A stretch of DNA of 47,382 bases from assembly GCA_903916195.1 (NCBI GenBank), contig CAIWVP010000005.1, positions 1 through 47,382 of the forward strand, given 5' to 3'. A program made the translations under genes and the position numbers. Below the pieces are notes generated by a model. That model ran no database searches. It had not been told where the DNA came from and saw nothing but the letters and a program-made list of their open reading frames with translations. Positions within the stretch are counted from its first letter, which is position 1. Each line of letters begins with the position of its first letter. Of the stretch, positions 1 through 47,382 are shown in pieces. The DNA is from an uncultured Verrucomicrobiota bacterium. Lineage in GTDB: Bacteria > Verrucomicrobiota > Verrucomicrobiia > Limisphaerales > UBA9464.

Positions 1-1
1 C

Positions 2-844
2 GCCGAAGAGACGACCACCGGCGTGCACCGCCTGTATCAGATGAAGGAGGCGGGCACGCTGCTCGTCCCGGCTATCAACGTGAACGACTCGGTCACCAAA
101 TCCAAGTTCGATAACCTGTACGGCTGCCGCGAATCGCTCGCGGACGGCATCAAGCGCGCCACCGACGTCATGCTGGCCGGCAAGGTGGCGGTCGTGTGCG
201 GGTACGGGGATGTCGGCAAAGGCAGCGCCCATTCGCTCCGCGCCTATGGTTCCCGCGTGGTGGTCACCGAGATTGATCCCATCAATGCCCTGCAGGCCGC
301 GATGGAGGGCTTTGAAGTCAATACCCTTGAAAGCACCCTCGGGGTCGCCGACATCTATGTCACCACCACCGGCAATTGCGACATCATCACCGTGGCCCAC
401 ATGCTGGCGATGAAGGACCAGGCGATCGTCTGCAACATCGGGCATTTCGACAACGAGATCCAGGTGGATGCGCTCAAGAAGCAGAAGGGCGTCCGCATCG
501 AGAACATCAAGCCGCAATACGACCGCTACCACCTGCCGGGCGACAAGAGCATCTACCTGCTCGCCGAAGGCCGGTTGGTGAACCTCGGCTGCGGCACCGG
601 GCATCCGTCGTTCGTCATGTCCAACTCGTTCACCAACCAGACGCTCGCGCAGCTGGACCTCTGGCAGAACAAGGACAAGTACGAGAAAGCCGTCTATCGC
701 CTGCCCAAGAAGCTGGACGAGGAGGTCGCCCGCCTGCATCTCGAGAAGATCGGCGTCGTGCTGACCAAGCTCACCAAGTCGCAGGCCGAATACCTCGGAG
801 TGGCCTCGGACGGCCCTTACAAGCCCGAGCACTACCGCTACTGA
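2..844 (+). CDS. ahcY: Adenosylhomocysteinase (SAHase), 3' part
   Basis: S-adenosylhomocysteine hydrolase, a cytosolic NAD-dependent enzyme that splits S-adenosylhomocysteine into adenosine and homocysteine in the methyl cycle. The gene is cut by the left window edge. The reading frame is open from base 2, and the in-frame residues [14 protein letters not shown] match the conserved core just before the NAD-binding domain. About 280 of the usual 430-470 residues are present. The NAD-binding Rossmann glycine motif is visible as [10 protein letters not shown], followed by the family C-terminus ending KPEHYRY. No start can be given. A REP-like hairpin and a strong terminator follow, so the transcript probably ends here. 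Confidence 0.97.
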
Positions 845-884
845 GCCATCGGTGGGGACGCGGTGCCGCGCGTCCAAAAATATT

Positions 885-910
885 GGGCGGCGCAGCAACG
901 CCGCCCTACC
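885..910 (+). repeat. REP-like hairpin, GC stem followed by TACC
   Basis: Perfect 8-bp inverted repeat (885-892 with 899-906) around the loop CAGCAA, followed directly by TACC. Related hairpins ending CCCTACC occur at 43833-43854 (inverted, degenerate) and 47347-47371. This looks like a dispersed intergenic repeat and not an ahcY-specific signal. Confidence 0.55.
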
Positions 911-917
911 CGATGCC

Positions 918-949
918 AAGGCGGACGAACTTCGGTTCGTCCGCCTTTT
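918..949 (+). terminator. Rho-independent terminator of ahcY
   Basis: Stem AAGGCGGACGAAC / GTTCGTCCGCCTT closed by a stable TTCG tetraloop (931-934) and followed by a T run. It lies about 75 bp after the ahcY stop and reads in the ahcY direction. The rest of 845-1227 holds the REP-like hairpin, the nrdJ terminator and no credible gene. Confidence 0.9.
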
Positions 950-1170
950 TCTTTCCCGACCTTGCCTCTCCGCGAGGCACGAGAGCCCCGTCTTCTTCCA
1001 TGCGCGGAGCGGTGGGGCGGGGGCTCGTGGAACTTGCCCGGATCCCTGTGCTTCCGGATAGGACGGACGCCGCGACCGACGGCACCGCATGCGGTCCGGT
1101 CGACGCCCCGCGTCATCTCCAAGAAGCTCGTCCACGACCGCGACTTCCGCTGTCTTGGACCCGGGAAACA

Positions 1171-1200
1171 AGAAAGCCGGACCTTGCGGTCCGGCTTTCT
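1171..1200 (-). terminator. Rho-independent terminator of nrdJ
   Basis: Perfect 13-bp stem AGAAAGCCGGACC / GGTCCGGCTTTCT with a 4-nt loop that reads GCAA on the minus strand. It lies 27 bp beyond the nrdJ stop, and the T-rich 3' arm works for minus-strand transcripts. Confidence 0.85.
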
Positions 1201-1227
1201 TCCAATCGGCCCGCCGATGTCAGCGTC

Positions 1228-4404
<3,177 letters not shown>

Positions 4405-4435
4405 GGCGAAACCTCGGTTTTTTGCCGCTGCCTCG

Positions 4436-4489
4436 CCCCATCCTGTGGTGGATGGGGGCCTAGCCTACCCCTACTAATGGTGTCTTCAA
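4436..4489 (-). promoter_or_regulatory. Putative nrdJ promoter and 5'-leader hairpin
   Basis: On the minus strand TTGAAG (4484-4489), a 16-bp spacer and TAGGCT (4462-4467) form a weak -35/-10 pair. The predicted start near 4455 would put a perfect 8-bp hairpin, CCCCATCC / GGATGGGG (4436-4457), at the very 5' end of the mRNA, about 30 nt before the start codon. I see neither an NrdR box nor a cobalamin riboswitch here. Bases 4490-4632 hold only a small inverted repeat (4574-4593). Confidence 0.35.
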
Positions 4490-4632
4490 GGGGATTTCTC
4501 TCGAAACGTCATAAGTGCGTGAAGTTGAGGGGGATTTCGCGTGAATCGGCCCCGGGCGGGTGCGTCGGCTTCGTCCACGATTGTGAACGTGGATCGTCCT
4601 GCTGACCGGCGCCGAGGAGAAGTTGTCCGAAG

Positions 4633-5115
4633 TTATGCGCAGGCGATCCGGTGACCAGGGATGATCTTGCCGATGTTCTTGGCGAGCTGCTGCACGTCGC
4701 CGCCGCTGCTGGCGTCGACGAACGGGAACCTCGGGCCCTTGTCGCCCATGAAGGACTCGTCGCCGAGATGGATCATGCCGGAGCCGGTGAACCCGACGAA
4801 ATGGTCGCCGTCGGTGTGGCTGTCCGGGAAGTGGAGCCCCTTGACCTCCTCGCCGTTGAAGTGGACGGACAGGCTCTCCGCGAAGGTGATCACCGGTAGC
4901 GCGCTCTTCGGCGAGGCCGGCCCGGTCTCTCTCAGCTTCGTCCGGATCTTCTCGGCGAGCGGAGCGAACGGGTCGTCGACCCGCAGCACGCCGTCCGCCC
5001 TGCTGCTCGCGCCGATATTGCCGCCCGAGCCTTGCGGCAGGTGGACGTTTCCAGCGACGGGCGAGGACGTGACCTGGCCCTTGTCGTAGAACGAATTGCC
5101 GGAGGCCGCTCTGCC
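4633..5115 (-). pseudogene. Metallo-beta-lactamase-fold hydrolase remnant
   Basis: Resembles secreted MBL-fold metallohydrolases: the early segment GNVHLPQGSGGNIGASS ... GVLRVDDPFAPLAEKI, then FAESLSVHFNGEEV, FPDSHTDGDH, GMIHLGDESF and a C-terminal KIIPGH. Between 'AEKIRTKLRE' and 'LPVITFAES' the stretch that should carry the HxHxDH metal-binding motif is missing, and the C-terminal helix region is shortened. The frame has no convincing start: upstream it runs into the regulator gene at 5117 with non-homologous residues. I read this as a gene with internal deletions, unlikely to be a working zinc enzyme. A product that lost metal binding but kept the fold is the alternative. Confidence 0.6.
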
Positions 5116-5116
5116 G

Positions 5117-6067
5117 TCACCGCGGGCCTTGCCGCAACGGTCCGAGCGCCGCGGTGAGGTCTTCGAGGGAGGCGATCTGGGCGGCACCGATCTCCGCGAG
5201 CACCGAGTGATAGGCGCCCGCCGCCCGGCCGCCGACCAGCAGGTGGACCGCCTTGGGCAGGAGCCGCCGAAGCCGCCGGAGCTCGGCCGGAAGCATGGGG
5301 TCGTCCTCGGGATGCACCAAACTCAACGCCACCGCGAGCACACCGTGGTGGATGGCCGCGGCGGCGATCTCTTCGGCCGGCAACGACGGGGCGGCATACG
5401 TCACCCGCCATCCGTGGCTCGTCGCCGCCGCGGCGACGAGCGCGGCCCCGAGCTCGTGCAGCTGCCCGGCCGGTGTGGTGACCAACAGCACCGGCGCCGA
5501 AGGATGCAGCGTGTGCGGACGGGCCGCTTGGCAAAGGTAGGTGCGGATCACCGCGGACGCGATGTGCTCGTGCACCACCTTGAGGTGGCCTTCGCGCCAA
5601 GCTTCGCCGATGCGGCCGACCAACGGCGCGACGACCTGCGCGAGCAAGCCGATCTGGCCGAGCGACAGCGCACCTTGTTCGAGCACGCGCTCCAGGCCGG
5701 CGGCATCCATGTCCGCGACCGCTTTGAAGGCCGTTTCCAAGAGGTGCGCGCTGGAACCGCCCGCATCCGTCCGGACCCTCGTGGGGCCCGGTGCACTGTC
5801 CGCCGTGGAGCGGTCCACAGCGGAGACCAGCGCGGAAAGCCGTTCCGTCGGCAATGAGGTCACTCGGCTGATGCTGTGTCCGTGGTCCGTGACCTGCTTC
5901 AGGAGCGCGAGGCGTTCGACGTCGGCCTCGGTGTAGAGGCGTTGGTTCCCGCTCGACCGGGACGGGTTGACCGTGCCGTAGCGCCTTTCCCAGACCCGGA
6001 TGACGTGGGGGGTCAATCCGGTGCGGAGGGCGACGGTTCGGACGGTGTGTCTCAATTCAGCAGTCAA
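5117..6067 (-). CDS. MerR-family regulator with cobalamin-binding domain (CarH/LitR-like)
   Basis: Transcriptional regulator of 316 residues. Residues 8-75 form a MerR winged-helix domain (RTGLTPHVIRVWERRYG ... NQRLYTEADVERL). Residues 110-175 form the helical bundle that caps cobalamin, with W157, E167 and H168 matching the W-x9-EH motif of CarH. From about residue 190 comes a B12-binding Rossmann domain whose H204 (GQLHELG) should be the lower axial ligand. CarH proteins repress as AdoB12-bound tetramers in the dark and release DNA in light. The residue after W157 is Arg158, where CarH of Thermus has His132 as I recall, so the light response may differ. No ATG is available; TTG at 6067 fits the domain start but has no Shine-Dalgarno. 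It is divergent from a sigma-factor gene. Confidence 0.88.
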   Translation of the reverse strand: MTAELRHTVRTVALRTGLTPHVIRVWERRYGTVNPSRSSGNQRLYTEADVERLALLKQVTDHGHSISRVTSLPTERLSALVSAVDRSTADSAPGPTRVRTDAGGSSAHLLETAFKAVADMDAAGLERVLEQGALSLGQIGLLAQVVAPLVGRIGEAWREGHLKVVHEHIASAVIRTYLCQAARPHTLHPSAPVLLVTTPAGQLHELGAALVAAAATSHGWRVTYAAPSLPAEEIAAAAIHHGVLAVALSLVHPEDDPMLPAELRRLRRLLPKAVHLLVGGRAAGAYHSVLAEIGAAQIASLEDLTAALGPLRQGPR

Positions 6068-6076
6068 TGGCCGTTA

Positions 6077-6104
6077 AAGTTAGACCGGAACAAGACGGAT
6101 GCAA
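6077..6104 (-). promoter_or_regulatory. Putative promoter of the MerR/B12 regulator
   Basis: Minus-strand TTGCAT (6099-6104), 16-bp spacer, TAACTT (6077-6082). The -10 ends only 9 bases before the TTG start at 6067, so transcription would begin at or next to the start codon (near-leaderless mRNA). Found by eye only. Confidence 0.35.
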
Positions 6105-6189
6105 CTATCGTCGCCTGTTGGTCCGGAGATACGGCGGATGTCTAATAAATAAATAAACAATAAATAGACAAAAAGCTGAACCCTAGACA
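6081..6189. promoter_or_regulatory. Divergent regulator/sigma control region with TAGAC repeats
   Basis: The spacer between the divergent regulator and sigma-factor genes contains TAGAC at 6081, 6165 and 6184 and the inverted copy GTCTA at 6140. The copies at 6140-6144 and 6165-6169 flank an A/T-rich core (TAAATAAATAAACAATAAA) that stands out in this GC-rich genome. This is where a MerR-type autoregulator would be expected to bind; the operator identity is inferred, not shown. Confidence 0.35.
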
Positions 6190-6243
6190 ACCTTGGCTTG
6201 TGGTCGCTAGGTGATGTGCCGTGCAACTGGTGAAACTTCCCCG

Positions 6244-7311
6244 ATGAACCTCGATTGGATCTGCGTCATGAACCGAACCGCTTCGTCGACCAACCGGCCA
6301 CCGAGTCATGGGGACGGTGCCACTCGCCTCGCACGGATGCGTCAACCGGCGTCACGTCGGCAGGCCGGACCCACGGAGCGGATCCGACCGGTGTCCGTGG
6401 CGGCTGCCCGGCCTGCTGTCATCGTCATGCCCTGCGAGAACACCGTCGAGGCGCTCCCGGTGCTGCCTTACGAGACCAAGAGCGCGTTGACGCTCTACAT
6501 GCGCGACGCCGTCGAGGTCCCGCTGCTCACCATCGCGGAGGAGAACGCCTTGGCCGCGCGGATCAAGCTCGGCGACATGGCGGCGCGGGAGCACATGATC
6601 CGCGCGAATCTCCGGCTCGTCGTGAAGATCGCCCGCGACTACGACGGCTTCGGGCTTCCGCTGCTCGACCTCATCAACGAGGGCAATATCGGGTTGATGA
6701 AAGGCGTCGAGCGCTTCGACCCGGCCAAGGGCGGCAAGCTGTCCACCTACGCGTCCTGGTGGATCAAGCAATCCATCAAGCGGGCGCTGGCCAACCAGTC
6801 CAAGACGATCCGGTTGCCGGTCCATCTCGTGGACAAGATCAACAAGGTCCGCCGCGTCGCGATGCAGCTCCAGGAGCTGTTCGGCCGCGAGGCCACCGAC
6901 GAGGAGTTGGCGGAGGAGATGAGCGTGCCGGTGAAGAAGGTCAGGTTCTGGATGCGTTCCGCCCAGCGCACCGCCTCGCTCGACGCCCCTATCGGCGACG
7001 AGGATTCCAGCCGGCTCGCGGATGTCGTGCCCGACACCGAGGCCCGGAATCCTTTCGAGGCGCTGGAGAACCGCACGGTGCTTGAGATGCTGCGGCGTTT
7101 CCTGCCGATCCTCGACACGCGCGAGATGACGATCCTGCGCGAACGGTTCGGGTTGGAGGGCGGCAAGGAGAAGACGCTCGAAGAAATCGGCCGGACCTTC
7201 GGCGTGACCAGGGAACGCATCCGCCAGTTGCAGAACATCGCCTTCGCGAAGCTCCGTAAGCGGATCGAGGAGCACGAGGCGGTGCAGCAGCCGGAACTCG
7301 CCGCGGCCTGA
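6244..7311 (+). CDS. RNA polymerase sigma-70 family factor (primary-like, RpoD/RpoH/SigB group)
   Basis: Sigma factor that directs core RNA polymerase to promoters. It has region 1.2 (TLYMRDAVEVPLLTIAEE), region 2 with the RpoD signature (DLINEGNIGLMKGVERFD, then STYASWWIKQSIKRAL), region 3 (RLPVHLVDKINKV ... EATDEELAEEM) and the region 4 helix-turn-helix (LEEIGRTFGVTRERIRQLQ). It lacks the acidic region 1.1 and long insert of housekeeping RpoD, so it is probably an alternative group 2/3 factor. Conservation begins only near base 6450. The start is therefore uncertain: GTG 6211, ATG 6214, 6244, 6270 and 6427 are all possible, and I chose 6244 for a weak GGTG upstream. It is divergent from the B12-sensing regulator, which may control it, and convergent with acpS 9 bp away. 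Confidence 0.9.
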   Translation: MNLDWICVMNRTASSTNRPPSHGDGATRLARMRQPASRRQAGPTERIRPVSVAAARPAVIVMPCENTVEALPVLPYETKSALTLYMRDAVEVPLLTIAEENALAARIKLGDMAAREHMIRANLRLVVKIARDYDGFGLPLLDLINEGNIGLMKGVERFDPAKGGKLSTYASWWIKQSIKRALANQSKTIRLPVHLVDKINKVRRVAMQLQELFGREATDEELAEEMSVPVKKVRFWMRSAQRTASLDAPIGDEDSSRLADVVPDTEARNPFEALENRTVLEMLRRFLPILDTREMTILRERFGLEGGKEKTLEEIGRTFGVTRERIRQLQNIAFAKLRKRIEEHEAVQQPELAAA

Positions 7312-7320
7312 CGCCGGTCG

Positions 7321-7698
7321 TCAGCCTTCGAGGATGGCGACCGCCGCGGCGTGGGCGGCGGTGTGGGTGAGGCTCAGGTGGATCCTCCTTGCGCCGCGCT
7401 GCGCGAGCAGTCTCCCCCCCGAGCCGTGCATCGCGATGCACGGCTCGCCCGACGGCTTCCGGACCACCTCGATATCATGCCATCCGAGCGCCGTCCCGAT
7501 GCCGGTGCCGAAGGCCTTCGACACGGCCTCCTTCGCCGCGAACCGGGCGGCGATGTGCTTCGCTGGATCCTTGTGGGAGAGGCAGTAGTCGAACTCTTCC
7601 GGCCGGAGGATCCGTCGGGCGAAACGTTCGCCGAACCGCGCGAACGACGACGCGATGCGGTCCACTTCGACCAGGTCGATTCCGGTGCCGAGGATCAT
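7321..7698 (-). CDS. acpS: Holo-[acyl-carrier-protein] synthase
   Basis: Transfers the 4'-phosphopantetheine arm from CoA to the acyl carrier protein, activating fatty-acid synthesis in the cytosol. About 125 residues, the normal family size. It begins MILGTGIDLVEVDRI (the metal-binding Asp is in GTGIDLVE) and has the second signature RFAAKEAVSKAFGTG plus LSLTHTAAHAAA near the C-terminus. An in-frame ATG at 7746 would add 16 unconserved residues; I start at 7698 by homology. It follows pdxJ by about 55 bp on the same strand, the classic pdxJ-acpS pair. Confidence 0.93.
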   Translation of the reverse strand: MILGTGIDLVEVDRIASSFARFGERFARRILRPEEFDYCLSHKDPAKHIAARFAAKEAVSKAFGTGIGTALGWHDIEVVRKPSGEPCIAMHGSGGRLLAQRGARRIHLSLTHTAAHAAAVAILEG

Positions 7699-7753
7699 GG
7701 GCGGACGTGGTTCCGTGACGGAAGGACGCGAGGCCCCGGAACCCATGCGAAGG

Positions 7754-8521
7754 TCATCCAGGGTAGCCCTCCATCGCCTTCAGCATCTCCTTCACCGCGG
7801 CGTCGAGCCCGATGAAGACCGCCCGGCTCACGATGCTGTGGCCGATGTTCAGCTCGACCAGGTGGGGCACGAGATGGATGAGCGGGAGGTTCTCCACGTT
7901 GAGCCCGTGGCCGGCGTTCACCTGGAGGCCGAGCTCGTGGGCTTGGCGCGCCGCGGCGACGAGGCGCTGGATCTCGTCGTTGCGCTCGCGCTTGAGATGC
8001 CAATGGTCCCCGTAGCGTCCGGTGTGGAGCTCGATGGCGTCCGCGCCGGCGCGGGCCGCGGCCGAGATCTGCGCAGGATCCGGCCCGATGAACAGGCTCG
8101 TCGTGATGCCGGCGTCCCGCATCCGCGCGCAGGTCGCCGTGATGGCCTCTTCGTGGCCGACGACCTCGAGGCCGCCCTCGGTGGTCACCTCTTCGCGGCG
8201 CTCGGGCACGATGCAGACGATGTCCGGCTTGATGTCGAGCGCGAAGGCCACGATCTCCGGCGTGATCGCCATCTCGAAGTTGAGCCGCGTGCGGATGGCC
8301 TCGCGGAGCCGGCGGACATCGCGGTCGATGATGTGCCGGCGATCTTCGCGGAGGTGGGCGGTGATGCCGTGGCATCCGGCCGCCTCGCATGCGAGCGCAG
8401 CCGCGACCGGATCGGGCTCGACACGGCGCGGGCCTTCGGTCGGCTGGTCCCGGTAACGGGCCTGCCGCAGGGTGGCGACGTGGTCGATGTTGACGCCGAG
8501 CTCGAGGGTCGGCGCGCTCAT
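7754..8521 (-). CDS. pdxJ: Pyridoxine 5'-phosphate synthase
   Basis: Condenses 1-deoxyxylulose-5-phosphate with 3-amino-2-oxopropyl phosphate to make pyridoxine 5'-phosphate, the last ring-forming step of de novo vitamin B6 synthesis. It has 255 residues and typical motifs: [15 protein letters not shown] at the N-terminus (active-site His and phosphate contacts), [46 protein letters not shown], and VNAGHGLN ... [12 protein letters not shown] at the C-terminus. The ATG at 8519-8521 overlaps the stop of the upstream lipoprotein gene (ATGA), so the two are probably translationally coupled; acpS follows. Confidence 0.96.
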
Positions 8522-9972
8522 CGGGCGACCTTCATGGATTGCGCGCGGGGAGGCGCATCGCCGTCGATCCAACGGGTGAGCAAGGTCAGCTCCATCGCGG
8601 TGAAGCCCGCGGTCGATTTGCGCTTCACGGTCAGCTCCTTCGGTCCCGTGACCAACGCCTCGGTGATCGATTCGCCCATCAGCGTCGTGGCCTGGTAGAG
8701 CCAGCGGACGCCGGGGCGGTCGTTGACCAGGGCCCGTAAACGCAACCGGTCCGAGACCTGCCCGACCAGGTTCCAGTGCGCCATGTTCTCGGCGGTGATC
8801 TCCCAGTCGTATCCGAGCAACGCGGGGCGTTCGAGCTGCGCGACGAGCCCGGCGGGCATGGGTTGAAGCGAACGCGTCGGCGGGATCGCGCCCAGCAGGA
8901 GGTAGGGCCGGTCCTGGTCGCGGAACGGCGCCAGCCGCGGCGGCATGAAGATGTGGTTGATCGCCGCGGCGTGGCGCTCCGGGTCGTAGGCCAGTTCTCC
9001 CGACAGCTTTGCCGCCTTCGGGTCGTCCGTGAAGCTGGGCTTGAGCGCCGCCACGGCGTGCTCCACCCAGGATTCCGGGTCCTCGACCCGTGCGGCGACG
9101 TAGGTCTGCATCTTGTCGAGCGAGTCGGTGCCGGCTCTGGACCAGATGAAGAGCTGCTTCGGAAGGTCGTTTCCGGCGACCTGTTTGAGCCACGGGATCT
9201 CGCCGAACCACGCCGGGACCCCGCGGATGGCCGTGAACTTCGCCAACGGATCGCGGATGACCGACGGCCGTTCCCAGGCGGGGAGCTTCGACGGCAGCGC
9301 TTCGGCGAAGGCCAGCTTCAGCTCGGTCCGCACCGCGCCGTCGCGCACCGCGGCGTCGAGCATCGCCGCGGGCCGGCCCGGGAGATTGAGCTCGGCGTGC
9401 AGCACGACCTTGGGCTCGGCCGGCACGAGCGACAGCGCCTTGAAGGCGTCCTCCGGGCTGAGGAGCGCGGAATCCGACACCGCGACGACCCAGCCGGACC
9501 GGACGAGCACCTTGGGTTCGCCGGCCTTTTCGCCACGGGCGGCGTGGGCTGCGGAGAAGAACTTCGGCCAGGCCTTCGCCCAGACCTGGGCGCGCGCCGC
9601 ATCGGTTTGGACGGCGATGGCGAACTCACGCCGGGACGAGGACGGGGCCAGCGTCTCGCCGATGCTCAGGCGGTCGGCGAGGTCCGAGACCAGCACGAGC
9701 CCGTCGGCGAGCGCGGCGGGCGGCATCGGTCGGTCGCCGGAAGCGAGCTTCCAGAGGACGCGCGAGAAGTGGGTCAGCAACGGCCCGCGCAGCGCCGCCG
9801 ACTCAGGCAGCGCCATGACGTCGCGGACCGTCGGCGCGTTGGTCTGCAACGAGAGCGTCGTGCCGCCGACGAAACGCCACCGGCTTTCGACCGAGGGGAC
9901 CGAAGAGTCGCAGCCCGCCCAGGTCAGGGCGATGAGCGGCAGGAGCAGGCCGAGGAGGCGATGGATTCGCAT
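8518..9972 (-). CDS. Lipoprotein of unknown function
   Basis: Predicted lipoprotein of 484 residues. It starts [21 protein letters not shown], a basic N-terminus, hydrophobic core and lipobox (TWAGC), so the mature protein begins at a lipidated Cys about 20 residues in. The body is soluble alpha/beta without a family I recognise. The repeated 'rate a protein or parameter' look of the sequence ([12 protein letters not shown] ... [13 protein letters not shown] ... [23 protein letters not shown]) resembles uncharacterised periplasmic proteins of this phylum. A GTG at 9993 would add seven residues before the basic segment. Its stop overlaps the pdxJ start, so it shares an operon with pdxJ and acpS, though no functional link is known. 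Confidence 0.8.
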
Positions 9973-10135
9973 AGGACGGCTACTGGTTGCCACGGCATCG
10001 GCGCGGATGCAATCCCGGCGCTATCCGGACCGGGTCCGGATGCGGCGGCCGCCGGTGCCCGATGGTGTCCGCGCGCGCCCATGCGGTCGCTGAATCCGGT
10101 TGGCGCGGAGCCCCGTTCCGGTCGATCCTCCGCGC

Positions 10136-10825
10136 GTGCCCGCCCCGTGGTTCCTGCTCGATTCCGGCCCGACCGCTCCCGCGATGAACATGGCGCTCGA
10201 CGAGGCGTTGCTGGAAGGCAGCGCCGAGCTCGGGCGTCCGGTGCTGCGGTTCTACGCGTGGACGCTCCCGGCGGCGACATTCGGCCAATCGCAGCGATAT
10301 TCCGACATCGCCGCGGTCACGCCATCGCGACCGTTGCTTCGCCGACCGACCGGCGGTGGCGTGGTGCCGCATGCGGACGATTGGACCTATAGTGTCGCCG
10401 TGCCGCCCGGACATGCCTGGTGCTTGCTGCGGGCGGCCGAGAGTTATCGCCGGATGCACGCGTGGCTCCGCGATGCCTTCATCGGGCTCGGTGTGCGGGC
10501 GACCTTGGCCCCGAGCGGCGACGGACGCGGCCCGGGCCAATGCTTCGGCGGTGGATGGGAATGCTCCGACGTCCTGCTGGACGGTCGGAAGCTGGCCGGG
10601 GCCGCGCAACGCCGGAACCAGATGGGGCTGCTCATCCAAGGTTCGGTCCAGCCGGCTCCTCCCGGGATCGTGCGCGCCGCATGGCAAAAAGAGATGCTCC
10701 GCATCGCCGGACTCCAAGACGATGTCGTCTGGACGGAGCTGTTCCTCGGCGAGGCGCTCCTGGCCCGTGCGAAGGTCCTGGAAGCGGAGAAGTATTCGCA
10801 GGCCGCCCATAACGAGCGGCGCTGA
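10136..10825 (+). CDS. Lipoate-protein ligase A family protein (BPL/LplA/LipB fold)
   Basis: Predicted to attach lipoate or octanoate to the lipoyl domains of 2-oxoacid dehydrogenases and GcvH. About 229 residues with the family signatures FYAWTLPAATFGQSQ, RRPTGGGVVPHADDWTYS (ligand-binding RRxTGGG) and GRKLAGAAQRR, which carries the catalytic Lys. The accessory C-terminal domain of E. coli LplA is absent, as in LipM/LplA1-type proteins, so it could be an octanoyltransferase rather than a ligase. I chose GTG at 10136 because homology starts at APWFLLDSG; a TTG at 10100 is also in frame. It is divergent from the lipoprotein-pdxJ-acpS operon. Confidence 0.85.
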   Translation: MPAPWFLLDSGPTAPAMNMALDEALLEGSAELGRPVLRFYAWTLPAATFGQSQRYSDIAAVTPSRPLLRRPTGGGVVPHADDWTYSVAVPPGHAWCLLRAAESYRRMHAWLRDAFIGLGVRATLAPSGDGRGPGQCFGGGWECSDVLLDGRKLAGAAQRRNQMGLLIQGSVQPAPPGIVRAAWQKEMLRIAGLQDDVVWTELFLGEALLARAKVLEAEKYSQAAHNERR

Positions 10826-10898
10826 GAAGGATGGCGCCGCGAGCGGTGTCCCGCATCGGGCGCGGGGCTCGCGGTCGCGGCCGTATCCGTCGCGGTGA

Positions 10899-11579
10899 TC
10901 AATAGGCGCCGTTGCCGGTCCCGTGGCCCAGGACGATGGCGACGCCGGCGCTGGTGCCGAGACGGGTCGCGCCGGCCTCGATCATCGCGAGCGCGGTCGC
11001 GGTGTCGCGGATGCCGCCGCTGGCCTTCACCCCGAACTTCGGTCCGACCCTCTCTCGCATCAGCAGGATGTCTTCCAACGTGGCGCCGCCGGTGCTGAAG
11101 CCGGTCGAGGTCTTCACGAACTTCGCGCCGGCTTCCACGGCCAGCCCACAGGCGCGGATCTTCTCGTCGCGGGTGAGCAGGCAGGTCTCGAGGATGACCT
11201 TCACCGCCGCGCCGTCGGCGGCTTCGACGACATCGCGCAACTCGCGGAGGACCCGCTTGTCGTCGCCGTCCTTGAGCAGGCCGATGGGCAGCACGAGGTC
11301 GATCTCCTGCGCGCCGAGGTCGATGAGGGTCTCGGTCTCGAAGCGCTTCGCGTCGCTGTCGGTCGCCCCGAGCGGGAAACCGACCACGGCGGCGACCTTG
11401 ACGTCGGAATCTTCGAGCAGGCTCGCGGCGAGCGCGACCCGCGAGCCGTTCACGCAGACGGACCAGAAGTGGTGCTCGCGGGCCTCCTCGCAGAGCCTCC
11501 GGATGTCGGAGGCGGAGGCGTCGGCCTTGAGGAGCGTGTGGTCGATATGGCGGGCGAGGTCGCGCGGCGACAATTGCAT
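10899..11579 (-). CDS. deoC: Deoxyribose-phosphate aldolase
   Basis: Cleaves 2-deoxyribose-5-phosphate to acetaldehyde and glyceraldehyde-3-phosphate in deoxynucleoside catabolism. A TIM-barrel class I aldolase of 226 residues with [10 protein letters not shown] at the N-terminus, VVGFPLGA, the Schiff-base Lys in [14 protein letters not shown] and the second Lys in [10 protein letters not shown]. The ATG at 11579 fits the family start; a TTG ten codons upstream (11609) is in frame but adds unconserved residues. A GGAGG lies rather far (14 nt) from the ATG. It stands alone, divergent from the permease gene at 11699. Confidence 0.95.
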
Positions 11580-11698
11580 CGGCCCCAAGGTGGCCTCCGT
11601 CCGGGGCAAGGCAAGCTTGCGCCGCCGGCATGTCGCGCCCCCGCGAGGGTGAGCGCTTGCTCCGGTGGCGACGTTCCCCGCACCCTTCGCAATAATCG

Positions 11699-12376
11699 AT
11701 GTTCGCCGTCCTCACTGGGTTGTTCGCGGGATTCCTGCATGTGTTGTCCGGTCCGGACCACCTGGTGGCGGTGGCACCGCTGGCGGTCGGCGGCCATCGG
11801 CGCGCGTGGGCGGCCGGTCTGCGCTGGGGGCTGGGCCATTCGGCCGGCGTGGCGTCGGTCGGATTGCTGGCGTTGGCGCTGCGCGAGGCGCTTCCGCTTG
11901 CTCTGATCGCCGCGGTCGGAGAGCGGTTGGTGGGTGCCGTGTTGATCGGCGTGGGCATCTGGAGCCTTCGGCAGGCGCTCCGCATCCAGGTGCATGTCCA
12001 CGCGCACGAACATGACGGCTCGCGGCACGAGCACCTCCACGTGCATGCCCCGGACCACGTCCATGCGGAGGTCGCGGTGCCGCACGCGCATCCGCACGCC
12101 GCCTTCGGGATCGGCACGTTGCACGGCCTCGCGGGCAGCTCGCATCTGATCGGCGTGCTTCCTTCGCTGGCGTTCCCGACCCGGCTCGGTTCGGTGCTGT
12201 ACCTCGCGGCGTTCGCGGCGGGGACGGTGGCGGCGATGGCCTGTTTCTCCTCGGTCCTGGGGCTCTTGGTGGCGGCATCCGGCGCGGACCGGGCGCGCGT
12301 GTGCCGCGGGTTGATGGGGGCCTGCTCGGTTGCTGCGTTCGGCGTGGGCGGTTGGTGGTTGGTGAACGGCGGCTGA
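11699..12376 (+). CDS. Nickel/cobalt transporter or UreH-like membrane protein
   Basis: Integral inner-membrane protein of 225 residues with about six hydrophobic helices. [16 protein letters not shown] in helix 1 and [12 protein letters not shown] in helix 2 are the metal-site signatures of the UreH/NicO/RcnA group. A cytoplasmic-type loop at about residues 100-138 is packed with histidines ([10 protein letters not shown] ... [15 protein letters not shown] ... HAHPHA), typical of metal transfer or efflux members. The second half repeats the pattern ([19 protein letters not shown]). Import for metalloenzymes and export for detoxification cannot be told apart from sequence; no urease or hydrogenase genes are nearby. 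The ABC exporter begins 48 bp downstream in the same direction. Confidence 0.85.
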
Positions 12377-12424
12377 ACCGATGAAGCGCGCCGTGGACGC
12401 GGTCTTGGCCGGAGTTTTTGCCGA

Positions 12425-14266
12425 ATGAAATCTTGGATCCGACTCCTGACCGGTCTCGCGGTCGACCTCAACCGTCTGCGTCCGCATATGCGGCCCAACC
12501 GCTGGTTGGTGGCGGCGGTCGTCGCGACCTCGATGTTGGCGGCGTTGTTCGAAGGTGCCGGCATCGGCCTGTTGATCCCGCTGGTCGCGCTGTCGAGGAT
12601 GCAGCCGGCGGAGCTGCTCGCGTTCCTTGAGAAAGGCCGGTATCTCCATTGGCTCCCGGACCTGTTCCCCCATCGGTCGGCCGGGTTCTACGTCGGCGTC
12701 TTCTGCGTCTTGGTGCTGCTGTCGATCATCGCCAAGAACGGGGTCCAGACCATCAGTCTGTTGCTGACGTCGAAGTTCAGCCGGCGTATCGCCGCGAACC
12801 TGAGGGAAGCGATCTTCCACCGGATGCAGCACGCCTCGATCCATATCTTCGAGGAGCGGAAATCCGGCGAGATGGGGAACCTGTTCTCGATCGAGACCAT
12901 CCGGACCCAGAACGCGGTGGAGTACGTCGTCCTGCTGGTGCAGCGCTGCCTGTTGGGGCTCTGCTATATCGGTTTCATCATCTTACTTTCGTGGCGGCTG
13001 TCGCTCGGTCTGGCGGTGCTGGCGGTGGTCGTGGGCGGATCGGGTCTCTTGTTGCAGTCGGGCCTGAAACGGCGCGGCGACCAGCGGTCCTCGGCGCAGT
13101 TGGCGCTTTTTGGCTACTTGGCGGAGATCTTCAGCGGCATCCGCGTCGTGCGGGCGAACAACGCCCAAGGCATGGCCGAGGCGGAGTTCAAGCGGCTGAA
13201 CCACCGGATGGCGGATGTGGAGCGGCAAGGCTCGGTGCTCGGCGGCATCATCGGGCCGGTCACCGAGGTCCTCGCGATGGCCGGTGCGATGGCGTTGATC
13301 GGTTGGGCCTACATCGCGCTCATCCAGCACAACCTGCTCTCCGGCGACCAGTTGATGGTGGTCGGCGTGGTGCTGATCCGGATCCTGCCGCTGATGAACC
13401 AGGTCTACGGCGTGATGGGCCAGATCAGCTACACCTCGGGCGGGGTGCGCGAGGCGTTGCGGTGGCTCGATTCGCCGCTGTTCCCGTCGCGGCCGTTCGG
13501 GGCGCGCGAATGGGCCGGTGTCCGCGGGTCGATCCGGCTCGAGGGCGTGGGCTACACCTATCCGAACGGGACCGTCGCCTTGGAAGACATCTCGTTCGAG
13601 ATCCCCGCAGGGAACACCGTGGCGCTGGTCGGCTCCTCCGGTTCCGGCAAGAGCACCATCGCGAGCCTGCTGCTGCGGTTGCGTGAGCCGACCGCCGGCC
13701 GGATCGTGGCGGACGGCGTCGATTTCTGGGAGTTCTCTCCGGCCTCTTGGCACGCCCGTCTCGGGATGGTCGAGCAGGAGGCCTTCCTCTTCCACGACAC
13801 CGTGGCGGCCAACATCTGCTTCGGCCGGCCGGACGTGACCCCGGAACAGTTGCGGCGGGCCGTCTCCGCGGCGCATCTCGGGGACGTCATCCGCGGGCTG
13901 CCGGCCGGGCTGGAGACGGTGGTCGGCGAGCGGGGTTCGATGTTCTCGGGCGGCCAGAGGCAGCGGTTGGCCATCGCGCGGGCGATCGTCGCCGACCCGC
14001 AGCTGCTCATCCTCGACGAGGCGACCTCCGCTCTCGACAACGTGAGCGAACGTCTGGTCCAGACGGCGCTCGACGAGGCGCGCCACCATCGGACGGTGGT
14101 CGTCATCGCCCACCGGCTCTCCACGGTCCGCAGCGCGGACCGCATCGTGGTGCTCGACCGCGGGCGGGTGGTCGAGTCGGGGACCTGGGACGAACTGACG
14201 GCCCTCGGGGGGCATTTCAGCCGGCTCTTGAAATCGGCCGAACCGGGCACGGACAGTTTGGGCTGA
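12425..14266 (+). CDS. ABC transporter, fused permease and ATP-binding protein (MsbA/LapB-like)
   Basis: Inner-membrane half-transporter of 613 residues that probably works as a homodimer exporter. Residues 1-345 form the six-helix type 1 exporter domain (hydrophobic segments near 30-55, 75-100, 160-215 and 275-330). Residues 360-600 form the nucleotide-binding domain: Walker A GSSGSGKS, Q-loop around MVEQEAF, signature FSGGQRQR, Walker B LLILDEATSALD and H-loop AHRLST. Lipid, polysaccharide precursor or peptide are possible substrates; none is proven. An OafA-type acyltransferase gene ends 12 bp away in convergent orientation, which hints at cell-envelope polysaccharide work but is only neighbourhood evidence. 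Confidence 0.93.
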   Translation: MKSWIRLLTGLAVDLNRLRPHMRPNRWLVAAVVATSMLAALFEGAGIGLLIPLVALSRMQPAELLAFLEKGRYLHWLPDLFPHRSAGFYVGVFCVLVLLSIIAKNGVQTISLLLTSKFSRRIAANLREAIFHRMQHASIHIFEERKSGEMGNLFSIETIRTQNAVEYVVLLVQRCLLGLCYIGFIILLSWRLSLGLAVLAVVVGGSGLLLQSGLKRRGDQRSSAQLALFGYLAEIFSGIRVVRANNAQGMAEAEFKRLNHRMADVERQGSVLGGIIGPVTEVLAMAGAMALIGWAYIALIQHNLLSGDQLMVVGVVLIRILPLMNQVYGVMGQISYTSGGVREALRWLDSPLFPSRPFGAREWAGVRGSIRLEGVGYTYPNGTVALEDISFEIPAGNTVALVGSSGSGKSTIASLLLRLREPTAGRIVADGVDFWEFSPASWHARLGMVEQEAFLFHDTVAANICFGRPDVTPEQLRRAVSAAHLGDVIRGLPAGLETVVGERGSMFSGGQRQRLAIARAIVADPQLLILDEATSALDNVSERLVQTALDEARHHRTVVVIAHRLSTVRSADRIVVLDRGRVVESGTWDELTALGGHFSRLLKSAEPGTDSLG

Positions 14267-14277
14267 GGGCCTCGCGG

Positions 14278-15465
14278 TCAACCGGCGGTGTCCGGGCGCT
14301 TGGGTCGCGGGAACCATCGCTCGGCCAGACGGCGGCCGATGCCGATCCCGGGTTTCTCGACGACCTGGTGGATGATCCAGGCCAGCGGATAGACGGTCGC
14401 GGCGACGAGAACGAGCAACAGCACCATCCGGACGGGGTTGCGCAAGGCGAGGAAGCGGTCCTGCTGCCAAAGCCAGCCTCCCCACAGCGAGATCGCCATG
14501 CTGTGCAGCAGGTACACGGCGTACGAGCAGTCGGCGAGCCACGCCATGAGCCGGTTGCCGAAGATCCAGCCCAGCCAAGCGCTTCCTTTCCGTCCGGCGA
14601 AATCCCCCGCCAGATCGCGCCCGGCGACCAGATAGAACGCCAACGCCGCGACCGCCGCCACTTGCCATGCCTGCATCGCGGCGAACATCAGAGCGAGCAC
14701 CACGAGAAGGGACGCCTCCGCGGGCCGCGCCGAGAAGCGGCGGTTGGCCTCGGCGACGACCATCCCGATGAGGAACACGGTGAGCTTCATCGGCAAGAGG
14801 ATCGGCAAGGGCAGGGCGGTCCCGGCCCCCGCGCGGAACTCCGGCATCCGCATCAACACCTCGCCGGTGGCGAAAGCCATGATCGCGGCAGCGAAGAACA
14901 AACGGGCCGCGCCCAACCGCCGGAGCCCGACGAGCACGAACGGGAACGCCGCGTAGAACTGCATCTCCAAAGCCAGGCTCCAATCGCCCATGAACGGCGA
15001 GGCTGCGAGCTTCGGCATGAATCCGAACAGGAAGGTCGCCCGCAGGAAGAGGCTGACCGGGTCCATCGCGAACAAGGCCGGGTCGTAGACCACGCCGAGG
15101 TCGTGCTTCGCCGCGCGCAGCACCTGCATGCCGGCGGAGAGCGGACCGTGGAAAAGGACGGTCGCGGCCAATGCCACCCAGAACACCGGGACGATCCGGA
15201 AGATCCGCCGCAGCCAGAACTCCCCGACGGCGGCCCGGGTCAGGACCACGCCATCGCCCACCCGGCGCGTCCATTGGTGGACCATCAGGTACCCCGAGAC
15301 GAACATGAAGACATCGACCGCGATGATCGCCGGCGGGAACCGGTACCAGTACGATCCACCCCAGATCATGCAGTGCCCGATCACCACCCAAAGGGCCGCG
15401 ATGCCGCGGATGCCGTCGAGAAATCCGAGGTGGTCTTGGGAGGGAGGTTCCGGCTTGGAGGTCAT
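14278..15465 (-). CDS. Acyltransferase 3 family membrane protein (OafA/YrhL type)
   Basis: Polytopic membrane acyltransferase of 395 residues that adds acetyl or other acyl groups to envelope glycans or small molecules. It opens with the family signature FLDGIRGIAALWVVIGHC, holding the essential Arg20 and catalytic His31. AVDVFMFVSGYLM follows (equivalent to FFVLSGFL), and about ten hydrophobic helices run to the C-terminus, including YAVYLLHSM near residue 320. There is no C-terminal SGNH domain, so it is the single-domain form. The gene stands by itself, convergent with the ABC exporter. Confidence 0.92.
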   Translation of the reverse strand: MTSKPEPPSQDHLGFLDGIRGIAALWVVIGHCMIWGGSYWYRFPPAIIAVDVFMFVSGYLMVHQWTRRVGDGVVLTRAAVGEFWLRRIFRIVPVFWVALAATVLFHGPLSAGMQVLRAAKHDLGVVYDPALFAMDPVSLFLRATFLFGFMPKLAASPFMGDWSLALEMQFYAAFPFVLVGLRRLGAARLFFAAAIMAFATGEVLMRMPEFRAGAGTALPLPILLPMKLTVFLIGMVVAEANRRFSARPAEASLLVVLALMFAAMQAWQVAAVAALAFYLVAGRDLAGDFAGRKGSAWLGWIFGNRLMAWLADCSYAVYLLHSMAISLWGGWLWQQDRFLALRNPVRMVLLLVLVAATVYPLAWIIHQVVEKPGIGIGRRLAERWFPRPKRPDTAG

Positions 15466-15643
15466 CCTGGGCCCCGACGATGGGGCCGCCGTGCGATCTC
15501 GGCCAAGCGGGAAGTGCCCGGTCCGGTCAGTGCCTGACCGGATGTCGCGGATGTCGGCCGCACGAGCCTGCCGACGTGAGGATCACCGCCCGGAGCGCGG
15601 CGGACCCCGGCCGGCCCGCCTGAGCCGGATGCGCCCCGGCGTC

Positions 15644-15665
15644 CGCCCCGGTCGGAGCCGGGGCG
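15644..15665 (-). terminator. GC hairpin downstream of the TolC-like gene
   Basis: Perfect 8-bp stem CGCCCCGG / CCGGGGCG with loop TCGGAG, 5 bp after the stop at 15671. No T run follows on the minus strand, so it may stabilise or pause rather than terminate. The rest of 15466-15643 shows nothing recognisable. Confidence 0.35.
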
Positions 15666-15670
15666 ACGTG

Positions 15671-17170
15671 TCAGCGAAGGTCGATCGAAACGCCGAGGCG
15701 GGTCAGGGTCGAACCTTCGTCGAAGGCCAGTCGTGCGAGGGCCTTGTTGTAGTCGGCCAAGGTGCTGATCTCTTGCGTCTGGGCCTGGGTGAGGTCGCGC
15801 TGGAGCTGGAGCACCTGGTAGTTGGTGCTCTTGCCGCTCTCGAGCTTCTTCTTCTCGGCCTCGTGCGCGGCCTCGGCGTAGATGCGCGACTGCTTGGTCG
15901 CCTCGATGCGTTCGCGGGCGCTCTCGACGGCGCGGATATCGTTGTCGATCTGGATCATGATCGACTGCTCGGTCTGCTTGAACTGCACGAGCAGCTTCTC
16001 CTGGTCGAGCTTCGCCTTCTTGTGGCCGTTGCGGGCCGACAGGTTGTCGAGCGGGAAGGTGAGCTTCAGGCCCCAATAATAGTTGGGGTTGCTGCGGTTG
16101 CCGAGATCGGAGATGCCGGGGCTGAACTCGGACGACCGCCCGGTGACACCATAGCCGCCGCTCAGGTCGAGCTGCGGATAGAGCTGGTTGCGGGTGAAGC
16201 GGAGCGTGATTTTCTGCTGCTCGAGGGCGAGCTTCTGCTGGCGATAATCGGCCCGCAGGTCGAAGGCGCGCATCCAGCTGTCCGTGCGGTTCACGAGCGC
16301 CGGCACGTTCTGGAGCTTGGCCGTGGGCAAGAGCATCTCGCCGGCGCTGGTCGCGAAATCCTCGTCGAGCAACTGCTTGAGGGCGCGCTCCTGGTCGCCC
16401 AGGGATTTGCGCGCGCTGACGAGGTCGGCCTTGAGGCGTGCGACCTCGGCCTTGGCCTGCTCGGCGTCCAACGGGGCGAGGGCGCCGACCTCGACGCGTT
16501 TGCGGGTCTCGAACAGGAACCGTTCGGAGACCTCGAGCGCCTTCCCCTGCACCAACACGTTCTCGTAGGCGCTGATGAGGTTGTAGTAGCCGAGCTCGAC
16601 GTTGACCAAGGTGGTCATGATCTGGCCGCGGACCGATTCGATGTTGCTCTTCAGCGCGAGCTTGTCGACCGCGATGGTCCAGCGGGTCTGGTCGATCCAG
16701 GCGTTCTTGAGCAGCGATTGCGTGAGCCGCACGCCGGCGTCGGGAGAATAATCGAACGGGCTGGTGAAGGTCCCCGCGCCGGAGAGCGTGGTGCTCTGGC
16801 TGCGGCTGACGTCACCGAAGAAATCGTAGCGCAGGCCGGTCGGCATGTTGCCACCGAGACCGACCCCGTAGTTGTCGTTCCAGTTCTCGTTCGACGGCGG
16901 GTTGAAGACGCTCGGGTTGAAGCCCGCCTCGGAGCGGCGGAAGCTTTGGCCGGCGCTCGTGGTGAACGTCGGGTCGTACGGCGTGTAGGCGGAGCTCAGG
17001 TTCAACTCGGCCACCCGCGGGCCGTAGCGCTGGATGCGCACGTCGAAGTTGTGCCGCAACGCCATCTGGATGCAGTCGTCGAGCGAGACAGGCTTCTGCG
17101 CCAGCTCGGCCTGGGCGACGGACAGCGTCGTCGCCGCGACGGCAGCGGCCAACAAGGGGCGGAACTTCAT
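15671..17170 (-). CDS. TolC-family outer membrane efflux channel protein
   Basis: Outer-membrane channel subunit of about 499 residues that would pair with a membrane-fusion protein and an inner-membrane pump. The ATG at 17170 gives a clean signal peptide (MKFRPLLAAAVAATTLSVAQA, then E). Two in-frame starts further upstream (17197, 17260) would bury this signal peptide behind unconserved residues. SLDDCIQMALRHNFDVRI is the usual OEP entry helix. The two long coiled-coil halves are visible (residues about 200-280 and 390-470, rich in Ala, Glu, Lys and Gln), with strand segments such as GLKLTFPLDNLSARNGHKKA between them. No pump or fusion-protein gene is adjacent, as is common for shared TolC channels. 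Confidence 0.9.
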   Translation of the reverse strand: MKFRPLLAAAVAATTLSVAQAELAQKPVSLDDCIQMALRHNFDVRIQRYGPRVAELNLSSAYTPYDPTFTTSAGQSFRRSEAGFNPSVFNPPSNENWNDNYGVGLGGNMPTGLRYDFFGDVSRSQSTTLSGAGTFTSPFDYSPDAGVRLTQSLLKNAWIDQTRWTIAVDKLALKSNIESVRGQIMTTLVNVELGYYNLISAYENVLVQGKALEVSERFLFETRKRVEVGALAPLDAEQAKAEVARLKADLVSARKSLGDQERALKQLLDEDFATSAGEMLLPTAKLQNVPALVNRTDSWMRAFDLRADYRQQKLALEQQKITLRFTRNQLYPQLDLSGGYGVTGRSSEFSPGISDLGNRSNPNYYWGLKLTFPLDNLSARNGHKKAKLDQEKLLVQFKQTEQSIMIQIDNDIRAVESARERIEATKQSRIYAEAAHEAEKKKLESGKSTNYQVLQLQRDLTQAQTQEISTLADYNKALARLAFDEGSTLTRLGVSIDLR

Positions 17171-17297
17171 GGTGGGCGCAGCGTGTTGTTTTTGCATGAG
17201 GGGGTCAAACGTGAGTTTGCTTCGGACAGGATGACACGCCCTCGACGCCCGGGGTTTCACTGAAATTCACGACATCGCCGGCGTCCCGCCGGGCACG

Positions 17298-18587
17298 TCA
17301 GGCCCAGAGCCGCTCGCCCGCCACGGCCTGCGCGCAATCCAGGGCCGAGGTGAAGGCGTCTTCGTGGAAGCCGTGCCGGAAATAGCTCCCGGCGAAGCGG
17401 ACCGCGGCGTCCGGTGAACGCCGGTTCAGGCGCGGCAGCTCGGCCTGGGAGCGGATGGCCCCGAGGCTGAACAGCGGATGCTCGTACGCGATGCGCCGGA
17501 CCACCTTCTCCGGGTCCACCGAGGACTCGCCGTTGATCGACACGAAATAATCCGCCGTGTCGCGGATGCCCTGGAGACGGTTCATCCAATAGATGGTCTG
17601 CGGCGCCGGTGCGCCTTCCGGACCGGACGCGATGCGGTAGTTCCACGCCGACCACGCGAGGCGCGCCCTGGGCATGACGCCGGTGTCGGTGTGGACGGTG
17701 GCGATGTTCGGCTGGTAGCGGAACTCGCCCAGCACGCGACGCTCGTCCGCGTCCGCGTCGGCGAGCATCCGCAGCGCTTGGTCGGCGTGGCAGGCGAGCA
17801 CCACCCGGTCGAACCGCTCGACCTTGCCGTCCTCCGTCGTGACGGCGGCCCCGCACCCCTCGCGGACCACCCGGGCGACGGGCGAGCGGAGCCGGATGCG
17901 CGTGCCGTCCGGATCGATGAGCGGACGCAACCGCCGCACGTATTCGCGGGCGCCGCCCTCCACCGTCCACCACGGATGCTGGGTGCGCAGGCCGAGGAAG
18001 CCGTGGTTGTGGAAGAAACGCAGCAACGCCATCGCCGGGAACTCCAGCATCCGGTCGGGCGGCGTGCTCCAGACGGCGCTGCTCATCGGCACCAGGTACA
18101 GGTCGAGGAAGCCGTGGCCGTAGCCGCGCTCCCGCACGTAGTCTCCGAGGGCCATCCCCGCCCAGCGCGGATCTTCCAGCGCGGCCACGGCCTCGGTGTT
18201 GAAGCGGTCGATGGTGAGCAGCAGCCGGTAGAACGAAGGCCGGAACAGGTTCCGCCGCTGCGCGAACAGGTGGTTGAGGCTCGATCCGCAGAACTCCAGC
18301 CCGCTCGGCACGTGCTGCACGCTGAAGCTCATGTCGGTGGGCTTCACCGGCACTTTCAGCTCCTCGAAGAAGCGGCAGAGGTTCGGATAGGTGACGCGGT
18401 TGAACACCATGAACCCGGTGTCGAACGCGACCGGACCGGTCCGGCCGGCCACATCGATCGTGTGGGTGTGGCCGCCGGGATAGTCCGCCTGCTCGAACAA
18501 CGTGATGTCGAAACGCCCGCGCAGGAAGTACGCGGTGCCGAGGCCGGCGATGCCGGTGCCGACGATGGCGAGACGAGGAAGTGGCAT
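17298..18587 (-). CDS. FAD-dependent oxidoreductase, amine-oxidase-like (COG2907 type)
   Basis: Flavoprotein of 429 residues. The N-terminal dinucleotide-binding motif is AIVGTGIAGLGTAYFL (G10, G12, G15), followed by the acidic strand end LFEQADYPGGHTHT and FDTGFMVFNRVTYPN. It matches the uncharacterised NAD/FAD-binding proteins often found beside cyclopropane-fatty-acid or DUF1365 genes, so a lipid-modifying oxidation is likely but unproven. Here the next upstream gene on the same strand, 90 bp away, encodes a fatty-acid desaturase, which supports a membrane-lipid role. Substrate unknown. Confidence 0.88.
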   Translation of the reverse strand: MPLPRLAIVGTGIAGLGTAYFLRGRFDITLFEQADYPGGHTHTIDVAGRTGPVAFDTGFMVFNRVTYPNLCRFFEELKVPVKPTDMSFSVQHVPSGLEFCGSSLNHLFAQRRNLFRPSFYRLLLTIDRFNTEAVAALEDPRWAGMALGDYVRERGYGHGFLDLYLVPMSSAVWSTPPDRMLEFPAMALLRFFHNHGFLGLRTQHPWWTVEGGAREYVRRLRPLIDPDGTRIRLRSPVARVVREGCGAAVTTEDGKVERFDRVVLACHADQALRMLADADADERRVLGEFRYQPNIATVHTDTGVMPRARLAWSAWNYRIASGPEGAPAPQTIYWMNRLQGIRDTADYFVSINGESSVDPEKVVRRIAYEHPLFSLGAIRSQAELPRLNRRSPDAAVRFAGSYFRHGFHEDAFTSALDCAQAVAGERLWA

Positions 18588-18677
18588 GGTCCGGACAGAG
18601 TGGACCGGATCCGCCGGACGTCCACCGCGGTCGTGCCGGCGGAGATCGTCCGGACGGCGCCGCGGCCCGGCCCTCGC

Positions 18678-19667
18678 TCAGCGGCCTTGGGAGAGGTGCT
18701 TGGCGCGGTTGTACGCCTCGGTCGGCACGGGGCGCAGGTCCCAGATCAAGCCGGTCCATGACATCACCTTCAGCAGGTAGTAGGTGATGTCGAGCTCCCA
18801 CCAGTAGAAGCCTTGGCGCACGGTGGTCATGTGCTGGTGGTGGTTGTTGTGCCAGCCCTCGCCCAAGGTGATGAGCGAGAGGATGAAGCTGTTCCGGCTG
18901 TCGTCGCCCGTGGCGTAGCGCTTCTTCCCGAAGACGTGCGCCATCGAGTTGATGCAGGCGGTGCCGTGGAACAGGACGGTCGTGCTGATGAAGAATCCCC
19001 AGACGAGCATCTGCCCGCCGGTCACCCCCAAGGACGGCGCCTGATATTGCAGCAGCTTACCGATGCCGAACAGCAGGGTCGCGAAGAGGATCGGGACGAG
19101 CGTGTCGTAGCGGTTGAGGAACACGAGTTCCGGGAACTTCGCGAGGTCCTTCACCCGCCCGTAGTCGGTCGGGAAATTCTTGGAGCTGGTGATCCAGCCG
19201 ATGTGCGACCAGACGAACCCGTGCTGCCGGGGCGAATGTTTGTCGACCGGGTCGTCCGAATGCTGGTGGTGATGCCGGTGCGTCGCGGCCCACCACAGGG
19301 CGCCTTTCTGCACGCAGGCGGCGCCCCAGACCGCGAGCACGAACTGCCACGCCCGCGAGGTCGAGAAGGTCCGGTGCGAGAAGTAACGGTGGTAGAAACC
19401 GGTGATGGCGAACATCCGCACGAAGTAGAGCGCGACCGCGGTCCCGACCGCGGTCCAGCTCCAGCCGGTGACCAGCACGCCGAGGCAGCCGGCATGGAGG
19501 ATGATGAACGGGATGGTCCGCACCCACTCGACCCGGTCGGGCTTGGCTTCGAGCGCTTTGAGGTCGCCCAGCGCCTTGGTGCCGTGGTCGGAGTCGAACC
19601 ATTGGAGGATCGACACCAACGCGGAGCGGTTGGAGGTGGCCGTGTTATCGTTGGCGGGATGAGGCAT
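18678..19667 (-). CDS. Acyl-CoA/fatty-acid desaturase (delta-9 type, membrane di-iron)
   Basis: Integral-membrane desaturase of about 329 residues that inserts a cis double bond into acyl chains. All three histidine boxes of the di-iron site are present: HRYFSH, HRHHHQHSD (with a characteristic WWAATH just before) and HNNHHQ. Four hydrophobic segments lie around them (VRTIPFIILHAGCL, GTAVALYFVRMFAI, VPILFATLLFGI, GFFISTTVLFHG). Met at 19667 is the natural start; the frame stays open upstream to 19832 but without conserved sequence. It needs an electron donor such as ferredoxin or cytochrome b5, and the FAD protein downstream is a possible but speculative partner. Confidence 0.93.
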   Translation of the reverse strand: MPHPANDNTATSNRSALVSILQWFDSDHGTKALGDLKALEAKPDRVEWVRTIPFIILHAGCLGVLVTGWSWTAVGTAVALYFVRMFAITGFYHRYFSHRTFSTSRAWQFVLAVWGAACVQKGALWWAATHRHHHQHSDDPVDKHSPRQHGFVWSHIGWITSSKNFPTDYGRVKDLAKFPELVFLNRYDTLVPILFATLLFGIGKLLQYQAPSLGVTGGQMLVWGFFISTTVLFHGTACINSMAHVFGKKRYATGDDSRNSFILSLITLGEGWHNNHHQHMTTVRQGFYWWELDITYYLLKVMSWTGLIWDLRPVPTEAYNRAKHLSQGR

Positions 19668-19857
19668 GTGAGCGGGCGACTTGTGCGGGCACGTGGGCAG
19701 ACGACGCGGATGCCGCAGGGCATCCTTCCGATATCTCTGGCCGGTCACCGGGACACGGCCAAAGGACGACGCGATGGACGATCGACGCGTCCAACGGCCG
19801 ATGACAGTGGCACAGGGTCGGGAACCCGCCAACGCTCGTTTTTGTCGATCCCTCTCC

Positions 19858-20889
19858 CTAAATGGTCCGGTCCGGTCCGGTCGGCGCCGTGGGGGACTCC
19901 GCGGCCCCGAGGGGCCGGGACCGCGGATGCGCGTCGTCGTAGGCGCGGCGGAGCCGCTCGAGCGTGAGGTGCGTGTAGACCTCGGTGCTCGTCAGGCGGG
20001 AATGGCCCAGCAGTTCCTGCACGCCGCGCAGGTCGGCGCCGCGGTCGAGCAGGTGCGTGGCAAAACTGTGGCGGAGCTTGTGCGGGGTGACCGAGGGGTC
20101 GAGCCCGGCGGCGGCGAGGTGCCGTTTCAGCCGCCGCTGCACGGATCCCGGCGAGACCGGGCCGTCTCCGGGCGCCAAAAAAACCGGCAGTTCCGGCGAA
20201 CGAGGATGCCCCCCCGCTTCCCAGTAGCGGAGGATCGCGTCGACGGCGGGCCGCCCGATCGGCACGAGGCGCTCTTTCTTGCCCTTGCCCCGCACCCGCA
20301 TCGTCCGCCCGGCGAACTGGATGTCCTCCACCTTCAGCCCGCAGGCCTCGCTGATCCGCAGTCCGGACGAATAGATCGTCTCCAGTATCGCCGCGTCGCG
20401 CAGGGCCGGAACGGGATCCGCAGGCTTCCCGGTCCGCTCCTTTTCTTTCTTCAGCGTCTCCATCGGGGCCTCCAACAAAGCACCGGTCTGGTCCTCGGTG
20501 AGAAAACGAGGGAGGCGTTTCGCGACCTGCGGGAGCGGAAGGCGGCGGAGGGGCAGCTCGGTGACCCGCCCTTCGCGGAGGAGGAACCGGTAGAACGTCC
20601 GCAACGCGCTGAAGCGGAGCTGGATGGCCGCGCGGCTGCGTTGGCGGCGTCCCAGCCAGCGCAAGTAGGCGCGGAAGACGTCGCGGCCGAGGCCGGTCCA
20701 GCACGGTGGCTTGCCCTCGGTGTCCTGGTGCCAAGCGGCGAGCTCGGCGAGGGCGTGGCCGTAGTTCCGGACCGTGTACAAAGAAAGTCCACGCTCGACG
20801 CCGAGGTGCTGGAGGAAGCGTCCGACCAGCGGATCGACCAACGGGGCAGGGGCTTCGGGCACTTCCACGGGCGCAAGATAGCGGGTCAT
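19858..20889 (-). CDS. Tyrosine recombinase XerC/XerD-like
   Basis: Site-specific recombinase of 343 residues. Residues 20-125 are a SAM-like core-binding domain (PLVGRFLQHLGVERGLSLYT ... LRTFYRFLLREG). The catalytic domain follows with Arg in SSGLRISEACGL, Lys in the beta-hairpin RGKGKKERLVPIG, HKLRHSFATHLLDRG, and LGHSRLTSTEVYTHL carrying the last His and the nucleophilic Tyr. It is close to chromosomal XerC/D in size and motif wording, so chromosome-dimer resolution at dif is the default reading. The C-terminal tail after THL is about 35 residues and low in complexity. It is divergent from tRNA-Tyr, 92 bp away, so an integrase derived from a mobile element is the alternative. Confidence 0.9.
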   Translation of the reverse strand: MTRYLAPVEVPEAPAPLVDPLVGRFLQHLGVERGLSLYTVRNYGHALAELAAWHQDTEGKPPCWTGLGRDVFRAYLRWLGRRQRSRAAIQLRFSALRTFYRFLLREGRVTELPLRRLPLPQVAKRLPRFLTEDQTGALLEAPMETLKKEKERTGKPADPVPALRDAAILETIYSSGLRISEACGLKVEDIQFAGRTMRVRGKGKKERLVPIGRPAVDAILRYWEAGGHPRSPELPVFLAPGDGPVSPGSVQRRLKRHLAAAGLDPSVTPHKLRHSFATHLLDRGADLRGVQELLGHSRLTSTEVYTHLTLERLRRAYDDAHPRSRPLGAAESPTAPTGPDRTI

Positions 20890-20903
20890 CTACCGAGCGT
20901 CCG

Positions 20904-20944
20904 AAAAAAAACCGCTTGAGCCACCTCCTGCCGTTTGCATTGAT
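20904..20944 (+). promoter_or_regulatory. Putative tRNA-Tyr promoter with A-tract
   Basis: A run of eight A bases, then CCGC, TTGAGC (20916-20921), a 17-bp spacer and ATTGAT (20939-20944). The block A-tract plus ACCGCTTG is repeated almost exactly before rpmE2 (35915-35929). That is as expected for an UP element and -35 of strongly expressed genes. Confidence 0.45.
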
Positions 20945-20981
20945 TCCGCCCCGCTCGCTTCGGCGCTGCGGACACGGCCGT

Positions 20982-21067
20982 GGTAGGTTACCCAAGTGGC
21001 CAACGGGGGCAGACTGTAAATCTGCTGGCTTACGCCTTCTCTGGTTCGAATCCAGAACCTACCACCA
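20982..21067 (+). tRNA. tRNA-Tyr (GUA anticodon)
   Basis: Acceptor arm GGTAGGT (20982-20988) pairs with ACCTACC (21057-21063), then discriminator A and an encoded CCA (21065-21067). The anticodon loop CTGTAAA contains GTA. The extra arm is long (class II), as in bacterial tRNA-Tyr, and the T arm has GGTTCGAATCC. Confidence 0.97.
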
Positions 21068-21072
21068 CTTTG

Positions 21073-21119
21073 ACCCTCTGGGATTGTGCCTTTTGGCGCC
21101 ATTTCAGAGGGTTTTTTTC
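21073..21119 (+). terminator. Terminator after tRNA-Tyr
   Basis: 8-bp stem ACCCTCTG (21073-21080) / CAGAGGGT (21105-21112) with a long inner loop holding GGCGCC, followed by seven T bases. Confidence 0.75.
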
Positions 21120-21430
21120 GGCTGGATCTCGGGGATGCCCACCAAAGTCGCTTCTAAGCGTCACTCAGGCGTCACTGGGGATGCCCATCCCCTCCGGTGC
21201 GTTGCTGGATACTTTGGATTGCGGATCCAGACCGGGAGGCGGGAGAAGCATCCTGGGATTTCCAGGGATCACCGCGAACAAGAATCGCTGCGTTTCGAGG
21301 ACCCTCCTTTCGACCCCTCGTCGGCAACGGGTTGGTCCAGGGCCCAAAACGTCAGGAAGGCCGCTTTCCGCTCGATTGACGGGGCGGCTAGCCGGTCGTG
21401 GGGCGGGCGGATTTGTTCCGTCGGGCGTGC
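21120..21430. other. Gene-free spacer between tRNA-Tyr and the PhoD gene
   Basis: No credible gene. It contains a short direct repeat GGGGATGCCCA (21131-21141 and 21177-21187, 46 bp apart). A brief reading frame MPTKVASKRHSGV at 21135 looks like the N-terminus of some integrases, but it loses any resemblance after about 15 residues. It may be debris left by an element that once inserted at the tRNA. Confidence 0.35.
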
Positions 21431-21465
21431 AAAAAAAGGCGCCGATGCAGCAAAGCATCGGCGCC
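21431..21465 (-). terminator. Terminator of the PhoD-type gene
   Basis: Perfect 11-bp stem GGCGCCGATGC / GCATCGGCGCC with a 6-nt loop. On the minus strand it is followed by seven T bases and lies 28 bp after the stop at 21493. Confidence 0.9.
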
Positions 21466-21492
21466 CCGTTTGATTGGTTCTCCAGTAGCCGC

Positions 21493-24400
21493 TTAGAAGG
21501 CGCGCAACCGGAAGAACTGAGTGGCCGCCGTACCGGGCACGACGAAGGAGCCGGCAGATCCATCCGTCAGAGGAGCCCATGAGGGCTTGACCAATGAAGG
21601 AGTGGCTTCCAGCACGAGACCCGCCCCGGCTGCCTTCCACGAGAGAAGCAGATTGGAACCGGACCGTTCGACAGCGAGTCGAGGGATAGAAACCGTCGGT
21701 GAGAGGGGATCCGTGAAATCCACCCACGCAAACTGGAAGTTGGCGTCACGCAACTGCACGGCCGAAGCCGACGCAGGTGCAGCGGGGTTGACGGCACGGG
21801 ATTCAACCAGGAACCCGTCGCCGTCGGCCTCGTACGACAACGTCACATTATCCACCACCGCCTTATTGGCGGGGTGCTTGCCTACTGCTTGAAGGATGAT
21901 CATGCCGCTCTTGCTGGATTTGCCGGCGATCTTGATCTGGTAGCGGCCAGCGGAGACGCGGGCAACCGTGAATGAACCGGACGCGCGGTTCGCAGTCCCT
22001 TTGGATCCATCGATCTCACCACCGATGAGGTTGGCTGTGTCCATGGGAACATACAGGAAAGAGAACTCACTCTTGTCGGCGTCAGCATAGGTGGCCGGGT
22101 CGTTCTTGTTCTCCTCGACCGACCTCACGGCCACGGTCCAACCCTTTCCGTCGGCCAATGGAGCGCAGTTGACCTGAGGTCCCCTGGCTGTGTTGTCATC
22201 GTTGCCCGTGAGGAACAGAAGGCCGTCTTTCAGGCTGTTGACGCCCGGCAGGCTGAGGGTGCCCAACCCGCCGTAGGTTTCTCCGCCGAGATCTTCCCAG
22301 CGAAGCAAAGCCGCAGCGGTCGCACGATCCACTGCAAACGTGCCGTCCGAAGCCGCGGCACTATGTGAGTACGGACGGTTCCAGCGTCCTTTGGCACCGC
22401 TGGATGCGTCAGCGAAATAGCCGGCTTTCCATCCCTGATGGAATGGGAACCAAGCCACCGAACAGTCGAAAGCGGCCCGTTGGAATCCACCCGCGCTGTT
22501 GGCAGAGCTGTTCGGATGGTCACTCATGTCGGCGATCTTCGCCATCCTCAGGTAGAAATCACCGCCGCCGAAGTTGCCGTTGTCCATGTTGAAGGCGCGG
22601 GTGCTGGACCCGTCCACCGCCATGAAGACATGCGGATAGAAGGGGGCGGCACCGTCGTTCCAGCTGACCGGGCCGACCTTGCGGACGACGGGAACCAGGA
22701 CGCCGTGACGCGGGGAGGGGAACCATGCTTGAGCAGCAGGAACCGAAGCCTCCGGGGTGGCGATGCGTTGGCGCTGAGGATTCGAGTAAGGCCCCAGATT
22801 CTGCTGGGCCGACAGGGGGTCTTTCACACCGATCCCGAAATCGAGGGCCCCGGTGGCATAGCGAGCGATCCCGAACTCGAGCGGGCCTTGTTCGTCATCG
22901 ATGCTGAGCATCAGATCGCGCGAGATCGATCCGAAACCACCCGAGTTCCAGACGATGGGTCCCGATTGGGTCTTGTCGGACGTGTAGCCGATGCCGTCGA
23001 CCGGGAGGCTCAAGTGCCAATTCACACCGGTGACAGTGGCATCAGGGAAGGTTCCCGGAGAATTCGCGTCCGCGGGGGCTCCATTGACCTGGGCCAAAGG
23101 TTGCTTCGGGGTGTTGCGATAGTCCGAGTAGGTTGCACGGACACGCAGGGCTTGATCACCGCTGGCCCCGACGTGGGCCACCGTGCTGAGTCCGACGAAG
23201 GCGGTCCCGGGGAAGTTGTCCATCTGGTATTCGGCCAAGATATTCCAATTGATCCCGTCCGTGGAGTACAGGGTTTGGATGAGGTTGCGCTCACGGCGAG
23301 CACGGATCCAAGCGGGTGTCACATCCCCGGTGGAGGGGCGGTAGGTTCCTTCATAGGGACCTGCATCGAATTTGGGGGAGCCAGAGGGAGGATCATCCGT
23401 CGCACCGTCTTGGGTGGGTCGGAAAATCGTCTCGATGTAGTTCGCGCCGTCCACCGGGCTGACGTTGACTTGGATGTTCGGGCTTCCGGGCGAGAGATCC
23501 GCACGCACCTGCAGCGACGCCTTGGCATTCTTTTGACCCGCGGTTGCTGCGTCGGCGGTCACGCTCAGTACCTGGACTTGAACGTCGAAGTCGCCGGTTC
23601 TGGCTTCGTGGAAGTAGTTGAATGAATCGGCGGAGTCGTAGGTGTCCCCACCTCCGGCAGTGACGGTGAAGCTGCCATCGACATTGGTTTTGATGGTGCT
23701 GGGGATGGGATTGTTGATATCGAGGAAGGTGAATGCGGCCGGATCGGGGGTCTCGGGATCCGTCGCTTCGACATTGAAACGGAAGAGGACGCGCTCCGGA
23801 TTGTTGGCCGGGTCGTATTCCAGGAAACTGTTCTGGGTGGTCGAGTTGATCCCGAGGCTGGTGACAGTGAGGGATCGTCCGTCTCCGCTGACCTCCAGCA
23901 TGTTGTAGTTGAAGGTGTCAGGGCTGTAGAAGTCCACCGCCTGGGGCTGGGTCTTGGCGGTGGCGTCGCCTTCGCGGAACACGTCGCGGAGGCCGGGGAA
24001 ACCGTTGAGTCCGATCGGTTCGACACCTGCTGCCGTTTGGGCGGCGGCGATGCTGTTGGCCAACTTGGCGGCCAAAGCGATGGAATGATTGGAGATGAAG
24101 TCGGGGCCCGTCGCTCCGAGGGGACCGCAGACGATGGTGAAGCAAGCGGGAACTTTGGCGTAGGTCGCTTGGTTGGCGGTGTCTCCGTTCGGAGAATAGG
24201 TCAGTTCGTTCACCCGGTTCTGGTGATCGTCGGCCGCCAAGAACACGACGTTCAGGATGCGGTTGTCGGCGATGAACTTGAGCAGTTCATTGCGTTCGGC
24301 CCGGTAGCCACCGATCCACGACTTGCCGCCGTCATTGCTGACGGGTCCGTAGGTGGAAACGGCGGGGCTCAGTGCGATCGAGGTCCCGTTGGTGATGGCG

Positions 24401-25833
24401 ACGGTGTTGTTGACCGCGAATGAAGTGCCGTCCGCATTGATCGCGGAGATCAAAGTTCCGGCCGGAACTCCTGCTGCGATCAAAGGTTGGCCGACAACCA
24501 GTCCGATCGTCTTGGGCACCTTGATGATTTTGTTGGTGCTGTCCGCCGTGGAAACCACGTTGTTGGACTGCCCCAGTGCACCGTATTCCGCGGCGGTGGG
24601 CGGATTCACCAGGTTCAAGGTCCCGTTGATGGGACCGATCTGGTCGATTGGATCGGAGACATTGACGATCTTCCAGGTCGTACCCAACCGCTGCGCGTCC
24701 AAAAGTGTCCGTTTGAGCCAAGCCAACTGGGTTTTGCCAAGCATCGTGCGTTTCGGATTGTCGGCGCGATCACCGGTGTCGTCGCTGCCATCCAAGGCTT
24801 TCTTCAGGCGGATGTCGCGGTAGCTGCGGTCGTCGGCATTGATCAAGACAACGTGACGTCCCCACTGCTGAGAAAAGTAGAGCTGCCGGGTGCCGTCCGT
24901 GCGCGGATCGGTCGGACTCTTGACCGTTCCACGATCTTGGATCGGTTGGTAGCTCACGTACGCGTCCACGAGGGTCTTGAACCCCGTGGAACGGTTCATG
25001 AAATCGGTGATGCTCGTGTTGACGTCGTTGGTGACGACTCGGGCATCGACGCCAGCACCGGTCAGCATGTCGCCGACAGCACCGCCCGCCGGAGCGCCGC
25101 CGTTGATGTACTGCTTGTTGCCCAATTCATGGTTGTCCAGGGCAGTGTAATTGCCTTGGCCGGCGTAAAAGGATTTCAGCCCTGCCTGACCTCCAGGATT
25201 CACCGCCAGGAACTGTTCCCGATACTTGCGCAGGAAATCGGCCTTCAGGGTGGCTGCGGTGGCTCCATTGGTCGACGGAGCTGGGATGGTCCCCGTGCTG
25301 GAGACAGCCGGCGAACCGATGCTGGTGGAGGTCTCGTAGATGGTGTCCCCGTTGAACATGAAGAAGTCGAGCCGCTTGGCGGGGATCTGACCGGCCAATG
25401 CGTAAGGGCGGATCAATCCGTCGGCGTCGCCGCTAAAAGCGAATCTCACCGGGGCGGGGTCCTGGGGCGCTGGTGGCGTCTTGAAGGTCCCCACGTCACT
25501 GGTGACCGAGCCGTCGGTGAAGCGGTAATAATAACGGGTTCCGGATTTGAGCCCCGTGGCCTGGACCTTTGCCGTGTAGTCCTTGGAGGCATCGGTCTTC
25601 GTGGCGAAAGTCAAAGACTCGGATCCGAAGGCGGCGTTCTCGCTGACCTCAGCCTTGAAGGCGGCTTCGGCGGGACTGCCTGCATCGACAGCTCGTGTCC
25701 AAAGGGTCGCCCCGCTGAGACTTGCGTCTCCGGATGCGATGCCCAAGAACGAGACAGCCGCCGATGCTGTCAATGATGCGCCAATTGAACCCAGCAGGGC
25801 CCAACCACTGATATTTCTCCATGGTTTTTTCAT
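21493..25833 (-). CDS. Giant secreted PhoD-like phosphatase/phosphodiesterase with C-terminal beta domains
   Basis: Secreted protein of 1446 residues. Residues 1-26 are a signal peptide (MKKPW ... LTASAA). Residues 30-120 form the PhoD N-terminal fibronectin-like domain (GIASGDASLSGATLWTRA). Residues 128-680 form the metallophosphatase: FAFSGDADG (133-139), FNGDTIYE (161-166), the metal-ligand motif as LDNHELGN (about 232-239) and FLAADDHQNRV later. The usual WDDHE and GDVH are thus altered to LDNHE and ADDH. An insert of about 100 residues rich in Asn, Thr and Val interrupts the domain. From about 700 a LamG/DUF1349-like domain begins, then further uncharacterised beta regions, ending in LSWKAAGAG ... 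TQFFRLRAF, a tail common in secreted proteins of this phylum. Its GC content is lower than that of its neighbours. Confidence 0.88.
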   Translation of the reverse strand: MKKPWRNISGWALLGSIGASLTASAAVSFLGIASGDASLSGATLWTRAVDAGSPAEAAFKAEVSENAAFGSESLTFATKTDASKDYTAKVQATGLKSGTRYYYRFTDGSVTSDVGTFKTPPAPQDPAPVRFAFSGDADGLIRPYALAGQIPAKRLDFFMFNGDTIYETSTSIGSPAVSSTGTIPAPSTNGATAATLKADFLRKYREQFLAVNPGGQAGLKSFYAGQGNYTALDNHELGNKQYINGGAPAGGAVGDMLTGAGVDARVVTNDVNTSITDFMNRSTGFKTLVDAYVSYQPIQDRGTVKSPTDPRTDGTRQLYFSQQWGRHVVLINADDRSYRDIRLKKALDGSDDTGDRADNPKRTMLGKTQLAWLKRTLLDAQRLGTTWKIVNVSDPIDQIGPINGTLNLVNPPTAAEYGALGQSNNVVSTADSTNKIIKVPKTIGLVVGQPLIAAGVPAGTLISAINADGTSFAVNNTVAITNGTSIALSPAVSTYGPVSNDGGKSWIGGYRAERNELLKFIADNRILNVVFLAADDHQNRVNELTYSPNGDTANQATYAKVPACFTIVCGPLGATGPDFISNHSIALAAKLANSIAAAQTAAGVEPIGLNGFPGLRDVFREGDATAKTQPQAVDFYSPDTFNYNMLEVSGDGRSLTVTSLGINSTTQNSFLEYDPANNPERVLFRFNVEATDPETPDPAAFTFLDINNPIPSTIKTNVDGSFTVTAGGGDTYDSADSFNYFHEARTGDFDVQVQVLSVTADAATAGQKNAKASLQVRADLSPGSPNIQVNVSPVDGANYIETIFRPTQDGATDDPPSGSPKFDAGPYEGTYRPSTGDVTPAWIRARRERNLIQTLYSTDGINWNILAEYQMDNFPGTAFVGLSTVAHVGASGDQALRVRATYSDYRNTPKQPLAQVNGAPADANSPGTFPDATVTGVNWHLSLPVDGIGYTSDKTQSGPIVWNSGGFGSISRDLMLSIDDEQGPLEFGIARYATGALDFGIGVKDPLSAQQNLGPYSNPQRQRIATPEASVPAAQAWFPSPRHGVLVPVVRKVGPVSWNDGAAPFYPHVFMAVDGSSTRAFNMDNGNFGGGDFYLRMAKIADMSDHPNSSANSAGGFQRAAFDCSVAWFPFHQGWKAGYFADASSGAKGRWNRPYSHSAAASDGTFAVDRATAAALLRWEDLGGETYGGLGTLSLPGVNSLKDGLLFLTGNDDNTARGPQVNCAPLADGKGWTVAVRSVEENKNDPATYADADKSEFSFLYVPMDTANLIGGEIDGSKGTANRASGSFTVARVSAGRYQIKIAGKSSKSGMIILQAVGKHPANKAVVDNVTLSYEADGDGFLVESRAVNPAAPASASAVQLRDANFQFAWVDFTDPLSPTVSIPRLAVERSGSNLLLSWKAAGAGLVLEATPSLVKPSWAPLTDGSAGSFVVPGTAATQFFRLRAF

Positions 25834-25839
25834 TGATAT

Positions 25840-25867
25840 ATAATACTAATTTTCTTACTCTTCGGAA
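25840..25867 (-). promoter_or_regulatory. Putative promoter of the PhoD-type gene, possibly leaderless
   Basis: Minus-strand TTCCGA (25862-25867), 16-bp spacer, TATTAT (25840-25845). Only six bases separate the -10 from the ATG at 25833 and there is no Shine-Dalgarno, so the transcript may start at the ATG. The region is strongly AT-rich. Confidence 0.4.
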
Positions 25868-26309
25868 GGGAATATTGTTGACGATAAGTTTTTGCCCATC
25901 TGCCAACGCAATTCTGTCCCAAATAGTTAGGGGCCCGCTGTCTCGAAACGATGGCGAGCGGGTGACAAGCCTTGAACATATCGGATCTCGAGCCGATCCA
26001 GAGGCCAAGAGACGGCGATTTGTCGAAGTCGGATGTCACGATCGGCCTGCGGAAGGCGGGAACCAGAATCCGAGCTTCAATGGCGGCTAGGACCCCAAGG
26101 TCGGGTGGTGTCGCCGCTCGGGGCGGCGGAGCAGGGGAACAGGCTGTACGAGATCCAGATGCCGGATGATCAACAGGCGGTTGAAAACCTTGGTTTTTCA
26201 TGAACGTCCCGTTCCGTTCTGTTTTCTCGGTTGTATGGGAGAGTGTGGGAGGGGGGCCATGCGATGCGGTCGGTCTTGCGGGGGGGGGGGCGAACGGCTT
26301 TTACGCCGT

Positions 26310-26770
26310 TCACGGACACACCTCGTCTTTGCCGGAGATTTTCGGGATGGGCTCTGTTTGGGCGGCAAACTCCCAAAGCAGGTCCCGATAGGCCTGATAG
26401 CGCTCTTGGAGCGATAGCTTTCGGCGAAGCCGGCCTTTGCCCAAGAGGTGCTTGAGTCCGCTTCCGCGCATCTCGATCTCGACGCGCGGGAAGGTGACAA
26501 GGAGCTTTCCTCGGCCGGGCCGTTTGTTCAGGTGCTGTCGCTTGGGGCGACCCGGTCGTAGATCTTGATGGCAAAATGAGAGTCTTGCGACGTGATGCCC
26601 GTCACTAGCCGCTTGTGCCGATAGAGGCCCACGTAAGCTTGCGCTTTCGGATGGGTGGCGAACTCGTCGGCGATGGACGAACCGCGTCAGGTCATGGCGG
26701 GGAAAGTTCCAGACACAGTCCCCCGGCTGCCCCCTATCGCCTGTACATCGAGGAGCGGTCCATGGGGCCG
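26310..26770 (-). pseudogene. Frame-broken gene, possibly a phage/plasmid replication-initiator remnant
   Basis: Protein-like sequence on the minus strand switches frame at least twice. From about 26720 it reads DCVWNFPRHDLTRFVH, then in another frame IADEFATHPKAQAYVG and SQDSHFAIKIYDRVAP up to a stop. It then returns to the first frame with KLLVTFPRVEIEMRGSGLKH and LSLQERYQAYRDLLWEFAAQ to a stop at 26310. Each piece has natural composition in a frame that the others break, which points to indel decay. The order 'FAIKIYDR ... PRVEIEMRGSGLKHLLG' recalls the II/X family rolling-circle initiators of filamentous phages and plasmids (sheet plus 'YDK' and 'LRFEV-L+' motifs). The family guess is weak; the frame-broken state is better supported. 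Confidence 0.45.
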
Positions 26771-27045
26771 CTGCCGCCAAGATGTTGGCAACCGCGGTAT
26801 CCAGAACTGCTTGGTCCGTGAACAAACCGGATTCGGACCGCGAGCAATGGGCTAAACGGGCCCGTTGCCTCAGAAAAGCATTGCCTCATCCACGACGTCG
26901 GGGCTTTCCTTCTGTCGTTCCCCGCAAAGATACCCCTCCGCCTACTCGGGCTTCCGTGTCCCGTTCCTAGGCTTCCGGAGGAAATTCTCGTCGTCAGGGA
27001 ACGGTCCGATCCAAAGCTATCCATGCAGCCGAGCAAACCCACCCT
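26771..27045. other. Non-coding remainder of the 1.2-kb intergenic stretch
   Basis: The stretch 25834-27045 has no intact gene. Outside the broken gene it contains an AT-rich promoter part, an 11-base G run (26280-26290) with a small inverted repeat AACGGCTTTTACGCCGTT just after it, and nothing I can name in 26771-27045. The next gene at 27046 has no Shine-Dalgarno. Confidence 0.4.
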
Positions 27046-29880
27046 ATGAAAAAATTGCTATTGGCCTTAGGCCTCGTCCTGTTGGGCCTCACGGGGCTCG
27101 CCCAGGGCACCATCAACGGCAAGAACTCCGCCGTCGTCTCGCCTCTGCTCGATTCCAACGGCCTCAAGCTCCCTGTGACCTCGGGGCGCGTCCAGATCCT
27201 CTATGGGGACGTCGTCCTGAACTCCGACGACACGCTCGCCATCCCGGGCGTCTTTGCGACCGGTGTGCTCACCGTTCCCGGCGTCGCCGCGGGCGGCACC
27301 GCCAAGATCACGATCCACGCTTGGGATGTCCGTGCCGGCGTCACCTTTGCCGCGGCCCAGGCCGCCGGATTCGGGTTCGGCTCCTCCACGTTCGATGTGG
27401 TCGGGCTCGGAGGCGCGCTGACACCGCCGCCGGGGCTCGACAACTTCAAGGGGCTCACCTTGGCCGGCGCCCCGGTGTTCGTTGCGGGTGCCGTCAACCT
27501 GAAGAACTCCGCGGCCAGTTCCCCGCTCCTGGCTGCGGACGGGTCCAAGCTCCCGGTCGCCACCGGCCGGTTCGAGGTCTACTTCGGCAGCACGCTGCTG
27601 AGCACCGTCCGGAACACGCTTGCCGCTCCCGGTGTGTTCTCCGCGGGCGTGGTCGCGGTCCCTGGCGTCCCTCCCGGCGGCATCGCGACGCTGACCGTCC
27701 GCGCATGGGACACGACCGCCGGTGCCACCTACGCCCTCGCCCAGGTTTCCGGCAAGGGTTTCGGATCGGCCACCTTCGATGTGGTCGGGCTCGGCGGCGA
27801 CCTGGTGCTGCCTCCGGCGCTGGAGAACTTCAAGGGCATCCGTCTCGGCACCACGGTCGGCAACAATACGCCCGTCGCCGCGGCCCAGAACCTCGTCGTC
27901 GAGGAGGACAAGATCGTCTCCTTCAAGCTCGGGGGCACCGACCTCGACGGTGACCGGCTCGTTTACTCGGTCGTGACCGCCCCGAAGAACGGCGTCCTGC
28001 GGAACGGGTTCCTCGGCAGCGAGTTCCCGGAACGCTCCTACAAGCCCAACGCCAACTTCAACGGCACCGACAGCTTCATCTTCAAGGTCAACGACGGGAA
28101 GCTGGATTCCGCCGTCGTCCGCGTGAGCATCACGGTCACGCCGGTGAACGACGCGCCGTCGGCCACCGCCCGCACCGTCGCCACCGCCTTCGAGACCGAG
28201 GCGGCCATCACCTTCGCCGGCGCCGACGTGGATGGCGATGCGTTGACCTTCTCGGTCGTCGCGCAGCCCAAGAACGGTGCGCTCACCGGCACCGGCACGG
28301 CCCGCGTCTACACGCCGAACAAGGGTTACAGCGGTGCCGACAGCTTCACCTACAAAGCGAACGACGGGAAACTCGACTCCGCCGCCGTCACCGTGGGCAT
28401 CACGGTGAAGGTCCCGAACCGCGCTCCGGTCGCGACCGCCCAGAAGGTCTCCTTCCAAGAGGCCAAGCCCATCGCCATCAATTTTCAGGATGCCACCTCG
28501 GCCGGCTTCGCTGGGTATCTTGCGGACAAGGGCCTGCTCTACGGCGACCGCGGCAACGGCCAGAGCTATGGCTGGAACAAGGATAATTCTGGCAACGCCC
28601 GCAATCGCAACCAGACCGACAAGGTCCTGGCCCCGGATGAGCGCTACGACACGTTCAACCACATGCAGAAGCCGGACGGCCCCTGGTTCTGGGAGATCGC
28701 CCTGCCCAACGGCACCTACTGGGTCCACATCGTCGCCGGCGAAGCGAACAACTTTGACTCCACCATGCGCATCAAGGCCGAGGATGTCCTCGTCGTGAAC
28801 GGTGCCCCCAACACCACCACTGAGCGCTTCCGCGAAGGCACCGCCCTCGTCACCGTGGCGGACGGCCGCCTGACCGTGGCGCCTTCGGAGGCCGACGGCG
28901 CGGTCAACGCCAAGATCGCCTTCATGGAGATCACCGCGGTGAACAAGGTCACGCTGGCCGGCACCGATCCTGACGGGGACGCGTTGAGCTTCACCGTCGT
29001 GTCCGGTCCGAAGAACGGCTCGCTGGTCGGCACCGGCAAGGACCAGGCCTACGTGCCGACCGTCGGGTTCAAGGGCGCCGATAGCTTCACCTTCAAGGTG
29101 GGCGACGGGAAGCTCGAGTCGGCGGTCGCGACGGTCGACATCGATGTGACGCGTTTCAACCGCGTCCCTGTGGCGCTCGCCATGACCAACACGACGGCCT
29201 TCAACAAGTCGTTCTCGTTCAAGCTGGTGGCCACCGATGCCGACAACGACACGCTGACCTTCACCAACGTCACGCGCCCCCGGGCCGGCATTCTTCGCGG
29301 CACGACGGCCGCCGATCGAAGCTATACCCCGAACACGGGATTCTCAGGCACCGACACCTTCAACTATCGGGTGTTCGACGGGTTCGGCTATTCCGCGGTG
29401 GTAAAGGTCACCATCATCGTGAAGCCGCGCGTCACCACGACGTCGGAGGACCTTCTTTCGCTCGCTTCCGATGATGCCGGCGTGAAGTTCCTGAAGGACT
29501 TCCTGTCCACGGACGGCGTCGTCTTCAACCTGGATAGCGGCATCCTCAACCTCGGTGGAGGCCAGGTGTTCGCGGTCGCTCCGGCGGCGATCGCCGCGTC
29601 GTCCGATGGCGTCCGCCTGTCGGTCCAATGGGTGCAGGCGTCCGCCGCGGCCCAGAGCGGTGCCCGCAAGGCCGTCGCTCCGGTCACGGCCCAGCTCGTC
29701 CCGAGGTTGGTTGTCCAAGCCCCGGCCGGCAGCGTCGGCTCGGTCGAATGGTCCGGCCAACTCGGTGAAGGCGCCCAGTGGCAACCCTTGTCACCGGTCA
29801 CCGTCGGCGAGTCCGGGACGGTCGGCATCGATCTGGACGACGTCCAGGCCACGGGATATTTCCGCTTCATCGCGCAGTGA
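27046..29880 (+). CDS. Secreted cadherin-like repeat protein with inserted malectin-like domain
   Basis: Secreted or surface protein of 944 residues with signal peptide MKKLLLALGLVLLGLTGLAQ. Residues 20-145 and 146-275 are two copies of the same module: GTINGKNSAVVSPLL / GAVNLKNSAASSPLL at the start and STFDVVGLGG / ATFDVVGLGG at the end. From 285 come cadherin-like/Ig repeats of about 90 residues, each with DxDGDxL and a closing GADSFTYKANDGKLDSA-type segment, at about 285-375, 380-465, 635-720 and 725-810. Between the second and third of these a malectin-like carbohydrate-binding domain (about 472-631; INFQDATSAGFAGYL ... GTYWVHIVAGE ... AFMEIT) splits the array. The C-terminal 130 residues are unassigned. 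Adhesion or polysaccharide binding is likely. It is followed by a terminator. Confidence 0.87.
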   Translation: MKKLLLALGLVLLGLTGLAQGTINGKNSAVVSPLLDSNGLKLPVTSGRVQILYGDVVLNSDDTLAIPGVFATGVLTVPGVAAGGTAKITIHAWDVRAGVTFAAAQAAGFGFGSSTFDVVGLGGALTPPPGLDNFKGLTLAGAPVFVAGAVNLKNSAASSPLLAADGSKLPVATGRFEVYFGSTLLSTVRNTLAAPGVFSAGVVAVPGVPPGGIATLTVRAWDTTAGATYALAQVSGKGFGSATFDVVGLGGDLVLPPALENFKGIRLGTTVGNNTPVAAAQNLVVEEDKIVSFKLGGTDLDGDRLVYSVVTAPKNGVLRNGFLGSEFPERSYKPNANFNGTDSFIFKVNDGKLDSAVVRVSITVTPVNDAPSATARTVATAFETEAAITFAGADVDGDALTFSVVAQPKNGALTGTGTARVYTPNKGYSGADSFTYKANDGKLDSAAVTVGITVKVPNRAPVATAQKVSFQEAKPIAINFQDATSAGFAGYLADKGLLYGDRGNGQSYGWNKDNSGNARNRNQTDKVLAPDERYDTFNHMQKPDGPWFWEIALPNGTYWVHIVAGEANNFDSTMRIKAEDVLVVNGAPNTTTERFREGTALVTVADGRLTVAPSEADGAVNAKIAFMEITAVNKVTLAGTDPDGDALSFTVVSGPKNGSLVGTGKDQAYVPTVGFKGADSFTFKVGDGKLESAVATVDIDVTRFNRVPVALAMTNTTAFNKSFSFKLVATDADNDTLTFTNVTRPRAGILRGTTAADRSYTPNTGFSGTDTFNYRVFDGFGYSAVVKVTIIVKPRVTTTSEDLLSLASDDAGVKFLKDFLSTDGVVFNLDSGILNLGGGQVFAVAPAAIAASSDGVRLSVQWVQASAAAQSGARKAVAPVTAQLVPRLVVQAPAGSVGSVEWSGQLGEGAQWQPLSPVTVGESGTVGIDLDDVQATGYFRFIAQ

Positions 29881-29919
29881 TCCTGGCCAGCGCATCCGCT
29901 GGACCCACGCAAGCTTCAC

Positions 29920-29950
29920 GGACGCCCTCCATCGGAGGGCGTCCTTTTTT
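29920..29950 (+). terminator. Terminator of the cadherin-like gene
   Basis: Perfect 11-bp stem GGACGCCCTCC / GGAGGGCGTCC with a 3-nt loop, then six T bases, 40 bp after the stop. Confidence 0.92.
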
Positions 29951-30037
29951 GCGCCAAGCCACGTCGTCGCCGGGGAGCTCCATCGCGGTGACATTTCCTG
30001 AAACCTCCCGTCCATCGTCCGGGTTCCTATCGCCGTG

Positions 30038-30364
30038 ATGAATGCGACCATGACCCCGAGGATCCGATTTGCCGGTACGGCGGCCGACGTTTGGACGGAC
30101 CTGTCCGCGCGTCCGCATCGCTCGAAGAAGCACGGCGATGCGCCCGTCCCGCCAGCCGCGGGCCGCCGGATCGACGTGTCCGACGAAGCCCCGCTCTGGC
30201 GGGTCACGATGGCGGCGGTCGAACCGGTCCGGTGGGAGCGCGCGCTGGGCATCGCCTTGGCGGCGTCCGGCGTCACCGGCCTGGTCTGGCTCGTCCTGGT
30301 ATGGGTGCAGTTCGCCTCCGCTTGGGTGAACCTCGTCTCGTGGGTCCGCGCGGCGATGCTCTGA
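30038..30364 (+). CDS. Small hypothetical protein with one or two membrane segments
   Basis: Frame of 108 residues with no family I recognise. The first 65 residues are basic and Pro-rich (HRSKKHGDAPVPPAAGRR). Residues 70-105 are hydrophobic (ALGIALAASGVTGLVWLVLV, then VQFASAWVNLVSWV), consistent with a C-terminal membrane hairpin. A GTG immediately precedes the ATG. No Shine-Dalgarno or conserved neighbour supports it, so it may not be a real gene; it fills an otherwise empty 0.5-kb gap after a terminator. Confidence 0.45.
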   Translation: MNATMTPRIRFAGTAADVWTDLSARPHRSKKHGDAPVPPAAGRRIDVSDEAPLWRVTMAAVEPVRWERALGIALAASGVTGLVWLVLVWVQFASAWVNLVSWVRAAML

Positions 30365-30483
30365 GCCGACGTCCGTTCGTCCTTCGCAGGGAAGCGGCGG
30401 TGGCGAAGACGGAGGGACCTAGCGATCTCGCCGGCCTGGAGCGACAAAGCGGCCGCACGGCCTGCTCGTGCGGAACCCGCGGA

Positions 30484-31455
30484 TCAGTTGCCGGCACCGG
30501 CCTTCTTCAGCACTTCGCCCAACGTGACCTCGGTTCCGCCGCGGCGCTTGCTCTCGTCCGCGGCTTCCATGAAAGCCATGATCTCCAAGGTCTCGCCGGG
30601 ACCGACGGGCGCGACGCCGGTCTGGAAGAACTTCACGATCTCCGCGACCAAGGGCGCGTAGCCGTCGTAGGATCCGACCTTCTGCGATCCTTTCGTTCCC
30701 CACGCCTCGCCCTGATAGCCCTCGACCTCCCGGAAGGTGCCGGTCCTGCCGTCGCTCCAGCGGCCCACGACCTCGATCTTGCCTTCTTGGGTCGTGCCGC
30801 GGCGGACCGATATGCAACCGGTGCCCAGCACGGTGAACAAGGATTCGCAGCCGTGGACCCCGTACCAATAGAGGTCGGGATGCGTCTTCTCCAGATGGGC
30901 CGGGCTGCCGCACCACGCGTTGGTCACCGTGCCGATCGCGCCGGCGCGGACGGCGAGCGTGCCTTTCGCGAAGCGCAGCGATGAGGCGCTGAACATCGGG
31001 ATCTTCGCCGCCTTCGCCAACCGGAGGATCTCCACCGCGTCCTTCAGCGAACCGCCGATGGGTTTGTCGACGTAGAACGGTTTCCCGGCGGCGATCACCG
31101 CCTTGACCTGCCCGAGGTGGGGCCGGCCGTCGACGCTCTCGATCAGCACCGCGTCCACGTCCTTGCACAGGGCCTCGAGGGTCGGGTGGATGGTGACGCC
31201 GTGCTTCTCGCGCAACGTCTTGGTGTACTCCTCGACCCGCGACCAGCTCGACTCGATGTCCGGGCTGCCGCCCTTGAAGGCCGCGACCACCTTCGCGCCG
31301 GCGACATGGTCCTTCGCCGCCGGATTGTTGAGGATCTCGGTGAACGCCGTGACGTGCGAGGTGTCGAGCCCGATGATGCCGAGGCGGATCTCCGCCGCGG
31401 TGGCGGCCGACACGACGAGGAGCGAAGCGACGAGGACGGGCCATTGGGAAATCAT
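30484..31455 (-). CDS. Gfo/Idh/MocA family oxidoreductase, exported
   Basis: NAD(P)-dependent sugar-type oxidoreductase fold of 323 residues with an N-terminal signal peptide (MISQWPVLVASLLVVSAATA, then AEIRLG). The Rossmann start is IRLGIIGLDTSH instead of the usual GxGxxG, so the glycine motif is degenerate (GLDTSH). The EKP-like motif is seen as YVDKPIGGSLKDAVE, with the catalytic-type Lys in DKP. HPDLYWYGVHGCESLF is typical of this phylum's homologues. Substrate unknown; export suggests a periplasmic role. The frame stays open far upstream, but Met at 31455 with GGGGG in front and the signal peptide is the sensible start. It is divergent from the amidohydrolase pair. Confidence 0.88.
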   Translation of the reverse strand: MISQWPVLVASLLVVSAATAAEIRLGIIGLDTSHVTAFTEILNNPAAKDHVAGAKVVAAFKGGSPDIESSWSRVEEYTKTLREKHGVTIHPTLEALCKDVDAVLIESVDGRPHLGQVKAVIAAGKPFYVDKPIGGSLKDAVEILRLAKAAKIPMFSASSLRFAKGTLAVRAGAIGTVTNAWCGSPAHLEKTHPDLYWYGVHGCESLFTVLGTGCISVRRGTTQEGKIEVVGRWSDGRTGTFREVEGYQGEAWGTKGSQKVGSYDGYAPLVAEIVKFFQTGVAPVGPGETLEIMAFMEAADESKRRGGTEVTLGEVLKKAGAGN

Positions 31456-31564
31456 CCCCCCATTGCGCGCCGATCGGCCCGGCGAATAAAGCGCGAAGTT
31501 CGGCGAGCGCGGCGTCGCGGGAGCGGGGCTCGACATCGTCGGTCCCGAGGATAGCGTCGCCGGC

Positions 31565-34480
31565 ATGTCGCGCGGTTCCCAGACCTTCGCCCGGATCTCC
31601 TCCGTTCTGTTGATCGGTCTTCTCGCCGGCGTCCGGGCCGCGGCCGCAGAGCTCGCCCCGCCCGGATTCCGCCCGCTCCCGCTCGGTGCGCATGCGCTGG
31701 TCGGCGCGCGTGTCCATCCGCAGCCGGACACCGTCTTCTCGAACGCCACCGTCGTCATCCGCGACGGATTGATCGTCGCGGTCGGTCCCGAGGTCACGCC
31801 GCCGGCCGATGCCCGTGTGTGGGATGCCGCGGGCCTCACGATCTACGCGGGCTTCATCGATCCCTACCTGACGTTGGGGACGAAGGCGCACGTCTCGAAC
31901 GGCCCGGATGATCAGGGCGGATCCACGTCGTTCACCGCCGCGGGGCACCGGTTCTTCGGCGTCGCCGGACAAGAGCACGATCCGGGCAGCGCCGGTCCCG
32001 GACACGAGCTCGCGGGCGTCACGCCGGAGGTCCGTGTCGCGGCGAGGTTCGCGCCGGAGTCGAAGGAGCTCGAAGGCCTGCGCGAGATCGGTTTCACCGC
32101 AGCCAACGTCGTGCCGTCGAAAGGCTTAGTCCGCGGCCAGAGCGCCTTCGTGACGCTCGGTGACGGCTCGCCGAACGAAGCCGTCGTGAAGGCGGACGTC
32201 GCGCAGCATGTCGCGTTCTCCGTCACGCCCGGCGACGCCTATCCGAACTCGCTCATGGGTGTCATCGCGGTCGTGCGGCAGACGTTCTTCGATGCGCGCC
32301 ACCACGTCGCGGACGTCGCGGACCATGCGGCGCATCCGGAGGCGCGGAGCCGGCCGGCCTTCAACGCCGCTTTGGCCGCGCTCCAGCCGACGCTCGCCGG
32401 CGACACCGCCCAGCCCGTGTTCTTCGAGCCCGGCAGCGCGCTGATGGTGGATCGCGCGACCCGCATCGCCGCCGAGCTCGGGCTCGTCCGCCACGTCATC
32501 GTCGCGAGCGGGCAGGAATGGCGCCGGCCCGGCCTCGCCGTGGATGCCCATGCGCCGTTCATCGTGCCCGTCGCGTTCCCCGCGCTGCCGAAGTTCCCCG
32601 AAGGCGACGACAGCGCCTGGGACGACGTCTCGCTCGACCAGCTCCGCGCCTGGGATTGGGCCGCCGAGAACCCCGGTCTTCTCCGCCGCCGCGGCATCGA
32701 GACCGCGCTCACGTTGCACGCGCTCGCCGACCGCAAGGAGTTCCGCGCGAACCTCCGCGCCGCGATCGACCGCGGGCTGGGCGAGGACGATGCGCTGGCC
32801 GCGCTCACCACCATCCCTGCCAAGATCTGCGGGGTCGGTGACCGCGTCGGCACCATCGCGCCGGGCAAGCTGGCCAACCTCACCATCACGGATTCCAAGG
32901 GCTACTTCGATCCCGAGGGCAAGATCCGCGCCGTTTGGATCGACGGCCGGCCCTACGAGTTCCCGCTGGACAAGGCCGATGCCGTGAAGGCCTCGAAAGG
33001 ACCGGGATCGGCCGAGGACAAAGCGGCGAAGGAGAAGGCGGACAAGAAGAAGGACGAATCCCGCGTCCTCGCGAAGAAACGCATCGCGCGCGAACCCTTG
33101 GCCGGACGCGGCGTGATCACCAACCCGCCCGTCGTGTGGATCCGCGGCGCGACCGTCTGGACCTCCGGCCCGCGCGGCGTCCTCACCAACGCCGACCTGC
33201 TCGTCCGAGGCGGCAAGATCGAGGCGGTCGGGTCGTTCGCGGATCCCGGCGATGCCTACGTCGTCGACGGCACCGGCCTGCACGTGTCGGCGGGCATCAT
33301 CGATTGCCACAGCCATTCGATGATCCTCGGCTCGGTCAACGAGACCGGCCTGCCCAGCACCGCGATGTGCCGTGTCGGCGACGTGGTGAACTCCGAGACC
33401 GACACCCTCCACCAGCAGCTCGCCGGCGGCGTGACCGCGGTGAGCCTGCTCCACGGATCGGCCAACCCCATCGGCGGCCAGAACCAGGTGATCAAGCTCC
33501 GTGACGGCGGAAGTCCGGAGGAGCTGAAGCTGGCCGACGCGCCGCCGGGGATCAAGTTCGCGCTCGGCGAGAACGTGAAGCAATCGGGCTGGGGCGACAA
33601 ATTCACCACCCGCTTCCCGCAGACGCGCATGGGTGTCGGCACGTTCTATGTCAACCGCTTCACCGCCGGACAGCAGTACCTCGCGGAGTGGAAGGCCTTT
33701 CGCGATGGCGGGAGCCGCGGCGTGCCGCCGCGCCGTGACCTCGAGCTCGAGGCCGTCGGCGAGATCATCGAGGGCAAGCGGCTGATCCATTGCCACAGCT
33801 ACCGGCAGGACGAGATCCTGGCGTTCCTCCGCACGATGGAGTCGTTCCACGTCCAGGTCGGCACGCTCCAGCACATCCTCGAAGGCTACAAGGTCGCCGA
33901 CGAGATCGCGAAGCACGGGGCCGGGGCGAGCTCGTTCTCCGATTGGTGGGCCTACAAGTACGAGGTCATCGACGCGATCCCTTACGCGGGCAGCCTGATG
34001 CGCGGACGCGGGGTGGTGGTCAGCTTCAACTCCGATTCCAGCGACCTCGCGCGCCGGCTGAACCTCGAGGCGGCCAAGGCCGTGAAGTACGGCGGGACGC
34101 CGGAACCGGACGCGTTGATGTTCGTCACCGCCAATCCGGCCAAGCAGCTGCGCATCGACGCCCGCGTCGGCTCGCTCGAACCCGGCAAGGACGCCGATTT
34201 CGCCATCTGGTCGGGCAACCCGCTCGACACCCGCAGCCTCTGCCGGCAGACATGGATCGACGGCAAGCTCTACTTCGACCGTGCTCTTGAGGCCGGGCGC
34301 GCCAAGGCCCTCGCCGACGAACGCGTCGCGCTCATCGCCAAGGCCAAGAGGCTCGCGGGCGAAGGCGGCGACGCCGCCGCGGGCGACAAGGCCCGCGAGA
34401 AATTCTTCCAAGCCGCCCTCGAACACGCCCGCCGATCCGGCGTGTCGCTGTGCCAGGACTGCCTGTTGCCGAAGAAGTGA
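31565..34480 (+). CDS. Exported tandem amidohydrolase (two fused domains, first one degenerate)
   Basis: Protein of 971 residues with a signal peptide (ends near RAAAAE). It is two amidohydrolase units in a row. The first (about 40-465) has the sandwich strands and FIDPYLTLGT where FPGFIDAHTHLG is expected, so both HxH ligands are replaced (Tyr101, Thr103), although its C-terminal GVGDRVGTIAPGKLANLTI is normal. A charged Lys/Glu/Asp linker (about 475-500) follows. The second unit (about 515-950) keeps IIDCHSHSM with His582 and His584, LIHCHSYRQDE, and ends IDARVGSLEPGKDADFAIW. It resembles imidazolonepropionase-like hydrolases. Only the second domain is likely catalytic; substrate unknown. 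The next gene starts 29 bp downstream. Confidence 0.9.
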   Translation: MSRGSQTFARISSVLLIGLLAGVRAAAAELAPPGFRPLPLGAHALVGARVHPQPDTVFSNATVVIRDGLIVAVGPEVTPPADARVWDAAGLTIYAGFIDPYLTLGTKAHVSNGPDDQGGSTSFTAAGHRFFGVAGQEHDPGSAGPGHELAGVTPEVRVAARFAPESKELEGLREIGFTAANVVPSKGLVRGQSAFVTLGDGSPNEAVVKADVAQHVAFSVTPGDAYPNSLMGVIAVVRQTFFDARHHVADVADHAAHPEARSRPAFNAALAALQPTLAGDTAQPVFFEPGSALMVDRATRIAAELGLVRHVIVASGQEWRRPGLAVDAHAPFIVPVAFPALPKFPEGDDSAWDDVSLDQLRAWDWAAENPGLLRRRGIETALTLHALADRKEFRANLRAAIDRGLGEDDALAALTTIPAKICGVGDRVGTIAPGKLANLTITDSKGYFDPEGKIRAVWIDGRPYEFPLDKADAVKASKGPGSAEDKAAKEKADKKKDESRVLAKKRIAREPLAGRGVITNPPVVWIRGATVWTSGPRGVLTNADLLVRGGKIEAVGSFADPGDAYVVDGTGLHVSAGIIDCHSHSMILGSVNETGLPSTAMCRVGDVVNSETDTLHQQLAGGVTAVSLLHGSANPIGGQNQVIKLRDGGSPEELKLADAPPGIKFALGENVKQSGWGDKFTTRFPQTRMGVGTFYVNRFTAGQQYLAEWKAFRDGGSRGVPPRRDLELEAVGEIIEGKRLIHCHSYRQDEILAFLRTMESFHVQVGTLQHILEGYKVADEIAKHGAGASSFSDWWAYKYEVIDAIPYAGSLMRGRGVVVSFNSDSSDLARRLNLEAAKAVKYGGTPEPDALMFVTANPAKQLRIDARVGSLEPGKDADFAIWSGNPLDTRSLCRQTWIDGKLYFDRALEAGRAKALADERVALIAKAKRLAGEGGDAAAGDKAREKFFQAALEHARRSGVSLCQDCLLPKK

Positions 34481-34509
34481 GGCGCACCCCACGATCCATC
34501 CATCCCATT

Positions 34510-35823
34510 ATGCCCCTCTCCTCCCTCCGTGCCGTGCTTCTCGGCGCTTCAGGTCTCGCTCTGGCCTCGGGCGCGCGGGCCGCTTCGCTCCTGCTCACCG
34601 GCGCGACGCTCCATACGGCGTCCGGACCGGTGCTCACCGACGCGACCTTGCTCGTCCGCGACGGCAAGATCGCCGCCGTCGGCGCCCGGCCCGCGGAGGC
34701 GGCCGACCAGACCATCGACCTCAAGGGCCAGCACCTCTTCCCCGGCCTCATCGCGCCGGTGACCGTCCTCGGGCTCCTCGAGATCGACGGCGTCCGCGCC
34801 ACGCGCGACACCACCGAGGTCGGCGATTATCATCCCGACGTCTTCTCTTGGATGGCGGTGAACCCGGATTCGGAGCTCATCCCGGTCGCGCGCGCCAACG
34901 GCTACACCCACGCCCAACCGGTCCCGCTCGGCGGCGTGGTCAGCGGACAATCGGGCGTCATCGCGCTGTCCGGCTGGACGATCGAGGACCTCGCGATCCG
35001 GCGCACCGCGGCGTTGCACGTCTTCTGGCCGTCGTTCGCCTTGGACACCACCCCGAAGGACCGCGCGCCGGACAAGGAGAAGTGGAAGTCGCCCGAGGAC
35101 CAGTCGAAGGACCGCGACAAGAAGCTCAAGGAGGTCGACGACTTCTTCACCGAGGCCGCCGCTTACGCGAAGGCGAAGACGGCCGCGAAAGGGGCCGCGA
35201 CATCCAAGGCGGTGCCGGCGTGGGAGGCGATGTTCCCGGTCTTGCGCGGCGAGGTGCCGCTGTTCCTCCATGCCGACGAGACCCGCCAGATCCGGTCGGC
35301 TGTCGGCTGGGCGGCGAAACGCGGGTTCCGGTCGGTGGTCGCCGGTGGTCGCGACGCGTGGAAGGTCGCGGACTTCTTGGCGACGAACCGGGTCGGCGTC
35401 GTCTACGAGCACGTCTTCTCGCAGCCGGCGCGCGACGACGATGCGTACGATGTCCACTTCAGCGCGCCCGGTCGCTTGGCGAAGGCCGGCGTGAAGGTCG
35501 CATTTTCCGACGGCACGGACCGCTTCGGCGCGTCGAGCATCCGCAACGTCCCGTACGCCGCGGCGCAGGCGGCGGCGTTCGGTCTGTCGCGCGACGAGGC
35601 GTTGCGCGGGCTCACGCTCTATCCGGCGCAGATGCTGGGCGTGGAGGACCGCCTCGGATCGCTCGAGGTCGGCAAGGAGGCGAGCTTCTTCGTCGCCGAC
35701 GGCGACATCCTCGACATCCGCTCCCACGTGACGCGGATGTGGATCGCCGGCAAGGAGGTCGGGCTCGAGAGCCGGCACACGCGTCTGTACGAGAAGTACC
35801 GCAACCGCCCGAAAGCTCCATGA
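34510..35823 (+). CDS. Exported amidohydrolase-like protein lacking the HxH metal motif
   Basis: Protein of 437 residues in an apparent operon with the tandem amidohydrolase upstream (29-bp gap). Signal peptide MPLSSLRAVLLGASGLALAS, cut near GARA. It has the amidohydrolase sandwich (LLLTGATLHTASGPVL, LLVRDGKIAAVGARP) and LFPGLIAPVTVLG, where the HxH is Val84/Val86. LFLHADETRQIR, VKVAFSDGTD and the closing GVEDRLGSLEVGKEASFFV remain. A Lys/Glu/Asp-rich coil of about 35 residues lies near 185-225. With the first metal pair gone it may be non-catalytic and act as a partner of the upstream enzyme, or use another metal scheme. I chose Met 34510 because of the signal peptide. Confidence 0.88.
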   Translation: MPLSSLRAVLLGASGLALASGARAASLLLTGATLHTASGPVLTDATLLVRDGKIAAVGARPAEAADQTIDLKGQHLFPGLIAPVTVLGLLEIDGVRATRDTTEVGDYHPDVFSWMAVNPDSELIPVARANGYTHAQPVPLGGVVSGQSGVIALSGWTIEDLAIRRTAALHVFWPSFALDTTPKDRAPDKEKWKSPEDQSKDRDKKLKEVDDFFTEAAAYAKAKTAAKGAATSKAVPAWEAMFPVLRGEVPLFLHADETRQIRSAVGWAAKRGFRSVVAGGRDAWKVADFLATNRVGVVYEHVFSQPARDDDAYDVHFSAPGRLAKAGVKVAFSDGTDRFGASSIRNVPYAAAQAAAFGLSRDEALRGLTLYPAQMLGVEDRLGSLEVGKEASFFVADGDILDIRSHVTRMWIAGKEVGLESRHTRLYEKYRNRPKAP

Positions 35824-35914
35824 TCCCGGCCCGGGCGCGGCGCACGTCGGGATGGATCCGGCCTGGGATCCACCGTCCGATCTCATCCCGCCGCCTTGGC
35901 GGACCGACGTATCG

Positions 35915-35954
35915 GAAAAATACCGCTTGTCACGTGGGGGGCGGCTGTTAGCGT
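35915..35954 (+). promoter_or_regulatory. Putative rpmE2 promoter with A-tract
   Basis: A-rich GGAAAAATACCGC, TTGTCA (35927-35932), 16-bp spacer, TAGCGT (35949-35954), predicted start about 10 bp before the ATG at 35971. It shares the A-tract plus ACCGCTTG block with the tRNA-Tyr promoter. Confidence 0.5.
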
Positions 35955-35970
35955 CCGCCCTCCAAAATTT

Positions 35971-36267
35971 ATGCAGAGTGACCTCCATCCCAAGGGCTAT
36001 CGGCTGATGATCTTTCGCGACTCGGCCTCGGGCCAGTCGTTCCTCACCAAGTCGTGCGCGAACACCAACCTCAACGCGGTGTGGGAGGACGGGAAAGAGT
36101 ATCCGCTCTATCTGATGGGCATCAGCGCCTTCACCCATCCGTTCTACACGGGCCAGCAGAAGTTCGTCGACACCGCCGGCCGCGTGGACAAGTTCCAGCA
36201 GCGCGCCGCCAAGACCGCCGCTGCCCAGGCCGCCAAGGCCGAGGCGTCCGCGACCAAGAAGAAGTAG
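35971..36267 (+). CDS. rpmE2: Ribosomal protein bL31, type B (zinc-independent form)
   Basis: 50S ribosomal subunit protein of 98 residues. It follows the bL31 B pattern: DLHPKGYRLMIFRD, SFLTKSCANTN, WEDGKEYPLYLMGISAFTHPFYTG and FVDTAGRVDKFQQR. The C-x2-C zinc knuckles of type A are absent (the single Cys is in KSCANTN), so it does not need zinc. The C-terminus is an Ala/Lys-rich tail ending KKK. Met at 35971 is the conserved start; the frame is open further upstream without homology. It is followed by a terminator, a 14-bp tandem repeat and prfA; rpmE-prfA adjacency is common in bacteria. Confidence 0.95.
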   Translation: MQSDLHPKGYRLMIFRDSASGQSFLTKSCANTNLNAVWEDGKEYPLYLMGISAFTHPFYTGQQKFVDTAGRVDKFQQRAAKTAAAQAAKAEASATKKK

Positions 36268-36281
36268 CTCTGCGCCGCGAC

Positions 36282-36330
36282 ACCGCCCGCCGACCGGCTC
36301 ACCCCGGGCGGCGGGCGGTTTGCTTTTTTT
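36282..36330 (+). terminator. Terminator of rpmE2
   Basis: 11-bp perfect stem ACCGCCCGCCG (36282-36292) / CGGCGGGCGGT (36309-36319), followed after TTGC by seven T bases. Confidence 0.88.
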
Positions 36331-36359
36331 CGTCCGTCCCTCGCCGACCCAGGTCCGCG

Positions 36360-36447
36360 GATCACTGACCACTGATCACTGACCACAGATCACTGACCAC
36401 AGATCACTGACCACAGATCACTGACCACAGATCACTGACCACAGATC
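36360..36447. repeat. 14-bp tandem repeat (GATCACTGACCACA)n
   Basis: Six full units plus a partial one: GATCACTGACCACT once (36360-36373), then GATCACTGACCACA five times without error (36374-36443), then GATC. Each unit holds GATC, and TGATCA occurs at one junction (36373-36378). It fills the space where the prfA 5' leader should be and ends 7 bases before the start codon. Similar ATCACTGACC text repeats are scattered in other genomes of this phylum, as I recall. Confidence 0.95.
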
Positions 36448-36454
36448 TTCGCCC

Positions 36455-37534
36455 TTGGACCTCCGCCCCTTCATCATCCGCTTCCGGGAACGCTTCGCCG
36501 AGGTCGAGGCGCAGCTCAGCGCGCCCGATGCCTTCGCGGTTGCGCAGCGGGGACAGGAGCTCACGCGGGAACATTCCCGCCTCAAGGACCTCGTCGCGCA
36601 GGGCGACGCCTACGAGAAGGCGGTCACCGAGCTGGCCGAGAACCGAGGGCTGGTCGCAAGCGAGCCGACCGGTTCCGAGCTCGCCGTCATGGCCGCCGAG
36701 GAGATCGTCCGCCTCGGGGCCGCGGAGACCCGCCTCGCGATGCGCCTCCGGGAAGGCATCGTGCCGCCGGACCCGTCCGATTCGCGCAACTGCATCCTCG
36801 AGCTCCGCGGTGCCGCCGGCGGTGCCGAGAGCGCTCTCTTCGCGGCCGACCTCCTGCGCATGTACCAGCGCTACGCCGAGACGCAGGGCTGGAAGTTCGA
36901 GGTCCTCGACGCCAGTGCCTCCGATCTCGGTGGCTACAAGGACGCCACCGTCAGCGTCACCGGGCAGGACGTCTACAAACGGCTCCGGTACGAATCCGGC
37001 GTCCACCGCGTGCAGCGTGTGCCCGCCACCGAGGCCCAAGGACGGATCCATACCAGCACCGTCACCGTCGCGGTGATGCCCGAGGCGCAGGAGGTCGACG
37101 TGGTCATCAAGCCCGAGGACCTGGAGATCAACGTCTGCCGCGCCGGCGGTCATGGTGGCCAAGGTGTGAACACCACCGATTCGGCCGTCCGCATCTTCCA
37201 TAAGCCGACCGGCACCGAGGTGCGCTGCCAGGACGAGCGTTCCCAGATCAAGAACAAGGCGAAGGCCATGATGGTCCTCCGCTCGCGGCTCCTCGATGCG
37301 AAGGTGGCCGAAGAGCACGCGAAATATGCGGCCGAGCGCAAATCGCAGGTCGGCACCGGCGAGCGCAGCGAGAAGAGCCGCACCTACAATTTCCCGCAGA
37401 ACCGCGTGAGCGACCACCGCATCGATCTCACGCTCTACAACCTCTCCGCGGTCATCGATGGCGACCTCGACCCGGTGATCGACCCGCTCATGGCCGGCGC
37501 GACCCAGCGCAAGCTGGACGAGCTGAAGCTCTGA
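36455..37534 (+). CDS. prfA: Peptide chain release factor 1
   Basis: Reads UAA and UAG stop codons on the ribosome and triggers release of the finished peptide. 359 residues, the normal size. It has the N-terminal coiled coil, the codon-reading motif PAT at residues 190-192 (HRVQRVPATEAQGRIHTS) and the catalytic GGQ at 234-236 in GGHGGQGVNTTDSAVR, whose Gln is the usual PrmC methylation target. The only start that fits is TTG at 36455: upstream the frame enters the tandem repeat with stops, and the next ATG is 80 codons in. There is no Shine-Dalgarno. An autonomous promoter is not evident. Confidence 0.94.
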   Translation: MDLRPFIIRFRERFAEVEAQLSAPDAFAVAQRGQELTREHSRLKDLVAQGDAYEKAVTELAENRGLVASEPTGSELAVMAAEEIVRLGAAETRLAMRLREGIVPPDPSDSRNCILELRGAAGGAESALFAADLLRMYQRYAETQGWKFEVLDASASDLGGYKDATVSVTGQDVYKRLRYESGVHRVQRVPATEAQGRIHTSTVTVAVMPEAQEVDVVIKPEDLEINVCRAGGHGGQGVNTTDSAVRIFHKPTGTEVRCQDERSQIKNKAKAMMVLRSRLLDAKVAEEHAKYAAERKSQVGTGERSEKSRTYNFPQNRVSDHRIDLTLYNLSAVIDGDLDPVIDPLMAGATQRKLDELKL

Positions 37535-37568
37535 ACGGGGGCGAGCGGGTGTGGAACGGTCGTAAAAG

Positions 37569-37645
37569 TGGTGCATCCGGTGGGAATCGAACCCACGACC
37601 ATCCGCTTAGAAGGCGGATGCTCTATCCAACTGAGCTACGGATGC
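37569..37645 (-). tRNA. tRNA-Arg (UCU anticodon)
   Basis: On the minus strand GCATCCG (5' end at 37645) pairs with CGGATGC, followed by discriminator A and an encoded CCA (37569-37571). D loop AGCTCAGTTGGATAGAGC, anticodon loop CTTCTAA with TCT, T arm GTGGGTTCGATTCCCAC. It decodes AGA, a rare codon in this GC-rich genome. Confidence 0.97.
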
Positions 37646-38130
37646 AAACCGCTGTATCGGGACCGTTTGCGAGTCGGACGAAACCAACTCCCGGCCCTCT
37701 TTGACCGATTGTCCGCCAAGGTGTCCGAAGGGGAGGGCCGCTGCGTTCGGAGACGCTACCCGGATCCAACCCATCGTCGCGCACCGGTTTGTGCGGAACA
37801 CCTTCCAACCGATGGAATCTACGTTCGTTCCAGAGGCGCGGGCAAGCTTCGTTGTCGCTCCGACGATGTGACCGAATTGCAGTGATGACCGTTCAGGCCC
37901 TTTCGCGCGATCGGGCGTCGGATCAAGACCTCGCGACTCGGACTGCCGCTTCGGCTGCTTGCCCGTCGGAGGCGTCGGCCTGCTCCGCTGATCGTGGTTG
38001 CTGGTAGCGTCGCTCGTGGCGCGCCCGGCGATCACCGGGTCTCTCGACCGCTGTTTGGCGTCGGGTCCCCGTCCAAACGCTCGCTTGTGCCGGGGCGATG
38101 GGGTTGGATGTGGACCACATCCGAGATCCC
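37646..38130. other. Gene-free spacer
   Basis: Between tRNA-Arg and the membrane-protein gene. It has an inverted GCAAAC / GTTTGC pair at the tRNA side (37644-37670), and otherwise no gene, repeat or clear promoter that I can support. Confidence 0.4.
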
Positions 38131-39120
38131 ATGGACCCTTCCCGACCTTCTCCCGCCGTCTCCGCCTTCAAGGATCGTCGCACCGGGTTGGCCGTGTTCG
38201 GTGTCTTCACCATCTTGCTTGGGGCCGTCAGCGGGATGCTCGTGCCGCTGATGTTCTTCGGGCAACAGATGGCCGAGCGGTCCACCGGCATCCCCGCGGA
38301 CTCCCGGGCCATGCTCCCCGCGATGCTGATGTACGGGACGCTCGCGGTGGCGCTGGTCTGGCTGGGCATCGGCTCCATCATGGCGCGGCGTTGGGCGCGC
38401 GTGCTCATCCTCATCTTCTCTTGGACATGGCTGCTGATGGGCATGGTCTCGCTCGCCGGCATGGCTTTCTTGGCACCCCGACTCATCGAGGTGATCCGGT
38501 CCGCGGTGCCGGCCGGACAGCCGCAGATGCCCGATCCGATGATCCAGATGATCGTCGCCGTCCAGTTCGTCGCCATCTCGGCGCTGTTCGTCCTCCTGCC
38601 GATCGCCTGGATCCTCTTCTATCGCAGCCCGCACGTGCGGGCGACCTGCGAGGCGAACGATCCCGCGCCGGCCTGGACCGATGCCTGTCCGCCGGCGGTG
38701 CTCGCGCTCAGCCTGTGGACCGCTTTGAGCGCACCCATGGTCCTGGTCGGGCCGCTGGCCTATCGCAGCGTGTTCCCCTTTTTCGGCGTGCTGGTCACCG
38801 GTCTGCCGGCGGTGCTCATCAGCGTCGTCGTCGCGGGGTTGCTGGCCTACTCGGCGTGGGCGCTGCATCGGCTGCGCCCCGTCGGTTGGTGGTTGCTGAC
38901 CCTCGGCTCGTGCCTCGGGACGCTTTCAGGCGCGATCACGTTCGTGCGCATCGACCCGATGGAGATGTACCGCGCCATGGGTCTCCCGGAGCAGCAGTTG
39001 GAGCAGATTCAGAAGTTCAACTTCATTACGCCGTCGTTGATGATCGGGGCTTCGGTGCTGTTCGTCGTCGCGTTCGTCGCCTACATGCTGTCGGTGAAGA
39101 AGCATTTCCGGTCGGAGTGA
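38131..39120 (+). CDS. Polytopic membrane protein of unknown function
   Basis: Integral membrane protein of about 329 residues with roughly eight hydrophobic helices (for example GLAVFGVFTILLGAVSG, MYGTLAVALVWLGIGS, VLILIFSWTWLLMGM, FVLLPIAWILFY, ALSLWTALSAPMVLVG, VLISVVVAGLLAY, GWWLLTLGSCLGTL, GASVLFVVAFVAYML). I do not recognise a family; general yip/DUF-type small-molecule or scaffold membrane proteins look similar. Start uncertain: ATG 38131 (MDPSRPSP) or ATG 38098, eleven codons earlier. Isolated gene, convergent with the prmA operon. Confidence 0.8.
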   Translation: MDPSRPSPAVSAFKDRRTGLAVFGVFTILLGAVSGMLVPLMFFGQQMAERSTGIPADSRAMLPAMLMYGTLAVALVWLGIGSIMARRWARVLILIFSWTWLLMGMVSLAGMAFLAPRLIEVIRSAVPAGQPQMPDPMIQMIVAVQFVAISALFVLLPIAWILFYRSPHVRATCEANDPAPAWTDACPPAVLALSLWTALSAPMVLVGPLAYRSVFPFFGVLVTGLPAVLISVVVAGLLAYSAWALHRLRPVGWWLLTLGSCLGTLSGAITFVRIDPMEMYRAMGLPEQQLEQIQKFNFITPSLMIGASVLFVVAFVAYMLSVKKHFRSE

Positions 39121-39166
39121 CCGTCGATCGGTGACGGTGTCCGGCCCGGCCGATCCTGACCCGCGT

Positions 39167-40093
39167 TCATGCGCGACGGAACCGTCCGGAGCGCCATTCC
39201 TTGTCGGTCTTCGCGATGACGAGCTTGAGGCCGGCGGCGCGGAAGGCCTTTGCGACCGCCGTGAACTGCGTCGAGAGGATCCCGGCGAGCACCAGCGAAC
39301 CACCGGGTTTCAACCGTGCCAGGATGCGGTCGCGCTCCGCGAGCAGGAGGTCGCTCATCAGGTTCGCGCAGACGACATCGTACTGTTCCTTGGAGGTGCG
39401 TGGCAGCCGGGTGACGTCCGCGAGCTCGGGCTTCACCTGCGTGGCGACCCCGTTGAGCTCGGCGTTCTCTTGGGTGATGCGGACGCAATCCGCGTCGAAA
39501 TCGAACGCGCGGACCGGGGCGTAGCCGAGCTTCGCGGCGGCGATCGCCAGGATCCCGCTGCCGGTGCCCATGTCGATGAGCGACGGCGCCGGAGTGGTGT
39601 CGCGTCCGCGCAGCGCGGCGACCTGCGTGAGGCAGAAGTGCGTCGTCGCATGTTGGCCCGTGCCGAAGCTGAGCCCGGGATCGAGCAGCACGACCTGCTG
39701 GCCGGCCTTGGGCTTGCGACGGCTCCAGGTCGGGCGGACGAGCAGCGCGGCACCGATCTCGATCGGCCGGAAATGGCGTTTCCAGGATTCGCTCCAATCG
39801 AGCGGCTTCACGCGCCGGATGGCGATGCGGCCGGGCGCGGCGTCGATTCCGGATTTCTCCAGGTCCGCCAGCCCGGCGCGCAATGCCGTCCGCGTCGCCG
39901 CGACCGTCGCGTCGGGCAGCGGCAGGTACACGCTCACGGTGGCGAGACCGGTCGCCATGTCGGCATAGACGCTCGGGGTCTGTCCGGAGACGCGGCCGAC
40001 CAGCGCGGTGACGGCCTCTTCGGCTCCGGGATGCGTCGTGATGGAGACCTGGCGTAGGTCGGCCGGGGTCTTGGTTTTCGGGAGGTTTTTCAT
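39167..40093 (-). CDS. prmA: Ribosomal protein L11 methyltransferase
   Basis: SAM-dependent methyltransferase of 308 residues that methylates lysines and the N-terminus of ribosomal protein L11. The N-terminal L11-recognition domain is short and diverged, then LDWSESWKRHFRPIEIG, PGLSFGTGQHATTHFCL (the PrmA signature), motif I LIDMGTGSGILAIAAAKLG, the acidic strand AFDFDADCV and VVCANLMSDLLL as the catalytic-type motif (NLL variant). The ATG overlaps the stop of the phosphatase gene (ATGA), so it is the last gene of the rph-phosphatase-prmA operon. Confidence 0.9.
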   Translation of the reverse strand: MKNLPKTKTPADLRQVSITTHPGAEEAVTALVGRVSGQTPSVYADMATGLATVSVYLPLPDATVAATRTALRAGLADLEKSGIDAAPGRIAIRRVKPLDWSESWKRHFRPIEIGAALLVRPTWSRRKPKAGQQVVLLDPGLSFGTGQHATTHFCLTQVAALRGRDTTPAPSLIDMGTGSGILAIAAAKLGYAPVRAFDFDADCVRITQENAELNGVATQVKPELADVTRLPRTSKEQYDVVCANLMSDLLLAERDRILARLKPGGSLVLAGILSTQFTAVAKAFRAAGLKLVIAKTDKEWRSGRFRRA

Positions 40094-40722
40094 GGAAGGT
40101 CGCGCCACGGGGTGAAGTTGAGCAGCTGGAGTTCGTTGCCGACCTTGCCGGCCTTCTTCACGCCGACATCCACCCAGGTGACGCCGGCGTAATCGATCTC
40201 GACATGCTCGAACCAGCGGAGCGGCTGGCTGAGCAACAACGACAAGAGCCCGCGGATCACTCCGCCGTGGCAGTAGACCGCGACGGTCTTGCCCGCTTGC
40301 TCCGCGAGGATCTGCTGGAGGCAAACCGAGAGGCGGCCGATGAAGTGCGCCAACGTCTCGGCGCCGGCGACGCGGTCGTGCTCCAGATGGTGCAGCCAAT
40401 CGTAGGCCGACATGCCGAAGCGCGCCTGGATCTCGTCCCATCCGCAACCGGTCCAGTCGCCGAAATCGATCTCGCGCAGGCCGGGCAGGATGACCGGTTC
40501 GCCGGCGAAATGGCGTCGGAAGGGCTCGAGCGTCAGCTGCACGCGGCGCATCGGGCTGGCGTAGAGCGCGTCGAACGGCGTCCGCGCAAGCCAGTTGGCC
40601 AGGCGCTCGGCCTGCTGGTGTCCGTCCGGCGAGAGCTCCATGTCGATCCGGCTGCCGCCGAAGACGCGGTGATAACGGGACTCCACTTCGCCGTGGCGGA
40701 GGAGGAAGAGACGGGTGGTCAT
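40090..40722 (-). CDS. Histidine phosphatase family protein (phosphoglycerate-mutase-like)
   Basis: Protein of 210 residues with the phosphohistidine signature LLRHGEVESR (His10 is the nucleophile), the partner Arg in YASPMRRVQLT, LREIDFGDWTG with the proton-donor Glu, and the second His in VYCHGGVIRGLL. This is the cobC/gpmB branch. Alpha-ribazole phosphatase, phosphoserine phosphatase and general sugar-phosphate phosphatase are all possible. The start at 40722 overlaps the rph stop by four bases (ATGA) and its own stop overlaps prmA the same way, so all three genes are translationally coupled. Confidence 0.92.
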   Translation of the reverse strand: MTTRLFLLRHGEVESRYHRVFGGSRIDMELSPDGHQQAERLANWLARTPFDALYASPMRRVQLTLEPFRRHFAGEPVILPGLREIDFGDWTGCGWDEIQARFGMSAYDWLHHLEHDRVAGAETLAHFIGRLSVCLQQILAEQAGKTVAVYCHGGVIRGLLSLLLSQPLRWFEHVEIDYAGVTWVDVGVKKAGKVGNELQLLNFTPWRDLP

Positions 40723-41456
40723 CGTAGGATGGCCTCGGATTGGGCCGCCAGCAATCCGCGGATGCCGACCTTCGCCAGCCGCAGCAGCTCGGCCAGCTGG
40801 TCGTCGCCGAACGTCGCCTCTTCGCCGGCCGCCTGGAGCTCGATGAACTCGCCCGAGCCGCCCATCACGATGTTCATGTCCACCGCCGCGTCCTTGTCCT
40901 CGAGATAATCCAGGTCGAGCACCGGACGTCCCGCGACCACCCCGCAGCTCACCGCCGCGACCGGCTGGGTGAACGGGCTCCCGGTCAGCTTGCCCTCGGC
41001 GATGAGCTTCTTCACCGCCAGCGAGATGGCCACGTACGCGCCGGTGATGCTCGCCGTGCGCGTGCCGCCGTCGGCCTGCAGCACGTCGCAATCGATCCAC
41101 AGCGTGCGCGGTCCGAGTTTCTCCAGGTCCAGCACCGCGCGCAGCGAACGGCCGATCAAGCGCTGGATCTCCTGCGAACGGCCGTCGAGCTTCAGCTTCG
41201 AGATGTCGCGCGCCTTCCGGTCGAGCGTGGAGTAGGGGAGCATCGAGTACTCGGCGGTGATCCAGCCGCCGGGCACCTTCTGGTCCTTCATCCAGCGCGG
41301 CACCGATTCCTCGACGGTGACGCCGCAGATCACCCGGGTGTTGCCCCATTCGATCAGCGTCGAGCCGGAGGCGTGCGGAGCGATGTGGTTCTGGAAGCGG
41401 ACCGGTCGGAGCTGGTCGGGGAGGCGGCCGTCGGCGCGCGGGGCGGGCATATCCAT
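40719..41456 (-). CDS. rph: Ribonuclease PH
   Basis: Phosphorolytic 3'-5' exoribonuclease that trims tRNA 3' ends and helps degrade structured RNA; it forms a hexamer. 245 residues: RADGRLPDQLRPVRF at the N-terminus, EWGNTRVICGVTVEE, MLPYSTLDRKARD, RSQEIQRLIGRSLRAVLD (phosphate-binding RSxEIQRLIGR), IDCDVLQADGGTRTASITGA and LDLDYLEDKDAAVDMNIVM. Another in-frame ATG lies two codons later (41450). First gene of the operon with the phosphatase and prmA, divergent from thiC. Confidence 0.96.
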   Translation of the reverse strand: MDMPAPRADGRLPDQLRPVRFQNHIAPHASGSTLIEWGNTRVICGVTVEESVPRWMKDQKVPGGWITAEYSMLPYSTLDRKARDISKLKLDGRSQEIQRLIGRSLRAVLDLEKLGPRTLWIDCDVLQADGGTRTASITGAYVAISLAVKKLIAEGKLTGSPFTQPVAAVSCGVVAGRPVLDLDYLEDKDAAVDMNIVMGGSGEFIELQAAGEEATFGDDQLAELLRLAKVGIRGLLAAQSEAILR

Positions 41457-41547
41457 GGGCCGCTGAGCCTACGGGGCGCGCAGGGACCGAAGCAATGCGC
41501 GAGCCTCGGCAGCGGCGGGACCGGACGTTCCGGGCCGTTCGGGCGCC

Positions 41548-41575
41548 TTGACCCTGCGCGCCGGGACGCCATCCT
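41548..41575 (+). promoter_or_regulatory. Putative thiC promoter
   Basis: TTGACC (41548-41553), 16-bp spacer, CATCCT (41570-41575). The predicted start near 41582 coincides with the 5' edge of the TPP riboswitch, which supports the call. Confidence 0.5.
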
Positions 41576-41581
41576 CTGGAC

Positions 41582-43824
<2,243 letters not shown>

Positions 43825-43832
43825 TCGGATGC

Positions 43833-43854
43833 GGTAGGGCTGCGTTGCAGCGCC
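43833..43854 (-). repeat. Degenerate REP-like element between thiC and the toxin gene
   Basis: Minus strand reads GGCGCTGCAACGCAGCCCTACC, similar to the hairpin at 885-910 (loop CAGCAA versus CTGCAA, same CCCTACC end) but with an imperfect stem. It sits 8 bp after the thiC stop, at the left edge of the toxin module. Confidence 0.45.
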
Positions 43855-43866
43855 GTTTGAATCCAG

Positions 43867-44427
43867 ATGCCAGCCAGCACACCCACCATCTATCTGATCG
43901 CCGGCTGCAACGGGGCCGGCAAGACCACCTTTGCGAGAGAGTTTCTGCCCAAGGAAGTGAAGTGCCTTCGCTTCCTGAATGCGGATGAGATCGCGCGAGG
44001 GCTTTCACCTCTGAAACCCAGTGCCGGTGCGATCCGGGCCGCGCGGTTGTTGCTGACGCAAGCGGATGAGCATCTCCGCCGCCGCGAGACGTTCGCGCTG
44101 GAAAGCACCTTGAGCGGCAAGACCTACATCCGGTTTCTCCAGCGGGCGCGAAGGCTTGGCTACGAGATCGAGCTGCACTATCTCTGGCTTTCGAGTCCGG
44201 CGCAGGCCATCGCCCGCGTGCGGCAGCGCGTGCGGCAAGGCGGACACCACGTTCCTGCTGGCGACATCCGCCGTCGCTTCAAACGCAGCCTTGTCCGTCT
44301 GCTCGACGATTATCTGCCGCTCGCCACGCGTTGGGCGGTCTGGGACAGCCGCGACCTGCCCGCAAAACGGCTCGCCATTTCTGGCGCAGACGCTATCGAA
44401 TCCTTGAGGACATTGATCGGCCCATGA
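43867..44427 (+). CDS. Zeta-toxin-like P-loop kinase
   Basis: P-loop NTPase of 186 residues in the zeta/PezT and AAA_33 group, which in known members phosphorylates UDP-N-acetylglucosamine or other small substrates and blocks growth. Walker A is LIAGCNGAGKTTFA (residues 10-23, Lys19, Thr20), then NADEIARGLSP with the candidate base Asp40, FALESTLSG (Glu79, Thr81) and IELHYLWLSS. The lid is Arg-rich (RVRQRVRQGGHHVPAGDIRRRFKRS). It is shorter than classic zeta. Its stop overlaps the start of the 53-residue partner gene (ATGA). Toxin activity is not shown; a housekeeping kinase is the alternative. Confidence 0.88.
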   Translation: MPASTPTIYLIAGCNGAGKTTFAREFLPKEVKCLRFLNADEIARGLSPLKPSAGAIRAARLLLTQADEHLRRRETFALESTLSGKTYIRFLQRARRLGYEIELHYLWLSSPAQAIARVRQRVRQGGHHVPAGDIRRRFKRSLVRLLDDYLPLATRWAVWDSRDLPAKRLAISGADAIESLRTLIGP

Positions 44428-44585
44428 AATCAAACGAACGCAAAGCCACTAAAGCCCCGACCTTTGTGCTGCGCGCGGAACGCGCCCTGCACCGTGCCGC
44501 GCACAACGTCAGAGTCCAGAACCGCGCTCTCGGGCTCCCGGTGATCGTCTGGCAGGACGGCAAAGTGGTGGAGAAACCGGCATGA
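44424..44585 (+). CDS. Small partner protein of the zeta-like kinase (candidate antitoxin)
   Basis: 53 residues, MKSNERKATKAPTFVLRAER ... ending VIVWQDGKVVEKPA. The start overlaps the toxin-like gene by four bases and the stop overlaps the DUF3050 gene the same way. The middle is basic and helix-prone (RALHRAAHNVRVQN), and the end GLPVIVWQDGKVVE is a strand pair seen in small proteins that follow this kinase type. The antitoxin role is inferred from position only; unlike epsilon-zeta it comes after the toxin. Confidence 0.7.
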   Translation: MKSNERKATKAPTFVLRAERALHRAAHNVRVQNRALGLPVIVWQDGKVVEKPA

Positions 44586-45451
44586 CCTCCGCGCGGAACT
44601 GGACCCTTCAAAGCATGAAACTTGCGCAGCAGCCCGGCATCGCCGAGGAAGCAGCCCTCAAGCAAAGCATGAGCCCATCCTCACCCAGCATCGCAGAAGC
44701 GATCGCGCCGCTGCGCGAGGCATTGCTGGCCCATCGTCTCTACGGGGAACTCAAAAGCATCGGACAGATGCGCGTGTTCATGGAACACCATGTCTTGGCG
44801 GTCTGGGATTTCATGTCGCTGCTCAAGGCGTTGCAACGCGGGCTCACCTGCGTGGAGCCGCCCTGGCTGCCGGTCGGTGAACCGCGCCTGCGCCGGCTCA
44901 TCAATGAAATCGTGCTCAGCGAGGAGAGCGACGACACGGACGGAGGCGGGTCCGTCAGTCATTTCGAGCTCTACCTCCGCGCGATGCGCGAGATCGGGGC
45001 GGATACGACCCGGATCGATCAGTTCGTCTCCCGCCTACGCGCCGGCCGGAGTGTGGAGGCGGCGCTGGAAGAAGCCGGGTTGCCGGTCTGCGTGAAGGAG
45101 TTCGTCCTGCACACTTTCCGCGTCATCGCCAGCGGGCGGTTGCATGAGATCGCGGCGGCATTCACCTATGGACGAGAAGACTTGATACCCGACCTGTTCG
45201 GCACCCTGGTGGCGCAGTTGGACCGGGATTTTGCGGGCAGCGCGACGACCTTGCGCTACTACTTGGATCGACACATCGAATTGGACGGGGATGAGCACGG
45301 AGCGATGGGCCGCGAGATGGTGGAATTGTTGTGCGGCGGCGACCCGGTGCGACAGGAGGAGGCGCGAACCGCTGCGGTGCAGGCGTTACAGGCCCGCGTG
45401 AGGCTCTGGGACGGTATCGCGGAAAGCGTCGCCATCTGCCCTGGCGCCTGA
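44582..45451 (+). CDS. DUF3050 family protein (heme-oxygenase-like fold)
   Basis: Helical protein of 289 residues. IAPLREALLAHRLYGELKS, MRVFMEHHVLAVWDFMSLLKALQR, SHFELYLRAMREIG, FTYGREDLIPDLF and RYYLDRHIELDGDEHGAMG are the DUF3050 signature segments. The conserved His/Glu/Asp residues suggest a heme-oxygenase-like di-iron or cofactor site, but the reaction is unknown. The ATG at 44582 overlaps the preceding stop. The first 28 residues include GIAEEAALKQSM, a copy of the ThiC C-terminus, so the ancestral start was probably Met at 44669 (MSPSSPSIAEA). Confidence 0.88.
   Translation: MTSARNWTLQSMKLAQQPGIAEEAALKQSMSPSSPSIAEAIAPLREALLAHRLYGELKSIGQMRVFMEHHVLAVWDFMSLLKALQRGLTCVEPPWLPVGEPRLRRLINEIVLSEESDDTDGGGSVSHFELYLRAMREIGADTTRIDQFVSRLRAGRSVEAALEEAGLPVCVKEFVLHTFRVIASGRLHEIAAAFTYGREDLIPDLFGTLVAQLDRDFAGSATTLRYYLDRHIELDGDEHGAMGREMVELLCGGDPVRQEEARTAAVQALQARVRLWDGIAESVAICPGA
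44636..44671 (+). repeat. 36-bp direct repeat, copy 2 (5' end of the DUF3050 gene)
   Basis: 34 of 36 bases match 43732-43767 and both are in a reading frame giving GIAEE-ALKQ-M. It lies just before the likely original start of the DUF3050 gene. Confidence 0.85.
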
Positions 45452-46011
45452 TCCAAGAGAAAACGTCGGAAGGCCACCTCGGCCTGACCGTGTTCATCGA
45501 CCTGGTGGTGCGGCGCGGGGTCTTCCCGCAGGAGAGCTCGGGCCTGCATCCGCTCAAGACCGGGACGCGCCTCGGGATCCCCATCCGTGAAGAACTCCGG
45601 TCGCACGGTGAGACGCTGGCTTCCAGCGCGGGTGCCCAGGCTGCCGGAGGGTTGACGCCGAAATTAGCCGAGCGTGAGACGGGGAAGCCCATGGTCTCGC
45701 GCGGCAAATCGCTGCCATCCGGCACGCAGCCGGGGTGTCAGCGGGCCGGATCGCATCGGGCATCCGGAGAAAGTCGAGCGGACTCGGCTTCCACTTTCTG
45801 CGCCCCACCTTCCTCTCCGCCCTGGCCGCAGCGGACCGCTGGGCCGAGTTGCGCATGAAGACGGCCGTTCATGCCGATCCCAAGAGCCGCTCCGGGTCCG
45901 GGTGCGATCGGAAGTGGCGGACACGGCGATGATCGGCGGCCGTGCTCCCGTCAACGCAGTCGTGAACTCCGGTTTACAAGCGCCCGGCCTCTCCGTCATC
46001 TTAGGCCCGAC
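45452..46011. other. Gene-free region with a probable dispersed repeat
   Basis: Open frames on both strands here look like shadows; none has a recognisable domain. From about 45680 to 45850 the text (CCATGGTCTCGCGC, GCCGGATCGCATCGGGCATCCGG, AAAGTCGAGCGGACTCGG) has the style of a dispersed intergenic repeat, including an inverted CCGGAT / ATCCGG pair (45746-45767). Just before bioB is a weak TTTACA (45973) - 17 bp - TCATCT (45996), 10 bases from the ATG. Confidence 0.35.
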
Positions 46012-47103
46012 ATGACGGCCGAACTCCGCCACGACTGGACGCTCCCGCAACTTCGCGCGCTGCACGACACGCCGTTGCTCGATCTCGTCTTCCGCGCGGC
46101 CACTGTCCACCGGCAGTTCCACGACCCGCGCGAGATGCAGGTGAGCAAGCTCATCAGCATCAAGACCGGCGCGTGCCCCGAGGACTGCTCCTATTGCGCG
46201 CAATCGTCGCGCTACAGCACCGGCGTCGGCGCCGAGCGGTTGATGGAGCAGGGCAAGGTGGTGGAGATCGCGGCCCGGGCGAAGGCGGCGGGCGTCTCCC
46301 GCGTCTGCCTGGGCGCGGCCTGGCGCAGCGTGAAGGACAACGACCAGTTCGACCGCGTGCTCGGGATGGTCCGCGGCGTGACCGATATGGGCCTCGAGGT
46401 GTGCTGCACGCTCGGCATGCTCTCCGAGTCGCAGGCCAAGAAGCTCGAGGACGCCGGCCTGTACGCGTACAACCACAACGTCGATTCCTCGGCCGAGTTC
46501 TACGAGACCATCATCACCACGCGCACCTATGCCGACCGCCTCGACACCTTGGCGAACGTCCGCAAGACCAACGTGACCATGTGCTCCGGCGGCATCATCG
46601 GCCTCGGCGAGACCGTCGACGACCGGTTGAAGATGCTCCAGACGCTGTCCGCGATCCGGCCGCATCCCGAATCGGTGCCCATCAACATCCTCTCCAAGGT
46701 CGAAGGCACACCGATGGCCGAGAACGCGGACGTGCCGGTGTGGGATGTCATCCGGATGATCGCGACCACGCGGCTCGTGATGCCGAAGTCGGACGTCCGC
46801 CTCACCGCCGGCCGCGTGACGCTCGATGAGTCGGCCCAGGCGATGTGCTTCCTCGCCGGCGCCAACTCCATCTTCTCCAGCGAGACCGAGTTCATGCTCA
46901 CCAAGGCCGTGCCCTCGCCGAGCTACGACGCCGACAAGGTCCTGCTTGATGCGCTCGGGATGACCATGCGGGCCCCGTTCACCAACCACCATTCGACCCG
47001 CGCGGCCGAGCTCTCCGGCCGCGGACCGGATCCGACGGAAGCGGTGGAGGTCCCGTTCTGCGACCGCAAGGGCGCGGTCTGCGCGGTCGGCGCGGTCGGT
47101 TGA
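46012..47103 (+). CDS. bioB: Biotin synthase
   Basis: Radical-SAM enzyme that inserts sulfur into dethiobiotin, the last step of biotin synthesis. 363 residues. The SAM cluster motif is [13 protein letters not shown] (C55, C59, C62), then the SSRYSTGV and VCLGAAWR segments, [30 protein letters not shown]-like [13 protein letters not shown], and [10 protein letters not shown], whose Arg lies near the 2Fe-2S cluster. The residues after FCDRKGAV are a short unconserved tail. The ATG at 46012 fits homology ([17 protein letters not shown]). No bioF, bioD or bioA is adjacent. Confidence 0.96.
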
Positions 47104-47346
47104 CCGCGGTCAGGCGATCCGCAGGCGCCTCCTCCTGCCCAGCGGCAAGCGATGTCCTCGCGCCCTGCCAAGGCCGATTCGGCTAAATAGAGCCCGACTC
47201 CGCAAAACGGTCCGCCACTTCCGATCGCGCCCCCGATCCGGGGGGGCAGAAAAGGCGGTCAGGTTGGCGGATGGAGCGCAGCCCGGCAGGGTGTGCGCTC
47301 CGCGGTGCCTGAAGGCGGATCACCCGACGACGCGGGAAGAATCCAC

Positions 47347-47371
47347 GGACGGGCAGCAGCCCGTCCCTACC
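47347..47371 (+). repeat. REP-like hairpin ending CTACC
   Basis: Perfect 7-bp stem GGACGGG / CCCGTCC with loop CAGCAG, followed by CTACC. It resembles the element at 885-910. The remainder of 47104-47382 shows no gene. Confidence 0.5.
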
Positions 47372-47382
47372 CTCGTGGGTAG

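Follow-up and report, generated by a model that had tools for sequence, protein, structure and literature searches.

A CarH-type regulator gene divergent from an RpoD-like group 2 sigma factor gene in an uncultured Verrucomicrobiota bacterium: a probable light- and B12-controlled sigma switch

CarH proteins have been studied chiefly as regulators of carotenoid genes. In the genome of an uncultured Verrucomicrobiota bacterium, the gene for a CarH/LitR-type regulator (P0001; 5117-6067 on the minus strand, TTG start and 316 aa in the ORF list) is divergent from a sigma factor gene (6211-7311 on the plus strand, 366 aa), and the regulator carries an arginine at the position of the Thermus photo-ligand histidine. 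This locus raises the questions of what the regulator controls and whether it still responds to light. We analysed it in a stretch of 47,382 nucleotides (hereafter, the window), which belongs to a genome of 4.39 Mb in 211 contigs that is 96% complete (the home genome). The ORF positions given in an earlier note on this DNA, and the residues W157, R158, E167, H168 and H204 named there, agreed with the ORF list and the alignment.

P0001 matched the Pfam families MerR_1, B12-binding_2 and B12-binding, and Pfam and structure together delimited a MerR DNA-binding domain (residues 8-69), a four-helix B12-binding_2 domain (110-176) and a Rossmann B12-binding domain (194-297). These three domains are those of class I CarH/LitR proteins, and the Trp-Glu-His motif and the lower axial His of this class are also present. 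In an alignment of 48 distinct CarH sequences (31 from relatives retrieved with the CarH protein as the query, the window protein and 16 from further genomes), W157, E167, H168 and H204 are invariant, supporting the earlier view that AdoB12 binding looks intact. Both by sequence and by the fold of its AF2 model (mean pLDDT 92.5, pTM 0.66), the closest structures are the Thermus CarH entries, with 5C8E and 5C8D at the top (TM ~0.54 for the whole chain and ~0.8 of target for the B12 domain alone). The best NCBIfam match is the CarH equivalog NF052513, yet P0001 scored 113.5 bits against a curated cut-off of 400 and lies outside that narrow equivalog. Of the SignatureFinder light signature, P0001 has GxxW, EH and GxxH but not GxxxP: it has Ala226 where 25 of 28 aligned rows have the Gly. 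Myxococcus CarA is described as binding its operator without needing B12 (PMC8156234), and P0001, with Arg158, might work in the same way. We regard this as extremely improbable, because the four invariant residues would be superfluous in a B12-free regulator; this argument is not decisive, since CarA itself retains a B12-binding motif.

The profile alignment placed R158 opposite His132 of Thermus CarH, in the column in which the H132A chain of that protein shows Ala. P0001 thus has Arg158 in place of the His after Trp on which the Thermus-type bis-His photochemistry depends. Over the 48 sequences, this column contains R in 21, Q in 11, H in 8, E in 3, A in 2, and K, C and L in one each; His is therefore not conserved in this group, and Arg, being the commonest residue, is not a rare mutation. 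The residue at this position is Gln in SasPcob and Tyr in AbDPcob (PMC11796333). CtMerR, which has Arg there, is reported to change from a tetramer in the dark to a monomer in the light (SEC-MALS and native mass spectrometry), and its anaerobic crystal contained no bis-His state (PMC11796333). The earlier note had read Arg158 as a possible sign of a different sensing chemistry. With Arg so common and with a light-responsive Arg-bearing protein described, the novelty of this proposal is lost and a chemistry peculiar to P0001 is not supported; a different chemistry may nevertheless hold for the Arg-bearing subgroup, for which it has already been published. Going by the published data, proteins with Arg may do without the bis-His light state, and by analogy the light state of P0001 is probably a CtMerR-like aquo/hydroxo form.

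An alternative is a regulator that senses the supply of AdoCbl and not light, in which Arg158 would stop efficient break-up of the tetramer and the sigma factor would be on when AdoCbl is scarce. The H132A variant of TtCarH is described as mostly remaining a tetramer in the light, in contradiction to an earlier report (PMC10442372), so that Arg could weaken the light response. CtMerR required more light than the other proteins tested but did monomerise (PMC11796333), and A226 is a further departure from the light signature. Two R-bearing relatives of P0001 are, however, divergent from photoprotection-type genes, namely a fasciclin gene and a phytoene-desaturase-like amine oxidase gene in L015 and a squalene/phytoene synthase gene in L027. 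We consider sensing of AdoCbl supply alone unlikely, while noting that the two signals are hard to part, because photolysis also removes AdoCbl. Judged by its sequence, P0001 looks like an ordinary CarH-type photoreceptor with a residue variant already in print.

The divergent sigma factor gene is listed with a GTG start, and an in-frame ATG at 6244 or 6268 may be the real start. Pfam detected sigma-70 regions 1.2, 2, 3 and 4 in its product, with no match to region 1.1, which is the composition of a group 2 sigma-70 factor. ECF sigma factors of the LitS type consist of regions 2 and 4 only, and the presence of regions 1.2 and 3 sets the window sigma apart from them. Its RpoD_Cterm score was 269 bits against a cut-off of 354, so that it lacks the combination of an over-cut-off RpoD_Cterm match and a long N-terminal part that marks the primary factor RpoD; the RpoS cut-off was likewise missed. 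Two sigma paralogues in the home genome (on contigs C54 and C151) are also under both cut-offs. A further, more distant sigma factor, 43-49% identical to that of the window, was found in 14 of 19 genomes searched (585-706 aa in 12, cut short in 2), and we take it for the real primary factor. The 96%-complete home genome yielded no such long, primary-like sigma, and neither did 4 others of the 19; in the home genome, this is perhaps due to an assembly gap. On the basis of the sub-cut-off scores and of the longer sigma in relatives, we call the window sigma a group 2 factor; the earlier description of it as primary-type is borne out by its sequence but not by its likely role, since a primary factor was rejected on the same two results. 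Regions 2.4 and 4.2 match SigA closely, including the RERIRQ motif of region 4.2, and promoter choice may therefore overlap with that of the housekeeping factor.

The pairing of the two genes extends well beyond the window. With CarH as the sole query, 31 relatives were retrieved, and a sigma gene lies divergently upstream in 23 of them (1.8 kb away in L020), which makes chance a poor account of the arrangement. In the enlarged set, a divergent sigma is present at 35 of 48 CarH genes, the window included, and the other 13 have no sigma gene within the flanking stretch examined. In a quick tree of 57 sigma factors with SH-aLRT supports, the window sigma falls in a clade of 18 members, all CarH-linked (support 96). 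Other CarH-linked sigmas form separate groups, and the CarH-link label needs 4 changes on the tree versus 18 in shuffles, so that there may have been several gains or losses of the link. Within the home family, CarH is present in 20 of 24 genomes. Both proteins were used to search 12 family genomes, and in 11 of these the presence of CarH agrees with that of a sigma at least 67% identical (7 have both and 4 neither, one of these being merely 54% complete); the remaining genome, G011, has CarH only. This identity line fails outside the family, where order members without CarH have sigmas 66-68% identical (in G026, G028 and G030, with 68% in G026 and 67% in G030) that group with unlinked paralogues in the tree. 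One genome (G009) has two CarH genes (contigs C31 and C27; L047 and L105), one with a sigma gene and the other beside amine oxidase and DUF1365 genes. In two genomes titled Gemmatimonadetes (L022 and L023), the sigma encoded divergently from CarH is less closely related (39% identical), and the pairing is possibly an independent one.

The spacer between the two genes (6068-6243, or 6068-6210 if the sigma gene starts at the GTG at 6211) is the proposed operator and promoter region. In the CarH operator as described, three or four copies of the 11-bp direct repeat nAnnTnnACAn stand in tandem (PMC8156234). A match to this pattern, the tandem 11-bp direct repeat TAAACA/TAGACA, is present at 6154-6170 on the plus strand, as expected next to a class I CarH/LitR gene, and a further half-site, TAGACA, lies at 6184-6189 on the same strand and points to the sigma gene. 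Between the repeats and this half-site, a weaker TGAACC was read by eye at 6177. The pattern TDRACANNWNNTDRACA has a single match in all 4.39 Mb of the home genome, located between carH and the sigma gene, and the reversed-pattern control has none. No sigma-70 promoter passed a consensus scan of 6040-6330.

The same repeats recur upstream of other CarH genes. We compared 46 CarH upstream regions of 300 bp with 300 runs of shuffling that kept dinucleotides. The motif T[ATG][AG]ACA pointing away from CarH occurs 155 times (24 in shuffles, maximum 39), whereas that pointing towards CarH occurs 32 times (19 in shuffles). Outward pairs exactly 11 bp apart number 49, against a shuffled mean of 0.05 and maximum of 2, and 30 of the 46 regions hold at least one. 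Every tandem pair found in the 48-sequence set is directed at the divergent gene and away from CarH; the downstream control regions hold no such pair (0 of 49 rows). Of 33 second repeats, 25 have the A that the consensus demands three bases before the T. Across 39 loci (318 kb, including those of the home genome), all tandem matches fall in CarH upstream regions, with 0.5 expected by shuffling. A strict tandem pair is lacking within 450 bp in 17 of the 48 upstream regions, including 10 of the 35 sigma-linked ones (in L012, 45 bp only were available), and looser repeats were seen by eye in L029 and some of the others.

Away from CarH, the operator pattern is in no general excess: in 24 family genomes, 38 of its 53 matches lie at such sites, and the reversed-pattern control gave 41. 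Individual distant sites at L104, L111 and L112 look real, judging from the motif and the gene behind it, and that at L113 was set aside, as its repeat points away from the one gene there that could be named. L112 belongs to genome G018, in which the sigma gene is on contig C4 and carH on C135, and the repeats lie just upstream of the sigma start. In the tree, the G018 sigma sits on a long branch as the sister of the window clade (support 94, not starred). Synteny cannot explain these repeats, and G018 is therefore the best single evidence for the sigma gene as a target, although it is one case picked after the search.

These findings also bear on a reading in which CarH mainly controls itself, or photoprotective genes elsewhere, and the sigma gene is a little-affected neighbour on a shared promoter region. 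In L015, L027, L028 and L031, what lies divergent from CarH is indeed no sigma gene but fasciclin, phytoene-synthase or phytoene-desaturase-like genes. The home genome, on the other hand, holds one tandem operator site alone, the detached G018 sigma keeps its repeats, and all listed tandem pairs point from CarH towards the divergent gene; we consider this reading highly unlikely. The conserved synteny, the operator-like repeats and the G018 case together support what the earlier note had drawn from the divergent placement, and CarH very likely controls the divergent sigma gene through the spacer repeats.

With regard to possible outputs, CarH or its repeats in relatives adjoin genes for phytoene-desaturase-like amine oxidases, phytoene/squalene synthase and fasciclins, as well as fatty-acid desaturase, short-chain dehydrogenase and polyketide-cyclase-type genes. 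Such photoprotective neighbours are the company expected for CarH. Fasciclin (FAS1) genes recur under CarH (L104:4303-4794, L111:3264-3866, L015:4035-4538 and L028:4076-5050). In G009 and G011 (L104 and L111), tandem CarH-type repeats lie upstream of fasciclin genes far from carH, and in L015 and L028, one of which is from a genome titled GN15, the fasciclin gene is divergent from carH. The algal FAS1 protein AstaP is reported to bind carotenoids (PMC10147662). No fasciclin gene was found in the home genome, and direct carotenoid control was set aside for it, as crtI had no match over the cut-off there. The home genome has two squalene/phytoene-synthase genes (one beside a hopanoid-like gene, by eye), two photolyase-type genes and a DUF1365/cyclopropane-synthase cluster.

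A cluster of desaturase, amine oxidase, DUF1365 and cyclopropane synthase genes adjoins CarH in some relatives (L021:6192-10852 and L105), and parts of it occur alone on home contig C96 (L145); the desaturase, amine oxidase, CMAS and DUF1365 were identified by search, and some other parts were named by eye. The DUF1365/cyclopropane-fatty-acid cluster on C96 is not supported as a marker of the sigma regulon, because 23 of 39 genomes have DUF1365, all four CarH-less genomes of the same genus among them, and the DUF1365 loci examined contained no tandem repeat. The other B12 user that the earlier note had pointed out, nrdJ (1228-4404), adjoins P0001 in the window, with a 184-aa ORF between them (4633-5187, minus strand; part of a metallo-hydrolase by eye, no Pfam match). 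None of the 31 related CarH loci has nrdJ in flanks of up to 5 kb, and on this ground a functional partnership was rejected and the adjacency taken as accidental.

Taken together, P0001 and the divergent sigma factor quite probably form a sigma switch under the control of light and B12. With AdoCbl bound, CarH would in the dark form a tetramer on the tandem 11-bp repeats in the spacer and cover the sigma promoter, perhaps along with its own. Light, or lack of AdoCbl, would break the tetramer and free the sigma promoter, and the group 2 sigma then made would redirect RNA polymerase to a regulon for light or photo-oxidative stress. Dark repression, release by light and the identity of the regulon are what we infer from this arrangement. 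We give about even chances to a broader proposal, that in a large part of the Verrucomicrobiota B12-based light sensing acts through an RpoD-like group 2 sigma and light thereby resets transcription broadly. In the home genome, CarH would then have no direct target with a tandem operator besides the sigma gene, and the response, in the absence of crtI, would be something other than carotenoid making, such as membrane lipid change or DNA repair.

The less ordinary feature of this locus is thus the predicted circuit, in which CarH acts on a group 2 sigma factor and which is conserved along with its operator. Among the open-licence literature matches listed, none pointed in its title or the opening of its abstract to a verrucomicrobial CarH paired with a group 2 sigma, and no paper combining Verrucomicrobi-, CarH and carotenoid was found in the open-licence literature. 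A conserved pair with operators readable from the sequence offers a testable light response in this phylum. In addition, the residue at the photo-ligand position varies naturally among these CarH proteins (Arg, Gln, His and others) over a single type of operator, which makes its role testable.

Among known systems, CtMerR (PDB 8JBS/8JBT) resembles P0001 as a B12-binding MerR-type regulator with Arg at the His132 position; its DNA-binding domain, however, shares only 25% identity with the TtCarH domain, and an alternative DNA-binding site has been proposed for it (PMC11796333). Thermus thermophilus CarH (PDB 5C8D/E/F and 8C31-37) shares with P0001 the domain order, the fold, the W/E/H/H residues and the 11-bp direct-repeat operator, whereas P0001 differs in having Arg for His132, a divergent sigma gene and only ~30% identity. 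The window sigma resembles group 2 factors such as RpoS and actinobacterial SigB in being RpoD-like, in having no region 1.1 match and in carrying RERIRQ in region 4.2, but it falls below the RpoS and RpoD cut-offs and adjoins a B12 repressor. The sigma partner known for CarH is of the ECF type. In Streptomyces coelicolor, the B12-type regulator LitR is paired with the ECF sigma LitS, which relays the light signal. The logic of that pair resembles that proposed here, but LitS is an ECF factor, whereas the window sigma is RpoD-like and includes regions 1.2 and 3.
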